From the NCBI GenBank assembly GCA_019638845.1, contig JAHBSZ010000002.1:310001-374000 (forward strand): a DNA stretch of 64,000 bases, given 5' to 3'. How positions within the stretch are numbered: position 1 is the first letter of the stretch; each line of letters opens with the position of its first letter. The position numbers and the translations under genes are program-made. The notes under the pieces were generated by a model. That model saw nothing but the letters and a program-made list of their open reading frames with translations. It was not told the DNA's origin and ran no database searches. Below, piece after piece: positions 1-64,000 of this stretch. This stretch comes from Salinibacterium sp. (lineage in GTDB: Bacteria; Actinomycetota; Actinomycetes; Actinomycetales; Microbacteriaceae).

Positions 1-952
1 CGGCGGGCGTCAGAAGGTCAGCCCCGGTAGCACGGAGCGCGTCGACGAGTTGCGTCGTGAGGCCGCGGACGTGCTCTTCGAGGGCGAGGGCATCCACCGA
101 CTGCAGAAGTCGAAGCGACTCGTTCATAAGGTAGACCCCGGGAAAGCTTGGGAATCCGAGCTCAAGCTGTCGGGCATCCGACCGCAGGTGGAATCGTTCG
201 AGTCGGTCTGGCGCGAATACGTTGTCAACCGAACGCCAGCCGACGGCGCTGACCGGTCCGTTGAATGCCTCGGGCCTAGTGAGATGCACGACGCCGATTC
301 CATGAGGCGCGAGCAACCACTTATAGCTACTCGAGACGATCGCGTCAGCCTCCTCCGCATGCACCGGCAGCACCCCGAGCGACTGAGTAGCGTCAAGGAT
401 GAAGGCGGCACCAACCCCGTTCGCGACCGCTCGCAGTGCCTGCGCGTCGATTCTGACGCCGCTGACGTAACTCGTGTGACTCGACAGGACCAGACGCGTC
501 TTCTCGTCAATCACTTTCTCAAAATCTGCGACCTCAAGATCTCCGTGCTTGCTGCGCGCGAATCTGACCTCAACGCCGCGATCCCGCAACGTCAGAAGTG
601 ATTGCACACCCGACGGGAATTCGAGGTCGCTGGTGACCACGTTTGAGCCCGGTTCGTATTCGATAGATCCCGCGAGTCGATGCAGTGCGTCGGAAGCATT
701 GCCCAGTAGCGCAACCGAGTCGGCCGAGCCGTTGAGAAGGCGCGCAATCTGCGCGCGGCACTCTGCGAGCTCGATTTCGCCGTGCTGTCGTCCGCGAGCT
801 CCATCAGACTTGTCGTCGAGATAGCGCAAGGCAGCGTCGCGATGTGCATGAAGCGCCGGCCCTTCCGCACCCGAGTAAAGATGCACGACGCCTTCGATCC
901 CGAGAATATTCTCACGGAAGAATGGCCCCGTCGTCGTCCTAGTGGCAGTCAT
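1..952 (-). CDS. Class V aminotransferase-fold PLP enzyme, partial (C-terminus off window)
   Basis: This is an open reading frame of 317 codons running off the left edge; I translated it by hand and found no stop. It resembles class V aminotransferases and cysteine desulfurases. Residues near 183-193 contain F-I-L-D-A-T-Q-S-L-G (D187 would contact the PLP nitrogen), and S-S-S-Y-K-W-L follows with K211 as the likely PLP lysine. An N-A-S-D-A-L segment near residue 85 fits the phosphate-binding region. The ATG overlaps the TGA of the amidohydrolase by 4 bp (949-952), so it is the last visible gene of the ABC-transporter operon. It probably acts on an amino intermediate of that catabolic route; desulfurase, lyase, epimerase or transaminase chemistry cannot be told apart here. 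Confidence 0.85.
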   Translation of the reverse strand, partial: MTATRTTTGPFFRENILGIEGVVHLYSGAEGPALHAHRDAALRYLDDKSDGARGRQHGEIELAECRAQIARLLNGSADSVALLGNASDALHRLAGSIEYEPGSNVVTSDLEFPSGVQSLLTLRDRGVEVRFARSKHGDLEVADFEKVIDEKTRLVLSSHTSYVSGVRIDAQALRAVANGVGAAFILDATQSLGVLPVHAEEADAIVSSSYKWLLAPHGIGVVHLTRPEAFNGPVSAVGWRSVDNVFAPDRLERFHLRSDARQLELGFPSFPGVYLMNESLRLLQSVDALALEEHVRGLTTQLVDALRATGADLLTPA

Positions 953-1758
953 TGAGCAGCTCCGTGGTAGTGGTCGAATAGCCGGGTGGCATTGTCATTC
1001 AGGATGCTTGCGCGCTCTCGCGCGGTCACTCCCCGGGGCAAGAGGCACTGGATTGCTTCTTCAAAGGAGATGTACTCAAGACAGGGCGAAAAATCTGAGC
1101 CCCATACCAATCGGTCAATGCCGAACGCATCGGCGATGACGTCGACGACAAGCTGCGCGTCGTCGTGCGGGTAGCCCCCCGCGCTCGCCGCGTACTGCCC
1201 CGAGATCTTCACCGACACGTGCTCGGCATCCGCGAGTCCCAACAGCGGCTCAAGCCGTGCTTGAGCCGCTGCCGTCGAACCAACCGGACCTGGCAACCCG
1301 AGGTGCGACACGAGGATCCAGGTTTCTGCCAGCCGGCGGATCGCCGGAGCAAGCAGAGACAGGGCCTCGGGGACGGCGTTGAGCGACACGATCGCGGGAG
1401 GTTTCCCTGATACCTGTGCGGCCTCGAGGATCGCGAGGGCATCGCGAGCTGCAGGCATATCGGTCGCATACAGGGAAATGAAGTCGCCTCGCCCGACGGC
1501 ATTGCCCGTGGCCACAAAGCGCAGCGGAACAATCCAGTCGTGATCGTGGGCTAGCCCTTCGATGTACTCGTTGTTGCCGACATACCGGTCGGGTTCCTCG
1601 TACCCAATGACAAGCGTGCGGGTGATTCCGAACTCTTCCCGGAATCGTTCATACGCAGCTAGCTCATCTCCACGGGCTCGCGACAGGAAGCCGAACCTGC
1701 CGTGATACCCGCGCTCGAACAGGTGACAGTGGGTATCAAAGAGTCCCTCCGGATTCAC
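949..1758 (-). CDS. Amidohydrolase 2 family (TIM-barrel metal hydrolase)
   Basis: The 269-residue protein opens with F-D-T-H-C-H, the first-strand metal-binding H-x-H of amidohydrolase-2 TIM barrels (H10, H12). Later S-H-L-G near residue 155 and G-S-D-F-S near residue 220 fit the His and terminal Asp of the same site. The family hydrolyses lactones or decarboxylates acids, for example 2-pyrone-4,6-dicarboxylate lactonase and ACMSD relatives. Its ATG overlaps the enolase-superfamily gene by 4 bp and its stop overlaps the PLP-enzyme start. A lactonase step after the enolase-superfamily enzyme is plausible but is inference from position. Confidence 0.85.
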   Translation of the reverse strand: MNPEGLFDTHCHLFERGYHGRFGFLSRARGDELAAYERFREEFGITRTLVIGYEEPDRYVGNNEYIEGLAHDHDWIVPLRFVATGNAVGRGDFISLYATDMPAARDALAILEAAQVSGKPPAIVSLNAVPEALSLLAPAIRRLAETWILVSHLGLPGPVGSTAAAQARLEPLLGLADAEHVSVKISGQYAASAGGYPHDDAQLVVDVIADAFGIDRLVWGSDFSPCLEYISFEEAIQCLLPRGVTARERASILNDNATRLFDHYHGAAQ

Positions 1759-3056
1759 GTGTCAAGCCCCGGATAGAACGTGAGCCCCGGCCACGCGACC
1801 CCGGTACCGGTGAACCGGCGACCGGCCTTCGCGCGCCGGGCGTCGAACTCAGCGCTGCCGTCGTCGGCGACAACGTCGAGGCGTGTGCCCCGCACCTGCA
1901 CGCCAATTGTGGCGTCGTCCAGGCAGTCTTTCCACAAGTCGTTGACGGATGCATACTCACGGGTCACCCCCGCGGGAGTGCTGAATACGAGAACCGTGCG
2001 TGGGAGAACCACTTCGTAGTCATCCGCGACGCGGTAGGTCTCCAACGCATTCTCGTCGACCGTTACGCCAAGGCCTGGGCCCTCAGGCACAGGAACGAAG
2101 CCGAGCGTGGGTTCAAGCGACTCGTTCACGAGTGTCGATTCAAAGACGTTCATTGCTGTTACTGAAGGCCAGCGAGCGTGGCTGAGTACCGAGCCGAGAT
2201 GCAGCGCGAGAGCGGTAGTAAGGCCGGTTCCGACAAGCTGCAACCAGAATTCCTTGTTGAAGGCGGCGCACGTCGCACCCGTCTGCAAGAAGCGGGAGAC
2301 GCCGCCAATATCAACCACAAACCCATCAAGGGATTCATTCTGCATCCAGGTCGGAAAGAGTGCAGGATCAAAGTGTTCTACGAGCGGAGTGCGCAACCGC
2401 GCACGGATCGCGCGCTGGTCGGCGACTTGTGCACGCCCCACAGGACCTTCCATGAAATGGACCCTTGGATGCTCGTCAAGTCGCTCGAGGACCTCCCGCG
2501 CGCCAGCAGCGGTGAGCAGCAACGAGTTCCAGTCGATTCCGAGACCATAGTCGTCGGGAGTAACCGCAGTGATCATCTCGACTTGTTCGTACACGTCAAA
2601 CCACGGTCGAGCCTTGAACTTGTGTGCACGATATCCCCGTCCGGCCGCTTCGGCGGCCTCCGCTGCGAGGTCTTCCGGCGACATTTTCGTGCTCCACCAC
2701 GCGACCGGGACGTGCGCCCGAACCGCGGGGAGCGCAAATAGTCGGTTGACAGGAGTCTCTAGAGCTTTGCCTGCAGCGTCGAACAGCGCCATCTGCAGAC
2801 CAGCGCCGAGACTGTCATCCCACAGGTGGTCGAAGAGGGGTTGTCCTACTACTCGAGCACACGCGGCATCGTCCACCTTCTTCCAGGTGTAGTTGAGAAG
2901 GGTCTCGCCCCACCCCACGATTCCGGCATCGGTGGTGACCTTGCACATCTCGATCAGGCCCCATCCGCCCACGAGAATCTCGTTCCACTTTCGAGTTCTC
3001 GGCGTGAACGGTACGTGGACACGGAAACGCTCCACGTTCGCGATGGTCAGTTTCAT
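1755..3056 (-). CDS. Enolase-superfamily (mandelate racemase/muconate lactonizing type) enzyme
   Basis: The 433-residue protein has the superfamily layout: an N-terminal capping domain (about 1-110) and a barrel. The barrel carries K-F-K (K146 and K148), the KxK catalytic motif, then metal-ligand candidates D175 in G-I-D-W-N and E203 in M-E-G-P, with E227 a possible third. Members abstract a proton alpha to a carboxylate and act as acid-sugar dehydratases, racemases or cycloisomerases. It sits between a creatininase and an amidohydrolase with 4 bp overlaps on both sides, so its substrate is probably the compound imported by the adjacent ABC system. An extension after about residue 340 (E-N-A-L-E-T-Y-R-V onward) makes it somewhat long for the family. 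The substrate cannot be read from the sequence. Confidence 0.85.
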   Translation of the reverse strand: MKLTIANVERFRVHVPFTPRTRKWNEILVGGWGLIEMCKVTTDAGIVGWGETLLNYTWKKVDDAACARVVGQPLFDHLWDDSLGAGLQMALFDAAGKALETPVNRLFALPAVRAHVPVAWWSTKMSPEDLAAEAAEAAGRGYRAHKFKARPWFDVYEQVEMITAVTPDDYGLGIDWNSLLLTAAGAREVLERLDEHPRVHFMEGPVGRAQVADQRAIRARLRTPLVEHFDPALFPTWMQNESLDGFVVDIGGVSRFLQTGATCAAFNKEFWLQLVGTGLTTALALHLGSVLSHARWPSVTAMNVFESTLVNESLEPTLGFVPVPEGPGLGVTVDENALETYRVADDYEVVLPRTVLVFSTPAGVTREYASVNDLWKDCLDDATIGVQVRGTRLDVVADDGSAEFDARRAKAGRRFTGTGVAWPGLTFYPGLDT

Positions 3057-3847
3057 GCGGGATTCCTTTGGGTTGTGGTCGCTGAGCGCTCGTCGAGAAG
3101 GCGGACGTGGCTCGCGATGAGTTCCGCGATCTCGCGGGAGAGCGCATCGAGCGCCGTTTCTCCAAACTCCTTTGTCGCCGCCGCCGGACCGTCGGTTCGA
3201 CCATCACTTAGCCGCCAGTCGGCGAATCGAGAATCCGAGACCCCCGGTACTTCGTTGGTGACCAATGGGAACGGGCCCTGTTCAGCCGGCGCCCGGTCGA
3301 GGTGCACAAGTGCGGGATGCAAGGCGAGCATGATGCTCGTCTCGAATGCACCCGCGTGTCCGGGCACTGGAAATTCCGGTTTCGGCTGAAGGGCTCGCTC
3401 GGCCGCGTTCCAGTACGAGAGGCCCGCTGCCGATTGCCGCTCCTCGGCGGTGAGCGCCAGCCGCTCGATCGCTACCCGCATCGATGCATCGTTGCCGCCA
3501 TGGCCGTTGATGAAGAACGTCCGAGTGAAGCCTTGCGAGCGCAATGCCGTCACCATGTCGATGAGCGACCGGATGAACGTGTCCGACGTCACGCTCAGGG
3601 TTCCACCGAACGGCAGATGATGCCCAGAAACCCCAACAACAACTGTGGGCGCGAGAGTGACGTGGATCGCCTCGCCAACAATGGCGCACGTGCGTTCGGC
3701 AAGAGCAGTAACGATAGCGGAATCGGTTTGCGTCGGAAGATGATCGCCGTGCTGCTCAGTAGCTGCGAGTGGGATCACGACAAGGCCACCGGTGCGCTCG
3801 CTCAGTTGAACCCGGGTGAGCTCTGCAAATCGTGCGAAACCCGTCAT
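3053..3847 (-). CDS. Creatininase-family amidohydrolase
   Basis: The 264-residue protein has the creatininase-family metal motif P-L-A-A-T-E-Q-H-G-D-H-L-P with E31, H33 and H36, then T-D-S with D42, and the later F-I-N-G-H-G-G-N-D. These match the binuclear metal site of creatinine amidohydrolase, MftE and formamidopyrimidine amidohydrolase (ArfB). Family members cleave amide or cyclic-amide bonds. It is translationally coupled (4 bp overlaps) to the permease upstream and the enolase-superfamily gene downstream. This suggests an amide, lactam or modified acid as the imported compound. True creatinine use is not supported, as no creatinase or sarcosine oxidase gene is nearby. Confidence 0.85.
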   Translation of the reverse strand: MTGFARFAELTRVQLSERTGGLVVIPLAATEQHGDHLPTQTDSAIVTALAERTCAIVGEAIHVTLAPTVVVGVSGHHLPFGGTLSVTSDTFIRSLIDMVTALRSQGFTRTFFINGHGGNDASMRVAIERLALTAEERQSAAGLSYWNAAERALQPKPEFPVPGHAGAFETSIMLALHPALVHLDRAPAEQGPFPLVTNEVPGVSDSRFADWRLSDGRTDGPAAATKEFGETALDALSREIAELIASHVRLLDERSATTTQRNPA

Positions 3848-4683
3848 CGGAAGGTACCTCCCATCGAAACACCGCGGCTAATCGTCTTGTTGAACACGAA
3901 ATAGATCGCCATGAGAGGCAAGGTCGCGAGGCTCAACCCCGCGAAGATTGGTCCGAGTTCGCTCCTGAACGCGCTCTGGAAGGTGAGCACACCCACCGGA
4001 ATCGTCTGGCTCGCCGCCTTCTGCATCAGCACAATTGCGATCTGCGTTTCGCCCCATACCCAGATGAGGTTCAGTAGTGAGACCGCGAGCAGCGAAGGTT
4101 GCGAGAGCGGGACGACGATCCGCGAAAAGGTCGCAAGATGCCCGAGGCCGTCGATCGCCGCGGCCTCGCGTAGTTCATGGGGGAAGTCCACGAAAAACGC
4201 GTGCAAGATGAGCATCGTCATCGGCAGAGAAAGGCCCGCGTACAGAACTCCCAAAGCAACGGGGTTGTTGATGAGCCCCCACGCATTGAATACCTGGAAG
4301 AACGGAATGAGAAGCGCCAGGGTCGGGATAATCGTCGCGATAAGCGGGATCATGAGCACTCGCGCCCGCCAACGCGCCGGCAGCAGGCTCACGAAGTAAG
4401 CGGCAACTGCTCCAACTACCGCGGAGACAACGACGGCGACGATCACCACAATGATCGAGTTGAAGAAATAGTTGGCGAACCCGGTACCCCCGGGCGGCCC
4501 GTTCCAGGCGCGTTCGAAGTTCTCTGGTACCCAATTTCCGGTTAGGCCGAGGGGATTACGGAAGATGTCCGTCATCGACCGGAACGACAACAACAGTATG
4601 AATATGAACGGGAACACTATTAACACAGTGATTCCGATCTTGAGCAGTCCCCATGCCGGGGCCGCAACGCGTGAACGGTTCAT
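3844..4683 (-). CDS. ABC sugar-type importer permease, MalG class
   Basis: The 279-residue membrane protein has about six hydrophobic segments and the cytoplasmic EAA loop (H-E-L-R-E-A-A-A-I-D-G near residue 175) that contacts the ATPase. This is the carbohydrate ABC importer type 1 MalG/UgpE architecture. It partners the MalF-class permease encoded immediately upstream (4 bp overlap) and the lipoprotein at 5622-6932. No ATPase gene is in the operon, so a shared MsiK-type ATPase encoded elsewhere probably energises it, as is common in Actinobacteria. The start is set by the overlap with the preceding stop. Confidence 0.9.
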   Translation of the reverse strand: MNRSRVAAPAWGLLKIGITVLIVFPFIFILLLSFRSMTDIFRNPLGLTGNWVPENFERAWNGPPGGTGFANYFFNSIIVVIVAVVVSAVVGAVAAYFVSLLPARWRARVLMIPLIATIIPTLALLIPFFQVFNAWGLINNPVALGVLYAGLSLPMTMLILHAFFVDFPHELREAAAIDGLGHLATFSRIVVPLSQPSLLAVSLLNLIWVWGETQIAIVLMQKAASQTIPVGVLTFQSAFRSELGPIFAGLSLATLPLMAIYFVFNKTISRGVSMGGTFR

Positions 4684-5582
4684 TCGCCGGCCGCCTTCGA
4701 TGCTGAGCCACGAAGCGTGATGGTTCCCAAAGCGATGAGCAGCACGCTGCTGAGCACTCCCATGGCCGCAGCAGAGCCGAAGTCACCGTTCTTGAAACCT
4801 TCTTGGTAGAGGAGCACAGGCAGAATTGTCGTCGACCCCGCCGGACCTCCCCGAGTCATGCCCCACACGATCGTGAAAGCGTTGAAGTTCCAAATGAGTT
4901 GGAGAGCGATGACCATAGTGAGAACCGGCCGGATGAGGGGAAGGGTGAAGTAGCGGAACTGGCTCCAGCCTCCAGCGCCGTCAATGCGTGCGGCCTCGTA
5001 GATCTCGGGTGGGACCCGATCGATCGCACCCGCCAGCAGCAGGAAGGGGAAGGCCGTGCTGGTCCAAATCGCGACACCCACAATGACCCAGAGGGCTGTA
5101 TCCGGCGAACCAAGCCATGCATGGTCGCTGCCGAGGCCCAGGAAACCAAGAATTGAGTTGATCACTCCCGACTGCGGCTGCACCGAGATCGACCAGAAGA
5201 CGGCGGCTGCCGTGCCTGGCACGATGGCGGGAAGAAACCATATCGTGCGGTAGATCGAGTCGAAACGACCACCGCCCGTCGCGGCCACTGCAAGCAGCAG
5301 CGCGGACGCCACAATGCCGACAGTAGCCGCGAGAGCGAAGACCACGGTGTTACGCAGTGCCTCAAAGAATGCCTTGTTATTCAGCACGTCGACGTAGTTG
5401 TCGAGCCCCGTCCATTCCATGGGGCCGAAACCCCGCCAGTCCGAAAACGAGAGCTGCAAGGTTTGCACTATGGGGAAGGCGAACACCGCTCCAAGCAGGA
5501 GCAGCGCCGGGAACGCGGCAAGGAGAACCACGCGGGTGGGAACCCGCAGTCCCGCGTTCCCGGACGCTGCACGAGAAGTCAT
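4680..5582 (-). CDS. ABC sugar-type importer permease, MalF class
   Basis: The 300-residue membrane protein begins with a short positive N-terminus and a first transmembrane helix (V-L-L-A-A-F-P-A-L-L). It carries the EAA-loop motif E-I-Y-E-A-A-R-I-D-G-A-G near residue 190, as in MalF/UgpA permeases. It lies 39 bp downstream of the binding-protein gene and overlaps the MalG-class gene by 4 bp, so the two should form the heterodimeric channel. The predicted substrate class is a carbohydrate or carbohydrate-like acid, by family only. Confidence 0.9.
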   Translation of the reverse strand: MTSRAASGNAGLRVPTRVVLLAAFPALLLLGAVFAFPIVQTLQLSFSDWRGFGPMEWTGLDNYVDVLNNKAFFEALRNTVVFALAATVGIVASALLLAVAATGGGRFDSIYRTIWFLPAIVPGTAAAVFWSISVQPQSGVINSILGFLGLGSDHAWLGSPDTALWVIVGVAIWTSTAFPFLLLAGAIDRVPPEIYEAARIDGAGGWSQFRYFTLPLIRPVLTMVIALQLIWNFNAFTIVWGMTRGGPAGSTTILPVLLYQEGFKNGDFGSAAAMGVLSSVLLIALGTITLRGSASKAAGE

Positions 5583-5621
5583 GATTACGCGCGACCGATC
5601 TTCTCGTTGCCCACGGAGTTC

Positions 5622-6932
5622 CTAGCCGCCATTCCGGATCTCCTCAAGCAGTGCATCCAGTTCGACCCCGATGTCATGAGAGGTCGTCTCGCCAAGCACG
5701 AGCTTCTGGATGAGCGGATCGGTCGTGCCCAGCTTGGCAGGAACCAGGGATGCCCAGCCTGCGGCGTTCCCGTATTTCGCATCGAACTCGATGAGCTCAC
5801 GAACCGACTCAGGAGCCTTCGCGAACTGGGTGGAGTCCGTGATCGAGATGCCGGGAAGAGCACCGCCGGTCGCTTCGATCGCCGCAACCTGCATCTCATC
5901 AGACATGAGCATGATGAGGAACTTCTTTGCGAGGTCCGGGTTCTTTGCGTTGACGGGGATCTCCAGCAGGTTGCCCGCATAGAAGTCGGGCTGGGTGACC
6001 GCTGCGCTGATCGGCGGCAGGAACAGGAAGCCCATGTCGACGTTCGAGTCCTTGCCCTTGACCCCAGCCGGTGACTGGTTGTGGCCCATCATCATGCCGG
6101 CTTGACCTGCAGCGAAGAGCGCGAGAGCCGCATCTTGGTCCATGCCGAGCACGCCATCCTGGAAGACTCCATCGTCGTACATCTCCTTGATTCGATCAAG
6201 TGACTTGGTGAAGGGTGCATCCGTGTACGAGGAAGTGACGGGAACCGACTTGTTGAAGCTCGTCGTGTAGTTCGTGAGCTCCTCAGGGGTTGTCGCCGTC
6301 GCAAGCAGGTTGTCGAGAATCCAGGTGAAATGATAGTTCGAGCTGCCGCCGATCGAGAGTGGCTGGTAGCCCGCCGCCCGGATCTTTGCAACGATGCTCT
6401 TCAGGTTGTCCATGGTGCCGATTTGGTGATCAGCGGGAACGTCGATACCTGCCTCGGCGAAGATGGCCTTGTTGTACCAGGCGATTCCATAGAGCACCTT
6501 GCTGAACAGCACGCCAATCTTCTTGCCCTCGGGGCTGATCGCGTTGGCGAGGGCATCCCCGTAGCGGGACTGCAGGTCGGCATCGGCCCACACGTCATCG
6601 ATTGGCAGGAACTGGTCGGCCGCGAGCATCTCGGTGAAGACCGTGCTGTTGAACGGCGCGCTCGCAATGTCGGGTGCATCGCTCGAGGTGAGCACCTGCA
6701 AGTTGGTGGTGCTCTGCTGATCAGGCGTGAGCACCTGGAATTCGACGGTTACACCGGGATTCTCGGCTTCGAACTTGTCAGCAACGAGTTGGAATCCGGG
6801 CAGCGCGTATGAGTCGGTTTGGACAGTGAGCGTTGTCGCGACATCGCCAGTACCGCCCGCGGAACACGAGGTAAGTACCAGCGCGAGAGGGAGCGCCAAG
6901 GCGATCCCGACGCGGAGTTTTGTGGCTTTCAT
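5622..6932 (-). CDS. ABC importer solute-binding lipoprotein (extracellular SBP family 1)
   Basis: The 436-residue protein has a lipoprotein signal: K/R-rich start, hydrophobic core and lipobox L-T-S-C with C23 as the lipidated cysteine, then S-A-G-G. The mature part looks like an ABC family 1 sugar-binding protein (F-E-A-E-N-P-G-V-T-V near residue 55, A-W-Y-N-K near residue 152). It captures the substrate outside the membrane and delivers it to the permeases encoded next. It is the first gene of the minus-strand catabolic operon, with a promoter-like element and inverted repeats upstream. GAGG lies 4 nt before the ATG, a rather close ribosome site. Confidence 0.92.
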   Translation of the reverse strand: MKATKLRVGIALALPLALVLTSCSAGGTGDVATTLTVQTDSYALPGFQLVADKFEAENPGVTVEFQVLTPDQQSTTNLQVLTSSDAPDIASAPFNSTVFTEMLAADQFLPIDDVWADADLQSRYGDALANAISPEGKKIGVLFSKVLYGIAWYNKAIFAEAGIDVPADHQIGTMDNLKSIVAKIRAAGYQPLSIGGSSNYHFTWILDNLLATATTPEELTNYTTSFNKSVPVTSSYTDAPFTKSLDRIKEMYDDGVFQDGVLGMDQDAALALFAAGQAGMMMGHNQSPAGVKGKDSNVDMGFLFLPPISAAVTQPDFYAGNLLEIPVNAKNPDLAKKFLIMLMSDEMQVAAIEATGGALPGISITDSTQFAKAPESVRELIEFDAKYGNAAGWASLVPAKLGTTDPLIQKLVLGETTSHDIGVELDALLEEIRNGG

Positions 6933-6967
6933 CGATCCTCATCTTTCATTTCAATGACGTAGAGCGG

Positions 6968-6992
6968 GTCTGGTGAAGACTTAGCTTCAGAC
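6968..6992. repeat. Imperfect inverted repeat in leader of catabolic operon
   Basis: GTCTG-gt-GAAG pairs with CTTCAGAC around the 6-nt loop ACTTAG, leaving a 2-nt bulge. It falls between the likely promoter (7038-7067) and the start codon of the binding-protein gene, so it would lie in the 5' untranslated leader. It could be an RNA hairpin or a regulator site. No U-tract follows, so a terminator is less likely. Confidence 0.4.
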
Positions 6993-7026
6993 CACTACGT
7001 GATGGTCAAAAGCCGTTTTGGTGCTG

Positions 7027-7042
7027 ATAGTGAACACACTAT
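7027..7042. promoter_or_regulatory. Perfect palindrome overlapping operon promoter (candidate operator)
   Basis: ATAGTG-AACA-CACTAT is a perfect 6+6 inverted repeat. It overlaps the -10-like hexamer of the minus-strand promoter at 7038-7067, the usual position for a repressor operator. The divergent CGNR protein or an unlinked LacI/GntR regulator could bind it; the regulator is not identified. Confidence 0.5.
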
Positions 7043-7067
7043 TGCGGACATATAGCCGGAACGTCAA
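7038..7067 (-). promoter_or_regulatory. Sigma70-like promoter of the catabolic operon
   Basis: Read on the minus strand, TTGACG (7067-7062) is followed after 18 nt by AATAGT (7043-7038), a near-consensus -35/-10 pair. Transcription would start near 7031 and give a leader of roughly 100 nt before the ATG at 6932. Confidence 0.5.
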
Positions 7068-7089
7068 GCGTTTTGTCCGAAATTCATCA

Positions 7090-7104
7090 CAATCAAAGTG
7101 ATTG
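7090..7104. promoter_or_regulatory. Palindrome CAATCA-AAG-TGATTG between divergent genes
   Basis: This is a perfect 6+6 inverted repeat with a 3-nt centre, upstream of the CGNR gene -10 (7125-7130). It lies at about -34 to -48 of that gene and could be an operator or activator site controlling it. Confidence 0.4.
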
Positions 7105-7124
7105 ACGGTAGTGACGCCACGCGC

Positions 7125-7137
7125 TACGGTACTCACT
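7125..7137 (+). promoter_or_regulatory. Leaderless -10 (TACGGT, 7 nt before ATG)
   Basis: TACGGT at 7125-7130 fits TANNNT and is followed by exactly 7 nt before the ATG at 7138, so the transcript probably begins at the start codon. No Shine-Dalgarno sequence is present, which agrees. Confidence 0.5.
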
Positions 7138-7704
7138 ATGAACGGCCACGACTGGCGTCACCTTGAGCACGTCTTAGGTACGCTCACCTCACTTGTCAAT
7201 TCAGCCCCGCCCGCTGCCGCCGCCGACGAACTCAACAATGTAGAAGCGCTCAAGAAGTTCGTCCTGGACCGCGTGATCACCGAGGTTGAGGAGCCCACCA
7301 CACGAGATGTCGAGCCAATGCACAAAGTGCGTGCCCAAATACGCGCTGTGTTCGTGGCACCCGACGAGCCTTCGCGCACAACACTCGTTAATCGCCTACT
7401 CGCGTCGGCCAGAATCGTCCCCCGGCTGTCAGATCATGATGGTTTCGGCCTTCATCTGCATTACTTTCCCTCGTTCGCCACTATCGAAGAGCACTTGATC
7501 GCGGACGGCGGAATGGCGCTGGCCGCAGTACTCACGGCCGGTGAGAGCGATCGGCTCAAAGTGTGCGGCGCCCCTGATTGTGCACGCGTAATGGTCGACT
7601 CCTCCCGCAACCGATCCCGAAACTTTTGCGACAGCGGGCGCTGCGGCAATCGCGTCAACGCTGCCGCCTATCGCGAACGTCAACGGGTATCACCGACATC
7701 GTGA
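7138..7704 (+). CDS. CGNR zinc-finger transcriptional regulator (ABATE domain)
   Basis: The 188-residue protein has an N-terminal helical ABATE-like region (L-V-N-S, then D-E-L-N-N-V-E-A-L) and a C-terminal CGNR zinc finger: C-G-A-P-D-C, then C-D-S-G-R-C-G-N-R-V-N-A-A-A-Y-R-E-R, with four cysteines. CGNR proteins are putative DNA-binding regulators found in sugar and stress loci of Actinobacteria. I chose the ATG at 7138 rather than an upstream TTG at 7102, because a -10 lies 7 nt before it and that excludes the TTG from the transcript. Its stop overlaps the SelA-like gene by 4 bp. It is the best local candidate regulator of the divergent operon. Confidence 0.85.
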   Translation: MNGHDWRHLEHVLGTLTSLVNSAPPAAAADELNNVEALKKFVLDRVITEVEEPTTRDVEPMHKVRAQIRAVFVAPDEPSRTTLVNRLLASARIVPRLSDHDGFGLHLHYFPSFATIEEHLIADGGMALAAVLTAGESDRLKVCGAPDCARVMVDSSRNRSRNFCDSGRCGNRVNAAAYRERQRVSPTS

Positions 7705-8855
7705 GGGACTACGTCGATCTCGGCATCCGGACCGTGGTCAACGCGGGGGGCGCACAATCTCGCCTCGGCGGCTCGACTCTTTCACCTGAGGTCAGGGAGG
7801 CGATGAGTCGGGCGTCGACCGAGTATGTCGACGTGGAAGCACTCCACGATCGCGTCGGGCAACGACTTGCCGTCGCAACCCGCAATGAGGCTGCCGCAGT
7901 ATCTGCTGGCAGTGCTGCTGGGATCATGATCGCCGTCGCCGCTGTCATTACCGGCACTGACCCTGACCGCGCCGCCGCCCTACCCCGTCAAGGTGATAGC
8001 CGTCCCACTGTCGCGGTCTGGCGCGCCCACACAACCGGTGTGCTCGCTGGCGCGGACTCGATCCACGACAACGGGTATCTCAACAGCATTGCTGCGGGGG
8101 GTGGATGGGTACGGGTAATCGATGCTCCAGCGGAACTGCGGTCGAGCGACGCCGCCCTGGTGTGGTTTCCCGGGATGTATGGCATCCCCGACGAGGACAC
8201 CAAGCTCATCGAGTTCGCGGCACAAGCGCGGGATGTCGGGGTGCCCGTGATCGTTGATGCCGCCGACCAAATTCCACCTTTCGCTCGAAGTTGGGAGTAC
8301 ACCACCGCATGGGGAGCGGATCTGGCTCTGTTCAGCGGGGGCAAGGGACTTCACGGCCCCACGAGTAGCGGCCTCATCCTGGGTCGCGCCGATCTTGTGG
8401 CTGCCTGTCGTGCGAATAGTGGCACCGAGCATGGGGTGGGTCGGCCAGCCAAGATCGGCCGGGAAGAACTCCTCGGACTTCTCGTCGCGGTAGAGCACGC
8501 GTCCAGAGTCGATGAGGACGCTCGCTTCGCCGAACAGGACGCGGTCGTGCAGCACTGGGCTGAGGCTTTCGCCTCGCTACCGATCGATCTTGAGCGTGTG
8601 CCGCTCGGGCATTGCGGTCAGCGGATACCCCGACTCATCCTTCGGCTCCGTTCAGGATCGCGCGAATGCCGCGACGACCTCATCGCCGAACTGTGGGATG
8701 CCGACCCGCGCGTAGCCGTACTGCCCGAAGTAGAGGCGGCAATTGCGCTCAGCCCGCAACTGCTCGTCGACGATCAGCCGTCATTGGTGGAGGCGCTCGT
8801 CCACCGCGTCATCAGCGCTCATCTTGAGGGTTGCCCGGTCTGCGCGCCGGACTAA
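7701..8855 (+). CDS. SelA-like PLP enzyme (D-glucosaminate-6-phosphate ammonia-lyase/DgaE type)
   Basis: The protein is about 384 residues and starts at a GTG that overlaps the CGNR stop (GTGA). The N-terminus R-T-V-V-N-A-G-G, the middle V-I-V-D-A-A-D-Q-I-P-P and the PLP-lysine segment F-S-G-G-K-G-L-H-G-P match the SelA-like aminotransferase fold. Bacteria without selenocysteine use such proteins as amino-sugar-acid lyases or racemases. No selB, selD or tRNA-Sec gene is here, so selenocysteine synthesis is unlikely. Its coupling to the regulator, opposite an importer operon that also encodes a PLP enzyme, suggests it removes an amino group from the imported compound or an intermediate. Confidence 0.82.
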   Translation: MRDYVDLGIRTVVNAGGAQSRLGGSTLSPEVREAMSRASTEYVDVEALHDRVGQRLAVATRNEAAAVSAGSAAGIMIAVAAVITGTDPDRAAALPRQGDSRPTVAVWRAHTTGVLAGADSIHDNGYLNSIAAGGGWVRVIDAPAELRSSDAALVWFPGMYGIPDEDTKLIEFAAQARDVGVPVIVDAADQIPPFARSWEYTTAWGADLALFSGGKGLHGPTSSGLILGRADLVAACRANSGTEHGVGRPAKIGREELLGLLVAVEHASRVDEDARFAEQDAVVQHWAEAFASLPIDLERVPLGHCGQRIPRLILRLRSGSRECRDDLIAELWDADPRVAVLPEVEAAIALSPQLLVDDQPSLVEALVHRVISAHLEGCPVCAPD

Positions 8856-8906
8856 CGCGACCGCCCCAAGAGCAGCCTCGGCCGCACATGCCATGGGGAT
8901 GGGCGA

Positions 8907-9899
8907 CTACCCGGAGACGAGTTGTTTCGCGCCGCCCTCGAACTCGCTGATATCCCCCGTCTCGCCGGCGCGCATGGCACGACGGCCGACGATGAATTGG
9001 TACGCAAGGAACGAGCCGAGAGCAACAGTGCCGATGCCGATTTTGATCGGCCACGGCCACGCCTGACGAGTCACGAATCCCTCGATGATCCCGGAAACCA
9101 GAAGCGCGAGCGCAAGCCCGATCACGATCGTGAAGAGCGCGCGACCTTCTTCGGCGAGGGCCCTGCCACGCGTACGGGCACCCGGGGCTATCCACGCCCA
9201 GAACAGGCGCAACCCCGTGGCCCCTGCGACGAAGATCGAGTACAACTCGAGCTGGCCGTGCGGGGCGATGTAAAGGAAGAACACGTCGAGGTCACCAAAG
9301 TGCGCAAGCGCCGCTGCCGCCATCCCGATGCTCTGCGCATTCGTGAACATGATGACGGGCGAGACCACCCCGAAGATGCCGAACAGGATGCACTGGGCCG
9401 CCACCCATGCGTTGTTGGTCCACACGACTCCCGTGAACGAGGTCTCCGAATAGGTCGAGTAGTAGTCGACGAACGCCTGACGATAGTCCTTGAGGTCGGC
9501 CTCAGAACCGAAGGTTGCCAACACTCGGGGGTCATTCATCGCCCACGCCGCATAGATCACGGCGACAAGAGCGCTCAACACGGCAATCACGAGGGTCAGA
9601 GTGCGTACTCGGTACAACGCCGCCGGAAGTTGGTTGACGAAGAACGTCGGGAGTTGGCTCATCACGTTTGCCGACGCTCCCGTGAATTGCAGCCGCGCAC
9701 GACTGAGCCACAGCGACAGCCGATCGGCCTGAGCAGACTGCCCCGCGGTGGTCTTGATCGCAGAAAGTTGAGTCGCCCCAGACTGGTAGCGGTCGATCAG
9801 TTGGTCGGCCTCGATACCGCTAAACCGACGGCGTGCGCCAAGCCGGGCAAGCTCATCCCATTCATCGCGGTGGGCGGCGGAGTAGGCGTCGAGATCCAT
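8907..9899 (-). CDS. Stage II sporulation protein M (SpoIIM)-family membrane protein
   Basis: The 330-residue integral membrane protein starts M-D-L-D-A-Y. A charged N-terminal domain (about 1-100) precedes roughly six transmembrane helices; the H-G-x-x-E-L segment typical of SpoIIM proteins appears as P-H-G-Q-L-E-L near residue 215. The family occurs in non-sporulating Actinobacteria next to RDD proteins, as here. Its start is only 16 bp from the divergent RDD start. The longer frame upstream would overlap that gene, so I chose the ATG at 9899. The molecular role is unknown. Confidence 0.85.
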   Translation of the reverse strand: MDLDAYSAAHRDEWDELARLGARRRFSGIEADQLIDRYQSGATQLSAIKTTAGQSAQADRLSLWLSRARLQFTGASANVMSQLPTFFVNQLPAALYRVRTLTLVIAVLSALVAVIYAAWAMNDPRVLATFGSEADLKDYRQAFVDYYSTYSETSFTGVVWTNNAWVAAQCILFGIFGVVSPVIMFTNAQSIGMAAAALAHFGDLDVFFLYIAPHGQLELYSIFVAGATGLRLFWAWIAPGARTRGRALAEEGRALFTIVIGLALALLVSGIIEGFVTRQAWPWPIKIGIGTVALGSFLAYQFIVGRRAMRAGETGDISEFEGGAKQLVSG

Positions 9900-9915
9900 C
9901 TGCTTAAATGATCGC

Positions 9916-10773
9916 ATGGCCCGCCCCGTCTCCGTTGACCCCGTCGAGCACATCGAGGACATGCACGAACTCGTGACAGGTGAAGCCGTGGCACTCGACC
10001 TTCGGCCCCAGAGCTTCATCCTTCGCGCTGCGGGGGCGATGATCGACTACCTCGTCTACTTCGGCGCGTACATCCTGATCATGGTGATGCTGTTCACCTT
10101 CGCGAGCCAACTCGGGCTCGACGATGCGCTGCTGCGCACCATCGGGGTCATCGGCCTCGTCTTGTGCATCGTGGTGATTCCGGTGACCGTGGAACTTCTG
10201 AGCCAAGGCAAGTCCCTCGGCAAGCTTGCGGTCGGTGCCCGAATAGTGCGCGACGATGGCGGTGCCATCGGGTTTCGGCACGCGTTCATCCGTGCACTTC
10301 TTGGCGTGTTTGAGATCTATATCTCGCTCGGCGGCGTTGCCGCGATCACGGGCCTCCTCAACGGCAAGGCCAAACGCATGGGCGACCTGCTTGCGGGAAC
10401 ATACAGTCAGAACGAGCGGGTATCGAAGATCGAACTACCCGTCTTCGGTGTCCCCGTACCGCTCATCGAGTGGAGCCGAACCGCCGATGTGGCACGGATG
10501 CCCGACGCGCTAGCCCGCCGCACCGCGCAGTTCCTGCGTCAGGCGCCGGGACTCACCCCAGTCTCACGCGAGCGACTGAGCCGGGAGCTCGCCCACGAGG
10601 TCTCCGTGTATGTGTCCCCCGTGCCGATCGTCGGCGCGGAACTGTTCCTCGCGGCAGTCGCCGCCGTCCGACGCGACCGCGAGTTCGCCGCGCTCGAGCT
10701 GGAGAAGGCGGGTCTTGCGCGCCTCGCACCCGCTCTGGAAGGCACGCCGCGGGGCTTTCCCGACCGCGGCTAG
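9916..10773 (+). CDS. RDD family membrane protein
   Basis: The 285-residue protein has an RDD domain at about residues 28-160: L-R-P-Q-S-F-I-L-R-A-A-G-A-M-I-D-Y, two long hydrophobic helices, then S-L-G-K-L-A-V-G-A-R-I-V-R-D-D-G. A third region contains the K-R-M-G-D-L-L-A-G-T ending common to RDD proteins. A soluble C-terminal domain of about 110 residues follows. It is divergent from the SpoIIM-like gene, a pairing often seen in Actinobacteria. TTAAAT lies 6 nt before the ATG and may be its -10. Function is unknown; transport or membrane organisation has been proposed for the family. Confidence 0.85.
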   Translation: MARPVSVDPVEHIEDMHELVTGEAVALDLRPQSFILRAAGAMIDYLVYFGAYILIMVMLFTFASQLGLDDALLRTIGVIGLVLCIVVIPVTVELLSQGKSLGKLAVGARIVRDDGGAIGFRHAFIRALLGVFEIYISLGGVAAITGLLNGKAKRMGDLLAGTYSQNERVSKIELPVFGVPVPLIEWSRTADVARMPDALARRTAQFLRQAPGLTPVSRERLSRELAHEVSVYVSPVPIVGAELFLAAVAAVRRDREFAALELEKAGLARLAPALEGTPRGFPDRG

Positions 10774-10785
10774 GAAAGCAACCGG

Positions 10786-12243
10786 CTAGTAGCGGTAATG
10801 GTCCACTTTGTACGGGCCGTCGACGGGCACTCCGATGTAGGCCGCCTGACGTGGTGTGAGCTTCGTGAGCACAACGCCGAGCGCGTCGAGGTGCAGACGC
10901 GCGACCTTCTCGTCGAGGTGCTTCGGTAGCACGTACACCTGGTTCGCGTATTGACCCGCACCGTTGTTGGCCCACAGCTCGATTTGCGCAAGCACCTGGT
11001 TGGTGAAGGAGTTGCTCATGACGAAGGAGGGGTGGCCTGTCGCATTCCCGAGATTCATCAGTCGACCTTCGGAGAGCACCAGCACGCTGCGCCCGGACGG
11101 CATGCGCCACTCGTGCACCTGAGGTTTGATCTCGACTTTCACCGCGCCGGAAAGCTTCTCCAGCCCGGCAATGTCGATCTCGTTGTCAAAGTGCCCAACG
11201 TTCGCGACGATCGCGAGGTGCTTCATGCCGAGCAGGTGGTCAGTGCTGATGACGTTCTCATTGCCGGTACCGGTCACCCAAATGTCGACCTCGCTGAGGA
11301 CGTTCTCGATGGTGGTGACTTGGAAACCGTCCATTGCTGCCTGGAGGGCGTTGATCGGATCGATCTCCGACACCATGACACGAGCACCCTGGCCACGCAG
11401 CGCCTCGGCAGCGCCCTTGCCCACATCGCCATAGCCCGCGACGAACACGACCTTGCCGCCGATGAGCACATCCGTGGCGCGGTTGAGCCCGTCGGGGAGC
11501 GAGTGCCGGATGCCGTACTTGTTGTCGAACTTCGATTTCGTCACCGAGTCGTTGACGTTGATGGCGGGGAACAACAAGTTGCCCGCGGCGGCGAGTTCGT
11601 ACAGGCGGTGCACGCCCGTGGTGGTCTCCTCCGTGACGCCCTTGATCTCGGCCGCGATCGTGGTCCAGCGGTCCGTCGACGATGCGAGCGAACGACGCAA
11701 CACGTCGAGGATGACGCTCCACTCGTGGCTCGCGTCGGCTTCGGTTGCGGGAACCGCTCCCGCGAGCTCGAACTCTCGGCCCTTGTGCACGAGCAGCGTG
11801 GCGTCGCCACCGTCATCGAGAATCATGTTCGGACCGGTTGCACCTTCGGCGGACCAGTCGAAGATCTGCTCGGTGCACCACCAGTACTCCTCGAGCGTCT
11901 CGCCCTTCCAAGCGAACACGGGAACGCCGGCAGGGGCATCCGGAGTACCGGTCGGCCCGACCGCGATGGCGGCCGCTGCGTCGTCTTGAGTGGAGAAGAT
12001 GTTGCAACTCGCCCAGCGCACCTCGGCACCGAGGGCCACCAGGGTTTCGATGAGAACAGCGGTCTGGATGGTCATGTGCAGCGATCCGGCAATCCGGGCG
12101 CCTGCGAGGGGCTTGGATACCCCGAACTCGTCACGGAGCGCCATGAGGCCCGGCATCTCGTGTTCGGCGAGACGGATCTGGTGACGGCCGGCCTCCGCGA
12201 GAGAGAGATCTGCAACTTTGTACGGAAGGGCTGTCGTGAGCAT
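10786..12243 (-). CDS. ahcY: Adenosylhomocysteinase (S-adenosyl-L-homocysteine hydrolase)
   Basis: The 485-residue cytosolic protein is full length for the actinobacterial form with its internal insertion. It hydrolyses S-adenosylhomocysteine to adenosine and homocysteine using tightly bound NAD. Visible signatures are [15 protein letters not shown] (about 95-110), the Rossmann segment A-G-Y-G-D-V-G-K-G and the C-terminal H-Y-R-Y. It follows the acyltransferase gene by 4 bp and may be read from the DUF3499 operon. It converges on the RDD gene with only 12 bp between stops. Confidence 0.97.
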
Positions 12244-12247
12244 CCGA

Positions 12248-13450
12248 CTATTCTCGCAGGTCGCTACCGGATGTCACAGCGCTGCGGCGTGCGCGAGCCA
12301 GCTCGATCTTTCGGCCAACCATCCGGGCAAGGTGATGACTCGGTAGCTCAATTCCCCGCGAGAACAACCACGCCACGGCGATCGATGCTCCGATCCCGAG
12401 CGGCAGCGCGAGCAACCAGCGGTCGATACCCACGAAATACATCGTCGTGACGAGTACCGGCACATGCACCAGGTAGAGGCTGAACGAGAGACGGCCAAGC
12501 CACTGCACAAGCCGTGATTCCAGAAAATCGCTCCACCGACCGGCAACGAGCGCAAGCGCGACAAGGGCCAAGCTGCCGGCAACGGCGAAACCCACAGTCA
12601 CCGGATATAGGGCGCCAGTAACGCCGGAAGCCACCCACGGCACCGCGATCAGGGCGAGCGAACAGGCGAGGAACACTGCCGCCCGACCCGGCCGAGCGAC
12701 CAGAACTGTGGAGAGCACGCGAGTTATTGCGGGCAGTACTGCTGCGATTGCCACACCTGCCACGAACATGGGGAGGTATACGAGCGCGTCGAGGCCCGCC
12801 ACACTCCCGGCGGTGATGACTGCCACGCAGGCAACGATCACCACGACGGCTGCCCGGGTCGAGGTGATCCGCACGGCCAGAAGCCCGGCGAGCGGAAGCA
12901 GGAGCGAGAACGCAAACTCCCAGCCCAGAGACCACAGTGGATTGTTCAGGGGTTGCCGAGGGCCGAGCAGATTGAGCGTGTCGAGCAGATCCGTCGCGGA
13001 GAACGTGAGGCTGTTGGCATTCGATAACCAATCGATTCCCACCCCACTCACCACCGGAAATCGCGGTACAGCGACAACCAGCAACGCGGCGAGCGCGATC
13101 GACCCGAGTACGGGTATGCCCAGTCGAATCATCCTGCGGGGGTAATAGACCAGCCAGGAATACCCGGCGCGTGCGCGCAGCACCGGAAGAGTCAGTACGA
13201 GCCCGCTGAGAATGAAGAACACGAATACGGCCTCGAGCCCGGCCGACAGCAAGAGATGCAACGGGAAGGTGAGCACTCGCCATCCGACCGTACCCGCGAC
13301 CTGGGAAATGGATGACCCATCGCGACCGGGCCACAGAGTCACGAGAATCACCGGGGCCGCCAACGCTGCGTGATGGAACACCACCACGAGCGCGGCGACT
13401 CCTCGGAGCCCGTCGAGGGAGCGCAGTCGCGGGACTATCGGATCGGTCAC
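12248..13450 (-). CDS. Acyltransferase 3 family membrane protein
   Basis: The protein is about 400 residues with around ten transmembrane helices. It opens with [20 protein letters not shown], the acyltransferase-3 N-terminal signature in which the histidine is thought to be catalytic. Members O-acylate sugars or lipids at the membrane. The GTG start at 13450 overlaps the HAD gene stop (GTGA); a longer frame to 13576 has no start support and lies inside the HAD gene. Its place in an otherwise conserved housekeeping block looks like a lineage-specific addition. The acceptor is unknown. Confidence 0.85.
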
Positions 13451-14277
13451 GCCTTCGAACCCGATGCGAACGGCATCATGGCGGGCAGCGGAAACGGCAG
13501 GTCGACCGAGTCGAGCCACGGGATGAGCGCGCTCACGTAGTCTCGGGTCTGCTTCCAGCCATCCACCGGTACGCACAGCACCCCGTGCTCGTACACCGGA
13601 CGGTCGTTGCCGGCCTCGTCGAGCCGATCGCCGATGAACAGAAGCTCCGAAAGCTCCACGCCCAGCTCCGCGACCAGCTTGTCGATGCCGTAAGCCTTGT
13701 CGATTCCCTTGCGGGTGATGTCGAGCGAGGTCGATCCGCCACCCCTCACCTCAAGGTCGGGAAGCTTCTGCTGCACCCAGGCGCCCAGGGCTCGCTTCTT
13801 CGCGCCATCCGGATCCCAGGCGGCCTTTTCCGCGATCGGCGCCTGCTGGCCGAGCGCCGAGAAAGTGATCTGGCTACCGCGGTCTTCGATGATGTCGCCC
13901 CACGGTCCCGGATGCCACAGCTCGAGCTCGCGAGCGCCTGCCTCGAGCGCCGCGATCGTGCGCGACTTCTCGTCGTCCGTAAGATCTTCGGCGTACTGGA
14001 GGCGCCACTGCCCGTCGCGCCACAGATAGTACCGAGTGCCGCAGGTGGGCATGAGGTGCAACCTGCTCATGGCGGCATCGTCGGCTCGGAATCCGTCGAG
14101 GGCCTGGGCGACGAACTGCTCGAATCTCCCGCCGGAGATGATGCACACGTCGATGCGTTCGAGGAGCTTGGCGAGCACCTCGCTCATGGCGGGGTCCATC
14201 GTCGACTTTGAGGGCGCCAAGGTGTCGTCAAGGTCGAAGACGACAGCTTTCAGCTCGGCGGTTTTATGCGAGGTCAT
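13447..14277 (-). CDS. HAD-IIB family hydrolase, phosphomannomutase-like
   Basis: The 276-residue protein has HAD motif I in F-D-L-D-D-T-L (D15 nucleophile, D17 acid/base), motif II C-I-I-S-G-G-R near residue 46, and motif IV F-I-G-D-R-L-D-E-A-G-N-D near residue 220. The C2 cap and the Q-I-T-F-S-A-L-G-Q segment resemble HAD-IIB sugar phosphatases and the eukaryote-type phosphomannomutase. It overlaps DUF3499 by 4 bp, the position that in mycobacteria is taken by the unrelated phosphohexomutase ManB (Rv3257c beside Rv3258c). It may therefore act on mannose phosphates, but phosphatase activity is equally possible. Confidence 0.82.
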   Translation of the reverse strand: MTSHKTAELKAVVFDLDDTLAPSKSTMDPAMSEVLAKLLERIDVCIISGGRFEQFVAQALDGFRADDAAMSRLHLMPTCGTRYYLWRDGQWRLQYAEDLTDDEKSRTIAALEAGARELELWHPGPWGDIIEDRGSQITFSALGQQAPIAEKAAWDPDGAKKRALGAWVQQKLPDLEVRGGGSTSLDITRKGIDKAYGIDKLVAELGVELSELLFIGDRLDEAGNDRPVYEHGVLCVPVDGWKQTRDYVSALIPWLDSVDLPFPLPAMMPFASGSKA

Positions 14278-14495
14278 GCCCCAAAACTACTGCCACCCAA
14301 AACGACGTGACGTACGACCTGCCAACCCTGCGGCGCTGAAAGGCGCTCGGCATGCCGGTCGCACAGGTCATAGCTGTGCGGCTCTGCGGCTTGACTGAGC
14401 GGACCGAGCACTGCCATCGAGTCCGCATAAACGTAGGTGAGCGTGGCGGACGCCTCCTGGTTACAGGCAACTTTGCTGCACGGGCGAGCGTTCAT
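14274..14495 (-). CDS. DUF3499 family protein
   Basis: The 73-residue protein carries the family pattern C-S-K-V-A-C, then L-T-Y-V-Y-A-D-S near residue 20 and S-Y-D-L-C-D-R-H-A-E-R-L near residue 41. The C-x4-C and C-x2-H pairs suggest a small zinc-binding fold. It is conserved between a metallopeptidase-like gene and a phosphohexomutase gene in Actinobacteria (Rv3258c-type). It is divergent from the metallopeptidase-like gene, with 63 bp between starts. TAGCCT lies 9 nt before its ATG and could be its -10. Function is unknown. Confidence 0.88.
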   Translation of the reverse strand: MNARPCSKVACNQEASATLTYVYADSMAVLGPLSQAAEPHSYDLCDRHAERLSAPQGWQVVRHVVLGGSSFGA

Positions 14496-14545
14496 CTCGG
14501 TGCAAGGCTACGACCGTGGGCGATCGGTCGCGCGAGCCACGCCGG

Positions 14546-14558
14546 TAGAATCGTCAGC
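14546..14558 (+). promoter_or_regulatory. Leaderless -10 (TAGAAT, 7 nt before GTG)
   Basis: TAGAAT at 14546-14551 is 7 nt before the GTG at 14559. It fixes the start of the metallopeptidase-like gene, whose frame remains open for another 207 bp upstream. Confidence 0.5.
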
Positions 14559-15002
14559 GTGGCAAAGCCGACGAGAAGAGCCCTCCCCGCGTCCGCGCGG
14601 CCGGGGTGGCGAGACCGTCATGGCCGAGGCATCCGGGCCGCAGTTACCGGGCCTCATCTTCCGTTGTTGCACAGTCGCGCGGGCATGTTCGAGATGACGG
14701 TCGCCTCGACCGCCGAGTACCTCAAAGACCTGTGGCCCGATGAACTTGCCGACGTACGCTTCGAGATCGCCGGAATGCCGATGACCCTCGGAGCAGATCC
14801 GGCAGTGGATCGCTGGCGCGTTCTTGCCGGCGAGCGACGCGTCATCCTGTACCGCTTGCCCATCGAACGACTGTCCCGACTGCACCGCTATGACGACCTG
14901 CACAAACGGATGATGGTCGAGAGCTGCGTTTTCCGGGCGGTGGCAGAACTCCTCGGAAAAGATCCTTGGGATCTTGCTCCTGAGCGCTTCCGTCACCTCT
15001 GA
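14559..15002 (+). CDS. Metallopeptidase-like family protein (Rv3259-like), HExxH not seen
   Basis: The 147-residue protein starts at a GTG (A-K-P-T-R-R-A-L-P follows). It has the R-H-G-R-G-I-R basic leader and the conserved core V-R-F-E-I-A, I-L-Y-R-L-P-I-E-R-L and A-E-L-L-G-K-D-P-W-D-L of the actinobacterial family annotated as metallopeptidase or zincin-like. I find no HExxH motif; the aligned helix reads M-M-V-E-S-C-V-F-R-A-V, so zinc peptidase activity is doubtful. It lies between DUF3499 (divergent) and DUF5719 (convergent, 6 bp apart), as in the conserved block. Confidence 0.82.
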   Translation: MAKPTRRALPASARPGWRDRHGRGIRAAVTGPHLPLLHSRAGMFEMTVASTAEYLKDLWPDELADVRFEIAGMPMTLGADPAVDRWRVLAGERRVILYRLPIERLSRLHRYDDLHKRMMVESCVFRAVAELLGKDPWDLAPERFRHL

Positions 15003-15008
15003 AGTGGA

Positions 15009-16559
15009 TTACGGATAGACGACGATCGGCCCGGATCCGACCCCTGGTGGATGCACGCCGTAGCCGGCGATCGTCCCACCGTCATCGAGCGTGACTGCGG
15101 CGAAGAGCGACGTGAAGCCCGTCAGTGAGTAGGTGACTCCGGGATCGAGTTCGACGAGCGCCGAAGCGCCTGCTGGCACGGTGATCGTCGTCGTCGTCTC
15201 GCCGCCGCGCGCCGCGACGAGCACCTGGGTATCGGTGGTCGTGATGTTGGCGAGGTGCAGAACGGGGTGCGGACCCGGGGCAGCGGTCACCTGCGCGGCA
15301 TCGCGAAGCTGCGCGGCTCCGGCAAACCAGGCGAAATCGGTGACGTCGCCGACGGCTGACGTGACACGCGCAGCGGCCACGAGCGGAGCCGACGACGCGA
15401 CTGTGATCGTGTAACTTCCCGAAGCGAGTTCATCGATGGGCACGTCCACGACGCGACCGCGATCAACCTCGATCTGGAACGACGTACCGGTGGCTGCGCC
15501 GTCCTCCGGGATTACATTCACGGTGAGCGAGACAGAACCCTCGCCCGGCGCGAACACACGAACCGCCGTCTCGACATCGTCGAACTGGGGATCACCACCC
15601 TTGCGCAACGCCTGTACAGCGTCAAGATCCGTCACCAGCAGCCCGGGGATCACCGTCTCGGTCGAGAGTTCGGCAACGGAGGGGATGATGTCGACCCCGC
15701 CCGGGGTCAGGCCGCGCACGATCGCCTCTTGGAGGGTCGCCGAAACCTGACCACCCGTGCTCATCACGTGCACGACGGGAGAGACGACCCCGGGCTGGAA
15801 TCCGGCGAGAGACAGCACGCGTTGACCGTTGGCAGGAACGATGATGCCGCTCGTCCCAGGTGCGGTGATCTGTCCATTCTCACCGTAGAGTTCGAGGTCC
15901 ACCGTCGCCGGCACCTCACTGGGGTTCGTCAGCGACAACAACGTAGTGCGGCCGACCGCAGTGGATCCACCCGCTACCCAACTGTCACCGCTAGCAACAT
16001 CGCATCCTGCCGCGGCGAGTCCGACGAAATCGCCTTCCTCGACAAGCTCGGATTGCGCGCCGCTCACGAGTGCGCTCTCCGTTGCGTCGGCGGCAGTAGG
16101 CGGTGTGCTGATCACGCTTGGTGCTGACGACGTACCGCCCGTCGAGGCGTCGGAGACGAGGACGGGAGTCGTCGATACGAGACCCGTGCTCGCTGCCGAT
16201 CGCAGGTCGGGTCGACCGAGCGCGGACACTGTAGTGGCACCCTCACCCGTGTCATCGGCTAAGCGAAGTACCGATCCCGCACACACAAGCTGCTGAGCCG
16301 TCGGCACCGGGGTCACTGTCACGCTCCCTGGTGTCAATCCCACCGTCGGCAACGGAAGCAGCGCTGCCGCGGCGATGGTTGCCACCGCAACGCCAATCCC
16401 GACCAAACCCGCGACGGATCGCGCACCGACGACCGCGATGTCTCTTACCGAGATCGGCCGTCGCTCGCTGGATTCCGGTTCGTCCTGTTCAGGGAACGCC
16501 GGATCGTTGTCGAACTCATCCCCCGTGGGCTCGATGGGGGCACCCATGAGATCGCTCAT
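15009..16559 (-). CDS. DUF5719 family membrane-anchored extracytoplasmic protein
   Basis: The 516-residue protein has a charged cytoplasmic N-terminus (about 1-40), one hydrophobic helix near residues 45-70, and a long Thr/Ser/Val/Gly-rich extracytoplasmic part made of beta-sandwich-like stretches. Such a sequence fits DUF5719, which in Actinobacteria regularly follows a large membrane GT2 gene. Its ATG overlaps that gene's stop by 4 bp (16556-16559), so the pair is co-translated and probably works together at the membrane. No enzymatic motif is visible. Confidence 0.85.
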   Translation of the reverse strand: MSDLMGAPIEPTGDEFDNDPAFPEQDEPESSERRPISVRDIAVVGARSVAGLVGIGVAVATIAAAALLPLPTVGLTPGSVTVTPVPTAQQLVCAGSVLRLADDTGEGATTVSALGRPDLRSAASTGLVSTTPVLVSDASTGGTSSAPSVISTPPTAADATESALVSGAQSELVEEGDFVGLAAAGCDVASGDSWVAGGSTAVGRTTLLSLTNPSEVPATVDLELYGENGQITAPGTSGIIVPANGQRVLSLAGFQPGVVSPVVHVMSTGGQVSATLQEAIVRGLTPGGVDIIPSVAELSTETVIPGLLVTDLDAVQALRKGGDPQFDDVETAVRVFAPGEGSVSLTVNVIPEDGAATGTSFQIEVDRGRVVDVPIDELASGSYTITVASSAPLVAAARVTSAVGDVTDFAWFAGAAQLRDAAQVTAAPGPHPVLHLANITTTDTQVLVAARGGETTTTITVPAGASALVELDPGVTYSLTGFTSLFAAVTLDDGGTIAGYGVHPPGVGSGPIVVYP

Positions 16560-19357
16560 TCGACCGGCCCTTCGACACCCGTCACGCGCGCCGATCGGGC
16601 ACGGCGTCGACGCGTCGTGGGGATGGCAAGCAGCACAGCCACGAGGAACACGATTCCCTGGCCCACGAGCACGACGATGCCCACGGTGCTCCCGAGCGGA
16701 CCGGGCCCACCGGGGGCGGATCCCGTCGCGAGTCCGTTGTAGTGCCACAGCGTGCCGCTGGTGGTGTCCCCGATCGGCGTGAGAACTCGGTTGCCGTCGA
16801 GGGCGTCGGTGAGGCGCTGTCGGGTCGAGTCCGAGGCATCCGCGTCATGAGGCACCAGGATGAAAGCGATCTGGAGACTGTCGAGTTCTGACGCGACGTC
16901 GAAACCGCTGCGGGAGGCCAAGTTGCCCGCGAGCACGGCGAGTCGCTCTTCGTCGCTCGTGACGACGGTGTCGGTTGCAGCAAGGGTCGACTGCTCGTCG
17001 AGTGTGGTCCCCAATCCCCGTTGCACGGTTACGGCGATACCGCCGTCAGGCTGCGCGGCGATCTCGAGCGTCCCGAGTGACGGGCTCGACGCGGCCTCAG
17101 CAGACGCGAAGGCCGGAAGAAGTCGCCCGTTGCTCGCTGCGACCGCCGTGGCACCCTCTGCCGACGCTGCAAGAGAGGGAACGGCAAGAACAACGAGGAA
17201 CACGGCTGCCAGAAGCGCGGGTACCCGCGCGGACCTGCCCAACCCTTCAAGCGACAACGTGAGCGCACCCACAAGACCGAGCCAGTAGACGCTGAGCGCG
17301 GCTCCCGGCCAGATCGCACTCGCGGTCGAGCCCACGAGAGACACCTGCAGGTGTAGGCAGGCGACGGCGGTCACGAACCCGAGCAGTCCGAGCACCATCG
17401 CGGGGATGCCCCGGGCCGCACCGGGTAGCAGGGGGGCAAGTAGCGCGAGAATTCCGAGCGGGGCGAGGAGCACAATGACGACCACCGGAGCAGCGGCCGC
17501 CGGCACGCCGAGCGCGGCGATGAATGCGTCCCAGCCGTTGAGGCCCGCCGCCGGGGATCCCACGAGGAGCTCGTGCACAGCCGGAGTCGCGAGGCGCAGC
17601 GCCAGTCCCGGCTCAGCGAAGAGCGCCAAGGGGGTTCCTCGCGCGAATTGGTCAAAGATGAGCGGCGCGAACAACACGGCCGCTGGCACGGGAATACCGA
17701 TGACGCGCACAGCACCGCGCGGATTCGCTGCCGCCCACCCAATCAGTGCGACGAGGAGCGCTGGCACGATCATCGGCGCGCTCGCCGCTACCGCTGCGAA
17801 CAGTACCGAGGCGACGGCCGCCATCGACCAGCTTCGCGCCGCCGTGACAACCGTCAGCACGAGGCTCGGCAAGAGCACATGCGCGATCACGGCTCCCGGA
17901 TGCCCACCGCTGAGTGATGCGAGCAGTGGCGGTGCGACACCCCACGCAATCGCGGCCACCGCGGGACCCCATGCCTTTGTCGAGAACCGAGCGGCACACC
18001 ACCATGCTGCGAGCGCGGAGAGTGGAATGGCGATGAGGTAGAGCAACACCATGCTGAACGAGGGCGACCAGAACGTGAGGCTGCCGAGAACCGCCAGCAC
18101 GTAGCTGAAGGGATCGGACGCGCCCGTGAATCCGGCGCCGAGATCATGCCAGGCATAACCGACGTGCGACCACAGTTCGCCTACGGTGGCGCTGAGCGGC
18201 AGGAGTCCGCCGCCAGCCAGGGCTGAGGCATTGGCGAACCGCCCGAAGGCCAGAATGCCGAGTACCGCCGCGAGAAGCACTACCCAAGCTCCACCGCCAG
18301 CGAAGAAGCCTGGCCGCTCGACCGGTGGGATACCGGTCGCCGCGGCGGCGGAACGCTCACCCGATCGCAGTTCGCGAAGGTCGCGCGCCGTGATGCGCAG
18401 TGCTCCGATGGCTCCCCACCCCATGCGTCGGTTACGGCGCAGCGTGCGTCTGGCTGCAGGAACACTCCCGTCGAATGCGGCTCCGATAGCGGCGGCGAGT
18501 TCACCGCCGACGAATCCCGGGCGCTTTGCGATGAGGTGCACGAGGGAGCGCAGGATCCCGAGAGGCAGCAGCGCGAGCCAGTGCAGGGGAACAACCATCG
18601 CCGGCGCATAGACCATTCGCCGGTGCAGTTGTGCCGATCTGCGCACGCGGTTCTGCGCCCCGGCGCCGAGGGAGCGACGACCGAACAGCTCCGCTGGCCC
18701 CGCCGAGGCCACCCGTGCGACCGGGACGCCCACGACGCGATGGCCGGCAAGGCGGGCTCGCACAGCGAAGTCGAGAGCAGCGTCAGTGCTCGGCAACCCG
18801 GGATCGAACCCGCCGAGAGTGGTCCACACCGAGCGGCGCACGAGCATCCCGCCTGCTGCCACGGCCAGGAGGTCGCTGTGCATGTCGTGCTGAGCCTGAT
18901 CGAGTTCGCCGGACACCAGACTTACCGAACGACCGTAATCGGTCATGGTCTCGCCGAAGCTGGCGATGACTCCAGGCTCGTCCCAGCGCATCAACTTGGG
19001 GCCGGCAATGGCAACAGAGGGGGCGACCTCGACTGCGGCAAGCATCGCGGAGAGAGCCGAGGGGTCTGGCGCATTGTCGTGACCGAGCAGCCACACCCAT
19101 TCGGTGTCGGCTGACTGGGCTGGTGCGACCTGGAGAGCGCGCGCCACGGCCCTGCCGAATGTCTTACTACCCGGCGCTGAAACGACGTTCGTGGGCGAGG
19201 TCGCCGTCATGATGGCGAGAGATTCGTCCGAGGATCCGGTATCGACGAGTACTACCGAGTCGGGTCGCCGAGTCTGCGCCGCGAGGGCGGCAAGTGTTCG
19301 CGGGAGGTACTTCGCCCCATTCCTGGCGACGAGCACAGCGATGACTCTCGGCTGCAT
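16556..19357 (-). CDS. Large GT2 glycosyltransferase with multispanning membrane domain
   Basis: The 933-residue protein has an N-terminal GT-A glycosyltransferase-2 domain: V-I-A-V-L-V-A-R-N-G at the start, V-L-V-D-T-G-S-S-D near residue 36 and W-L-L-G-H-D-N-A-P-D near residue 88. From about residue 250 onward come more than ten hydrophobic segments and then a soluble loop (about 740-880). It probably transfers a sugar at the inner membrane face for a cell-wall glycan. TAGTCT lies 9 nt upstream of the ATG. The gene order WhiB, GT2, DUF5719 is conserved in Micrococcales. The H-D-N in place of a clear DxD leaves catalytic status open. Confidence 0.88.
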   Translation of the reverse strand: MQPRVIAVLVARNGAKYLPRTLAALAAQTRRPDSVVLVDTGSSDESLAIMTATSPTNVVSAPGSKTFGRAVARALQVAPAQSADTEWVWLLGHDNAPDPSALSAMLAAVEVAPSVAIAGPKLMRWDEPGVIASFGETMTDYGRSVSLVSGELDQAQHDMHSDLLAVAAGGMLVRRSVWTTLGGFDPGLPSTDAALDFAVRARLAGHRVVGVPVARVASAGPAELFGRRSLGAGAQNRVRRSAQLHRRMVYAPAMVVPLHWLALLPLGILRSLVHLIAKRPGFVGGELAAAIGAAFDGSVPAARRTLRRNRRMGWGAIGALRITARDLRELRSGERSAAAATGIPPVERPGFFAGGGAWVVLLAAVLGILAFGRFANASALAGGGLLPLSATVGELWSHVGYAWHDLGAGFTGASDPFSYVLAVLGSLTFWSPSFSMVLLYLIAIPLSALAAWWCAARFSTKAWGPAVAAIAWGVAPPLLASLSGGHPGAVIAHVLLPSLVLTVVTAARSWSMAAVASVLFAAVAASAPMIVPALLVALIGWAAANPRGAVRVIGIPVPAAVLFAPLIFDQFARGTPLALFAEPGLALRLATPAVHELLVGSPAAGLNGWDAFIAALGVPAAAAPVVVIVLLAPLGILALLAPLLPGAARGIPAMVLGLLGFVTAVACLHLQVSLVGSTASAIWPGAALSVYWLGLVGALTLSLEGLGRSARVPALLAAVFLVVLAVPSLAASAEGATAVAASNGRLLPAFASAEAASSPSLGTLEIAAQPDGGIAVTVQRGLGTTLDEQSTLAATDTVVTSDEERLAVLAGNLASRSGFDVASELDSLQIAFILVPHDADASDSTRQRLTDALDGNRVLTPIGDTTSGTLWHYNGLATGSAPGGPGPLGSTVGIVVLVGQGIVFLVAVLLAIPTTRRRRARSARVTGVEGPVE

Positions 19358-19431
19358 GACGTGACGAGACTATGCGGGGTAGTGCGGCCTGTGGAGGTGG
19401 CTCGCGGCAGTTCGTCGAGCCTGTGTGTCGG

Positions 19432-19770
19432 CTAAGCTCGTTTGCGCAATTTGCGGCGCTCACGCTCGGAAAGACCGCCCCAAATACCGAAACGCTCATC
19501 ATTCTCGAGGGCGTAATCCAAGCAGCGGGTTCGAACCTCACAGGAGGTGCAAATCTTCTTCGCGTCGCGCGTCGATCCGCCCTTCTCCGGGAAGAAGGCC
19601 TCAGGATCGGTCTGGGCGCACAGCGAGTCCGACTGCCAGGCGAGGGGATTCTCATCGTCCTCGGCTACCTGCTGTCGAACTCCGGGCACTCCGAGCTTGA
19701 CGGGGTCAACAAACCAGTCGTCGGGAACGCCGGCGCCTAAGCCAGGATTGCGATATCCGTTGTTCGCCAT
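19432..19770 (-). CDS. whiB: WhiB-family iron-sulfur transcription factor (WhiB2/WhmD type)
   Basis: The 112-residue protein has the four WhiB cysteines (C51, C74, C77, C83; C-x22-C-x2-C-x5-C) that bind a [4Fe-4S] cluster, followed by the turn G-I-W-G-G at 96-100 and the basic tail R-E-R-R-K-L-R-K. The start at 19770 is preceded by GGAGGGGAG (19778-19786) with 7 nt spacing. Its position next to the GT2/DUF5719/metallopeptidase/DUF3499 block matches WhiB2 (WhmD, Rv3260c), a regulator of septation and cell division in Mycobacterium. The specific WhiB2 assignment rests on synteny. Confidence 0.93.
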   Translation of the reverse strand: MANNGYRNPGLGAGVPDDWFVDPVKLGVPGVRQQVAEDDENPLAWQSDSLCAQTDPEAFFPEKGGSTRDAKKICTSCEVRTRCLDYALENDERFGIWGGLSERERRKLRKRA

Positions 19771-19820
19771 GCTCGATCTCCCCTCCGCACTCGACCTGAA
19801 CACCTAGCGCGTTAGGGATA

Positions 19821-19849
19821 ATTACACCGTTGTAGTTACTCCACGTCAA
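19821..19849 (-). promoter_or_regulatory. Sigma70-like promoter of whiB
   Basis: On the minus strand TTGACG (19849-19844), 17 nt, then TGTAAT (19826-19821) form a near-consensus promoter. Transcription near 19814 would give a leader of about 45 nt that contains the strong ribosome site. It is one of the few conventional promoters in a window rich in leaderless starts. Confidence 0.6.
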
Positions 19850-19874
19850 GTCGGGAATGATAAATCCCTCAATC

Positions 19875-20849
19875 TCAGACCGAGGGTTCTACCGCTCGGC
19901 GTGTTGCAATCCACTGGCTTTCGACCATCTCGCGCAACGTGTGCCGCATCATCCAGTCAAGATCGCGTGCCGCGAGATCACCGCTGGCGACGATACGGTC
20001 CGGGTCTCCGGCACGTCGGGGGCCAACTTCGGGCGTGAAGGCGATACCGGTTGCCTCCGCAACTGCGGTCATGATTTCGCCCACCGAGCTTCCCCGTCCA
20101 CTGCCGAGGTTGTAGGCCGCCTCTAGGGACTCTCCAGCGTCGAGACGCTGGGCTGCTGCTACGTGTGCTTCAGCAAGATCGGCGACATGGATGTAGTCCC
20201 GCACGTTCGTTCCGTCCGGGGTTGCATAGTCATTGCCGTTGACACGTGGCGTGCGCCCCTCGATGAGGGCGGTGAACACGAGGGGTAGCAGGTTGTGTGG
20301 GCTTGAGTCGTAGAGTGCCGGGTCACCGGAGCCCACCACGTTGAAGTATCGAAGGGATGTGTGCCGCAGGTCACGCGCAACGCCCTGATCGGCAAGCAGC
20401 CACTCGCCGATGAGCTTCGATTCTCCGTACGGCGACTGCGGGTTCTTCGGAGTCTGCTCGGTCACCAGATCGGTGTCGGGCATCCCGTACACGGCTGCGC
20501 TCGACGAGAACACGATGCGGTCCACGCCTTTCGACTCCATGGCGGCGAGAAGCGTGGCCGTCCCCATCACGTTCTGCTGGTACGTGTGGAGGGGCTGCTG
20601 CACCGAGACTCCCGCGTACTTGAATCCCGCGACGTGGATGACTCCGCTCACGTCGTGGTCAGCCATGGTGTCCAGGAGCAGAGCGCCGTCGAGAATCGAG
20701 CCGCGCACGAACGGAACCTCCGGAGGCACGAAATCGCCGTGCCCCGTGGAGAGATCGTCGAGCACCACCGTTCGTAGGTTCGCGCCGCGAAGTGCCCGCA
20801 CAATATGCGATCCGATGTATCCCGCACCGCCGGTTACGAGCCAAGTCAT
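19875..20849 (-). CDS. galE: UDP-glucose 4-epimerase
   Basis: The 324-residue short-chain dehydrogenase has the NAD motif G-G-A-G-Y-I-G-S-H at residues 6-14, the catalytic S-S-S-A-A-V-Y-G segment and Y-G-E-S-K (Tyr and Lys of the YxxxK pair), then Y-F-N-V-V-G. The length and signatures match GalE, which interconverts UDP-glucose and UDP-galactose in the cytosol and supplies galactose for glycans. The ATG at 20849 is set by a -10 exactly 7 nt upstream; the frame stays open to 20933 but that part would lie upstream of the transcript. whiB follows after about 100 bp. Confidence 0.93.
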   Translation of the reverse strand: MTWLVTGGAGYIGSHIVRALRGANLRTVVLDDLSTGHGDFVPPEVPFVRGSILDGALLLDTMADHDVSGVIHVAGFKYAGVSVQQPLHTYQQNVMGTATLLAAMESKGVDRIVFSSSAAVYGMPDTDLVTEQTPKNPQSPYGESKLIGEWLLADQGVARDLRHTSLRYFNVVGSGDPALYDSSPHNLLPLVFTALIEGRTPRVNGNDYATPDGTNVRDYIHVADLAEAHVAAAQRLDAGESLEAAYNLGSGRGSSVGEIMTAVAEATGIAFTPEVGPRRAGDPDRIVASGDLAARDLDWMMRHTLREMVESQWIATRRAVEPSV

Positions 20850-20862
20850 GCGGACAACGCTA
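20850..20862 (-). promoter_or_regulatory. Leaderless -10 of galE (TAGCGT, 7 nt)
   Basis: TAGCGT on the minus strand (20862-20857) is followed by 7 nt and the galE ATG. Its first three bases are also the stop codon of the upstream 33-residue open frame. Confidence 0.5.
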
Positions 20863-20961
20863 TCGGCTCCGGACGCGACGATACCCGTCCATGAGAGTGA
20901 CGCGCACGGTAGCGACGATGGCGACCGCGGCAATCACAGCGGTGATGAGCAGAAGTATCAT
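20860..20961 (-). CDS. Small single-helix membrane protein (33 aa), unrecognised
   Basis: An ATG at 20961 opens a 33-residue frame. Residues 1-22 (M-I-L-L-L-I-T-A-V-I-A-A-V-A-I and onward) form one hydrophobic helix, followed by a short basic tail (D-G-Y-R-R-V-R-S-R) ending at TAG. The tail charge predicts the C-terminus in the cytosol. A TAGAGT -10 sits exactly 7 nt before the ATG, the same arrangement as at nine other genes here. It lies between galE and the divergent GlxA regulator. I do not recognise a family. A chance frame is possible, but composition and promoter placement both favour a real gene. Confidence 0.6.
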   Translation of the reverse strand: MILLLITAVIAAVAIVATVRVTLMDGYRRVRSR

Positions 20962-20974
20962 GGCAGTAACTCTA
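20962..20974 (-). promoter_or_regulatory. Leaderless -10 of small membrane protein (TAGAGT, 7 nt)
   Basis: TAGAGT on the minus strand (20974-20969), 7 nt, then the ATG at 20961. It is the main support that the 33-residue frame is expressed. Confidence 0.5.
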
Positions 20975-21045
20975 TGATTTGCAATAAACAGCCACCAGTG
21001 GCAGTATTGCCACAGTTCGGCCCATTTCTGCCAAGGAGTCCGCTC

Positions 21046-21999
21046 GTGCTCAAGAACGTCGTACTGCTCGCTCTCCCCGGTGTCGCCCCCTTCGAATTCG
21101 GCGTCGTGTGCGAGGTCTTCGGCATCGATCGCAGCGATACCGGTGGTCCCGCCTTCGACTTCACCATCGCTACCGCAGACCCCGGGCCGGTCACGACCAG
21201 CCTCGGCTACGACATGGTGATCACGACCGGCCTCGAGGTCGCGGCGCACGCCGACCTCATTGCCGTGCCCGCCCACCGCATCAACGACATCGACCCGCGG
21301 TATCTCGAGGTGATCCGTCAGGCAGAAGCTCGGGGGGCCTGGGTGCTGAGCGTGTGCAGCGGCGCCTTCGCCCTCGCGGAGGCGGGCATCCTCGAAGGTC
21401 GCCGCGCCACGACGCACTGGATGCACGCCGACCTGCTTGCGGCACGATTCCCGGGAACCCAAGTCGACCCCGACGTACTCTTCGTCGAAGACCGCAAAGT
21501 CGTCACGAGCGCCGGTACCGCCGCTGGGATCGACGCGGCACTGCACATCGTTCGCAAGGAACACGGTGCCGCCGCGACGAACGTGATCGCGCGCCGCATG
21601 GTGGTGCCTCCACAGCGCGACGGCGGGCAGTCGCAGTACATCGAGCAGCCCGTCAAGGCGGAGTGCGCGGATTCCTTTGCCGCGGTTGCCGAGTGGATGC
21701 TCGAGAATCTCGCGGAGGACCTTACTGTCGACCAACTCGCCCGAAGAGCCCTCATGTCGAGTAGAACCTTCGCGCGGCGCTTCCGGGCCGACATGGGGAC
21801 GACGCCGGCGGCCTGGCTCAATCGCCAGCGCCTGATCCGAGCGCAGCAGTTGCTCGAACAGACCGATCACGGCCTCGAGACCATTGCCCAAGAGACCGGA
21901 TTCGGCACGGCAGCAGTCATGCGGCACCACTTCATCAAGGTGTTACAGACCTCGCCGCAGGCCTATCGGCGGGCATTCGGCGCTCGGCTCGCCAGCTGA
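21046..21999 (+). CDS. GlxA-family AraC-type transcriptional regulator
   Basis: The 317-residue protein combines an N-terminal DJ-1/PfpI-like domain (L-L-A-L-P-G-V-A-P-F-E; nucleophile-elbow segment V-C-S-G-A-F-A-L-A near residue 103) with a C-terminal AraC/XylS double helix-turn-helix (L-T-V-D-Q-L-A-R-R-A, F-A-R-R-F-R-A, then I-A-Q-E-T-G-F-G-T). GlxA regulators respond to small amide or nucleoside-like ligands, but the ligand is unknown here. The GTG at 21046 follows AAGGAG (21033-21038) with 7 nt spacing, which fixes the start well inside a longer open frame. Confidence 0.9.
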   Translation: MLKNVVLLALPGVAPFEFGVVCEVFGIDRSDTGGPAFDFTIATADPGPVTTSLGYDMVITTGLEVAAHADLIAVPAHRINDIDPRYLEVIRQAEARGAWVLSVCSGAFALAEAGILEGRRATTHWMHADLLAARFPGTQVDPDVLFVEDRKVVTSAGTAAGIDAALHIVRKEHGAAATNVIARRMVVPPQRDGGQSQYIEQPVKAECADSFAAVAEWMLENLAEDLTVDQLARRALMSSRTFARRFRADMGTTPAAWLNRQRLIRAQQLLEQTDHGLETIAQETGFGTAAVMRHHFIKVLQTSPQAYRRAFGARLAS

Positions 22000-22030
22000 A
22001 CGCGACACCGCTGATAGCGTTGCGGGCACG

Positions 22031-23017
22031 ATGAGACGCGCACTAATCACCGGCATTACGGGCCAGGACGGGCTGTACCTCGGCGAGCTTCTTGCCGACA
22101 AGGGCTACGAGGTGCACGGTCTCGTGCGCAGCGCGAGCGGCGAACGATACAACGCGGTGGTCGAAGCGGTCCCCTCCGCGACTCTGCATGTCGCTGACCT
22201 CACCGACCCCATGAGCCTGCTCCGATCCCTCGAACTTGCCCAGCCCGACGAGGTGTACAACCTCGGAGGCATCTCGTTCGTCGGGTCGTCGTGGGAGCAC
22301 GCGAGCGCCATTGCCGACGTCACGGGCAAGGGTGTGCTCAACCTGCTCGATGCAATCCGCCTCTACGTGGGCGAGGACATGGAACGTATCCGCTTCTACC
22401 AAGCGTCGAGCTCTGAGATGTTCGGCAAAGCGCAAGAGGTTCCCCAGCACGAACGCACTGCATTTTGGCCCCGGTCTCCCTACGGAGTCTCCAAGACTTT
22501 CGGACATTTCATGACGATCAACTACCGGGAGTCCTACGGGCTCTATGCGGCGTCGGGAATCCTCTTCAACCACGAATCCCCCCGCCGTGGTCCGGAGTTC
22601 GTGACCCGCAAGATTTCACGCGCCGTGGCCCGCATCTCGTTAGGGATCGAGAACTCACTCTCGATGGGGAATCTCGATGCGCGGCGAGACTGGGGCTTCG
22701 CCGGAGACTTCGTGCGCGCAATGTGGCTCATCCTGCAGCAACCCGTTGCGGACGACTACATCATCGCCACCGGTCAGACTCACGCGGTGCGTGATTTCCT
22801 CGACCTCGCTTTCGCCGCCGTCGACATCACCGACTGGGAACAGTACGTGAAGATCGATCCTCGTTTTCTGCGCCCGACCGAAGGCGAACAACTCGTGGGC
22901 GATACGACGAAGGCGCGCGAGGTACTCGGCTGGGCCCCGACCGTGTCCTTCGAAGAACTCGTGACGATGATGGTCGAGGCCGACCTCGCTACCGAGAAGC
23001 GGGCGGCCGGGCTCTAA
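22031..23017 (+). CDS. gmd: GDP-mannose 4,6-dehydratase-like (first copy)
   Basis: The 328-residue extended SDR starts with the nucleotide motif G-I-T-G-Q-D-G-L-Y-L. It carries Q-A-S-S-S-E-M-F-G and Y-G-V-S-K (catalytic Tyr and Lys) and the GMD-typical N-H-E-S-P-R-R-G and [10 protein letters not shown]. It should turn GDP-D-mannose into GDP-4-keto-6-deoxymannose, the precursor of GDP-fucose and GDP-rhamnose. It is paired with manA, which feeds GDP-mannose, and their 3' ends overlap by 4 bp. A second, more canonical gmd lies at 58782-59822. TAGCGT lies 10 nt before the ATG. The reductase partner could be encoded far downstream or outside the window. Confidence 0.88.
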   Translation: MRRALITGITGQDGLYLGELLADKGYEVHGLVRSASGERYNAVVEAVPSATLHVADLTDPMSLLRSLELAQPDEVYNLGGISFVGSSWEHASAIADVTGKGVLNLLDAIRLYVGEDMERIRFYQASSSEMFGKAQEVPQHERTAFWPRSPYGVSKTFGHFMTINYRESYGLYAASGILFNHESPRRGPEFVTRKISRAVARISLGIENSLSMGNLDARRDWGFAGDFVRAMWLILQQPVADDYIIATGQTHAVRDFLDLAFAAVDITDWEQYVKIDPRFLRPTEGEQLVGDTTKAREVLGWAPTVSFEELVTMMVEADLATEKRAAGL

Positions 23018-24123
23018 AGGCGACCAGTGGTGGCCAGGAACACCGTTCCGAGGCCAGCGAACTCCAGCATGCCCTCGTCGGGTGTGATGTAGACCGCATC
23101 GCCACGGGAGAGGTTGTATGCGGCTCCCCTCCCGACGATTTCGAGATCACCGTCGGTGCACAGGGCGATCCCCGGCCCGGTGAGCTCATACGAACCTTCA
23201 TCCTCGATCGTGACGAGCACGAAGTCGGGAACCTCTGGGCGAAATACGTTGACCCCGCTCGACGGCGTCTTCGGCACCAGGTACGGCACCTCGACGGGCC
23301 GGAAATCGAGCACGGCAAGCAGTTCGCCAACATCGACGTGCTTGGGCGTGAGCCCGCCGCGCAAGACATTGTCGGAGCTCGTCATGAGCTCGATGCCCAC
23401 GCCGCGCAGGTAGGCGTGAACATTCCCCGCAGGCAGCGACAGCACTTGACCCTTCGTGAGCGTCACCCGGTTGAGCATGAGCGAGATAACGATTCCGGGG
23501 TCACCGGGATAGTCGCGGGCGAGGGATGCCGCAGTCTCCAGTTCGGGTGTGCTGCCGTCCGCGAGTGCCACCACGGTCGACACGAGCTCGTCGACGCCGT
23601 CGCCGCGAGTGATGAGCCACTCGAAGACGTCGCGGATCGCGGCATCCGTGCTCAGGCGATCGCGCCAGTCACTGAGCGCAGGCGCCGGAGCCAACGTGTC
23701 GATGACCGCCCGGATGCTCGCCGCCGAACGAAAACCGCAGAGCGCATCGAACTCGTCGCTGAGCGCGTAGATGAGCTCAGGCTTTGGATACTCGTCCTTG
23801 TAGTTTCGGTTCGGCGCGTCGAGGGCGATTCCGGCGGCATTCTCGCGAGCGAAACCCGCGCGGGCTTGCTCCGCAGTCGGGTGTGCCTGAAGCGAAAGCG
23901 CAGAACCTGCTGCGAGCACCTTGAGCAGGAATGGCAGTCGTCCACCGACCACGTCGATGAGGGTCTCCTCGGATCCGACGATGCGACTGGGCGACCCGGG
24001 GTGCGCACCGAGCCAGAGTTCCGCCTCGATGGCGCCCGATGCCTCGAGCCCGAGCAACGCGGAGATCTCTCCGCGGCTTCCCCACGCGTAGTCGCGCGGC
24101 GAATTGGTGATGCCTACAAACAC
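23014..24123 (-). CDS. manA: Mannose-6-phosphate isomerase, class I
   Basis: The 369-residue cytosolic zinc enzyme converts fructose 6-phosphate and mannose 6-phosphate, feeding GDP-mannose. Type I signatures are N-S-P-R-D-Y-A-W-G-S at the start, L-S-L-Q-A-H-P-T near residue 80 (Gln and His zinc ligands) and Y-K-D-E-Y-P-K-P-E-L near residue 110. The GTG start is preceded by GGAG 9 nt upstream. It converges on gmd with a 4 bp overlap of stops and is divergent from the acyl-CoA dehydrogenase gene, with 80 bp between starts. In other Actinobacteria manA lies near manB and whiB2, so its place here is roughly conserved. Confidence 0.95.
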   Translation of the reverse strand: MFVGITNSPRDYAWGSRGEISALLGLEASGAIEAELWLGAHPGSPSRIVGSEETLIDVVGGRLPFLLKVLAAGSALSLQAHPTAEQARAGFARENAAGIALDAPNRNYKDEYPKPELIYALSDEFDALCGFRSAASIRAVIDTLAPAPALSDWRDRLSTDAAIRDVFEWLITRGDGVDELVSTVVALADGSTPELETAASLARDYPGDPGIVISLMLNRVTLTKGQVLSLPAGNVHAYLRGVGIELMTSSDNVLRGGLTPKHVDVGELLAVLDFRPVEVPYLVPKTPSSGVNVFRPEVPDFVLVTIEDEGSYELTGPGIALCTDGDLEIVGRGAAYNLSRGDAVYITPDEGMLEFAGLGTVFLATTGRL

Positions 24124-24190
24124 GTGTAATCACTCCTCGACGGCATTGGACCAAAGTACCAACCCTCTGGAAGCCCAGGGTGCCGCACCA

Positions 24191-24203
24191 TAGGCTCACA
24201 CCC
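24191..24203 (+). promoter_or_regulatory. Leaderless -10 of acyl-CoA dehydrogenase (TAGGCT, 7 nt)
   Basis: TAGGCT at 24191-24196 is exactly 7 nt before the ATG at 24204, with no ribosome site in between. Confidence 0.5.
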
Positions 24204-25388
24204 ATGACTTTTGAGCCCACCAGTGCCGATTTCTACGGATTCGAGAACAAGCTGACCGATCAGGAGAAGGATCTGATCGTGCGCCTGCGCGCCTTCCTCG
24301 AGGAGAAGGTCCGTCCGGTAGCCAACGATTTGTGGGCCAAGGCCGAGTTCTTTGACCGGGAGGTCGTCGTCAAGGGGCTCGCTGAACTCGGCCTGTTCGG
24401 TCAGCCGTGGGTAGAGACTCAGCACTTCCCCAACAGCGCGGTGTTCCGGGGTTGGGTTGCGCTCGAACTCGCTCGGGTGGACGCATCGGTGGCGACTCTC
24501 GTAGGCATGCAGAACGGCCTCGTGATGGGATCCATCGCAGTCGCCGGCTCACCAGAGCAGCGCGCCGAGTGGCTCCCGAAATTCGCGAGCGGCGAGTTGC
24601 TCGGAGCGTTCGGGCTCACCGAGCCGCTGTCGGGTTCTGACACTGCGCAGGGGCTGCAGACTGTCGCCAAGCGCGACGGTGACAACTGGGTGATCAACGG
24701 CGCCAAGCGGTGGATCGGAAATGGTTCGATCAGCGACGTCACGATCATCTGGGCGCGAGACGCGGACGACAACCAGGTGAAGGGGTTCATCGTCCCAACG
24801 ACCACCCCCGGCTACTCAGCGAAGCGCATCGAAAACAAGCAGGCGCTGCGCATCGTGCAGAACGCCGACATCGTGTTGGAGAACGTTGTCGTCCCCGAGG
24901 CCAACCGGCTGCAGAAGTCGCAGACCTTCCGTGAGACTGCCGCGGTGCTGCGCCTCACCCGGGCCGAGGTCGCCTGGGCCGCCATCGGCAATTCGGTTGG
25001 GGCGTACGACGCGGCCGTCGCCTACGCGAACGACCGCATCCAGTTCGGCAAGCCCATCGGTGGTCATCAGCTCGTTCAAGAACTTCTCGCGAAGAGCCTT
25101 GGCAACATCACCTCCTCGATCGGTTTGGTCACTCGCGTCTCCGAGATGCTCGACGAAGGAATCCAGAAAGACGAGCACTCCGCTCTTGCCAAGGAATACA
25201 CAACGAGCCGGATGCGCGAAACCGTCGCTTGGTGTCGTGAGCTGTTCGGCGGCAACGGCATCGTGATGGACTACGGCGTCATCAAGTTCTTCGCCGATGC
25301 CGAAGCCATCTACTCCTACGAAGGCACACGGGAGATGAACACGCTCATCGTGGGTCGATCGATCACGGGCAAGGCCGCATTCGTCTAG
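24204..25388 (+). CDS. Acyl-CoA dehydrogenase (glutaryl-CoA dehydrogenase-like)
   Basis: The 394-residue flavoprotein has the acyl-CoA dehydrogenase signatures: L-T-E-P-L-S-G-S-D near residue 136, R-W-I-G-N-G near residue 172, and the C-terminal Y-E-G-T-R-E-M-N-T-L with the likely catalytic glutamate. The closest resemblance I recognise is the glutaryl-CoA dehydrogenase subgroup. It oxidises an acyl-CoA to the enoyl-CoA and passes electrons to ETF. It has its own leaderless promoter, and its stop is 19 bp before the O-antigen-ligase-like gene. A functional tie to the glycan genes is not evident. Confidence 0.92.
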   Translation: MTFEPTSADFYGFENKLTDQEKDLIVRLRAFLEEKVRPVANDLWAKAEFFDREVVVKGLAELGLFGQPWVETQHFPNSAVFRGWVALELARVDASVATLVGMQNGLVMGSIAVAGSPEQRAEWLPKFASGELLGAFGLTEPLSGSDTAQGLQTVAKRDGDNWVINGAKRWIGNGSISDVTIIWARDADDNQVKGFIVPTTTPGYSAKRIENKQALRIVQNADIVLENVVVPEANRLQKSQTFRETAAVLRLTRAEVAWAAIGNSVGAYDAAVAYANDRIQFGKPIGGHQLVQELLAKSLGNITSSIGLVTRVSEMLDEGIQKDEHSALAKEYTTSRMRETVAWCRELFGGNGIVMDYGVIKFFADAEAIYSYEGTREMNTLIVGRSITGKAAFV

Positions 25389-25394
25389 CCGCAC

Positions 25395-25407
25395 TAACCT
25401 TGGCGTC
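25395..25407 (+). promoter_or_regulatory. Leaderless -10 of first Wzy/WaaL-like gene (TAACCT, 7 nt)
   Basis: TAACCT at 25395-25400 is exactly 7 nt before the ATG at 25408. It sits in the 19 bp gap after the acyl-CoA dehydrogenase gene, so the ligase-like pair has its own start site. Confidence 0.5.
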
Positions 25408-26733
25408 ATGCGACTGATCGAGAACCGCCGCGCGCGCACGGGCTTTCTGGTGCTGATGCTGTTCACGCTTCTCGCGGGCGACGCATGGCGGTACACGATC
25501 GGATGGATCGGCTGGGGCATTCTCGTCGGCCTCATGACCGTGGCATCCGTGGCATTGCTCATCGCGCAGCGCGATCGATGGCGGCTCAATTCCCTCCCCT
25601 ACCCGCTGCTTGCATTTCTGGTGCTCGCGGCTCTGTCGGTCGCCTGGTCGTTCTATCCGGGCGCCTCCGCGCTCGGGGCAGCATCCACCTGGTTCACGGT
25701 TGCCGGTGCGGTCGCGGTCGCGGTGACCTACACCTGGGGAGAGATTCTGAGCGGCCTCGGGATCGCACTGCGATTCGCGCTTGGCCTCTCGGTGCTGTTC
25801 GAACTCGTCGTCGCCGTGATCATTCGACGCCCGGTGCTTCCCCCGATCGCACAGCCGGGAATCGACTACTCACACCTGCCTGACCCGATTCCGGTCATGC
25901 TCTACTGGTCACGCGACGAGCTGTTTGGTGATGGAAAGATTCAGGGAATTCTGGGCAATTCCGTGCTGCTTTCGTTCGTCGCACTGCTGGGCATCATCGT
26001 GTTCGGCATCCAACTCTTCGACAAGCACTACCGCAAGCGGTGGAGCATCGTGTGGCTCGCGGTCGCCGTCGCGTGCTTCGTCCTCACTCGTTCGGCCACC
26101 AACATCGTGGGGCTCGCGGTCGTGCTCGCGGTCGCTGCCGCGGTGCTGCTCGTCCGCAGGGCCGCGACCTCCCGCTCGCGGGGCATCACTTATGCCGGGC
26201 TTGCCGCGATCGGTTTCGGGGCGGTTGTCGGCGCCATCGTCTTCCTGCCCCAAATTCTCCGGCTACTCGGCAAGTCGTCTGACTTCACCAACCGGGGCGA
26301 AATCTGGACAAGCGTCATCGCGCTCGCTCAGGAGCGTCCGGTGTTTGGGTGGGGTTGGGTGAGCTACTGGGCACCGTGGGCTCCGCCGTTCGACACCCTC
26401 GCCTCGAACAACGGGGTGCGACAGTTGCACGCCCATGATGCGTGGCTTGATATCTGGCTTCAGCTCGGCATCATCGGTCTCATGGTCATGGGCGCTCTCG
26501 TGCTCTCCACGCTCGTACGATCGTGGGTGTACGCGATCGACCGCCCTCAGTCGGCGCCCGGTCTGCTGGGCGGATTTACCGCAGCAACACTGCTTCCCCT
26601 GCTGGTGTTGGTGGCATTGCTCGTGCAGAGTGTCGCCGAGAGCAAACTCCTCGTCGAGTACGGAATGTTCCTGCTCGCGCTGCTGGCGTTCAAGACGAAG
26701 CTCAGCGCGCGCGAGGAGTTGGCCGACCTGTGA
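25408..26733 (+). CDS. O-antigen ligase/polymerase-like (Wzy_C) membrane protein 1
   Basis: The 441-residue integral membrane protein has about eleven hydrophobic segments and the Wzy_C region: R-G-E-I-W near residue 300, then a large periplasm-facing loop with F-G-W-G-W-V-S-Y-W and L-H-A-H-D-A-W-L-D-I-W-L-Q-L-G. In WaaL and Wzy proteins a histidine in this loop is functionally important, and it is present here. It should join or polymerise polyprenyl-linked glycan repeats outside the membrane. It forms a tandem with a related gene that overlaps it by 4 bp (GTGA). Confidence 0.88.
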   Translation: MRLIENRRARTGFLVLMLFTLLAGDAWRYTIGWIGWGILVGLMTVASVALLIAQRDRWRLNSLPYPLLAFLVLAALSVAWSFYPGASALGAASTWFTVAGAVAVAVTYTWGEILSGLGIALRFALGLSVLFELVVAVIIRRPVLPPIAQPGIDYSHLPDPIPVMLYWSRDELFGDGKIQGILGNSVLLSFVALLGIIVFGIQLFDKHYRKRWSIVWLAVAVACFVLTRSATNIVGLAVVLAVAAAVLLVRRAATSRSRGITYAGLAAIGFGAVVGAIVFLPQILRLLGKSSDFTNRGEIWTSVIALAQERPVFGWGWVSYWAPWAPPFDTLASNNGVRQLHAHDAWLDIWLQLGIIGLMVMGALVLSTLVRSWVYAIDRPQSAPGLLGGFTAATLLPLLVLVALLVQSVAESKLLVEYGMFLLALLAFKTKLSAREELADL

Positions 26734-28031
26734 AGCCAATCCCGGGCGCAGGGACGGCCGTGGCGCTCGCACAGTTTGTGCTCGAGTCGCCCCGCTTTGC
26801 GCACGTCGTTACCGTCGCCGCTATCGGCGTCGCAGTGAGCGCTGAGTTTCTCGTTCGGCTGGTGGGCTGGGCTGGGCTGATTGGGATGCTCGCGGTGCTC
26901 GTGCTGTTGATGATCGGGATGTCCTTCGTTCGCCGGAGCGAGATCCGGTGGCTCGCCGCCCTACCCGTGTCGCTCGTGCTCTTCGTCGGGTGGACGAGCA
27001 TGTCGGTGCTGTGGACCACCTACCGATCCGCCACCGTCACTGGAATCGCCTACCTCCTCGCATTCACGATCATCGGTGTCGGGATCTCGTTGGTGCGCGA
27101 CACCATCCAGATCGTCCGGGCGTTCGGCGACGTCTTCCGGGCTGTGCTCGTCGTCTCGCTCGCTCTCGAGATCCTCTCCGGATTGCTCATCGACATGCCA
27201 ATAGGCTTTCTCGGCATTCAGGGCGACCTCAACACGCTCGGTCCCATTCAGGGCATCATGGCAAGCCGCAACCAACTCGGCCTTGTCGCGCTCCTTGCCG
27301 TCATCACTTTCGGAACCGAATTGCGCACGCGATCGGTGGGTCGTGGTCTCGGTGTGGGATCGCTCGTATTGGGCATCGCCGGGATTGCGCTCTCCCGTTC
27401 ACCCGTGATCAGCGCCGTACTCATTGTGGTCACCATCGCCGTGATCGCGCTCTACTTCCTGCGCCGCCTTCCCGCCGAACGCCGGACGATCTGGCAACTC
27501 GGTCTGCTCGTCGGGGCACTTCTGCTCGCCCTCGCCGCGTGGCTGACGCGCGCGCCACTCATCGCTCTGTTTAGCGCGAACAACGACATGACCTATCGGC
27601 TCACCCTGTGGCGACGCGTGGTCGCGCTCATCCCCCAGAATCCACTGGAGGGCTGGGGGTGGGTCGGCTATTGGCGGCCCAACATCATGCCGTTCCCCAT
27701 ATTTACCATCCCCGGTGAACGCGAACCGACCTCCGCCGTGAACGCCTTTCTCGACGTGTGGTTCCAGCTCGGACTTGTCGGGTTGGTCATCTTTGTCGGC
27801 CTCGTGGCGCTGACGTTCACCCGCTCCTGGCTGCTCGCGGGCCGCAAGCGCAGCACGGTCTTCACCTGGCCTGCACTCGTTCTGCTGGCACTCATCATCG
27901 CGTCCCTCGCCGAGAGTTCCATCCTCGTCGAGTACGGCTGGCTCATGTTCGTGGTGTGCACGGTCAAAGCCGCGCAAGAGCTCAGCTGGCGTGGGGCGTT
28001 CGCTCGGCCACTCGAACAGGAACCGCTCTAA
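26730..28031 (+). CDS. O-antigen ligase/polymerase-like (Wzy_C) membrane protein 2
   Basis: The 433-residue membrane protein is a clear relative of the preceding one, with the same order of helices and E-G-W-G-W-V-G-Y-W in the loop. The loop ends T-S-A-V-N-A-F-L-D-V-W-F-Q-L-G, so the histidine-aspartate pair of the first protein is replaced. The start GTG at 26730 overlaps the first gene's TGA. Tandem divergence suggests one polymerises and the other ligates, or the second has an altered acceptor. This is inference. Confidence 0.85.
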   Translation: MKPIPGAGTAVALAQFVLESPRFAHVVTVAAIGVAVSAEFLVRLVGWAGLIGMLAVLVLLMIGMSFVRRSEIRWLAALPVSLVLFVGWTSMSVLWTTYRSATVTGIAYLLAFTIIGVGISLVRDTIQIVRAFGDVFRAVLVVSLALEILSGLLIDMPIGFLGIQGDLNTLGPIQGIMASRNQLGLVALLAVITFGTELRTRSVGRGLGVGSLVLGIAGIALSRSPVISAVLIVVTIAVIALYFLRRLPAERRTIWQLGLLVGALLLALAAWLTRAPLIALFSANNDMTYRLTLWRRVVALIPQNPLEGWGWVGYWRPNIMPFPIFTIPGEREPTSAVNAFLDVWFQLGLVGLVIFVGLVALTFTRSWLLAGRKRSTVFTWPALVLLALIIASLAESSILVEYGWLMFVVCTVKAAQELSWRGAFARPLEQEPL

Positions 28032-28115
28032 CGCTCAGGATGCCGTCTCGGCCGGCGCCGGAGGGCGGTCCGTCGTGCCCGATGCACTTGGCGCATCCCG
28101 CGGGGAGCGTGTCGG

Positions 28116-28127
28116 TAGAGTGGTCTG
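28116..28127 (+). promoter_or_regulatory. Leaderless -10-like TAGAGT, 6 nt before GTG
   Basis: TAGAGT at 28116-28121 precedes the GTG at 28128 by 6 nt and probably starts the deacetylase/formyltransferase transcript. Confidence 0.4.
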
Positions 28128-28205
28128 GTGAGTCTTCAAGATCTTTCAGCGTTGGTCGTCTCTGAGGCAGGATCCATCGGGCCCGTGAACGGAGGCACTG
28201 CGTGA
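28128..28205 (+). CDS. Small open frame (25 aa) coupled to deacetylase-like gene
   Basis: A GTG 6 nt after a -10-like element opens a 25-residue frame (S-L-Q-D-L-S-A-L-V-V-S-E-A-G and onward). It ends in a TGA that overlaps the next gene's GTG (GTGA). I do not recognise it. It could be a leader peptide allowing ribosomes to reinitiate on the next gene, or the remnant 5' end of a lost gene. The region 28032-28127 before it holds only a CCGGCGCCGG palindrome. Confidence 0.35.
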   Translation: MSLQDLSALVVSEAGSIGPVNGGTA

Positions 28206-28951
28206 CTCCACAGCAGATCGACTACCATCTCGAGGATTTCACGGAGTCGGGGTATCGAGACATCCTCCAACTGGCAAAGTCGAAGTACCGATTCGAGCGA
28301 TTTGGGACCAGTGAGTTGGAGCCTCATTTGCTCTGGCGTCACGACGTCGACTTCTCTCCCCACCGGGCGCTACGCATGGCCGAAATCGAGGCGGAAGAAG
28401 GGGTGCGCTCCACCTACTTCGTGTTGCTGCACAGCGAGTTCTACAACTCGTTGGAGGCGGAAGCCGTCAAACGATTCCGTACGATTTCTGATCTCGGACA
28501 CGACATCGGGTTGCATTTCGACGCGTCCTTCCATGCGCCCTTTGCTGATCAGCTTGCGCTGGAGGACGCCCTCGTATTTGAAAAATCGATTGTTGAGCGA
28601 GTGTTCGGCGGCGAAGTGGGCGTGTTCTCCTTCCACAATCCGGAAATAGGCGGAGCGCTGAGCTTCGACGCGGACACCCTCGGAGGCATGATCAACGCTT
28701 ACGGGCGCGATCTGAAGGCCAAGTACGGGTACTGCTCCGATTCGGACGGGTACTGGAGGTTCAAGCGCCTTTCGAAGTTCCTGGAGGGGGGCGAGACCTA
28801 TGGGCAGGTCCTTACGCATCCTGAGTGGTGGACCCCATCGCCGATGCTTCCGAGGGAGCGCGTTCAACGCGCGATTGACGGCCGCGCCAAGGCAACGGGA
28901 GATTGGTATGACGACCTCCTGCTGAGGCTGGGGAGGCATAATGCCCGCTAA
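28202..28951 (+). CDS. Polysaccharide deacetylase-like (NodB-fold) protein
   Basis: The 249-residue protein has L-W-R-H-D-V-D-F-S near residue 42, the first motif of NodB-type deacetylases (metal Asp), and later D-I-G-L-H-F-D near residue 98, resembling the histidine motif. No signal peptide is seen, so it would act in the cytosol, probably on an N-acetylated nucleotide sugar or precursor. It overlaps the formyltransferase-like gene by 11 bp. Deacetylation followed by formylation of the same amino group is an attractive pairing but unproven. GC content looks lower here than in flanking genes, so recent acquisition is possible. Confidence 0.7.
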   Translation: MTPQQIDYHLEDFTESGYRDILQLAKSKYRFERFGTSELEPHLLWRHDVDFSPHRALRMAEIEAEEGVRSTYFVLLHSEFYNSLEAEAVKRFRTISDLGHDIGLHFDASFHAPFADQLALEDALVFEKSIVERVFGGEVGVFSFHNPEIGGALSFDADTLGGMINAYGRDLKAKYGYCSDSDGYWRFKRLSKFLEGGETYGQVLTHPEWWTPSPMLPRERVQRAIDGRAKATGDWYDDLLLRLGRHNAR

Positions 28952-29867
28952 GTTGGTGCTCGTTGGGTGCTTGGGGTCAGGGTTGGACCTAGCCGAACGC
29001 CTGATCGCGACTGGCGTCAAGTTCTCTCATATCGTCAGCATCCACCCTGACCATAAGGCCGTGGCGCAAATCGCCGGGTACAGCGATTACACAAGCTTCT
29101 CGGAGCGCCATGGGATCCCGATCCATTACGCGCGCGACTACGGCTTGGGGCACGAGGACGACCTGGACTTCTTCAGGGAGCAACGGTTCGACCTCCTAGT
29201 GCAGGGCGGTTGGCAACGACTGTTCCCAACGACCATGCTGAACACCCTCAAAATTGGCGCCATCGGCGTGCACGGTAGTTCCGATTTCCTGCCCAAAGGG
29301 AGGGGCCGTTCGCCAATGAACTGGTCCATCCTCGAAGGTCGCGAGCGCTTCATCCTGAGCCTGTTCCTTATGGAACCCGGGGCAGATGACGGCCCGGTCT
29401 TCGATTTTGAGATGTACGACATCAACGCGTATGACACGATTCGGACGCTCTACTACAAGTTGGTACTCGCCACCGAGAGAATGATTCTTCGGAATCTCGA
29501 CGCCTTACTGGAGGGGCGTGTTTCGCCGGTAGAGCAGACCGGAGAACCCACCTACTATACGAAGCGCACCCCAAAGGATGGGCGCATCGACTGGGAACTG
29601 CTGGACGTTCAGGATGTGCACCGGGCCGTCCGGGCGCAGACGCGACCGTATCCGGGCGCGTTCGCGCAGATCGATGGTCGATGGGTTCGGATCTGGACTG
29701 CCCAGATTTTCGACACCCGTCTCGTGTTCCCCGGCAAGCCTTATGGCGCCATCGTGGCGCGGTTTGGCACGGACCTCGTCATCAACTGTCGAGGCGGACT
29801 CCTATTGGTGACCGAGACCGAAGACATCGCAGGTATCGAGTTTTCGACCCTCGGCATCGAGGCCTAG
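28941..29867 (+). CDS. Sugar N-formyltransferase-like protein (formyl-H4F transferase fold)
   Basis: The 308-residue protein resembles the formyltransferase domain of ArnA, VioF and Fmt. It has the core H-G-S-S-D-F-L-P-K-G-R-G-R-S-P with H111, followed by F-L-M-E-P-G-A-D-D-G-P with D149/D150. In characterised enzymes an Asn two residues before the His completes the catalytic triad; here that position is Gly (G109). A C-terminal half follows (about 190-308) with R-P-Y-P-G-A near residue 235, typical of the OB-like extension. It probably formylates an amino sugar for the surface glycan. Lower GC and TTA and ATA codons suggest horizontal origin. It converges on the next gene with a 6 bp gap. Confidence 0.75.
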   Translation: MPAKLVLVGCLGSGLDLAERLIATGVKFSHIVSIHPDHKAVAQIAGYSDYTSFSERHGIPIHYARDYGLGHEDDLDFFREQRFDLLVQGGWQRLFPTTMLNTLKIGAIGVHGSSDFLPKGRGRSPMNWSILEGRERFILSLFLMEPGADDGPVFDFEMYDINAYDTIRTLYYKLVLATERMILRNLDALLEGRVSPVEQTGEPTYYTKRTPKDGRIDWELLDVQDVHRAVRAQTRPYPGAFAQIDGRWVRIWTAQIFDTRLVFPGKPYGAIVARFGTDLVINCRGGLLLVTETEDIAGIEFSTLGIEA

Positions 29868-29873
29868 GTCGCA

Positions 29874-31016
29874 TTAGGATGCCGCGAGCCGCACGTCGAT
29901 CGCCTCGACAAGCTGTTCGGCCCGCCGCGCGTAACTGTGATCGCGCAGGGTGCGCGCCTGACCCGCCGCCGCCACGGCGTCGAGCCGCGCCGGGTCGGCG
30001 AGCAGAGCCGCCGCGAGGTCGGCTGCCTCCTCGACGTTCGAGTAGGCGAGCACCTCGGTTCCCGGTTCGAACAACTCGGCCAAGTTGCTCTTGACCTCGG
30101 TCACCAGTGCTGCCCCGGAGCCGGTCGACTCGTACATCCGCATGTTCACCGCATAGTCACCGGCTATGGATCCGTGCCGGTTGACGACGAGTTTGCTCTG
30201 GCCCAGCAGCGCGAACATCTCTTTGCCCCACGCGGGGCCGGCGTAGTGCTCAGAGAGGCCGGCGGCGAGGAGGGCATCCGGGTCTGCCGAGCCATAGATC
30301 TTCAATCCCGGAACGCGGCGAGCGACGGCCTGGAGCAGCGGTGTGGTTTGGGGTTGGAGGCGCGAAAAGCTGCCGATGAAGATCGCGTCGATGGGACGGG
30401 TGGACGCCGGACTCGTGGTCGCCCAACGCTCGTCGAACCCGAGCGGGACCCCCGCCGAATGCAGACCCCAGCTCGTCGCGGTCTGCACGATCGTGGGAAG
30501 CGCCGAAATGATGAGGTCGTAGGAAAGCAGAAACCGTTTAGGCGGAAGAGGAGACGCGATCTCGCCGACAAGCAGGCCCGTGTGCTTGCGAATCTCGCGG
30601 GCCAACGTGGGGGGAAGGAGATTGATGTCCTGAACGAAGACCACGTCTGGCTTGTGGTGTTTGATCTGATCGAGCAGCAGCCCGTGGAGGTGCGGAACGC
30701 GGTGCAGCATCGAACTGACGACCGGCAATCGAGAAAGATGAGCACCGTACGCCCAGCCGCCGCGCCACGGCGAACGCGACCCTGACTCCCGCGCCCACAA
30801 TGCTTGCAGCGCGAACGCGTTCGGAATGACGATGTGCGCATCCCACCCGAGCGCACGGAAGTTGCGCGTGTACGCGCCGCCCGTGCCGAATCCGAAGTCG
30901 AGGGTGCTCTCGAGGGCGACGTCGTAACTGTCTCCCGCGGCCGGACGCTGTTCGAGACCGAGCGCCTGCAGCATCGAGAAGTAGTACGAGTCGACGAAGA
31001 GGATCGATCGGCTCAC
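29874..31016 (-). CDS. CgeB-like glycosyltransferase (GT-B)
   Basis: The 380-residue soluble protein has the CgeB/GT-B C-terminal pattern: I-F-I-G-S-F-S-R near residue 210, V-V-N-R-H-G-S near residue 278, and N-M-R-M-Y-E-S-T-G-S-G-A near residue 290, the region that binds the nucleotide sugar. It should add one sugar to the growing lipid-linked glycan. The GTG start at 31016 lies 6 nt after a TAGGCT -10 on the minus strand and is divergent from the next glycosyltransferase, with 40 bp between starts. Donor and acceptor are unknown. Confidence 0.82.
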   Translation of the reverse strand: MSRSILFVDSYYFSMLQALGLEQRPAAGDSYDVALESTLDFGFGTGGAYTRNFRALGWDAHIVIPNAFALQALWARESGSRSPWRGGWAYGAHLSRLPVVSSMLHRVPHLHGLLLDQIKHHKPDVVFVQDINLLPPTLAREIRKHTGLLVGEIASPLPPKRFLLSYDLIISALPTIVQTATSWGLHSAGVPLGFDERWATTSPASTRPIDAIFIGSFSRLQPQTTPLLQAVARRVPGLKIYGSADPDALLAAGLSEHYAGPAWGKEMFALLGQSKLVVNRHGSIAGDYAVNMRMYESTGSGAALVTEVKSNLAELFEPGTEVLAYSNVEEAADLAAALLADPARLDAVAAAGQARTLRDHSYARRAEQLVEAIDVRLAAS

Positions 31017-31028
31017 TGGGCAAGCCTA
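31017..31028 (-). promoter_or_regulatory. Leaderless -10 of CgeB-like gene (TAGGCT, 6 nt)
   Basis: Minus-strand TAGGCT (31028-31023) lies 6 nt from the GTG at 31016. It forms a compact divergent promoter pair with the element at 31044. Confidence 0.45.
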
Positions 31029-31043
31029 ACGGCGGTGACTGGG

Positions 31044-31056
31044 TAGTGTTGTGCGG
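31044..31056 (+). promoter_or_regulatory. Leaderless -10 (TAGTGT, 7 nt before ATG)
   Basis: TAGTGT at 31044-31049 is 7 nt before the ATG at 31057. This rules out the GTG at 31051, which would lie upstream of the start of the transcript. Confidence 0.5.
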
Positions 31057-32064
31057 ATGCAGAACCCCCATGCATATTGCACTTACTTCGACAGCGGCTA
31101 TCTCTCCCGTGGCGTCACTCTGATCGCGTCACTGCGCGCCCACGGCGACGACTCCCCGGTGTGGATCATGGCACTGGACGACATCGCGCGGGACTACCTC
31201 ATGGACGCTGCGATCCCCGGCGTGCACGTGATCTCGGTGGCCGCCCTCGAGGCGGTGATCCCCGAGCTCGGGCCTCTGCGTGCCACGCGCTCGCGTATGG
31301 AGTACTACTTCACCTGCACGCCCCTGCTCATCCGCTACGTCATGGATCAGGCGGCCAGCGGCACGGCTGTCATCTACCTCGACGCCGATCTCTACTTCTT
31401 CGACGATCCCTCGGCGGTCTTGACCGCCATGGGATCGTCGTCAGTCGGGATCATCGAGCACAAGTACCCCACTCGCCTGCAACGACGACTCGCCAAATAC
31501 GGACGCTTCAACGTCGGCTGGGTGGGCTTTGCCGACGACGCCGAGGGCCGCGCAGTTCTCGACTTTTGGGGATCCAGCACGCTCGAGTGGTGTTCAGACA
31601 CGCCTCAGGACGGTAAGTACGCCGACCAGGGCTATCTCGACAGATTTCCGGCGTTCCCGGGTGTCGCCGTGCTGCCCTCCCCCGGCATGAATCTCGCCCC
31701 GTGGAACACGTCTGGCCATAACCTCGGCACGGATGCCCGGGGCACGGTTCTCGTCGGTGACGCCCCTCTCGTGTTCTTCCACTTCCACGGGCTCAAGCGA
31801 TCCGGCCGGTGGTGGATCAGCGCGCAACTCGTTTACGGGGCGGGAATGGGCGCCGTGCTCAGGGACCACGTGTATCGGCCGTACATCGAGCACCTCGAAC
31901 GCGTCGCATCCGTGATCGCCGACAGCCCACTCGCCCCACCGACAGCGATCAGCAAGCGTGGCGTCGGCCTTCGCGGAGTCGTCTTCCGCGCGCAGGCGTC
32001 CGTCATCAAGGGCGTCGCCATCCTCACGAGAAGCGCGTTACCGGCCGGACGTGCTAGCCGATGA
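31057..32064 (+). CDS. GT-A nucleotide-diphospho-sugar transferase (GT8-like)
   Basis: The 335-residue protein has a short N-terminal strand (Y-C-T-Y-F-D), then V-I-Y-L-D-A-D-L-Y-F-F near residue 110 with the DxD metal motif of GT-A glycosyltransferases, and F-N-V-G-W-V-G-F near residue 150. This resembles GT8 and nucleotide-diphospho-sugar transferases that retain anomeric configuration. The C-terminus overlaps the FG-GAP gene on the other strand by 11 bp. Sugar specificity is unknown. Confidence 0.82.
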   Translation: MQNPHAYCTYFDSGYLSRGVTLIASLRAHGDDSPVWIMALDDIARDYLMDAAIPGVHVISVAALEAVIPELGPLRATRSRMEYYFTCTPLLIRYVMDQAASGTAVIYLDADLYFFDDPSAVLTAMGSSSVGIIEHKYPTRLQRRLAKYGRFNVGWVGFADDAEGRAVLDFWGSSTLEWCSDTPQDGKYADQGYLDRFPAFPGVAVLPSPGMNLAPWNTSGHNLGTDARGTVLVGDAPLVFFHFHGLKRSGRWWISAQLVYGAGMGAVLRDHVYRPYIEHLERVASVIADSPLAPPTAISKRGVGLRGVVFRAQASVIKGVAILTRSALPAGRASR

Positions 32065-34402
32065 AGTTCATTCCGTCCCAGCCGCTACCGATCCTCGAAG
32101 GGGTCAGCCACAAACCAGTACCACTGCCCGGGTAGAGCCACAGCTTGCCCGAGGAATCGCGCGCGATTACGTCGCTCGTTCCATCGCCGTTAAAGTCGCC
32201 CGGACTGAATAGGCTATCCAAACTGTCCCACCCCTGGCCGATCTGCACGGGTGGGAGCCAGTATCCCGAACCATTCGCCGGGTAGACGTAGAGCGCCCCG
32301 GCAGGGGTGCGAGCGAGCACGTCGGGGAAGCCGTCGCCGTTGAAGTCGCCCGCAGGGAACACCGCGGTCATGACGTCCCAACCCGACCCGATGACCTTGG
32401 GGGCGAGGAAACCTCCGGCACCATCACCGGGGTAGAGATACATGCGGCCCGACGAATCGATAGCGGCAACGTCCTGTTTCTTGTCCCCATCGAAATCGCC
32501 GGGGCTGAAGATGCGCGTCATCGCGCCCCATCCGTCGCCTATTTCCGTTCCCGCCGAAAGGCTCCCAGAGCCGTCGATGGAGTACAGCCACATGACACCC
32601 GCGCTATCCACTGAGATAACGTCCGGGGTGCCATCGCCGTTGAAGTCGTTGATGCCGAAGGTCGTGACCTGACTCGCCCACGCTGTTGAAAGGACACTTG
32701 AGGGCTTCCAAGAACCCTTGCCATTGCCGGGATAGAGGTAAAGGTTGCCAGCCGCGTCACGTGCCATGACGTCGCGCGCGCCGTCGCCGTTGATATCGCC
32801 GACGCCTGCCTGATTCTTGTATGGCGTCCCAGGCTTGTCGCCGGTGCCGACCAGTGCCGTCATCGAGTCCCACCCACTCCCGATCCTCGACGCTGGAAGC
32901 CAACCCCCTCTTCCGTTGCCCGGGTAGAGGTAGAGCGAACCGGCGCCGTCGCGGGCGATCACATCGGACGTTCCGTCCCCGTTGAAGTCCCCAGCGCTGA
33001 GAATCGAATTGAAACCAGACCAGCCGTTGCCGATCTTGCGGCCAGAGAGCCAGCCTCCCTTGCCGTTGCCCGCGTAGAGATATAGATTTCCGGCAACGTC
33101 GCGTGCCATCACGTCGGCTGTGCCATCGCCGTTGAAGTCTCCCGCAGCAATAATCGCGTCCATGGAGCCCCACCCCGTGCCAACCTGGACGCCTGCCGCC
33201 AAACCACCGCGACCATTCCCGGCGAAGAGCCACAGCAAGCCAGCAGCGTCACGCGCCAACACGTCTTGCTTCTTGTCTCCGTTGAAGTCGCCAGGGCTGA
33301 ACACCATCGTCATCGCGTTCCAGCCGTCGGTGACCTTCACCGCCGCCCCGAACGCCGACTTCCCGTCGCTTGGGAAGAGCGACAGTGAGCCGGCGCTATC
33401 GATCGCGAGCAGGTCGCGGTGGCCGTCTCCATCGAAGTCCCCCGTGCTAATCACGGAGGTGTAGGTGTCCCAACCGGACCCAATCTGGACCCGTCCAAGC
33501 CAGCCACCCTTGCCGTTGCCGGGATACAGCCAGAGCGCCCCAGCTGAATCACGCGCAATAACGCTTGAGCCTTGATCGATGGAACCCGGCGGCAAGCCCT
33601 GCGTCGAGCCGAACCAACTGCTGTAGTAGTACCAAAAGTTTCGGTTGCCGTACGAGGAGCAGCTATCCCCAGTACCACCGAGGTTGGCGAGCGCAGCCGC
33701 GTTGGGCACGTACGGCGTGTAGTTGTATAGCGCCGCGGTCGCATAGTTGAGTATGTTGACCGAGACAGCGCCGCAGCCAGAGTTCGGGTTGTACCCGATC
33801 GTATTGACGCCAGGCTGCTTGGCGAAGTTGGAAGCTTTGTAGATCATGAGCTGCGACGCGCCCTCATAGACCTGGTTTCCGAACCCTAGGTAGTTGGGAT
33901 CGCACGCCGCGGTATCGGGGCAAGCCATTCCCATCGCGCGGTCGAGCGCTGACTGTGACGGCGCCGTCTTCGTGACCAAGCCTTGCTCCTTCTGGAGCGT
34001 GACGAGGATCGCCTTGGCACTGATATTGCAGGCGACCTGGGTGCGGTAGATGATCGCGGCCGCGGTCAATGTTCCGCCGGTGAATGCCTCGCAGATGAGG
34101 TTGCCCGTTCGGCTGGAGAGTGTGCGCGGACGGCTTGCAACGCTCGTGACGAGCACGTTTAGGCACTGCCCGTTGTTGCAGGTGCCGATCTTCTCATTGA
34201 GGAACGCCTGAATTTCCGCCTGCGTCATCGCCGCGGAGTCATAGAACAACGCGTCACTGATGATGTTGCCGGCCATGAACTCGCTGCCCGAGAGCGCTTC
34301 CGCTTTCTGGACAGGCGCCATGACAGAAATAGCCGTGCCCAGCAGGGTCGCAATTGCGACTCCCGCGACAACGCGCCCCCACGCTTTTCTTGCAGTAGAC
34401 AA
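32054..34402 (-). CDS. Secreted FG-GAP (VCBS) repeat protein
   Basis: The protein is about 782 residues from a TTG at 34402. It has a classic signal peptide (basic start, hydrophobic core V-A-G-V-A-I-A-T-L-L-G, cleavage near A-E-A). A domain of about 230 residues follows (Q-K-E-Q-G-L-V near residue 120, C-P-D-T-A, F-W-Y-Y-Y-S), seen in actinobacterial proteins annotated as hemagglutinin or lysozyme-like. Ten FG-GAP repeats of about 50 residues follow, each with a D-F-N-G-D-G calcium-type loop. GGGAGGG (34417-34411) is well spaced from the TTG, and a -10 TATTCT lies upstream; an ATG at 34453 is the alternative start but has no ribosome site. A surface adhesin or glycan-binding role is likely. 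Confidence 0.82.
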   Translation of the reverse strand: MSTARKAWGRVVAGVAIATLLGTAISVMAPVQKAEALSGSEFMAGNIISDALFYDSAAMTQAEIQAFLNEKIGTCNNGQCLNVLVTSVASRPRTLSSRTGNLICEAFTGGTLTAAAIIYRTQVACNISAKAILVTLQKEQGLVTKTAPSQSALDRAMGMACPDTAACDPNYLGFGNQVYEGASQLMIYKASNFAKQPGVNTIGYNPNSGCGAVSVNILNYATAALYNYTPYVPNAAALANLGGTGDSCSSYGNRNFWYYYSSWFGSTQGLPPGSIDQGSSVIARDSAGALWLYPGNGKGGWLGRVQIGSGWDTYTSVISTGDFDGDGHRDLLAIDSAGSLSLFPSDGKSAFGAAVKVTDGWNAMTMVFSPGDFNGDKKQDVLARDAAGLLWLFAGNGRGGLAAGVQVGTGWGSMDAIIAAGDFNGDGTADVMARDVAGNLYLYAGNGKGGWLSGRKIGNGWSGFNSILSAGDFNGDGTSDVIARDGAGSLYLYPGNGRGGWLPASRIGSGWDSMTALVGTGDKPGTPYKNQAGVGDINGDGARDVMARDAAGNLYLYPGNGKGSWKPSSVLSTAWASQVTTFGINDFNGDGTPDVISVDSAGVMWLYSIDGSGSLSAGTEIGDGWGAMTRIFSPGDFDGDKKQDVAAIDSSGRMYLYPGDGAGGFLAPKVIGSGWDVMTAVFPAGDFNGDGFPDVLARTPAGALYVYPANGSGYWLPPVQIGQGWDSLDSLFSPGDFNGDGTSDVIARDSSGKLWLYPGSGTGLWLTPSRIGSGWDGMNFIG
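32057..33550 (-). repeat. Ten tandem FG-GAP coding repeats (about 150 bp each)
   Basis: About 150-bp units encode D-x-A-G-x-L-W-L-Y-P, then G-x-G-W-D, then G-D-F-N-G-D-G-x-x-D-V-x-A-R. One unit is longer (near 32760-32900, with a G-T-P-Y-K-N-Q insertion) and the last is truncated at the C-terminus. Adjacent units are similar enough in DNA to allow recombination and copy-number change. Confidence 0.9.
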
Positions 34403-34435
34403 AACCCCGCCCCTCCCGGCCGTCCTTACAGAATA
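34403..34435 (-). promoter_or_regulatory. -10 and ribosome site of FG-GAP gene
   Basis: Minus-strand TATTCT (34435-34430) is a good -10. GGGAGGGG follows and lies about 8 nt before the TTG at 34402. Together they argue against the ATG at 34453, which would be upstream of the transcript start. Confidence 0.5.
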
Positions 34436-34488
34436 TGGGATTCGGCGAGACATTGGGAAGGATTGACGTACCCCACTACGAGGGCCGG

Positions 34489-35244
34489 TCATGACAGCGT
34501 CCACGTCTCCGACACTGAAGGAATACCGATGTATGGGTCAAGGTCGTAGTCGAGACAAGTTCGAATGTCCCCCAGTTGGAGGCCGAGCACCTCGCATTCG
34601 CCCCTGATCTCATCCCGATTGAAGACGAGCTCGAGTGACGGTTGTCCCCATGCGTACTTCGCAAACATGGTCGTGGGATGGGACTCGGCCAGCGTGAGGC
34701 CGTGAAGCACGACGTGTCCACGACGCACCCGGGCGTACTCGGCGAGCGCTCGCTTCCATTCCGGCATGTGGATAAGCGCGACGCCGTCGAGCACGACGTC
34801 CTGACTAGCGTCGGCGAATGGCAGGGCGTACGCGGTTCCGACAACGAACGAACGGTCCGGGTAGTGCTGCTCCGCGAGGTCGATCATCGAGGCCGCTAGG
34901 TCGAGGCCGGAATAGACCACCCCGGGAAACCTGTGCAGGATGGCCTCGGAGTTGTACCCTCCCCCACAGCCCACCTCGAGAAGGGTGGTATCCGCGCCAA
35001 CGACGGGAGCAAGCGAGGCCCACAGGGCTGCGACGTCCTCGCGCGGCGAGCCCGCTATGGCCTTCGAGACGAGCGGACGCCAAGCGGCATCCTGTCGTGC
35101 GGCCGCCGCCAATTCCCACACCCCGAAGGCGTCGGGGCCGAACGAGTCGAGATCGAGGGTGTAACCGCTCGATGCAAGAACCCGGCTCGACAGCCGAGGA
35201 AATCGTGCGGAGGCAAACGCCACAAGCGAGGGGAGCAGCGCCAC
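34489..35244 (-). CDS. Class I SAM-dependent methyltransferase
   Basis: The 251-residue protein has the SAM motif L-L-E-V-G-C-G-G-G-Y-N near residue 90, Y-S-G-L-D-L-A near residue 115, and F-A-D-A-S-Q-D-V-V-L-D-G-V-A near residue 152, a standard methyltransferase-11 order. It probably methylates a sugar hydroxyl or amino group of the glycan, inferred from its neighbours. The GTG start follows AAGGGGG by 5 nt. It is divergent from the wbpD homologue, with 111 bp between starts that show a GGAG ribosome site for the plus gene but no clear operator. Confidence 0.85.
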   Translation of the reverse strand: MALLPSLVAFASARFPRLSSRVLASSGYTLDLDSFGPDAFGVWELAAAARQDAAWRPLVSKAIAGSPREDVAALWASLAPVVGADTTLLEVGCGGGYNSEAILHRFPGVVYSGLDLAASMIDLAEQHYPDRSFVVGTAYALPFADASQDVVLDGVALIHMPEWKRALAEYARVRRGHVVLHGLTLAESHPTTMFAKYAWGQPSLELVFNRDEIRGECEVLGLQLGDIRTCLDYDLDPYIGIPSVSETWTLS

Positions 35245-35355
35245 GGTAGCCCCCTTAGATGAGTGACGGGTTCGCCCTTTCAGACTAGCGAAGCGGGGGC
35301 GTGAGCGGTCGCCTAGGATTGATTAGTCCGACATTGCGCACCTCTGGAGATCCTC

Positions 35356-35952
35356 GTGGCAGACAACATCCACACGACTGCCGACGTCGCACCCTCTGCG
35401 ACCATCGCGGACTCGGCCCGGGTGTGGCACTACGCGCAAGTACGTGACGACGCCGTACTGGGTGAGAACTGCATTATCGGCCGCGGCGCCTACATTGGCA
35501 CTGGCGTGACCATGGGCGACAACTGCAAGGTGCAGAACTATGCGCTTGTCTACGAGCCTGCGGTGCTCGAGGCCGGGGTTTTCGTCGGGCCCGCCGTGGT
35601 GTTCACCAACGACCACTTCCCGCGATCGATCAAGCCGGATGGTTCGCTCAAAACCGGCGAGGATTGGCACCCCGTGGGCGTGACCGTGCGCGAGGGGGCA
35701 TCCATCGGGGCACGCAGCGTCTGTGTGGCACCGATCACTATTGGTCGCTGGGCGCTCGTGGGTGCTGGAGCAACTGTGATCAAGGATGTCCCGGACTACG
35801 CGCTCGTGGTGGGAACCCCCGCGCGCCGCGTTGGCTGGGTGGGCCGGGCCGGTCACCCCCTGACCGAAGGACCTACCGGTATCTGGACCTGTCCGGAGAC
35901 CGGCGAGCTCTACCGTGAGGTCGAGCCAGGACGATTGGAACGAGACGAATGA
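35356..35952 (+). CDS. wbpD: WbpD/WlbB-like sugar N-acetyltransferase (left-handed beta helix)
   Basis: The 198-residue protein has hexapeptide repeats (A-V-L-G-E-N-C-I-I-G-R-G-A-Y-I-G and further) and W-H-Y-A-Q-V-R near residue 24. It also has F-T-N-D-H-F-P-R near residue 79, a loop typical of the WbpD/WlbB/QdtC branch. It should acetylate the 3-amino group of a UDP-2-acetamido-3-amino-uronic acid. It is the first gene of a four-gene set (acetyltransferase, aminotransferase, oxidoreductase, dehydrogenase) and overlaps the aminotransferase by 4 bp. GTG with GGAG 6 nt upstream. Confidence 0.88.
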   Translation: MADNIHTTADVAPSATIADSARVWHYAQVRDDAVLGENCIIGRGAYIGTGVTMGDNCKVQNYALVYEPAVLEAGVFVGPAVVFTNDHFPRSIKPDGSLKTGEDWHPVGVTVREGASIGARSVCVAPITIGRWALVGAGATVIKDVPDYALVVGTPARRVGWVGRAGHPLTEGPTGIWTCPETGELYREVEPGRLERDE

Positions 35953-37025
35953 TCCCCGCAGCCAAACCACTCGTCGGTGACGAAGAACGCGCAGCCGTCG
36001 ATAGGGTCATGCGCTCCGGCATGCTCGCGCAAGGCCCGGAAGTCGCGGCGTTTGAGACCGAGTTCTCTGCCCTGGTGAATGGTCGCCATTCGATTGCCGT
36101 CAACTCCGGCACCTCGGCGTTGCACATGGCTTTCCTCGCTGCGGGCATCGGAGCGGGTGACGAGGTTATTGTCCCGTCGTTCAGTTTCGCCGCCACCGCG
36201 AACTCGGTAGCTCTTGCCGGGGCGACTCCGGTGTTCGTTGATATCGAGCTCGACTACTTTGCGATCGACCCTGCCGCGGTCGAAGCCGCAATTACTCCTC
36301 GGACCCGCGCGATCATGCCGGTGCATCTCTATGGGCACCCGGCCAACCTCGTCGCGCTCACCGCCATCGCCGAGAAGCATGGCCTGCTCTTGTTCGAAGA
36401 TGCGGCCCAAGCGCACGCCGCATCGGTCGACGGTATTCCCGTCGGCGCGTGGGGCGTCGCTGGCTCGTTCTCGTTCTATCCGACCAAGAACATGACATCG
36501 GGCGAGGGCGGCATGATCACCACCGCTGACGACGAGGTCGCACGCCAGTCGCGTCTGCTCAGGAATCAGGGCATGGCCGTGCGATACGCGAACGAGATCG
36601 TTGGCTTCAATACCCGCATGACCGACATCCACGCCGCCATCGGCCGCGTGCAGCTCACCAAGCTCGCGGGGTGGACAGCCCAGCGTCAGGCGAACGCCGC
36701 ATTCCTCTCCGAGAACATCGACGGGGTCGTCACGCCGCCCACCGCGCCTGGCGCAGTCCACGTCTTCCACCAATACACAGTGCGGGTCGTCGATCTGGAC
36801 CGTGACAAATTTGCGGAGGAGCTGACTTCCCGCGGCGTGGGCAACGGCGTCTACTACCCCACCCCCATTCACCGTCTCCCGTCATTCCGCCTCGAACTCG
36901 ACCTACCGGTCACTGAACGCGCTGCGGTCGAGGTGCTGTCGCTGCCCGTGCATCCGGACCTCAGTCAGAATGACCTGGAAACGATCGTCGAGACCGTCAA
37001 CGCCGTCGCAAAGGCGGGCAGCTAG
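35949..37025 (+). CDS. wbpE: DegT/DnrJ sugar aminotransferase (WbpE/WlbC-like)
   Basis: The 358-residue PLP enzyme has N-S-G-T-S-A-L-H near residue 56 (phosphate binding), L-L-F-E-D-A-A-Q-A-H (D contacts the PLP ring) and S-F-Y-P-T-K-N-M-T-S-G-E-G-G with the Schiff-base lysine. This is the DegT/DnrJ/EryC1/StrS family. In the Wbp pathway it aminates the 3-keto uronic acid using glutamate. It overlaps the acetyltransferase start region by 4 bp, and its stop TAG shares a base with the next gene's GTG. Confidence 0.9.
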   Translation: MIPAAKPLVGDEERAAVDRVMRSGMLAQGPEVAAFETEFSALVNGRHSIAVNSGTSALHMAFLAAGIGAGDEVIVPSFSFAATANSVALAGATPVFVDIELDYFAIDPAAVEAAITPRTRAIMPVHLYGHPANLVALTAIAEKHGLLLFEDAAQAHAASVDGIPVGAWGVAGSFSFYPTKNMTSGEGGMITTADDEVARQSRLLRNQGMAVRYANEIVGFNTRMTDIHAAIGRVQLTKLAGWTAQRQANAAFLSENIDGVVTPPTAPGAVHVFHQYTVRVVDLDRDKFAEELTSRGVGNGVYYPTPIHRLPSFRLELDLPVTERAAVEVLSLPVHPDLSQNDLETIVETVNAVAKAGS

Positions 37026-38005
37026 TGGTGTTGAGGGCCGGTGTCGTCGGCCTCGGAGTCATGGGGCGCCACCACAGCCGCGTGTTGAATTCGCTCGATG
37101 GTGTCGAGTTCGTCGGAGTCTACGATCCGGCCGATTCGGTGCCCTCCCACATCGAGGGCAAGCCCGTGGTCAAGGACATCGAGGCCCTCCTCGACATGAA
37201 CTTGGACTACTGCGTTGTCGCCGCGCCCACCATCTATCACCTCGACCTCGGTCGGCAGCTCGCTGACCGCGGCATCCACGCTCTCATCGAGAAACCTGTC
37301 GCGTCGGACACCGAGTCGGCCATGGAGCTCAAGAAGCTCTTCGCGGATGCGGGTCTCGTCGGCGGAGTCGGTCACATCGAACGGTTCAACCCGGCCCTTC
37401 AATCAATGCGAAAGCGCCTCGAAGACGGAATGCTCGGCGAGATCTACCAGATCGCCACCCGTCGGCAGGGGCCTTTTCCCGGTCGGATCGCGGACGTGGG
37501 GGTCGTGAAGGACCTCGCCACTCACGACATCGACCTCACCGCCTGGGTGAGCCAGCAGACCTACGTGAGTGTGAATGCCCGCACCGCGCACCGCAGCGGG
37601 CGCAGCCACGAAGACATGGTCGTCGCTGTGGGCACGCTCAGCGACGGCACCATCGTCACCCACACCGTCAACTGGCTCAGCCCGTTCAAGGAGCGCACGA
37701 CTGTCGTTACGGGCGAATTCGGAGCGCTTGTCGCGGATACTCTCACCGCAGACCTCACGTACTACCAGAACGGCGTGGTCCAGAGCTCGTGGGACAGAGT
37801 CTCGTCGTTCCGCGGAGTTTCGGAGGGCGACGTCACGCGCTACGCGCTCGACCGCAAGGAACCCCTGCTTGCGGAGCACGAGGCATTCCGCGATGCAGTC
37901 CTCAGCGGGGACACGACGCGTATCGTGACCCTCGCCGAAGGCGCCGATGTCGTCATGACGGCAGAGAAGCTCGTCGCCGATGGCCTTACCCACAAGCTCA
38001 GCTAG
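37025..38005 (+). CDS. wbpB: Gfo/Idh/MocA oxidoreductase (WbpB/WlbA-like)
   Basis: The 326-residue protein has an N-terminal Rossmann domain (A-G-V-V-G-L-G-V-M-G-R-H-H) and the family E-K-P-V near residue 88. A C-terminal alpha/beta substrate domain holds V-G-H-I-E-R-F-N-P near residue 117 and D-L-A-T-H-D-I-D near residue 160. WbpB oxidises the 3-hydroxyl of UDP-N-acetylglucosaminuronic acid with NAD, which the aminotransferase then converts. The GTG start directly abuts the previous stop. Confidence 0.9.
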   Translation: MVLRAGVVGLGVMGRHHSRVLNSLDGVEFVGVYDPADSVPSHIEGKPVVKDIEALLDMNLDYCVVAAPTIYHLDLGRQLADRGIHALIEKPVASDTESAMELKKLFADAGLVGGVGHIERFNPALQSMRKRLEDGMLGEIYQIATRRQGPFPGRIADVGVVKDLATHDIDLTAWVSQQTYVSVNARTAHRSGRSHEDMVVAVGTLSDGTIVTHTVNWLSPFKERTTVVTGEFGALVADTLTADLTYYQNGVVQSSWDRVSSFRGVSEGDVTRYALDRKEPLLAEHEAFRDAVLSGDTTRIVTLAEGADVVMTAEKLVADGLTHKLS

Positions 38006-38015
38006 GAAGAAGAAC

Positions 38016-39311
38016 GTGAAGATCACCGTCGTTGGAATGGGCAAGATCGGACTGCCGCTTGCTGTGCAGTTCGCGAGCAAAGGGCACGAGGTGCTCGGCG
38101 CTGACGTCAACGCCCGCACCGTCGAACTCATCAACGCCGGTACCACTCCGTTCCCCGGCGAAGGCGGCCTCGACGAGAGCCTTGCGACTGCGGTCACGTC
38201 CGGGCTGCTGACGGCAACTCTCGACACCACCGCTGCGGTCGCCCACAGCGACGCGGTAGTCGTGGTCGTCCCGTTGTTCGTAGACCAGGAGGGCGTGCCT
38301 GACTTCGGTTGGATGGATGCCGCTACCGAATCGATCGGCAAGGGACTCAAGCCCGGAACTTTGGTCTCCTACGAAACGACGCTGCCCGTCGGCACCACCC
38401 GCACTCGCTTCACTCCGGCGCTCGAAAAGGCTTCCGGCCTGAGCGCCGCAACCGACTTTCACGTCGTGTTCAGCCCCGAGCGAGTGCTCACCGGCCGCGT
38501 CTTTGCCGACCTTCGCAAATACCCCAAGCTCGTCGGCGGCATCGACGCGCAGTCCACAGCCCACGGCATCACGTTCTATGAAGCAGTGCTCGACTTCGAC
38601 GATCGCCCCGACCTCGCGCGCGCCAACGGTGTATGGAATCTCGGATCGAGCGAAGCGAGCGAGATGGCCAAGCTCGCTGAGACGACGTACCGCGATGTCA
38701 ACATCGGCCTCGCCAATCAGTTCGCTCGTTACGCGGACACCCAGCACATCGACATCTACGCGGTGATCGAGGCCTGCAATAGCCAGTTCTTCAGCCACAT
38801 CCACCAGCCCGGCATTGCCGTCGGCGGCCACTGCATCCCGATCTACCCGCAGATGTACCTCTGGAACGACCCACAAGCGACCATTGTTCGGGCTGCACGC
38901 TCCGCAAATCGCTCGATGCCGAGCTATGCCGTTGACCTGCTCGTCGAGAAGCACGGCGACCTCACCGGCCAGACCGTCGCCGTGCTCGGTGCCGCCTACC
39001 GCGGCGGGGTTAAGGAAACAGCATTCTCCGGCGTGTTCGACGTCGTCGCCGAGCTCGCTCGCCGAGGTGCGCGGCCCGTGGTGAATGACCCGATGTACAC
39101 GAAGGCAGAGATCGAGGCCCTCGGCTTCGAAAACTACGAGTTCGGTGAGACCGTGGATGCGGTAGTCGTGCAGGCCAACCACGACGAATACACCCGTCTC
39201 ACGGTCGAAGCGATTCCCGGCGCGCGCACCATCATCGATGGCCGCAGGGTACTGCCCGCCGCTCTCACTGCGGCGGTACCGACCTACGTTCTGGGTTCCG
39301 CCTCGGCCTGA
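38016..39311 (+). CDS. wbpA: UDP-sugar 6-dehydrogenase (WbpA-like, UDP-GlcNAc/ManNAc dehydrogenase family)
   Basis: The 431-residue protein has the NAD motif V-V-G-M-G-K-I-G-L-P-L, then Y-E-T-T-L-P-V-G-T-T and the catalytic-cysteine segment A-V-G-G-H-C-I-P-I. This matches the nucleotide sugar dehydrogenases that oxidise C6 of UDP-HexNAc to a uronic acid. It makes the first intermediate for the WbpB/E/D homologues encoded just upstream. The GTG follows AGGAAGAAG overlapping the preceding stop. The 3' end overlaps the convergent glycosyltransferase by 28 bp. Confidence 0.9.
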   Translation: MKITVVGMGKIGLPLAVQFASKGHEVLGADVNARTVELINAGTTPFPGEGGLDESLATAVTSGLLTATLDTTAAVAHSDAVVVVVPLFVDQEGVPDFGWMDAATESIGKGLKPGTLVSYETTLPVGTTRTRFTPALEKASGLSAATDFHVVFSPERVLTGRVFADLRKYPKLVGGIDAQSTAHGITFYEAVLDFDDRPDLARANGVWNLGSSEASEMAKLAETTYRDVNIGLANQFARYADTQHIDIYAVIEACNSQFFSHIHQPGIAVGGHCIPIYPQMYLWNDPQATIVRAARSANRSMPSYAVDLLVEKHGDLTGQTVAVLGAAYRGGVKETAFSGVFDVVAELARRGARPVVNDPMYTKAEIEALGFENYEFGETVDAVVVQANHDEYTRLTVEAIPGARTIIDGRRVLPAALTAAVPTYVLGSASA

Positions 39312-40552
39312 TCGATGCCGTACGCGGCAGCTGCACCCCTCCAGTGCAGGGCCCGGATGCCGCCCCGCTCCACGAGCGAGGCGACGAGTCGCTCGACCCG
39401 CTCTCGAGGAACACCGCACCCCCACGCGTATGAGACGTCCGTAGGGTCGACGACCCAGTGCGGATCCGGGTCACCCAAGAGGATTGACTCGAATCGGGTC
39501 GCCACGGCGGCAAGGCTCCACCGTCGAGTGACGAAGGCGCGGGCATCCGTGCCGATCTGTCTGGTACCGGCAATGTCGTCAACGGCGCGCGCGATTGTCG
39601 AGGCAAGGTCTTCCGGGGCGCTGGTGATCGTCGGCGGGCGTGAATCGTCGTCAAGGAGGCGCTCCCATTCCGCCCAGGCATAGCCGCCAATGACAGTAGC
39701 GACACCTTGCGCCGCCGCCTCAGTTCCCACCACTGCCATCGGGATGTCGGACCAGGCCTGATCCACGACGAGACTGCTCGACGCGATCGCGGAAAGGATC
39801 TCGTCGTGCGGCCGACCGGTGAGTTCGACGTAGCGAACATGCGGGCGCGTTGCCAGCACCTCGTCCATCGCCGCCCGGATGAGCGCCGAACCTTTCACCT
39901 CGGGTTTGCTGGGAACGTGCAGCACCACGATCTCGTCACTCAACGAGCTGGGGGTGACGACCGGTGCAGGCGGGGTGGGAAGTCCCACTGCGTAGAAGTC
40001 CACAAACGGTCTCGTGAGGAATTGCGAGGTGGTCGGGAGCCCCACGACCGTGGTCGCCCATCGCTCGATGTGCCGCAGCCGACGCACAACGGAAGCGGTC
40101 TCGGCAGCGAGCCGGTCGGCGGTGATCCCGACGGGCTGCGTACCCATATAGGGCGGGCGCGCCTCGGAACCATGGCCGACCACGACGACGACGGTTTTGC
40201 CGAGGAATCGCAGGATCGGCAGGTCGAGACCGCGCGGCAGAATCGTGGTGCCCCATGAGAACACGTAGTGGCTGAACCTAGGAATGGTCCACAGCAAGAG
40301 CGCGATTGAGCTGAGCACGAACATCCCGCCCGAAATCAGGCGAAGCGGCGTCGGCCAGACGCGGTGCCGAAGCACCCAACGCTGGGCCGCGCGGGCGGGC
40401 CACGGGTTGGGCGTGGACTGGGTGAATCCGAACGGATTGGGGTGCAGGGTGACAAGGCGCGCGGCCGTGCCGATCTCCCGCAGTCCGGCCTCGAGGTTGC
40501 CGTAGTAGCCAGAGATCTCGAGGGGTCCGAGGAACACTGTCGGGCGTGGCAC
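39284..40552 (-). CDS. GT-B glycosyltransferase (module copy 1, type A)
   Basis: The 422-residue protein has a hydrophobic stretch near residues 75-95 and a C-terminal GT-B donor region: H-V-P-S-K-P-E-V-K-G-S, then Y-V-E-L-T-G near residue 258, and a late E-A-A-A-Q-G-V-A. The same pieces (K-G-T-P-L-V-R-A-A, Y-V-E-L-T-G) occur in the protein at 44932-46116, so the two are distant paralogues. The GTG start at 40552 follows a TAGGCT -10 by 7 nt and is 60 bp from the divergent glycosyltransferase at 40613. Substrates are unknown. Confidence 0.8.
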   Translation of the reverse strand: MPRPTVFLGPLEISGYYGNLEAGLREIGTAARLVTLHPNPFGFTQSTPNPWPARAAQRWVLRHRVWPTPLRLISGGMFVLSSIALLLWTIPRFSHYVFSWGTTILPRGLDLPILRFLGKTVVVVVGHGSEARPPYMGTQPVGITADRLAAETASVVRRLRHIERWATTVVGLPTTSQFLTRPFVDFYAVGLPTPPAPVVTPSSLSDEIVVLHVPSKPEVKGSALIRAAMDEVLATRPHVRYVELTGRPHDEILSAIASSSLVVDQAWSDIPMAVVGTEAAAQGVATVIGGYAWAEWERLLDDDSRPPTITSAPEDLASTIARAVDDIAGTRQIGTDARAFVTRRWSLAAVATRFESILLGDPDPHWVVDPTDVSYAWGCGVPRERVERLVASLVERGGIRALHWRGAAAAYGIDQAEAEPRT

Positions 40553-40565
40553 AAGCGACAGCCTA
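40553..40565 (-). promoter_or_regulatory. Leaderless -10 (TAGGCT, 7 nt before GTG)
   Basis: Minus-strand TAGGCT (40565-40560) is 7 nt from the GTG at 40552. It excludes the longer frame that reaches 40828, which would lie inside the divergent gene. Confidence 0.5.
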
Positions 40566-40600
40566 GCTCGCGGCAAGCTTTCGGGCGCCCGGGCGGCGAC

Positions 40601-40612
40601 TACGATGATCGG
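40601..40612 (+). promoter_or_regulatory. Leaderless -10 (TACGAT, 6 nt before GTG)
   Basis: TACGAT at 40601-40606 is 6 nt before the GTG at 40613 and divergent from the element at 40560. Confidence 0.45.
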
Positions 40613-41800
40613 GTGAAGGATGCCCCCCGAGTCGCCCTCGTGGCGTGCTACTCCCTCCTCGAGTCTGACCCTCGGGTGACCCGCCAGATCGACTGGCTGG
40701 TGTCCGCCGGCTATACCGTGGACACCGTCGGCCTCGGTGGTCTCCCCCGGCCCACGGTGCGCCGGCACTACGCCATCAGGCCTCTTCGGGGTCTGCTCGC
40801 GTTCCGACTGGTACGGCTCGGTATTCACGTACTGCTACCCCGCCGAGCCCGCTTCGCCATGCTCGAGCAGGCGCGCATCCCTCGCGAGCTGCGATCGGCG
40901 CACGGCAGCTACGACCTCATCGTTGCGAACGAGATCGACCTGCTGCCCTGGGTTACGGGCGTTGGACAACGGCTGCTTGCCACGGGCGGCCGCACCCATG
41001 TCGACCTTCACGAATACCATCGCTGGGCCGGTGAGGGCAGCGGACGGCTCGCAACGTCCGTGTTCGGCGGCTACCACTCCTGGCTGCTCTCCCGTGCGGG
41101 TTCCCCCGTCGTGACGTCGCGGTCGACGGTTGCAGACAAGCTCGCCGATCTCTACGCGACGGACTTCGGCGTGGCTCGACCCAGCGTGGTTCGCAACAGC
41201 CCCGCCCGCGTCGAGCTCGACCCCCGACCCGTCGACCCGAATCGCATTGAGCTCGTGTACCACGGTTTTGCCGAGCTCGCCCGAGGTCTTCACCTCCTCG
41301 TCGATGCGATGCGGCTGTCGAGCAGCCGGTTCCGACTCAACCTGATGCTTACCGGCGGCGAGGAAGCGAAACACTCCCTCGCTGCCGCCGCAGCCGATCT
41401 TGGTGACCGCGTACGGATCGTGCCTGCGGTTGCCATGGACGAGGTCTCCCGCGCGATCAATGAGTTTGACCTTGAGGTCGTCTTCATCCCGCCCACCACG
41501 CTGAGCTTCGAGTACGCGCTCCCGAACAAGTTCTTCGAGGCCGTCCAAGGGCGCGTCGGACTCATCATCGGGAACAGTCCGAGCATGGTCGAGATCACCA
41601 CGCACTACGGCAACGGAGTCGTCGTGGACGGTTGGACTGCGGCTGATCTTGCCCGCACTCTTGATGCCCTCGACGTCGAGACGGTGACTCGCCTGAAGCA
41701 GGCGTCTGTCCAGTGTGCCAACGACCTCAACTCAGAGCACGAGGGCCGGGCATTTCTGGCGAGCGTTGCCGGTCAGGATGCATCGACCCCGAGCAGTTGA
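40613..41800 (+). CDS. GT-B glycosyltransferase (module copy 1, type B)
   Basis: The 395-residue protein opens V-A-L-V-A-C-Y-S-L-L-E-S-D-P-R-V, a GT4-like N-terminal domain. It carries F-E-Y-A-L-P-N-K-F-F-E-A-V-Q-G-R near residue 300, a donor-binding stretch of GT-B enzymes. It is clearly paralogous to the protein at 43766-44947, which shares S/D-P-R-V and A-L-P-N-K-F/L-F-E-A-V-Q-G-R. It probably transfers a sugar in the cytosol to the lipid-linked glycan. It converges on the asparagine-synthase-like gene with a 28 bp overlap. The start was chosen at the GTG after a -10-like element. Confidence 0.83.
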   Translation: MKDAPRVALVACYSLLESDPRVTRQIDWLVSAGYTVDTVGLGGLPRPTVRRHYAIRPLRGLLAFRLVRLGIHVLLPRRARFAMLEQARIPRELRSAHGSYDLIVANEIDLLPWVTGVGQRLLATGGRTHVDLHEYHRWAGEGSGRLATSVFGGYHSWLLSRAGSPVVTSRSTVADKLADLYATDFGVARPSVVRNSPARVELDPRPVDPNRIELVYHGFAELARGLHLLVDAMRLSSSRFRLNLMLTGGEEAKHSLAAAAADLGDRVRIVPAVAMDEVSRAINEFDLEVVFIPPTTLSFEYALPNKFFEAVQGRVGLIIGNSPSMVEITTHYGNGVVVDGWTAADLARTLDALDVETVTRLKQASVQCANDLNSEHEGRAFLASVAGQDASTPSS

Positions 41801-43650
41801 GCCCAGCGCCGCAGGTTCAGCACCCGCCACTGCTGTCGATCGCTAAGGTTCGCGTCCGTTTCATCCGCGACGAATGTTCCCTTCACTGATCGCGCGAGCA
41901 TTCCAATCTCTGCCTGATGCGACTCATCGTCGGCTTGGTTGGCGATGTCCATCCACAGCTTCTCCGGAGTGACGAAGCCGACTTTGTCCCTGCGCTTCAG
42001 GATCGGATCGGGAACGCAGCCCGCCATGGCCGCGCGCAAGACGTTCTTGGAGGTTCCGTCGGCACCCACGAGATAGTCCTCCGGCAGGGAGAACACGAAG
42101 TCGGTGAGTGCGACGCTCAAGAATGGCACCCGACTTTCGACGGAGAAGTGCATTGAGTTGCGATCGCCGTGCCGCAAGAGCGCGGGGATGCCCCTGCTGG
42201 TGAGTTCCGAGCGCAAGTGGCTCTTGAGCCGCCCGCCGCGTACTCGTTCGTCCGTGAGTATCGGAAAGCCCTGCTCGACGCCGTGCTCGGCCAGTGCGGC
42301 GTCATCGAGGAACGCAGGTCGGCTGTTCCGCAAGCGGGATAGTGATCGGGCGAGGGAACGCGGAACCATGAGAGCCATGGCATCCATCGCCGTCGTCTGG
42401 CGGGAGCGATCGGGCCACGTTCCCCACGCGTTGAGGAATCGGGATGCCGCGACGAACTTGCCGCGTTCGAGCAGGGACTGTAAACGCTGAGCGGGATAGC
42501 CCGAGTAGCCCGCAAACAGTTCGTCGGCGCCCTGACCGTCCAGGGTCACAACCACGCCGTTCTCACGTGCGAGTTGGAATACCCGGAACTGCGCGTAGAT
42601 GCTCGTCGAGCCGAACGGCTCACCCTGCGCCCGAATCAGCGTGTCGAGATCGCGACGCAGTTCGTCTCCTGTGCTGGAGACGTAGTGGGCCGTCGCACCG
42701 ACGGAGTCGACTACCCGGCCGATCCAGGCATCCTCCGAGTGCGCGAAGCCCGGCTGCACATAGCTAAAGGTCTGGAGTGGATAGTCGGGTTCCAGAAGTC
42801 TCACTGCGCACGCGATCGCGGAAGAATCGATGCCGCCGGACAGCGCAACGCCCACCGGAACATCGCTGCGAAGGTTGAACCGGATGCTCTCAAGGATCAG
42901 CTCACGCGTGCGGGCAGCGGCGTCATCGAAGCTCAGGTCACTCGTCGTAGCCACCGACGGCCACCAGTACCGCACCGGCTCCCCCAGCGTTCCGGCGCGG
43001 AGGTCGAGTATCGCGTAGTGGCCGGGATTGAGACTGGTAACTCCCGCAATGAAAGTGCGTGCCGAGTGATCATAGGCACCCCAGCGAAGATAGTCGTGGG
43101 CGGTCTGCCAGTCGAGAACAGGGCGGCCGCCGCGCTGCTCGATGATGCCCTCGATCTCGCTGGCAAATCCAAAGTCGTCCGCGCCTGTGTAGTAGTAGAG
43201 CGGCTTGATACCGAAGACGTCTCGGGCGATTGTGAGGGTCTCGGCGCGACGATCGAACATCGCGAACGCGAACATTCCTTCCAACCGTGGCAGGCACTCA
43301 ACCCCCCACTCGAGCCAAGCCGCGAGCAACACCTCTGTGTCGGATTGCGATCGGAAAGTGTGGCCAAGATCGGTAAGCGTTGCCCGCAGTTCGAGGAAGT
43401 TCGTGATCTCACCGTTGTAGGTGACGACGAGGTCGCCGTTGGCCGCGGCCATCGGCATGTGGCCCGCTGAGGAGAGGTCGAGTATCGCTAGCCGGGTTGA
43501 GCCGAGGGCTACGGTTCCCGCGCCCTCGAAGACCTCTAATCCGATGTCGTCTGGGCCTCGATGGCGCGCGGTTTCCAGGGCCCGAGCGGTGCGGGACGTC
43601 AGTTCTTCGGTCGACTTGTGGCGCGACCATGCTCCGGAAATTCCGCACAC
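41773..43650 (-). CDS. asnB: Asparagine synthase-like glutamine amidotransferase (copy 1)
   Basis: The 625-residue protein has an N-terminal class II glutaminase domain: C2 directly after the initiator (C-G-I-S-G-A-W), H-R-G-P-D-D near residue 35 and Y-N-G-E-I-T-N near residue 78. A synthetase domain follows with the ATP loop A-L-S-G-G-I-D-S-S near residue 265. The start is a GTG immediately before the Cys codon, 7 nt after TATAGT; the frame's GTG three codons upstream would bury the nucleophile. In glycan loci such proteins amidate uronic acids (WbpS/LpsS-type cases), so with the WbpABDE homologues upstream a uronamide is likely. Plain asparagine synthesis cannot be excluded. Confidence 0.88.
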   Translation of the reverse strand: MCGISGAWSRHKSTEELTSRTARALETARHRGPDDIGLEVFEGAGTVALGSTRLAILDLSSAGHMPMAAANGDLVVTYNGEITNFLELRATLTDLGHTFRSQSDTEVLLAAWLEWGVECLPRLEGMFAFAMFDRRAETLTIARDVFGIKPLYYYTGADDFGFASEIEGIIEQRGGRPVLDWQTAHDYLRWGAYDHSARTFIAGVTSLNPGHYAILDLRAGTLGEPVRYWWPSVATTSDLSFDDAAARTRELILESIRFNLRSDVPVGVALSGGIDSSAIACAVRLLEPDYPLQTFSYVQPGFAHSEDAWIGRVVDSVGATAHYVSSTGDELRRDLDTLIRAQGEPFGSTSIYAQFRVFQLARENGVVVTLDGQGADELFAGYSGYPAQRLQSLLERGKFVAASRFLNAWGTWPDRSRQTTAMDAMALMVPRSLARSLSRLRNSRPAFLDDAALAEHGVEQGFPILTDERVRGGRLKSHLRSELTSRGIPALLRHGDRNSMHFSVESRVPFLSVALTDFVFSLPEDYLVGADGTSKNVLRAAMAGCVPDPILKRRDKVGFVTPEKLWMDIANQADDESHQAEIGMLARSVKGTFVADETDANLSDRQQWRVLNLRRWAQLLGVDAS

Positions 43651-43663
43651 GAGGCTCACTATA
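43651..43663 (-). promoter_or_regulatory. Leaderless -10 (TATAGT, 7 nt before GTG)
   Basis: Minus-strand TATAGT (43663-43658), 7 nt, then GTG-TGC at 43650. It selects the start that puts the catalytic cysteine at position 2. Confidence 0.6.
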
Positions 43664-43765
43664 AGCCTTCCTCATGTTCTTTGTGTGAACACCTCAAAAG
43701 CGCCCGATAGGGTGGACAGGACGACATCAAACACAAGCCGTCAAGGCGGAACGAGGAACCTGCAC

Positions 43766-44947
43766 GTGAGCACCGTGAGCGCGCCGAATGGCCGTGTCTT
43801 GGTCGCCTGTTGGACGGATCTCGAGACTGATCCCCGAGTCGCTCGCGAGATCGCTTGGCTTGCCGCCGAGGGCTGGACTGTGGATACTGTCGGCTTCGGT
43901 GCCACACCCGGACCGGCCGTGCGCACGCACTACGCGATCACCGATGCCCCGGTCTGGAGCCGCAACCGCGCGCTGCTCGGATTGGCCCTGGCGCAGCCGT
44001 CGATGTCGCTGCGATTCCGCCTGCTCATGGAATCGCGCATGCCCGTCGATGTGCGCCAGCTCGCGTTGGCGGGCGAGTACGACCTCATCTTCATCAACGA
44101 TCTCGACTTTGTTCCTTGGGCGCTCGGGCACACCTGGCCGGAGACGGTGCGCTTCCATCTCGATCTGCACGAGTTTGAAATCCCTGAACTGCCGCCGGGC
44201 ACCGCGTATCTCCCGCTCATGCTGCCGTACAAGAAGTGGCAGTGGGCTCGGATCGGATCGCCCCGCTTCGCGACTCGTTCATCGGTGGCAGGCGCAATCG
44301 CCAACCACTACCGGGACACCTTCGGGATCCCCCGCCCAGCGGTCGTACGCAATGCTCCGGCATACGTCGAGCAGTCGCCGACCCCCGTCGACCCGCACCA
44401 CATCCGGCTGATCTACCACGGTCACGCTGCTTGGGCGCGCGGTTTGGGCGTGATCATCGAGGCGATGGCGCTCACGGACGAGCGATTCGACCTCACGCTC
44501 ATGCTCACCGGTTCCGCGGCGGTGCGTGACGAGGCAGCCGCGATTGTCGCTGATACTCCTCGGGTTCGTATCGTGCCGCCAGTACCCATGAGCGAGGTCG
44601 CACGTGCGCTCAACCAGTACGACCTAGAGGTGATGTTCTTCCCGCCGAGCACTCCCGGCCTCAAGTACGCGCTCCCCAACAAGCTCTTCGAGGCTGTTCA
44701 GGGTCGCCTCGGTCTCGTTTCCGGCGAGAGTCCGAGCATGACCGAGATCATCGAGCAATATGGCAATGGTGTGGTCGTTTCCGGATGGACGGCCCCCGAC
44801 CTCGCCGCGACGATCAACGATCTCACTGCCGAGCGCATCCGCGAACTCAAGGATGCCTCGATCGCGGCAGCCGCAGATCTCAGTGCCGAAGCCGAACGGG
44901 CGAGATTCGTCGCGAGCATCGACCCGCAGGGTCAGCGCCCGGAGTAG
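43766..44947 (+). CDS. GT-B glycosyltransferase (module copy 2, type B)
   Basis: The 393-residue protein opens V-L-V-A-C-W-T-D-L-E-T-D-P-R-V after a GTG preceded by CGAGGAA. It resembles the 40613 gene product from end to end: V-D-T-V-G near residue 38, H-Y-A-I, F-H-L-D-L-H-E-F near residue 130, and A-L-P-N-K-L-F-E-A-V-Q-G-R near residue 300. It is thus a second copy of the same glycosyltransferase type. The 115 bp upstream contain a TAGGGT (43708-43713) and GTGTGAACAC, possible control elements. It converges on the next gene with a 16 bp overlap. Confidence 0.83.
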   Translation: MSTVSAPNGRVLVACWTDLETDPRVAREIAWLAAEGWTVDTVGFGATPGPAVRTHYAITDAPVWSRNRALLGLALAQPSMSLRFRLLMESRMPVDVRQLALAGEYDLIFINDLDFVPWALGHTWPETVRFHLDLHEFEIPELPPGTAYLPLMLPYKKWQWARIGSPRFATRSSVAGAIANHYRDTFGIPRPAVVRNAPAYVEQSPTPVDPHHIRLIYHGHAAWARGLGVIIEAMALTDERFDLTLMLTGSAAVRDEAAAIVADTPRVRIVPPVPMSEVARALNQYDLEVMFFPPSTPGLKYALPNKLFEAVQGRLGLVSGESPSMTEIIEQYGNGVVVSGWTAPDLAATINDLTAERIRELKDASIAAAADLSAEAERARFVASIDPQGQRPE

Positions 44948-46116
44948 CTCCCGTCAAGCACTGAGTCGAGAAGTTGGCGCAGCGCCGGACCAGCACTCGA
45001 AAAGGACCTGTTGTCGCGAACCCACTGCTCGCCGCGACGGGCCAGGGGCTCGATGGTCTCGGGCCTGTCGAGCAGTCCCTTGAGCTTCTCGTAGACCTCA
45101 TAGTGCTTGGTAACGAGCCATTTGTCATTTGACCCGACTGGCAGCACCTTCTCGATGTGCTCGTCCGCACTCATAAGCACAGCGCACCGCGCCGCCATTG
45201 CCTCGTTGGCAAATACCCCGGGCTGAAACGCGTAGAACTGGTTCATTGCGATGTGTGCCCGTCGGAGCGTCGCCAGCACCTCATCGTTAGAGGCCCCCGT
45301 GAGTTCGACATACTCGAACTGATAACCATCTTCGCGGAGCCGCTCAATCGCAGCACGTACCAGAGGAGTCCCTTTGGTGATCGGCGACGAGGGAGCATGA
45401 ACGATGACAGGGCGCGACAGGTCCGCGAACTTGCTCTCGTCCGTGCCAAACCCATCATCTGGGTAATAGCACATCATGGGCTCAGTATGACCAGCAAGGT
45501 AAGAAAGCTGATCCGTCGGTAGCGTGAAGATGATGTCGGCGTTCTCGTTCGCGACAGTCGCGATGCGTTTCTTGACTGCGTCATACTCGTCGGAGTCGAG
45601 GTAGGGCGAAACCTTGCCGATGTGCGTCGAGAAATTCTCCAGTCCCGTCCTGCGCTCGAGCTCGTGCATGAGGCGTGGTGAGCGAATGTCGTCGCCTACG
45701 AAGTAGGTGGCTACCTTGAGCCCCTTGCTGCGCGCGTACTGGATCTCGAACTCGCGCTGGTCCGCATCGACAAGCAAGAATCCCGTAGAACCGACGTACA
45801 GCAGGCCGCGCGCCTTCGTCAGCATGTCGGCGAATATCCACGGCCCGATAACTGTTCTCTGGAGGAGCGCGACCGTGCGGTTGCGGGAGAGGGTGACCTG
45901 CGTGTCGTACTGGAGGGTGTAATAGGCGTGACGAGAGAGCACAACCGTCCATGACTGGGGGAGCATCTGGCCAATGCGGTAGACCATGGTTGCGATCTCG
46001 TCGACACCGACCACCCAGTCCACCGTCACGCCTCGGCCGCGTCGGCGGAGGCGGAACAACGCGTACGCGACAGCGAGCCACATCCTCTGGAAGAGGAAGA
46101 GTGCGCGGACGGTCAT
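44932..46116 (-). CDS. GT-B glycosyltransferase (module copy 2, type A)
   Basis: The 394-residue protein begins with an amphipathic or membrane-associating stretch (F-L-F-Q-R-M-W-L-A-V-A-Y-A-L-F). It has G-D-D-I-R-S-P near residue 142, S-P-I-T-K-G-T-P-L-V-R-A-A near residue 250 and Y-V-E-L-T-G-A-S near residue 278 of a GT-B C-terminal domain. The last elements recur in the 39284-40552 product. It is co-translated after the second asparagine-synthase-like gene (4 bp overlap), which ties the glycosyltransferase to that modification step. Confidence 0.8.
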   Translation of the reverse strand: MTVRALFLFQRMWLAVAYALFRLRRRGRGVTVDWVVGVDEIATMVYRIGQMLPQSWTVVLSRHAYYTLQYDTQVTLSRNRTVALLQRTVIGPWIFADMLTKARGLLYVGSTGFLLVDADQREFEIQYARSKGLKVATYFVGDDIRSPRLMHELERRTGLENFSTHIGKVSPYLDSDEYDAVKKRIATVANENADIIFTLPTDQLSYLAGHTEPMMCYYPDDGFGTDESKFADLSRPVIVHAPSSPITKGTPLVRAAIERLREDGYQFEYVELTGASNDEVLATLRRAHIAMNQFYAFQPGVFANEAMAARCAVLMSADEHIEKVLPVGSNDKWLVTKHYEVYEKLKGLLDRPETIEPLARRGEQWVRDNRSFSSAGPALRQLLDSVLDGSYSGR

Positions 46117-48002
46117 GACGCGTCCACCGAGAAGAGCTCCACCCAGCGGCTGAGATTGAGCAGGCGCCAGTGGGCACCATCGCCAAGACCAAGCTGCTCT
46201 TCGGTGGGCAGCTCACCATCCGCGCCGAAGGCCGATGGGTGCAGAAACCCGATAGACGGCGTCCCGGAGGCGAGCGCCGAGCTCTCTCGAAGCTCCGAGA
46301 GCCACTCCGGCTGTGGCGTGCTGAAGCCGACCTTGTCGCGCCTGTCGAGCACAGCATCCGGCACGATGCCGCGCATCGCCTTGCGGAACACCGCCTTGCT
46401 CGTGCCCTGGGGATCCACAAGGTAGTGCTCGGGAAGGCCAAGTGAGTACTGGATGAGCTCGCGATCAAGGAACGGTACGCGGCTCTCGATTGAGTAGCGC
46501 ATCGAATTGCGATCGCCGTGGCGCAACAGTGAAGGAAGACCGCGCTCCATGAGATGCGACCGAAGCTGGGCCTTGAGCCTCACACCGCGGTCGGCGCCGG
46601 ACCGGTTCAGGAGCGGGATGGATACGCGCACGCCACGTTCGTGAAGGGCCGCGTAGTCGACGACGGGAGAGGTTCCCTTGCGGCGCCAATCGAGGAAGCG
46701 TGCCACGGGACCGGGTTTGAGGTGTTCGACGGCGTCCCACCACGCCGCAGAGGAGCTTCGACCGGGCCAGGTTGCCCAGGCATCCGTAAACTTCTTCGCC
46801 GCCGAAAGATGCCCGGTTTCGATCAGGCTGTGCAGCCGGTAGCCGGGGAAACCCTGGTATCCAGCGAACGCTTCGTCGGCGCCCTGCCCGTCAAGCGTCA
46901 CCACCACGCCGTGCTCGCGCACCAGACGGAACACGCGATACTGCGCATAGATGCTCGTCGACCCAAACGGCTCGCCCTGAGTGCGGATGAGGTCGTCGAG
47001 GTCGCGCATCAGGTCGTTGCCCGAAGACGAGACTCGGTAGGAAGTGGCGCCGGTATCGTCGGCGACGAGGTCGATCCACTCGTCTTCGGATTCCGTGAAG
47101 CCCGGCGAAACGAAACTGAACGACTTCAGTGGATAGTCGGGCTCGAGATGGCGTATAGCCGAAGCGATTGCCGACGAGTCGATTCCGCCAGAGAGCGCGA
47201 CACCCACGGGAACGTCGCTGCGCAGGTTGTGGCGCACACTCGTCAGAAAGCGCTCGCGCACGCCCTCTGCAGCCTCATCGAAGCTGATCGTGCGGTTGGT
47301 CTTGATCACTGGCCACCAGTAGCGATGCGCTTCGCCGAGCGTCCCCGTAGCTAGGTCGAGAGTTATCGTGTGGCCCGGCCGTAGCTGGTTGACGCCATCG
47401 ACGAAGCTTCGGTCGCTGTTGTCGTAAATGCCGAACTGCAGGTAATCGAATGCCGTCTGCCAATCGAGAGTGCGGGCGGCAGTGCGCATCTCAAGAAGAG
47501 CGGGCAGCTCACTGCAAAACAACAATTCGTCGCCGTCGAAGGCATAGAACAGCGGCTTGATACCGAAGGCGTCGCGAACCAAGGTAAGCCGCTCGTTCGC
47601 TCGATCGAGAATCGCAAACGCGAACATGCCCTCAAAACGCGTGAGGCACGCCTGCCCCCACTGCGACCAACCCTGCAACAACACCTCGGTGTCGCCATCG
47701 GATGCAAAGGTACGCCCAAGCGCTCGCAACTCTTCACGAACCTCGACGTAGTTCGTGATCTCGCCGTTATAGGCGACGAGAAGGCTCCCGTCGGGCGTCT
47801 GCATCGGCATGTGGCCGGCCGGCGACAGGTCGAGGATCGCAAGGCGTGCAGAACCCAGAACCACCTCCCCGGGCTTGGTGAGCGTGCGTTCAAGGCCGTG
47901 GTCGTCGGGGCCGCGATGATGGATGCGTTCGATGCCGGTACTCACCGCCGCGTACAGGGCGCCAGCGGGCTGGGCGAACCACCCGCCCGCTATGCCACAC
48001 AC
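46113..48002 (-). CDS. asnB: Asparagine synthase-like glutamine amidotransferase (copy 2)
   Basis: The 629-residue protein has the same two domains as copy 1: C2 (C-G-I-A-G-G-W), H-R-G-P-D-D-H, Y-N-G-E-I-T-N, and the ATP loop A-L-S-G-G-I-D-S-S near residue 265. The start GTG places Cys at position 2 and follows GGGAG by 6 nt. The open frame extends a further 657 bp upstream, but that part lies antisense to nothing and inside the coding region of the epimerase, so it is not coding. It follows the epimerase by 22 bp. Its end V-D-A-S is shared with copy 1. It probably amidates a uronic acid. Confidence 0.88.
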   Translation of the reverse strand: MCGIAGGWFAQPAGALYAAVSTGIERIHHRGPDDHGLERTLTKPGEVVLGSARLAILDLSPAGHMPMQTPDGSLLVAYNGEITNYVEVREELRALGRTFASDGDTEVLLQGWSQWGQACLTRFEGMFAFAILDRANERLTLVRDAFGIKPLFYAFDGDELLFCSELPALLEMRTAARTLDWQTAFDYLQFGIYDNSDRSFVDGVNQLRPGHTITLDLATGTLGEAHRYWWPVIKTNRTISFDEAAEGVRERFLTSVRHNLRSDVPVGVALSGGIDSSAIASAIRHLEPDYPLKSFSFVSPGFTESEDEWIDLVADDTGATSYRVSSSGNDLMRDLDDLIRTQGEPFGSTSIYAQYRVFRLVREHGVVVTLDGQGADEAFAGYQGFPGYRLHSLIETGHLSAAKKFTDAWATWPGRSSSAAWWDAVEHLKPGPVARFLDWRRKGTSPVVDYAALHERGVRVSIPLLNRSGADRGVRLKAQLRSHLMERGLPSLLRHGDRNSMRYSIESRVPFLDRELIQYSLGLPEHYLVDPQGTSKAVFRKAMRGIVPDAVLDRRDKVGFSTPQPEWLSELRESSALASGTPSIGFLHPSAFGADGELPTEEQLGLGDGAHWRLLNLSRWVELFSVDAS

Positions 48003-48024
48003 GGAGTACTCCCGAAGTCCGCAA

Positions 48025-48993
48025 TCACTTGGTGAGGACCGACCGATACCAGTCCGCGGTCTCCGCGAGCGCGTTGTCGGCGAGCGCGCCAGCCTGCCGC
48101 CCGAGCAGCGAAGTGAGCTTGGTGACATCCGCCGCGTGACGACGCACGTCACCGGGGCGCTCGGGGCCGTGGATAACTGGGTGGTCCGGCACGCCGAGCG
48201 CCGCGAGCAGGCGCGTGACGAGTTCGTTGATCGACGTCTCCTTGCCGGTAGCCAGGTTGAGCACCTCGCCACGGCAGGCGGGCGTTGCGTAGATCTCGGC
48301 GATGAAATCGGACGTGTCGCGCACGAACACGAAGTCACGGGTTTGCTCTCCGTCGCCGTGAATCTCGATGGGGTCGCCCGCGAGAACCTTCTGCACGACG
48401 ATCGGGATGATCCCCGCGTACGAGCCGGGGTTCTGGCGAGGGCCGAAGTTGTTGAACGGTCGCACCACTGTGGCGTCGATGCCGAACGTCTGCACGTAGG
48501 AACTGATGATGTGGTCACCCGCTGACTTGCTCGCGGCATAGGGCGTGATCGCGTCGTGCGGGTGACCCTCGTCCATCGGCACGTAGCGCGCCGAGCCGTA
48601 TGCCTCGGAGCTCGAGATGTGGATGAACCGCTCGACGAGTCCGCGGCGGGAAATCTCACAGAATGTCGTGACGATGCCGACGTTGGTCTTGATGGTCCAG
48701 TCGGGGTAGTCGAGCGACGTGGGAAGCGGAACCACGGCGAGATCGAACACCGTGTCGATTCCGTTCGACGTCACGACATCCTGCATCGCTGCGAGGTCGG
48801 ACGCGTCAAGCCGGATGATCTCGAGATCGGGTCGCGCGGCGCGTGCGGAATCGAGGTTGTCCATGTGACCGAGGAAGAAGTTGTCGACGACGACGATTTT
48901 CGCGGGGTCATCCATGATGAGGCGATCGACGAGATGGCTACCGATAAATCCAGCGCCCCCCGTGACCAGCACCGACTTCGATTTCACAGACAT
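48025..48993 (-). CDS. NAD-dependent nucleotide-sugar epimerase/dehydratase
   Basis: The 322-residue extended SDR has G-G-A-G-F-I-G-S-H near residue 12, the catalytic S-S-S-E-A-Y-G near residue 122 and Y-A-A-S-K (YxxxK). It also has R-P-F-N-N-F-G-P-R-Q near residue 175, which often marks UDP-GlcNAc/GlcA epimerases and dTDP-sugar enzymes. I chose ATG 48993 over an upstream frame start at 49026, since the Rossmann motif then falls at a normal distance. It heads the minus-strand set with the second asparagine-synthase-like gene and could epimerise the uronic acid to a galacto or manno form. Confidence 0.85.
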   Translation of the reverse strand: MSVKSKSVLVTGGAGFIGSHLVDRLIMDDPAKIVVVDNFFLGHMDNLDSARAARPDLEIIRLDASDLAAMQDVVTSNGIDTVFDLAVVPLPTSLDYPDWTIKTNVGIVTTFCEISRRGLVERFIHISSSEAYGSARYVPMDEGHPHDAITPYAASKSAGDHIISSYVQTFGIDATVVRPFNNFGPRQNPGSYAGIIPIVVQKVLAGDPIEIHGDGEQTRDFVFVRDTSDFIAEIYATPACRGEVLNLATGKETSINELVTRLLAALGVPDHPVIHGPERPGDVRRHAADVTKLTSLLGRQAGALADNALAETADWYRSVLTK

Positions 48994-49064
48994 AGGGGAT
49001 CCCAAACGTGTAACGAGGCACGCCAATTACGCGCCGTCCAATGGTATCAATCAACAACGAGGGC

Positions 49065-51098
49065 TCAGCCCAGCAGGGGCCGGAGTTCCCTGAGCAGATA
49101 CGGCGCCATGGTGCTCGCGTACGTCTGTGTGATGTGGAACGGGTCTGTGTGCACGACCACTCCCCCGATGACCGCCTCGCAGGCCGACTGCCCGCAGAAC
49201 CAATCGACCATGTCGATGGATGCCGCGCCCGAGAAGCCATCCGCAGCGGTCACCTGGAGGTCCTCACGGGCGGTCGCGCTGTCCCGAGATGCGGAGCACC
49301 GCGCGGGCGTCGTCGGGTGCAGTGCCACGCACACGGTGACGTCAGCGGCGAGGTGTGGGGTATCCGCGAGCGCGACAACTGTCGACCCGCCGTCGATCAG
49401 CGGTTGCCACACGTCGTGGAAGCCTGTGATTGCCGACGCGCGCGACACTGCGCCTGCGTCGACTTCGAGCCCGAGGTTCTCGGCGAAGAAGCTCGTGATG
49501 ACGAGATCGTACGGGCCACTGCCTGCGAGTTCGTCTTCGACGCCAGCACTCCACTGCGTGCACGGGTCGTACTGCGCGGTGCGCTTCGCGTCGGAGAACG
49601 CGCAGTTGGTCTTGAGATAGGTGTCGAGTCGCCAGCCTTCGCTTAGTGCGATCGCCTCGAGCGCGGGTTGCCACTGGGCGGCGTGGGAGTCACCGACGAG
49701 AGCTATCCGCAGCGTGGCATCCGGAGCGCCGAACGAGCACACGCGCACCTCGGTACCGCCGGCGAAGCATGGCGGGTCGGCGAAGAAGATCGTCGGCACG
49801 TCTTCGGGAGCCACAGCAGGGTCTGGGCTGAGTACCGGGTAGGTGGCGTCCGCACAGTCGAGCGCGGGATCGAGGGAAGCCGCACCGAAGCACGGCGTCG
49901 TGCTGAGTTGGGCCCGCTGAGCGTCGTCTGCGGCCAGCCGTGCGGCGCTCGCCGCACCACCGAGCAGGGAGGGGATGACGATGATGGCCATTCCGGCAAT
50001 CGCGGCAAGCGCCGTCCACCGCGAGGGAACCTGTGCCAACCGCCCCACGCGCACGGGATCTTCGACGAAGCGTTTGGTGAGCCAGGCGAGCGCGATCGAC
50101 AGCACGAGGAGGGCGGACTTCTCGACGATCGCCAGTTGGGGATAACCCAGAACGTAGGGCGCGATGATGATGAGAGGCCAGTGCCACAGATAGAGCGAAT
50201 AGGAAATGCCCCCGACGAATTGAACGGGAGGCAAGCTCGCCACGAAGCGTGGGCTCCACCACGGTCGGGGAGAACCCGCCCAGATCACTGCCGCCGTGCC
50301 GAGCACGGGGAGCAGGGCCGTATAGCCCGGGAACGGGGTACCTGCCGAGTACTTCACGATCGCCAGCACGATCGCGATCCAGCCGAGCCATGCCACTGCA
50401 CTGCGGACCCGCTCGACCCCGACTACGACCGGAACGAAAGCGAGAAGACCACCGATTCCGAACTCCCACGCGCGGGTGGGGGTGACGAAGTAGGCAGCAG
50501 ACGGATCCGCCGACGTCAGCAGAACCGAGTACGCCAGGCTCGCCACGGTCACGACGCCGAGAGTCATCGCGAGAATGAGCCGACCACGCTGCGGAGCGAC
50601 GCGACGCGCAAGCAGCCCGGCGCCAATGAGCAGTAGCGGCCAGACCACATAGAACTGCTCTTCAACCGAGAGCGACCAGTAGTGCTGTAGCGCGGACGGC
50701 GAATTGTGCGCTGCGAGGTAGTTCACCGCATCGCCCGCGAGCACCCAGTTCTCGACATAGACAGCGGAGGCGATTGCCTCCCGAAAGAACTGCGCCCAAA
50801 ACAGTTGGGGCATGATGGCCACGACTGCGATGCCGCTGAGAGCTATGACGAGCAGGGCGGCAGGCAGCAGGCGTCGGGCGCGCCGGGCCCAGAAGCGCCC
50901 GAGTCTGATCGTTCCGGTCGATGTGTGCTCGCGCAGCAGGTGTGACGTGATGAGGAAACCGGAGACGACGAAGAACACATCGACACCGACGAACCCACCC
51001 GTGAGGATGACGGGCCACAGGTGGTAAAGCACCACCGCGAGCACGGCGAGCGCGCGCAGCGCCTGGATTTCGGGCCGCAGACCGCTCGCGACCCTCAC
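49065..51098 (-). CDS. Acyltransferase 3 with C-terminal SGNH domain (OafB-like)
   Basis: The 677-residue protein has an N-terminal acyltransferase-3 membrane domain (E-I-Q-A-L-R-A-L-A-V, V-V-L-Y-H-L-W-P, G-F-V-G-V-D-V-F-F-V-V-S-G-F) with ten or so helices. An extracytoplasmic SGNH-like domain follows (I-A-L-V-G-D-S-H-A-A-Q-W near residue 485). This fused design is that of O-acetyltransferases such as OafB that modify glycans outside the membrane. The GTG start overlaps the fdtA stop (GTGA). The SGNH serine is in G-D-S-H. It most likely O-acetylates the polymer made by this locus. Confidence 0.88.
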   Translation of the reverse strand: MRVASGLRPEIQALRALAVLAVVLYHLWPVILTGGFVGVDVFFVVSGFLITSHLLREHTSTGTIRLGRFWARRARRLLPAALLVIALSGIAVVAIMPQLFWAQFFREAIASAVYVENWVLAGDAVNYLAAHNSPSALQHYWSLSVEEQFYVVWPLLLIGAGLLARRVAPQRGRLILAMTLGVVTVASLAYSVLLTSADPSAAYFVTPTRAWEFGIGGLLAFVPVVVGVERVRSAVAWLGWIAIVLAIVKYSAGTPFPGYTALLPVLGTAAVIWAGSPRPWWSPRFVASLPPVQFVGGISYSLYLWHWPLIIIAPYVLGYPQLAIVEKSALLVLSIALAWLTKRFVEDPVRVGRLAQVPSRWTALAAIAGMAIIVIPSLLGGAASAARLAADDAQRAQLSTTPCFGAASLDPALDCADATYPVLSPDPAVAPEDVPTIFFADPPCFAGGTEVRVCSFGAPDATLRIALVGDSHAAQWQPALEAIALSEGWRLDTYLKTNCAFSDAKRTAQYDPCTQWSAGVEDELAGSGPYDLVITSFFAENLGLEVDAGAVSRASAITGFHDVWQPLIDGGSTVVALADTPHLAADVTVCVALHPTTPARCSASRDSATAREDLQVTAADGFSGAASIDMVDWFCGQSACEAVIGGVVVHTDPFHITQTYASTMAPYLLRELRPLLG

Positions 51099-51526
51099 CG
51101 CTGTAGCGCCAGCGCCACGAACTCGTCGTACTCGTGGATGTAGTCGTCGGCGTCGTACGGATCCGAGGCGAGAACGAGCAAGACCGCATCCGCTGAGTAC
51201 TTGTATTGGGTGCCCCACGTGAGCGCCGGCATGTACAGCCCGAGAGCGGGATCGTCGAGCAGGACTTCCGCCTTGTGAGCGCCGTCGTCCACGATGGCCG
51301 AGACAGATCCGGTCATACAGATGAGGAACTGCTCACACTGGCGGTGCGCGTGGGTTCCTCGCACCTCCCCCTCCGGAATGTCGAAGAGGGTGAAAATCCG
51401 GCGAGTAACGAACGGGAGCTGCATCGGAAGCTCCCCGACGACAAGCGACCCATTCTCGGAGTCGATCCGCTTGAGCTGCACCAGCCGTGCGCCAACTACT
51501 TGGGTGATATCCGTATCGACGCTCAC
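51095..51526 (-). CDS. fdtA: Sugar 3,4-ketoisomerase (FdtA/QdtA-like cupin)
   Basis: The 143-residue single-domain cupin has G-T-H-A-H-R-Q-C-E-Q-F near residue 57, the metal-free active-site histidines of the FdtA/QdtA family, and L-Y-M-P-A-L-T-W-G near residue 96. These enzymes move the keto group of dTDP-4-keto-6-deoxyglucose from C4 to C3. The aminotransferase that would act next is encoded upstream by 1 bp. The GTG start is 1 nt after that gene's stop. Whether the product is FdtA (galacto) or QdtA (gluco) cannot be decided from motifs. Confidence 0.88.
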   Translation of the reverse strand: MSVDTDITQVVGARLVQLKRIDSENGSLVVGELPMQLPFVTRRIFTLFDIPEGEVRGTHAHRQCEQFLICMTGSVSAIVDDGAHKAEVLLDDPALGLYMPALTWGTQYKYSADAVLLVLASDPYDADDYIHEYDEFVALALQR

Positions 51527-51527
51527 G

Positions 51528-52643
51528 TCAGGCCCCCAGACTCGCGAGGGCGGCGCTCACACGCTCGACCTCGGCGTCTGAGAGTTCGGGGAACATCGGC
51601 ACCGACAGCACCTCCGTTGCCGCCCGCTCCGTGACGGGAAGCGAGACAGGCGCCGGCCGACGCGTCGGGAAGCGCTGCTGGTGATCCGGGATCGGATAGT
51701 GCACGTCGGTCGAGATGCCCAGTTCGGCAAGTGCAGCCTTCGCAGCGGGTCGGTCGGCGACCACTGCCACTGCGAGATGGGCGATGAACGAGGCATCCGG
51801 GGCACCGACCACACGAGCCGCGGCGCTACTCGCCGCCCGGTACTGAGCATGGATGTCGCGGCGCCGGGCATTCCAGCGGTCGAGGTGCGGCAGCTTTACG
51901 CGCAGCACGGCGGCCTGCATTTCGTCGAGTCGGGAATTTCGACCGTGATCGAACTCGATGCTGTATTTCGACGCCCATCCGTACTGACGCATTCGACGAG
52001 CAAGGGTGCCGAGCTCGGCGTTGTTGGTGAAGATGGCCCCGCCGTCACCCAGTGCGCCGAGGTTCTTCGTGGGATAGAAGCTCGTGGTGGCGATGTCCCC
52101 GAAAGTCCCCGCCTGCCTGCCATCGACCTGTGCGCCCAACGATTGCGCGCAATCCTCGACGACTGCGATTCCGCGAGCGTGCGCGATTGCCACGATCTCG
52201 TCGACCCGGGCCATGCCGCCGTAAAGGTGCGTCACCACGACCGCCTTGGGAACGACCTGTGCAGCATCAAGAACGGTGGTGAAGAGTTCGGGCGTCATGA
52301 GGAGTGTTTCGGGCGAGACATCGCAGTAGAGCGGAGTCGCGTCCATTTGACGGATGGCGATGGTCGCATAGGCGCCAGCATTCGCGACTGTCACTACCGT
52401 GTCTCCGGTGCCTACACCGACAGCAGCGAGGGCGATTTCGAGGGCATCCGTACCGTTGCCCAGGAGGACAACTTCGGAGGCGCCGAGATAGGCGCCGAGC
52501 TCGGCTTCGAAGGCATCGTGCTCTGGCCCCAAGACATACCAACCGCTATCAACCACGCGCTGGATCGCGGTGCCGATCTCGCGCTTGACCGCTGGCTCCA
52601 TGCGCGAAAGATCGTTGAACGGAATCCGGTCAGCGGGTGACAT
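51528..52643 (-). CDS. fdtB: Sugar 3-aminotransferase, DegT/DnrJ family (FdtB/QdtB-like)
   Basis: The 371-residue PLP enzyme has L-L-G-N-G-T-D-A-L near residue 62, V-V-E-D-C-A-Q-S-L-G near residue 155 and S-F-Y-P-T-K-N-L-G-A-L-G-D-G-G with the PLP lysine. It should transaminate dTDP-3-keto-6-deoxyhexose to the 3-amino sugar. The ATG at 52643 overlaps the DUF2142 stop by 14 bp; a TTG at 52655 is an alternative. A FdtC/QdtC acetyltransferase is not seen, so the formyltransferase at 28941 or a gene beyond the window could finish the sugar. Confidence 0.86.
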   Translation of the reverse strand: MSPADRIPFNDLSRMEPAVKREIGTAIQRVVDSGWYVLGPEHDAFEAELGAYLGASEVVLLGNGTDALEIALAAVGVGTGDTVVTVANAGAYATIAIRQMDATPLYCDVSPETLLMTPELFTTVLDAAQVVPKAVVVTHLYGGMARVDEIVAIAHARGIAVVEDCAQSLGAQVDGRQAGTFGDIATTSFYPTKNLGALGDGGAIFTNNAELGTLARRMRQYGWASKYSIEFDHGRNSRLDEMQAAVLRVKLPHLDRWNARRRDIHAQYRAASSAAARVVGAPDASFIAHLAVAVVADRPAAKAALAELGISTDVHYPIPDHQQRFPTRRPAPVSLPVTERAATEVLSVPMFPELSDAEVERVSAALASLGA

Positions 52644-54159
52644 GAGGGCTCGCAATCGCTTTCAGGAGAATCGCCATCAGTGCAGCGAAGGCGAGTGTGC
52701 CGATGACCCACACGCCCATCGGTGAGATCGGGAGATCCCACCACCACTCGATTCTCTCATCGAGATTGAACCCCGCCACGTCAGAACCCATGACATAGCG
52801 GCGCAGGTTCGAGTGCAGGGCGACGGCCTGAGCGCCAGAGAGGGCGACCGCGACCAGCACTGCCTGCGCAACCGAGATGCGCAGGCCGGATGCCCGTACC
52901 GCGAGGGTGGCGACGCCAGCGAGCACCACGAAGAGCGGTAACAGGTAACGAGGTTGCACGTTCTCCCCCACCGCGTTGTGACCGGCAACCAACACGTAAA
53001 CCGGAAGCAACCACAACACAAGGATGAGACCGACAACCGCAAGCGTCTTGCGCCAGCGGGTGCGGCGCAAGCCCGCGAAGACGACCCCTGCGAAGACGAA
53101 GCTGGCGGCGAAGAAGACTATTGCGGGCATCTCGGTATCGAACCAGCCCAGCGTCCACCCGCTGCCCGTGAAGATACCGGACCACAGCGACGGCACATAG
53201 AGCACGTTGTACGCGAGTAATGCAAAGGAACCAAGCGCTCCGGCAGCGTCCGTCGATCCCGATTGGCCGGTCCCGAGTCCGCCGACCGCGACCCCGGACT
53301 GTTGGGAGCCGAGATAGAACAGCACAGCACCCACGCCGACGACGGCGGGCAAGATGAAACGCCTCCACCACGTCCGCTCGGGCCGGAAGGTGAGCACCGC
53401 GACGATGCCGATGGACAGCACGATGTAGATCGCGGCGTCCCCGCGCGCGCCCGCAGCCATGAGCGCTGCCACAACGAAAGCCACGCCCAGTCCGACCCTG
53501 CGTCTGCCGGTTGTCTCGAAGTAACCCAGAAGTGCAAGCCAAGCCGAACCGACTCCGGTAATCGCCCACGAACTGGGGTTGTTCGAGGCGACCAGAAAGA
53601 GGCCGAGCGGAACGAGGGTGATGATCCATGCCCACAGCAGAGTGGCCCGCCGCCGCAGGGGCAACAACAGGAACAGCACAGTCGTGATCCCGACGAACAG
53701 GAGAACGTTGATGAGCCGCATGACAAGCGCCGACACGAGGTAGTTGTCGCTCGCGAAGATACCCATCGTCGCGTAGTAGACGGGAGGGTAGTTGTTGAAG
53801 AAGTTCCCACGATCGGTGAATGCCCGCACCGCTGGGTCGGCGAAGAATGGAGTCTGGCAGGCCGCAGTTTCGTTGGGCTGATGCGCGAAGCACGGCGCCC
53901 GGATTAGCGCGACGGGCACCGATCGCTGCCCGGTCTCCGGGTCTACCGCACAGGTCGACTCGGGGCTGGACTGTGCACACCAAATGCTCGCAAGGTGGAA
54001 GTCGTCGTCGGGCGACGCTCCCAAAGGAGACGCGAGCGCCCACGCTCCAAGAGCAAGCACCGCGAGCAACGGCGCCAGCCACAGCGGACGAAACCCCCGG
54101 ACGAACCTGCTCACCAGCCGTGGCCGCCCCGTGGCGGATTCCACGACTGGCTCAGCCAT
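52630..54159 (-). CDS. DUF2142 membrane protein (putative GT-C glycosyltransferase)
   Basis: The 509-residue protein has about ten helices. After the first helix comes S-P-L-G-A-S-P-D-D-D-F-H, the acidic loop typical of DUF2142, which resembles the catalytic loop of GT-C transferases using polyprenyl-phosphate sugars. It overlaps the DUF2304 gene by 8 bp and precedes fdtB. With DUF2304 and the GT2 gene, it may transfer a sugar from polyprenyl phosphate to the exported glycan on the outer face. The role is inferred from family placement. Confidence 0.82.
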   Translation of the reverse strand: MAEPVVESATGRPRLVSRFVRGFRPLWLAPLLAVLALGAWALASPLGASPDDDFHLASIWCAQSSPESTCAVDPETGQRSVPVALIRAPCFAHQPNETAACQTPFFADPAVRAFTDRGNFFNNYPPVYYATMGIFASDNYLVSALVMRLINVLLFVGITTVLFLLLPLRRRATLLWAWIITLVPLGLFLVASNNPSSWAITGVGSAWLALLGYFETTGRRRVGLGVAFVVAALMAAGARGDAAIYIVLSIGIVAVLTFRPERTWWRRFILPAVVGVGAVLFYLGSQQSGVAVGGLGTGQSGSTDAAGALGSFALLAYNVLYVPSLWSGIFTGSGWTLGWFDTEMPAIVFFAASFVFAGVVFAGLRRTRWRKTLAVVGLILVLWLLPVYVLVAGHNAVGENVQPRYLLPLFVVLAGVATLAVRASGLRISVAQAVLVAVALSGAQAVALHSNLRRYVMGSDVAGFNLDERIEWWWDLPISPMGVWVIGTLAFAALMAILLKAIASPHVTR

Positions 54160-54490
54160 GTCGGCCGGATTCCTCGACTTCGATGGCCATCGACTGCACG
54201 ACCTTGCGCAGCTCGTTGCGAGTACGCGCGAGTTCCAAACTCAATTGCATCAGCAGCAACAGCACGACGAAAAACCCTGCGACGAACAGCAAGTTGATGG
54301 GCTGGACGATACCGAAAAAGGCTGCGACGGCATCGAGGATGCCCGGGAACACCGACAGCACAATGCTCACCACAGCGGCCACCAGCCAGATGACCGCGTA
54401 CTTCTCTGGCAGAACGTAGAAGCGAAGCAAGATCAACACGAAGATCAACATCGCCACTGACAGGATTATCGCGAGGACTTGAGGGCTCAT
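54152..54490 (-). CDS. DUF2304 small membrane protein
   Basis: The 112-residue protein has three hydrophobic helices (about 5-22, 30-55, 65-88) and a charged tail (E-L-A-R-T-R-N-E-L-R-K). DUF2304 proteins are encoded next to dolichyl-phosphate-mannose-synthase-like GT2 genes, as here with 4 bp overlap. They are thought to anchor the transferase or to help flip the lipid-linked sugar. No catalytic motif is present. Confidence 0.85.
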   Translation of the reverse strand: MSPQVLAIILSVAMLIFVLILLRFYVLPEKYAVIWLVAAVVSIVLSVFPGILDAVAAFFGIVQPINLLFVAGFFVVLLLLMQLSLELARTRNELRKVVQSMAIEVEESGRHG

Positions 54491-55245
54491 CTCGACATTC
54501 CTTCTCTCTTCTGTCGCTTCTTCAGTGCGGCAACCTGCGGCGGCGCGCTGCGGAAGCCCGCCAGGACGAGGATCAACAGAATCCGCCCCGTGTACAGGCT
54601 CGCGCGGAGGATCGATTGGGAGGGAAGCCCGCCTGCGCGTTCATTCATGATGACGGGCACCTCCTTCACCGTGAGGTTCTGTCGAGCCGCAAGCACGACG
54701 GATTCCACGGTGTCGCCGAGGAACTCGACGGGATAGTGCTGTGCAAAGAGTGCGATTGCGCGCGGCCCACTCACCCGAAACCCGGACGTGACGTCGGTCA
54801 GACGAGTTCGTGCGTACGCCGACACCGTCCACGCGATGATCCGTTGAACGTTGCGGCGAGCCCACGTCGAACGGAAGCTGCCGCCAGCGGCGAATCTGCT
54901 CCCGATGACGATGTCGGCGGCGCCCACTTCGGCGAGCAACACCGACAAGAATTCTGGACGATGTTGACCGTCTGCATCGAGCTGCACGAGAGCCTCGTAG
55001 CCGTGGCGAGCCGCATAGGTGAAGGCCGTGCCCATTGCCGCGCCAACACCCAGATTTATGGAATGGCGGATGACACGCACCCCGAGACCCCGAGCGATCT
55101 CCGCTGTGCGGTCTCGCGAGCCGTCATCGACAACGATGACGTGCTCCTTCGGGTGGTGGGCGTGAAGATCGGCCAAGACCGCCCCGATAGAGGCTTCTTC
55201 GTTGAAGGCGGGGATCGCGATGAGAGTCTTCACAGTGCCGATCAC
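54487..55245 (-). CDS. GT2 polyprenyl-phosphate sugar synthase (DPM1-like)
   Basis: The 252-residue protein has I-A-I-P-A-F-N-E-E near residue 9, V-V-D-D-G-S-R-D near residue 39 and Q-L-D-A-D-G-Q-H near residue 88, the motifs of dolichyl-phosphate mannose synthase-like GT2 enzymes. It should make a polyprenyl-phosphate sugar for the DUF2142 protein. It ends in a basic C-terminus without the two transmembrane helices of fused versions, which DUF2304 may replace. It overlaps the ABC transporter stop and DUF2304 start by 4 bp each. Confidence 0.9.
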   Translation of the reverse strand: MIGTVKTLIAIPAFNEEASIGAVLADLHAHHPKEHVIVVDDGSRDRTAEIARGLGVRVIRHSINLGVGAAMGTAFTYAARHGYEALVQLDADGQHRPEFLSVLLAEVGAADIVIGSRFAAGGSFRSTWARRNVQRIIAWTVSAYARTRLTDVTSGFRVSGPRAIALFAQHYPVEFLGDTVESVVLAARQNLTVKEVPVIMNERAGGLPSQSILRASLYTGRILLILVLAGFRSAPPQVAALKKRQKREGMSR

Positions 55246-57062
55246 TTGTCGTCGAACGACATAAGTTTCACATACTCCGCGACCATGGGGACGGACTTTC
55301 GAAGGGCGCTGAACTTGCCCGAGTGCGTGACCTGCCCGGCTTCGACGACGTGCACGACATCGGAGTGCTGCACAGTAGAAAGCCGGTGCGCGATGATGAT
55401 GACCGTCACATCCTTGCCGAGCTTGCTGAGGCTCGCAGAGACGAACGCCTCCGAGCCCGCATCGAGCCCGCTCGTGGCCTCATCGAGCACGAGGAGCTTC
55501 GGTCGCGGGTAGAGGGCACGTGCAACGCCGAGCCTTTGGATCTGCCCTCCGCTGAGCGAGTCCACCTGTGCGCCGACCGAGGTGTGGACTCCGTCGGGCA
55601 GCGATGCGATGAACTCAGTAAGGTACGCGGCCTCCACGACCTCGTTGATGCGGTCGTAGTTCACATCCTCGGGCCGCACGCCCAACGCGATGTTCTGGGC
55701 GATCGTACCCGACACCAAACCTGGTTTCTGCGGTACATAGCCCACGGCTCCTGGGGCAATCTCGCGCAGGTCCCGCGGGGACTCACCACCGATGGTGATG
55801 GTGCCTTCGGTGGGAGTGACGAGACCGAGCACCAGGTCGACGAGGGTGGTCTTGCCTGCCCCGGAGGGCCCGATGATGGCGACATGCTGGCCAGCCACGA
55901 TCTCCATCGTGACCCCGACAATCGTGTCGTGCTCGTCGCCGGGATAGCTGAATCGCACACTGTCCAACGACACGGCCATGCCACCGGCCGGGAGTACTTC
56001 AGCGTGGACGATTTCCGGCTTGCGCGTGCGGTCGAGCGCCGGGACGTTCGGCGCGCCGGCCTGGACGAGGATCTTCTGCGCGAGGGATGCCTGCTCCGCA
56101 TTGTTCTTCATGCTCGCGACCGCGCTCTGCACGGGAAGGAGGGAGCTCATGATGCGCACGCCACCGGTGAGGAACACGCCGACCGTGACGATGCCGCTCG
56201 CAAGCTGCCCCGTGAGAAACAACTGGCCCACGAAAATGACGACCCCGAGGATGAGCGCCGTCTCGATCACGTAACGCGGCATTCCGCTCAGGAAGGTCAT
56301 TGTGCCGCCCGACCGAGCAATCTTGGCGCGCGAGGTGCTGATGCTCTCAATGAAGATCTGCTGCTTGGCGAGCACCGAGATCTCACGGAACGTATCGAGC
56401 GTGTCGCTGATCGAGTTGGTGGTCTCGACCGTGCCGTAATACGAATCCAGACCCGCCTTCTTAAGGCTGCGGCCGATCACGACTTGGATGATGAACACGA
56501 TGAAGGCGAAATACACGAGCACGGCGACCGCGGCAACCGGGTCCACCAGGAAGAAAGCGCCAGCGATGAGAACCAGCAAGGAACCCTCGGTGATGAGGGT
56601 CGCCACGTTGTTGATCAGGCCCGTGAACGTGTAGGTGATCGACCCCGTGATCGCCCACTGCAGTTGAGCCTTCGAGTACTGCTTCGCGCTGTCGAGTGAC
56701 CCGCGCAGGAGGTATTCGGCGATGATGTCCGCGTTGCGGCTCTCGATGCTTGCGATGAGGCTCGTGATTCCCCGCGACAGACTGATCGCCAATGCTGCCT
56801 TGATGACGAAGATGCCGAGAACTCCCAGAACAAGGAGGAGGAGAGTGTCTTGGGTCAGTACCGGGAGAGTGATTCCGAACACGGTGAGCGGCTTGCCCGT
56901 GGTGTCGAGCTGAGAGGCCCCGATTCCGGCGATCGCACCGATCAGGACGATCCCGAGGACATCGAGCACACCCGTCAGCGCCCGGAAGAATACGAATAAG
57001 ACGTATGACACCAGCTCGCGCTTGGTGAGGAAACCCAGCGACAGCCGGACGGAGGCAAACAT
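55242..57062 (-). CDS. ABC exporter/flippase with fused permease and ATPase (PglK/MsbA-like)
   Basis: The 606-residue protein has six transmembrane helices (about 1-320) and a C-terminal ATPase with Walker A G-P-S-G-A-G-K-T-T near residue 400, signature L-S-G-G-Q near residue 510, Walker B L-L-V-L-D-E and A-H-R-L-S. This is the half-transporter design of lipid-linked oligosaccharide flippases such as PglK. It should move the undecaprenyl-linked glycan across the membrane. No wzx-type gene is visible in the window, so it is the best export candidate. The ATG at 57062 follows fcl by 10 bp. Confidence 0.88.
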   Translation of the reverse strand: MFASVRLSLGFLTKRELVSYVLFVFFRALTGVLDVLGIVLIGAIAGIGASQLDTTGKPLTVFGITLPVLTQDTLLLLVLGVLGIFVIKAALAISLSRGITSLIASIESRNADIIAEYLLRGSLDSAKQYSKAQLQWAITGSITYTFTGLINNVATLITEGSLLVLIAGAFFLVDPVAAVAVLVYFAFIVFIIQVVIGRSLKKAGLDSYYGTVETTNSISDTLDTFREISVLAKQQIFIESISTSRAKIARSGGTMTFLSGMPRYVIETALILGVVIFVGQLFLTGQLASGIVTVGVFLTGGVRIMSSLLPVQSAVASMKNNAEQASLAQKILVQAGAPNVPALDRTRKPEIVHAEVLPAGGMAVSLDSVRFSYPGDEHDTIVGVTMEIVAGQHVAIIGPSGAGKTTLVDLVLGLVTPTEGTITIGGESPRDLREIAPGAVGYVPQKPGLVSGTIAQNIALGVRPEDVNYDRINEVVEAAYLTEFIASLPDGVHTSVGAQVDSLSGGQIQRLGVARALYPRPKLLVLDEATSGLDAGSEAFVSASLSKLGKDVTVIIIAHRLSTVQHSDVVHVVEAGQVTHSGKFSALRKSVPMVAEYVKLMSFDDK

Positions 57063-57072
57063 GGTCTTCAGC

Positions 57073-57993
57073 CTACCCGGCGAGGAACCACTCATACGCG
57101 TGCCGGATGCCGTCACGCAGCTGGACTCGCGGTTCCCAACCGAGCGCCCGAACCCGGCTCGAGTCGAGGATCTTGCGGGGTGTGCCATCCGGCTTGCTCG
57201 AGTCCCACTCGATCTCACCCTCGAAGCCCACGACCTCAGCGATGATGCCCGCCAGATCACGGATCGCGATCTCCTCGCCGAACCCTACGTTGATCGGCCC
57301 CGGCTCGTGATAGCTGTCGAGCAGGAACAGGCTCGCTTCCGCGAGATCGTCAGCATGGAGGAACTCGCGGAGGGCACTTCCCGTTCCCCAGAGGGTCACG
57401 GACTTCGCGCCACTGACCTTCGCCATGTGGAAGCGGTGAATCAGCGCAGGCAACACGTGCGAGGTTTCGAGGTCGAAGTTGTCGCCTGGTCCATAGATGT
57501 TGGTGGGCATGGCCGAAATCCAGTCCCTGCCGTACTGGCTGCGGTAGCCATCGGCTAAACGGATGCCCGCGATCTTGGCAATCGCATAGGCATCGTTCGT
57601 CGGCTCGAGCGGGCCGGTGAGGAGCGAGTCCTCTCGGATGGGCTGCTCGGCGAACTTCGGGTAGATGCACGAGGACCCGAGAAACAGCAACCGCGGTACG
57701 TCTGCCGCGTGCGCGGCATCCATGAGATTGGACTGCAGTTGCACATTCTCGGTGAGGAACTCGACGGGATAGGTCGAGTTGGCCTTGATGCCGCCGACCT
57801 TGGCGGCCGCCACCACGATCGAGTCGGGTTTGGTCGCCTTCACGAAATCGAATACCGCATCACGGTCGAGAAGGTCGAGCTCAGCGCGGGTCTGCCCGAT
57901 CCATTCCTGCTCGCCGCGGGCCTCGATATGTCTCGCGATTGCCGAGCCCACGAGGCCTCGATGCCCCGCGACATACACCAGTGGCTTGCTCAA
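57073..57993 (-). CDS. fcl: GDP-L-fucose synthase
   Basis: The 306-residue SDR has A-G-H-R-G-L-V-G-S-A near residue 9, S-S-C-I-Y-P near residue 107 and Y-A-I-A-K (catalytic Tyr and Lys near 135-139). It also has N-I-Y-G-P-G-D-N-F and L-H-A-D-D-L-A-E-A, all typical of GDP-fucose synthase. It epimerises C3/C5 and reduces C4 of GDP-4-keto-6-deoxymannose to GDP-L-fucose. The start is TTG at 57993, overlapping the GT2 stop (TTGA), chosen because the Rossmann motif would otherwise sit too far in. gmd is encoded two genes upstream. Confidence 0.94.
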   Translation of the reverse strand: MSKPLVYVAGHRGLVGSAIARHIEARGEQEWIGQTRAELDLLDRDAVFDFVKATKPDSIVVAAAKVGGIKANSTYPVEFLTENVQLQSNLMDAAHAADVPRLLFLGSSCIYPKFAEQPIREDSLLTGPLEPTNDAYAIAKIAGIRLADGYRSQYGRDWISAMPTNIYGPGDNFDLETSHVLPALIHRFHMAKVSGAKSVTLWGTGSALREFLHADDLAEASLFLLDSYHEPGPINVGFGEEIAIRDLAGIIAEVVGFEGEIEWDSSKPDGTPRKILDSSRVRALGWEPRVQLRDGIRHAYEWFLAG

Positions 57994-58763
57994 TCCTTTG
58001 CCTCTCTGATCACGACGCCGCCGGCCCGGTACGTCGCCCATTGGACGGGACGCTCCCAGAGCCCAGAGATAGGACGCAACCAAGCCGGAAGATATTCCCG
58101 ACGAACCTGGCTGGCCTCGCGCACCGAGTCTCGGCGCTGGCCGACAGACAGCGAATCGGCGTGCCAGCGGAACGATGCGAGAGTGCGACCCAAGTACGAC
58201 AGCTTCCCGACGTTGGCAAGCTGCAAGAAGATGTCGAGGTCGAAAGCCCATCCGAGGTCGGTGCGCAATCCCGTCGTCTTCAGATACGACGAGCGGCGGA
58301 AGAGTGAGCCCGGCTGCGGAATGAGGTCCGGTCCGATCCGCAACAGTGGCGCCGCCCATGCACCCGACCGGTTCGACCACACGAGCCGGTTCTTCTCGTC
58401 GATATAGTCGCAGCGACCGTACACGGCTGACGTGCGCGGATGCCCATCGAGAAACTCACTCGTCGCGGTGAGAGACCCGGGCGACAGCATGTCGTCGTCA
58501 CCGAGCCACGCCATGTACGTGACGCTCTCGGGCAGCGCGGCAAACCCCTGCTCGATCGCGGCCGGAAGGGAACGCCCCGTCTCATCGACCTTCTCGTCGG
58601 CAAGACCGTCAGCGATGAGCCCGCTCGCGTCGAAGGAACCCGGCGCGACCAGGAGGATCCACGCTTCGCCAGCAGCACGAATCGAGGCGAGGGACTGACC
58701 GAGATACTCCGGTCGCTGCCCCAGTGTCGGGACGACGACCGCCGTGCGGGGTGCTGCAGTCAC
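57990..58763 (-). CDS. GT2 glycosyltransferase
   Basis: The 257-residue protein has V-V-V-P-T-L-G-Q-R-P near the start and W-L-G-D-D-D-M-L-S-P-G-S near residue 95, the DxD region of GT-A family 2 enzymes. Between gmd and fcl in an operon, it is a reasonable fucosyl- or deoxysugar-transferase candidate, but the donor is not encoded in any visible motif. It starts 18 bp after the gmd stop. Confidence 0.85.
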   Translation of the reverse strand: MTAAPRTAVVVPTLGQRPEYLGQSLASIRAAGEAWILLVAPGSFDASGLIADGLADEKVDETGRSLPAAIEQGFAALPESVTYMAWLGDDDMLSPGSLTATSEFLDGHPRTSAVYGRCDYIDEKNRLVWSNRSGAWAAPLLRIGPDLIPQPGSLFRRSSYLKTTGLRTDLGWAFDLDIFLQLANVGKLSYLGRTLASFRWHADSLSVGQRRDSVREASQVRREYLPAWLRPISGLWERPVQWATYRAGGVVIREAKD

Positions 58764-58781
58764 GCTATGAGACCGTGCATG

Positions 58782-59822
58782 TCACGAGATCCAAGGAGCG
58801 ACCTGGGGAACGTCAACGACGTGACCGTTGTTGGCGATCTCCGCGAGGTCGTGGTCGACCATGATGTGTGCGAGCTGCTCGGGGTGAACCGTCGCCTTCC
58901 AACCGAAGTCGTTGAAGGCTTTCGATGCGTCACCCACGAGGGAGTCGACCTCGGTCGGTCGCAGATAGCGCTCATCGGTCCTGACGAAGTCCTTCCAGTC
59001 GAGCCCCGCGTGCTCGAAGGAGAAGCGAACGAAGTCCTCGACGCTGTAGTCGGTTCCCGTTCCGACGACATAATCGGTGGCGACGTCCTGCTGGAGCATC
59101 TGCCACATGGCGTGGACGTACTCGGGCGCGTAGCCCCAGTCTCGGCGCGCGTCGAGGTTGCCGAGGTAGAGGTCTTTCTGCAGGCCCGACTTGATTCGCG
59201 CGACGGCCTGGGTGATCTTGTGGGTGACAAAAGTCTGGCCGCGGCGCGGGCTTTCGTGATTGAACAGGATGCCGTTGACGGCGAACAGCCCGTACGCCTC
59301 GCGATAGTTGCGCGCGATCCAGTACGAGTAGACCTTGGCAGCGCCGTAGGGCGAGCGCGGGTAGAAGGGTGTGTCCTCACCCTGCGGCGGCGGGGTGGCT
59401 CCGAACATCTCCGAGCTCGAGGCTTGGTAGAAGCGCGCGGGAACCTCGGTCTGGCGAATCGCTTCGAGCAGGCGGATCGTGCCGAGACCGGTGATGTCAC
59501 CCGTGTACTCGGGCTCGTCAAACGAGACGCGCACGTGCGACTGAGCGCCGAGGTGGTAAACCTCGTCGGGCGCAATCTCGCTCATGAGCGACGAGAGCCG
59601 GGAACCGTCAGCAAGGTCGGCGTAGTGCAACGAGAGCTTGGCGCCAGACTCGTGCGGGTCGTGGTACAGGTGATCGATTCGCACCGTGTTGAAAGTCGAC
59701 GCGCGACGGATCAGCCCGTGCACCTCGTAGCCTTTGGCGAGAAGTAGCTCGGCAAGGTACGAGCCATCCTGCCCGGTGATTCCGGTGATCATCGCACGCT
59801 TCGTGCCGGTGTTTTCGGGCAT
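58782..59822 (-). CDS. gmd: GDP-mannose 4,6-dehydratase (second copy, canonical)
   Basis: The 346-residue SDR has [11 protein letters not shown] near residue 13, L-I-R-R-A-S-T-F-N near residue 38 and Q-A-S-S-S-E-M-F-G. It also has Y-G-A-A-K (Tyr/Lys) and N-H-E-S-P-R-R-G-Q, which match bacterial GMD. It dehydrates GDP-D-mannose for the Fcl enzyme encoded nearby. The paralogue at 22031-23017 is shorter and less canonical. A 65 bp gap upstream (59823-59887) contains TAGACT and may hold a separate promoter. Confidence 0.95.
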
Positions 59823-59887
59823 GCCGCTATCCGCTCAGTTCAGTTTCCAATGTCACGACAGTCTACTGGCCAGCCGGAGAGCACTAC

Positions 59888-60862
59888 TCAGGCCGACTTG
59901 CGCTGCGCTTCGAGTGACAACTTCTCAAGCACTTTCGGGTTCGAAAGGTCGATTCGACGAGCGCGTCTGGTCGAGCGGAACTTGGCGAGATGGAAGAACG
60001 GATTCACGAGCAGCCAATAGAGCTTCCGTGCGGTCGAGTACTCCCGGTCCTGGACGATGTCAATCGGATCGAGAATCACTGCCCGCACGAAGGCGCGGAA
60101 TCCGTGTGATGCGGGAGGCATCACGGCACCCGCGAGACGTAGCCCCACGAACTCGTCGAACAGGCGCTTCTTGTATTCGGAGTAGCTGAGATCGTTGGAA
60201 TGGATTACCGCGCCCCATGGGGTGTACGCCTTGAGACCACCCAAGGTCATGAAGTCTTCCGCGAAGAGTTGGTCTTCCGCGTAGGCGACATCTTGATACG
60301 GCAGTTGCTCGGTGAGGTAACGCCGTCGCGCTGCTGAGTTGACATCCGAATAGAAGTAGAGCCGTGCGGGCGAGCCGTACCGCAGGTCACGGTCGTACTT
60401 GGGGTCTTGGTACGAGATCGTGGTGGCAAAGTCGACGCCCTGGCTGTCAAACGCGCGCCGGATTTCGTACTTCAGTAGCGGGAAGCAGTCGGGGCGCGGG
60501 ATGTGGCGACCCACGACCCCCACGACACCGGGAAAGGACGCAAACGGCGCGAGCAGAGACTCGAGCCAGAAATCGTCTGCCGGGATGGCGTCATGGGTGA
60601 GGTAGACCACGAACTCACCGGCGGCGAGCTGCGCCGCGAGGTTGCGGGTCTTGCCGTGCCCGAATTCGCTGTTCGGAATCTGATGCAGCCGCACCTCCGG
60701 AAACTCCGCGATGATGTCGAGCGTCGAATCGGTCGAACCCGAATCGATCACGAGCACCTCGAACTCGCCATCAAGCCGCTGGGTTCGCAGCGCCAGCAGG
60801 ATGTCCCGCAGGTATCTTTCGCCGTTGAAGGTCAGGATGGCAACCGTCGCCGTAGGACTCAT
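59888..60862 (-). CDS. GT2 glycosyltransferase, rhamnosyltransferase-like
   Basis: The 324-residue protein has V-A-I-L-T-F-N-G-E-R-Y near residue 6, V-I-D-S-G-S-T-D-S near residue 41 and Y-L-T-H-D-A-I-P-A near residue 85, the pattern of rhamnosyltransferase-type GT2 enzymes. The ATG overlaps the epimerase stop by 4 bp. With rfbA and rfbC nearby, a rhamnosyl donor is plausible. The start at 60862 is preferred over a frame start at 60883. Confidence 0.87.
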   Translation of the reverse strand: MSPTATVAILTFNGERYLRDILLALRTQRLDGEFEVLVIDSGSTDSTLDIIAEFPEVRLHQIPNSEFGHGKTRNLAAQLAAGEFVVYLTHDAIPADDFWLESLLAPFASFPGVVGVVGRHIPRPDCFPLLKYEIRRAFDSQGVDFATTISYQDPKYDRDLRYGSPARLYFYSDVNSAARRRYLTEQLPYQDVAYAEDQLFAEDFMTLGGLKAYTPWGAVIHSNDLSYSEYKKRLFDEFVGLRLAGAVMPPASHGFRAFVRAVILDPIDIVQDREYSTARKLYWLLVNPFFHLAKFRSTRRARRIDLSNPKVLEKLSLEAQRKSA

Positions 60863-61776
60863 GCGCCCGCTCCCTCCGTCCACGTCTGCCCGATCCCCTC
60901 GCGGAGAGTCCGAGCTACCGCGGTGCCGAACTCCTCACGGTATCGGCTGGTGTCCAGCACCGAGCGGTGCACGAACGTCGCAGGTTCAGGCTGGTAGTCG
61001 ATGGTCGGGTGCGATCCCGTCACGTCTCCGATCACGGCGAGCAGTTCGGCGAGACTCGTGCCCACGCCACTGCCGATGTTGTACACAGCGTGCTGTGGCG
61101 TTACGTCGACGGTGTCGACGATCATCCGGATCGCGTCATCGACGTACACGTAGTCACGCACCGAGGAACCGTCGCCGTAGACCGGGACGGGTTCACCCTT
61201 CGCTGCTCGCTCAAGAAATGTGGGAATGACGCCCTGCGCCCGATTCGACCGCTGCCGCGGACCGTACGGGTTCGAGATGCGAAATGAGGTGGATTCGAGG
61301 CCGTGCTTGCGCCGAAAGTAGGCGAGGTAGCCCTCGATGGCGAGCTTGCCGATCGCGTAAGGCGAGATAGGTTCCGGGGTGAGATCCTCGGTAACCGAGT
61401 CCACGGACTTTTCGCCGTAGATTGCACCGCCCGTGGAGGCGAACACGACTCGGCGTACTCCCCCGGCCACACAGGCCGAGAACAGGTCGATGCTCGGCGC
61501 GAGGTTGTCCAGCACGTCACGCGCGGGGTCGTTGTCGGCTGTGGCAGGGGTTGTCGTCGAGAGAAAGTGGAACACGACCCCCTGACCGGCCACCGCAGCA
61601 GACACCGCGTCTCGATCGAGGAAGTCTCCCTCGATGATCGCGGGCTTGCTCGTGAACCGTCGTTCGGGGCCGGAGAACCGGTCGAAAGCGGTCACTGCAT
61701 GCCCTCGTTCGACAAGGGCATCCGTCAGGCTCGAGCCGAGGAATCCATTCGCCCCGATCACTATGCAGTCAGCCAC
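60859..61776 (-). CDS. NAD-dependent epimerase (GalE-like SDR)
   Basis: The 305-residue protein has I-G-A-N-G-F-L-G-S near residue 6, A-S-T-G-G-A-I-Y-G near residue 114 and Y-A-I-G-K (YxxxK near residue 138). R-I-S-N-P-Y-G-P-R-Q follows near residue 162, as in UDP-sugar 4-epimerases. It probably epimerises a UDP-hexose or uronic acid for this glycan. It overlaps the preceding glycosyltransferase by 8 bp and the next one by 4 bp. The exact substrate is undetermined. Confidence 0.85.
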   Translation of the reverse strand: MADCIVIGANGFLGSSLTDALVERGHAVTAFDRFSGPERRFTSKPAIIEGDFLDRDAVSAAVAGQGVVFHFLSTTTPATADNDPARDVLDNLAPSIDLFSACVAGGVRRVVFASTGGAIYGEKSVDSVTEDLTPEPISPYAIGKLAIEGYLAYFRRKHGLESTSFRISNPYGPRQRSNRAQGVIPTFLERAAKGEPVPVYGDGSSVRDYVYVDDAIRMIVDTVDVTPQHAVYNIGSGVGTSLAELLAVIGDVTGSHPTIDYQPEPATFVHRSVLDTSRYREEFGTAVARTLREGIGQTWTEGAGA

Positions 61777-62980
61777 GCACGATGTCCTCGAACGCGGCGA
61801 TGAACTGTCGGCCGGAGCCGTCCCAGCCCTCGGTACCCAGACTCTCGGCTGCCTTGCGCGAGTGGTCGGGCAGGTCGGCGCGGTCTACGACAGCGATCAG
61901 ACGATCGGCGAGCGCGCGGGGGGAGGCGGGAGTGAACTCGATGAACGGGTTCGACGACACCATGGTGTTGTTGGGAGCATCGTTGACCACAGGGATGACT
62001 CCCGCCGCGAGCAGCTCGAGCGGCAGGAGCGACATGTTGGTGAGCGAGAGCACGAGCCCTGCGGCGCAACGGTTGTAGAGCTCATTGAGTTTGCCGATGG
62101 GCAAAGTGCCGAGATTGCGATAGGGGAAGGGGATCGAGTAGCGGCTGACATCCCACCCGGCAAGGTTGATCAGATAGTCGGGTCGTTCACGCGCGAAGTT
62201 GTCGAGCGTCATGATGCCGAGTTCGTATCCTCGACGGGTTGTGCCCGGTCGGGCGTAGAAGAAGATCTCCTTGCGTCGTTCCGTGTTGACGAGATGGTAA
62301 TCGTTGCGGTCGGCGCCGAACTCGTATGACCGGGTAGGCATGTGGTACTCACTAGCCAGCTTGGTCGCAAGCCAGTTGCCTGCGGTAATGCCGGAGAACC
62401 CGAACCGGTACGTGTTCTCGGCGAGCACCGAGTCGGTGCCGACCCCATAGAAGTAGGGCTCGTAGTCCTGAACGAAGTACAGCCTGCGGGCGGGCGACGA
62501 ATCGCGCCAGGCGGGATAGGCGGTCTCCCAGCCCGTCGCGACGAGAACGTCGACGTCGTCGGACACTCCCGACTTCGGGTAGTCCTCAATGGTCGCGGCA
62601 ACCGTCGGGTATGACCCGGTCGAAACCCGCGCTGTGATCTGAGGGACCGTATACACGTCGCCCGTGCTGTAGAGATAGATCTTCACGCGGTGACCCGCGC
62701 CTTCGAGGTAACGGATGAACCGGAAGATGTTCTGGTGGCCGCCACTGCCCTCGCCAGGCGGCGACATGATCCACGCGACGGTGAGCGGCCCCTTCGGAAG
62801 CGCGACGGGGTTGGCGACCGCCGGATGCGGATGGCTCCAGTCCACGGAGCGCGCATCGTCGTACGCAACGAGGGAAACCTTGTTGGCCTCTGGTCCTTCG
62901 AACCGCTCGATGACCTTGCGCAGGAACGGCAGCGGCCCCTTCTGCCGAAGGATCAGCCACGCGTTCGTCGCGGCGCCCAC
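61769..62980 (-). CDS. WsaF-like glycosyltransferase (rhamnan synthesis type)
   Basis: The 403-residue protein has a short N-terminal region and then the WsaF-type core: W-I-M-S-P-P-G-E-G-S-G-G-H near residue 90, Y-F-V-Q-D-Y-E-P-Y-F near residue 187 and E-I-F-F-Y-A-R-P near residue 250. WsaF is a beta-1,2-rhamnosyltransferase of S-layer glycan synthesis, so a rhamnose transfer is likely. The GTG start follows the rfbA stop directly (TGAGTG). It overlaps the epimerase by 8 bp. Confidence 0.85.
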   Translation of the reverse strand: MGAATNAWLILRQKGPLPFLRKVIERFEGPEANKVSLVAYDDARSVDWSHPHPAVANPVALPKGPLTVAWIMSPPGEGSGGHQNIFRFIRYLEGAGHRVKIYLYSTGDVYTVPQITARVSTGSYPTVAATIEDYPKSGVSDDVDVLVATGWETAYPAWRDSSPARRLYFVQDYEPYFYGVGTDSVLAENTYRFGFSGITAGNWLATKLASEYHMPTRSYEFGADRNDYHLVNTERRKEIFFYARPGTTRRGYELGIMTLDNFARERPDYLINLAGWDVSRYSIPFPYRNLGTLPIGKLNELYNRCAAGLVLSLTNMSLLPLELLAAGVIPVVNDAPNNTMVSSNPFIEFTPASPRALADRLIAVVDRADLPDHSRKAAESLGTEGWDGSGRQFIAAFEDIVRG

Positions 62981-63847
62981 TCAGGCGCCCCCGAGCAGCC
63001 CGGTCAGGTACGTGCCATAGCCGCTCTTGGTGAGCGGTGCTGCGAGAGTCGCGAGCTGGGCATCCGTGATCCAACCGGCCCGCCACGCAATCTCCTCGAG
63101 GCAGCCGATCTTGAAGCCTTGGCGGTCTTCGATCACTCGAACGAATTCGGTGGCCTGGATCATCGACTCGAAAGTGCCGGTGTCGAGCCACGCCGTGCCA
63201 CGGTCGAGGACGTTGACCTGCAAGCTCCCTCGGTCGAGGTAGTGCTCGTTTACCGTGGAGATCTCCAACTCGCCGCGCGCACTCGGCGTTATCGACTTCG
63301 CGATCTCGACGACGCTGTTGTCATAGAAGTAGAGACCGGGAACCGCGTAATTGCTCTTCGGTATCTCCGGCTTCTCTTCGATCGAAACCGCCCTGAAGTT
63401 GTCGTCGAACTCGACGACGCCATAGGCGCGTGGGTTGCGCACCTGATAAGCGAAGATGAGGGCGCCGTCGATGTCGGTGCTGTTGCGAAGGTTCGAACCC
63501 AGACCTACCCCGTGGAAGATGTTGTCGCCGAGAACGAGCGCGACCTTCTCGTCGCCGATGAACTCCTCGCCGATGAGGAAGGCCTGCGCGAGCCCGTCGG
63601 GCGACGGCTGCGCCGCATAGGTCAACGAGATACCGAGATCACTGCCGTCTCCGAGAAGGCGCTGGAACTGCGACTGGTCGTCGGGCGTGGTGATGATCAA
63701 GATCTCCCGGATGCCCGCCATCATGAGCGTCGATAGGGGGTAGTAGATCATCGGCTTGTCGTAGATGGGCATGAGCTGCTTGGAGATGCCCTTGGTGATC
63801 GGCCACAGGCGGGTTCCGCTGCCACCGGCCAAAATGATGCCGCGCAT
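62981..63847 (-). CDS. rfbA: Glucose-1-phosphate thymidylyltransferase
   Basis: The 288-residue protein has the pyrophosphorylase motif G-G-S-G-T-R-L-W-P near residue 8, [10 protein letters not shown] and G-D-N-I-F-H-G near residue 110. These are RmlA/RfbA hallmarks. It makes dTDP-glucose, the source for dTDP-rhamnose and for the dTDP-keto sugars used by FdtA/FdtB. The ATG is 1 nt after the partial rfbC stop; a frame start at 63913 would lie inside rfbC. Confidence 0.95.
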
Positions 63848-63848
63848 G

Positions 63849-64000
63849 TCAGGCGCCGTTTCTCGTGTAGTGCGCCGAGAGTTCGGCGAAATCGGGTAGG
63901 GCGCCGGCCGCAAGCAGGTCAGCGAGGCTCGGGGCCGAACGGTCCTTGGCGGAGAGGATCGGCTCGCCGAGCTCTGGCGGAAACACGAGTCCGAGCTCGG
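63849..64000 (-). CDS. rfbC: dTDP-4-dehydrorhamnose 3,5-epimerase (RfbC) C-terminus, partial
   Basis: About 50 codons of an open frame come in from the right edge and end at a TGA (63851-63849). The end [13 protein letters not shown] matches the conserved C-terminal L-S-x-K-D-x-x-A-P-x-L of RmlC proteins. It abuts rfbA, its usual partner. A fused RfbD domain cannot be excluded, since only the tail is visible. The frame has no complete start here. Confidence 0.8.

Follow-up and report, generated by a model that had tools for sequence, protein, structure and literature searches.

About 14 genes straddling the left edge of the window (64 kb of contig C6; G000:C6:310001–374000) form a single block, acquired as one insert, that in our judgement has an even chance of being an island for the uptake and oxidative, non-phosphorylative degradation of an N-acylated 2-amino-2-deoxy sugar (of GlcNAc, GalNAc or ManNAc type, or the corresponding aldonic acid). 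No description of this gene set was found among the open-licence papers listed in literature searches, in keeping with the sequence-only reading, which had not recognised it as a described pathway. Of the substrates suggested there, an amino-sugar acid is, in part, the best-supported class, while a lactam and an amidated uronic acid are without specific support.

Extent and acquisition of the operon

Seven minus-strand reading frames are confirmed at positions 1–6932 in the order solute-binding protein (SBP), permease, permease, creatininase-family protein (CREA), enolase-superfamily protein (ENO), AHY2 and AT5. Six are joined by five 4 bp overlaps (4680/4683, 3844/3847, 3053/3056, 1755/1758 and 949/952), with the SBP gene 39 bp upstream of them. 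The sequence-only reading had described an operon of these seven genes; they stand, but the run extends beyond the left edge of the window, still on contig C6, with the rest of AT5, M20, a Gfo/Idh/MocA protein (GFO), an ATZ/TRZ-type amidohydrolase (AHY1), DUF4432 and, at the operon end, RidA (PF01042, 5.1e-24), reaching C6:304914. The operon itself is genuine; the window edge splits it in half. The families first named, including those of the divergent CGNR and SelA-like pair, are confirmed by Pfam (Aminotran_5, Amidohydro_2, MR_MLE_C, Creatininase, two BPD_transp_1, SBP_bac_1 and zf-CGNR/ABATE) and NCBIfam (SelA/DgaE-like); all NCBIfam matches of operon proteins lie under curated cut-offs.

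Because the block was not found at the matching site in any of the eight same-genus genomes fetched and is bracketed by 14 bp direct repeats, it is an acquired insert of ~14 kb. The left copy of the repeat lies at C6:304853–304866 and the right copy, which contains the 3′ end of a SpoIIM-like gene, at 8906–8919 (plus strand). The repeat was noticed first and counted afterwards; it is the longest match between the two 400 bp insert edges, the maximum in 200 shuffles preserving single-base composition only being 12. Its sequence is single copy in L002 and single copy in the window.

The transporter is of CUT1 type. Its sugar solute-binding lipoprotein (SBP; 5622–6932, minus strand; SBP_bac_1, 6.5e-28) is encoded by the first gene of the operon and carries a lipobox-like LTSC, judged by eye. 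The two permeases (4680–5582 and 3844–4683, both minus strand) match BPD_transp_1 and are, below cut-off, UgpA-like and GlcU/UgpE-like, respectively. Divergent from the operon are a CGNR zinc-finger/ABATE regulator (7138–7704, plus strand; zf-CGNR 3.5e-17, ABATE 3.3e-11) and a DgaE/SelA-like PLP enzyme, DGAE (7701–8855, plus strand). Both genes stand as first read, with different starts. For the regulator, ATG 7138 appears better placed than TTG 7102, because the homologue in genome G531 (63 % identical) aligns from its own ATG and TTG 7102 falls inside an upstream DNA element common to G531, GATTGACGGTAGTGA (7100–7114, plus strand), with a TTGACG −35-like box. For DGAE, GTG 7701, in a 4 bp overlap with the regulator gene, is more likely than TTG 7578. 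A CAAAA-N4-TTTTG palindrome at 7007–7020, in the divergent promoter region, is a candidate operator; it is the sole match in 64 kb (expected 0.00), likewise a post hoc count, and is also present at L022:12050–12063, the matching intergenic region of G531. Among 61 loci there is one further match, inside a coding region of L040. The CGNR protein may control both divergent promoters.

Recurrence of the core in other genomes

That the genes form a coherent catabolic operon, as first proposed, is borne out by co-occurrence of their families elsewhere. AT5 searches over overlapping genome sets, all inside the host's class and one with the L036 AT5 as query, found seven other genomes; these span four families and thus count as fewer than seven independent observations. 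M20 and GFO are found no more than about 10 kb from AT5 at all seven loci, AHY2 at five (not at L034 or L041) and CREA at three (not at the other four). Twenty control stretches, chosen by hand at round coordinates in four of the seven genomes, gave M20 once, GFO once, and AT5, AHY2 and CREA not at all. The core is AT5–M20–GFO–AHY2; two of its members, M20 and GFO, are encoded beyond the window edge. Co-occurrence of at least five genes, the support proposed in the sequence-only reading, is seen at four of the seven loci only when genes outside the window are counted (six families each at L022, L035 and L040, five at L034). Of the nine genes considered in that reading, L023 has five, three of which encode transporter components of a widespread type, L035 and L040 have four, L022 three, L034 and L036 two and L041 one.

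The G531 regulator is divergent from AHY2–AT5–M20–GFO–DUF4432–RidA, the same gene order as the host core, with RidA (61 %) followed by genes for a CUT2-type binding protein and a 708 aa GH20b-domain protein. GH20b is an accessory domain of beta-N-acetylhexosaminidases; the rest of the protein had no Pfam match over cut-off and the protein no PDB match by sequence. RidA also follows AT5 at L023 (45 %); it was found beside the core at only two of the seven loci, and weakly in 2 of the 20 controls. At L022 the GFO match is divided between two frames, and at L035 AHY2 is fused to AT5 (677 aa), with a DGAE homologue (44.5 %) near the core. The core at L041 adjoins methylcitrate-cycle-like genes, which the amino-sugar model does not predict. 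A plasmid collection was searched with six proteins; the neighbourhoods of 7 of the 240 records matched by AT5 were examined, and none of these seven showed the core. The ENO query matched 21 distant records, most of them Deinococcus menC or haloarchaeal genes.

Within the host's family the gene set is not conserved: at E 1e-40, ENO matches 1 of 299 family genomes, its own only, and 2 of 396 order and 1 of 396 phylum genomes, own genome included. ENO was dropped as neighbourhood anchor because it is rare and its 13 homologues (35–50 %) are distant and in unlike neighbourhoods; AT5 proved productive instead. The sole order-level relative, at L018, lies with another enolase-superfamily gene and M81, Amidohydro_2 and oxidoreductase genes, and no AT5 or M20 match was found near it. 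ENO is accessory to the core, being present at one of the seven core loci, L040, among its six families. Two pathways could be housed in one transcription unit, AHY2–AT5–M20–GFO–DUF4432–RidA for an amino sugar or amino acid and a separate ENO–CREA acid module, with a common transporter. The six core loci without ENO are consistent with this, as are the 5 of 13 distant loci at which creatininase lies near an ENO relative with no AT5, M20 or AHY2 match. However, ENO–CREA and the core are combined both in the window and at L040, in different arrangements, suggesting that they have a substrate or intermediate in common; such a division is unlikely.

Enzymes, predicted pathway and competing readings

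AT5 is a class V PLP enzyme (Aminotran_5, 3e-31 for the whole protein) whose N-terminal part occupies 1–952 (minus strand); the gene runs left to C6:309816, so the C-terminal ~60 codons lie beyond the window edge. Its best NCBIfam score is 87.5 bits, against cut-offs of 352–531 for the six best models. Lys211, Asp187 and Arg355-x-Ser-x-His are invariant in all seven sequences, among which no invariant Cys was found. A cysteine desulfurase role (SufS/IscS) is rejected for the lack of a conserved Cys; the catalytic Cys of those enzymes sits in the C-terminal loop. DGAE is closest to D-glucosaminate-6-P ammonia-lyase (NF047797 6.9e-39, TIGR01437 9.3e-38; PDB 8t7j 9.2e-38, 7lc0 1.2e-30), although it scores below curated cut-offs (133.8/600 and 130.1/385.3 bits, respectively) and its Pfam match is also below cut-off. 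This likeness to the Dga pathway does not extend to its PTS and kinase genes, of which the operon has none.

AHY2 (949–1758, minus strand; PF04909 1.6e-15) is an amidohydrolase-2 family protein closest to lactonases, with 4dlf the best match in a profile search. Its matches to 4-sulfomuconolactone hydrolase (4e-8) and L-fucono-1,5-lactonase (2.3e-7) are below cut-off (30.7/400 bits for curated L-fuconolactonase). The best models for M20 are acetylornithine deacetylase/DapE-ArgE, and H86, D88, D115, E148/E149, E172 and H358, which we take to be the di-metal ligands of the ArgE/DapE metallohydrolases, are invariant in five of five sequences. GFO is closest to UDP-GlcNAc 3-dehydrogenase. CREA (3053–3847, minus strand; PF02633 6.5e-56, 189.8 bits) falls under the curated cut-offs for creatininase (94.1/235 bits), MftE (118.9/172) and IolN (66.1/245), yet the motifs EQHG, D, NGHGGN and HAG-FE, presumably metal ligands of the creatininase fold family, are conserved in four of four sequences.

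ENO (1755–3056, minus strand; MR_MLE_C 4.2e-27) is a divergent enolase-superfamily protein with both MR_MLE_N/C domains and an extra C-terminal segment. Its model (pLDDT 85.8) has 2oqh as top Foldseek PDB match (6e-23). K146 and K148 of the KxK motif on barrel strand 2 are invariant in all 14 sequences. D175 and E203 are also invariant, and strand 5 ends in an invariant H228 rather than the usual acidic metal ligand, these positions being assigned by strand order in a metal-free model.

We infer the substrate and every reaction of the amino-sugar route. After CUT1 uptake, DUF4432, assumed to be a mutarotase, would provide the correct anomer, GFO would oxidize C1 to give a lactone, and AHY2, perhaps with CREA, would open it. 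M20 would then deacylate the amino group to leave a 2-amino sugar acid (a beta-hydroxy-alpha-amino acid), and AT5 and/or DGAE could use PLP chemistry to release water and ammonia from it, with RidA disposing of the enamine/imine. A DHDPS-family aldolase from elsewhere in the genome may cleave the resulting 2-keto-3-deoxy sugar acid; the host genome has four such genes. A KDPG-aldolase ending is rejected, as PF01081 was not found in that genome (8 of 14 controls match), making the usual KDG-6-P route unavailable via this family; the operon showed no KDG kinase either. ENO might act as dehydratase or epimerase at the acid stage, and the roles of CREA, ENO and AHY1 are only loosely explained by this model.

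The PLP enzyme and deacylase could instead serve mercapturate or mycothiol-conjugate catabolism, with M20 deacetylating an N-acetyl-L-cysteine S-conjugate, AT5 acting as a cysteine-conjugate beta-lyase (C–S lyase), RidA clearing 2-aminoacrylate, and GFO and CREA handling the inositol/sugar part. The nearest solved relatives of AT5 include L-cysteine/L-cystine C–S lyases and cysteine desulfurases, M20 is ArgE-like, GFO and CREA weakly match inositol dehydrogenase and IolN, and all seven AT5 genomes belong to the host's class, the one class covered by the AT5 genome searches. Such a pathway has no need, however, for sugar transporters, DUF4432, the GH20b-domain protein or a lactonase-like AHY2 fused to AT5, leaves the DgaE homologue unexplained, and is improbable. 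IolN is proposed to hydrolyse a ring C–C bond. An aminocyclitol or inositol-derived substrate, its ring oxidized by GFO and opened at a C–C bond by CREA before the PLP enzymes take off the amino group, would agree with the IolN (2.7e-18) and inositol 2-dehydrogenase (1.3e-19) matches; these fall far below curated cut-offs, CREA was not found at four of the seven core loci, lactonase-like AHY2 and DgaE fit poorly, and we regard it as very unlikely. General N-acyl-amino-acid or D-amino-acid salvage could account for a Mesorhizobium AT5 relative (37.6 %) near peptidase, amidase, ectoine-type ABC and sarcosine oxidase genes, a Haloferax relative directly after an M20 gene with no sugar genes nearby, and D-amino-acid-type neighbours at L036 (D-ser_dehydrat, RidA and Amidohydro_3, 5–8 kb from the core), but is highly doubtful given sugar-type ABC transporters in the window, L022 and L023, and the presence next to the core of DUF4432, a putative mutarotase (host, L022, L034, L041), or of an L-rhamnose mutarotase gene in L023.

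Relation to known systems and significance

Non-phosphorylative routes of L-fucose/L-rhamnose type employ a dehydrogenase, a lactonase and an enolase-superfamily dehydratase. The operon resembles them in combining GFO, fuconolactonase-like AHY2 and ENO, and differs in having M20, two PLP enzymes and RidA, a set indicative of nitrogen removal, and in the missing acidic ligand of ENO. The ong cluster of Pseudoalteromonas prydzensis comprises GH20, deacetylase, PLP deaminase, RidA and KDG kinase genes, and converts GlcNAc1A to KDG and KDG-6-P (PMC9537276, PMC12017989). The proposed route would likewise deacylate first and then use a PLP enzyme, partnered by RidA, to deaminate a 2-amino sugar acid that carries no phosphate (PMC9537276, PMC12017989). 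A counterpart of the ong RidA (OngD) closes the operon, and its G531 version carries a GH20b-domain gene. The ong deacylase is D-aminoacylase-like OngB and its PLP enzyme fold-type III OngC; neither type was found among the operon genes, which offer M20 (the other amidohydrolases being AHY1 and AHY2) and Aminotran_5 plus DgaE-like enzymes. The L036 neighbours are of the kinds of OngC, OngD and OngB. The ong system has SSS uptake and a MurR/RpiR regulator, against ABC and CGNR here. The operon lacks KdgK and has additional C1 dehydrogenase and lactonase candidates, so its pathway could start from the sugar.

A putative GlcNAc route in Natrarchaeobius, known by prediction only, would likewise oxidize C1 and has a DgaE homologue within a chitin cluster; there deacetylation by CE14 precedes oxidation, and the available text names no AT5, M20, GFO or AHY2 genes (PMC12343721). 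A bolder version of the amino-sugar reading, which we consider quite unlikely, is a second, independently assembled oxidative route with C1 dehydrogenase, lactonase, M20 deacylase and Aminotran_5-type PLP ammonia-lyase from non-ong families, in which ENO, with His for the acidic ligand, would convert the N-acyl amino-sugar acid to its C2 epimer and thereby make it a substrate for an L-specific M20.

The block illustrates the entry of a pathway into a chromosome as a single unit. If the amino-sugar reading is true, direct predictions would be the SBP ligand, the M20 product and ammonia release by AT5, and functions would be gained for AT5, AHY2, DUF4432, the ENO group and CGNR regulators, families so far uncharacterised. 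The host's class, probably actinobacteria, and within it a family with genomes of ~1.5–1.7 Mb, would also gain a complete amino-sugar pathway.

Extent and chromosomal setting of the operon

The seven minus-strand frames (window 1-6932) and the divergent pair (7102-8855) named in the sequence-only reading are real, six of the seven minus-strand genes are joined by 4-bp overlaps, and the gene families proposed there are borne out by Pfam and NCBIfam. The catabolic operon is likewise real but had been seen incompletely, as base 1 of the window falls within a gene for a class V PLP protein (AT5; C6:309816-310952 on the contig, C6) and the operon continues to the left. In the neighbouring stretch of this 2.96 Mb genome, AT5 is followed on the minus strand by genes for an M20 hydrolase (C6:308650-309816), a Gfo/Idh/MocA protein (GFO; C6:307754-308653), an ATZ/TRZ-type amidohydrolase (AHY1; C6:306322-307770), a DUF4432 protein (C6:305315-306325) and RidA (C6:304914 to about 305318). 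From AT5 to RidA neighbours overlap by 1 to 17 bp each; therefore the minus-strand run comprises 12 genes. In the divergent pair, ATG 7138 is the better placed start for the CGNR regulator and GTG 7701 for the DgaE/SelA-like PLP protein (DGAE).

To the right of the block lies a SpoIIM-like gene (named by eye; window 8907-10019) that is matched in 12 of the 13 searched genomes of the same genus, the host's own included. The site was compared in 8 fetched of the 11 other genomes with this match. In all eight, the genes next after SpoIIM/RDD are of MFS, aquaporin-like or DUF58/MoxR type (assigned by eye), and the operon proteins queried (all but RidA) gave no match at this site at E 1e-8. In alignment to the nearest same-genus relative, G1394 (76-79% DNA identity across long pieces), the flanks end at C6:304832 and restart at C6:318907, so that the host carries ~14.07 kb extra against ~0.57 kb of other sequence in G1394. 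The G+C of the block is 0.619, compared with 0.65 and 0.639 in its flanks. A 14-bp direct repeat, ACTACCCGGAGACG, is common to both edges (C6:304853-304866, equal to L002:6853-6866 in the neighbouring stretch, and C6:318906-318919, equal to window 8906-8919), its right copy covering the 3′ end of the SpoIIM-like gene. When the two 400-bp edges were shuffled base by base 200 times, the longest match was at most 12, versus 14 in the real edges, and no similarity between the edges extends past the repeat. The repeat may have arrived with the insert, since none of the eight relatives has a near copy (≤2 mismatches) at its junction. No recombinase is found among the block's 14 genes.

The palindrome CAAAA-N4-TTTTG has a single match in the 64 kb window, at 7007-7020 in the divergent promoter region (expected 0.00), and recurs in the matching intergenic region of genome G531 (locus L022, with which L020 coincides); the CGNR proteins of G531 and the host are 63% identical. 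A scan of 61 loci gave one further match, within the M20 gene of L040 (5290-5303), which is taken as chance. A second element, GATTGACGGTARTGA, lies upstream of both CGNR genes, in the host (window 7100-7114) and in L022. Both elements, noticed post hoc, are candidate regulatory sites.

A travelling core in other genomes

With AT5 as query, matches came from G531 and G362 in a set of 297 order-level genomes and from G1251, G1162 and G1252 in one of 246 class-level genomes; a search with the AT5 of locus L036 in 151 genomes of the order of G1252 found G1365 and G1326. AT5, M20 and GFO occur as a travelling set, mostly with an Amidohydro_2 protein (AHY2). Scored by tblastn at E 1e-5, M20 and GFO are present in 7/7 core loci, AHY2 in 5/7, creatininase in 3/7 and DUF4432 in 2/7, with an additional Pfam match to DUF4432 in L041. 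CGNR, DGAE, the enolase-superfamily protein (ENO) and the three CUT1 transporter genes each occur in one of the seven (the last in L023), and AHY1 in none. Controls were 20 stretches, each 20 kb long, drawn from four of the seven core genomes; in them M20 and GFO were each found once, each of the two permeases four times and all others not at all. RidA matches at the operon in L022 (61%) and L023 (45%), has no match in the five other core loci, and has matches of ~29% in 2/20 controls. Because they come from four families (f3, f14, f107 and f113), the seven loci represent fewer than seven independent cases.

Gene order in L022 is that of the host (CGNR / AHY2-AT5-M20-GFO-DUF4432-RidA); its GFO match is broken across two reading frames (L022:7932-8842), by a frameshift or an assembly error. 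L034 carries creatininase-AT5-M20-GFO-DUF4432. AHY2 and AT5 can be a single protein, as in L035, where they are fused in 677 residues and followed by M20; creatininase, GFO and DGAE lie no more than 9 kb from AT5 there. L040 has AHY2-AT5-GFO-M20, two ENO proteins and creatininase inside 12.2 kb. Two genomes from a single family have a Pfam-less gene of ~280 aa immediately 5′ of M20 (L040:5952-6815 and L036:6755-7582), a place occupied in L041 by a DUF1684 gene. On a Mesorhizobium plasmid, a 37.6% relative of AT5 lies with peptidase, amidase, sarcosine oxidase, threonine dehydratase and PurU genes (L024:3532-16110), a setting in which this PLP family is put to another use.

The ENO group (window 1755-3056 in the host) is rare and divergent. 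Alignment and a confident model (mean pLDDT 85.8) place K146/K148 on strand 2, D175 on strand 3, E203 on strand 4 and Q273 at strand 7. In this superfamily strand 5 normally supplies an acidic ligand; that position is held by H228, a histidine invariant in 14/14 sequences. The nearest solved relatives are N-acylamino acid racemases by sequence and the Streptomyces coelicolor isomerase entry 2oqh by Foldseek. Creatininase lies near ENO in 5/13 distant loci (three near-identical Chloroflexota-type contigs and two near-identical Gemmatimonadota/Latescibacterota contigs), in L040 and in the window, which suggests that the two form a pair sometimes attached to the core. Beside the two ENO proteins, L040:8253-15800 holds RraA-like, Amidohydro_2, acetamidase/formamidase and U32-like genes (Pfam), creatininase (tblastn), and one more enolase-superfamily gene and one more amidohydrolase gene (by eye), a possible second pathway.

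A candidate route for amino sugar acids

The best named models are UDP-GlcNAc 3-dehydrogenase for GFO and acetylornithine deacetylase for M20, both below cut-off; AHY2 is nearest to lactonases, its match 4dlf being an L-fuconolactonase. M20 keeps its metal ligands, and AT5 its PLP lysine and an Arg-x-Ser-x-His motif; no cysteine is conserved among the AT5 sequences. Beyond gene content and motifs, we infer reaction roles from the families. The route would run from C1 oxidation through lactone opening to removal of the acyl group by an ArgE-like enzyme and of ammonia by a PLP lyase, giving a 2-keto-3-deoxy acid. Since 2-amino sugar acids are alpha-amino acids that bear a beta-hydroxyl, these steps would together form one consistent route. 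RidA partners of PLP lyases remove enamines. PF01081 was not found in the host genome, which has four DHDPS-family genes (one presumably dapA); the pathway thus more likely ends with a non-phosphorylated aldol cleavage. L022 additionally encodes a sugar-type binding protein and a protein with a GH20b domain, and L023 encodes L-rhamnose mutarotase and SIS domains.

Several results count against the amino-sugar reading. Every named model scores under its cut-off, AHY1 has no place in the proposed route and no match in any other core locus, and RidA is not general (2/7 core loci). L041 adjoins PEP-mutase/isocitrate-lyase-like, citrate synthase and MmgE/PrpD genes immediately past the core (L041:11136-14633), a methylcitrate-cycle-like group. 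Also counted against it are the large neighbour genes without a Pfam family match in L034 and L035, the lack of an AHY2 match in L034 and L041, the M20 of L023 (28% identical, opposite strand) and the GH20b protein of L022, in which a catalytic domain is not recognisable.

A search of open-licence papers found no description of the host operon's gene set. The nearest described pathway is ong, for GlcNAc1A in Pseudoalteromonas prydzensis, which has the same kind of intermediate and the same predicted order (PMC9537276, PMC12017989) and in which growth on GlcNAc1A requires RidA (OngD) (PMC9537276). The families of its defining enzymes OngB (D-aminoacylase-like deacetylase) and OngC (fold-type III PLP deaminase) are absent from the host operon, which is therefore not an ong member. 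In L036, 5-8 kb from the AT5 core, D-ser_dehydrat PLP, RidA and Amidohydro_3 (D-aminoacylase-like) genes (L036:16668-19999) correspond in kind to OngC, OngD and OngB.

The host thus carries a horizontally acquired, conserved catabolic operon that, by analogy, may work like ong; an N-acyl amino sugar or its acid is its most likely class of substrate, an assignment held with middling confidence.
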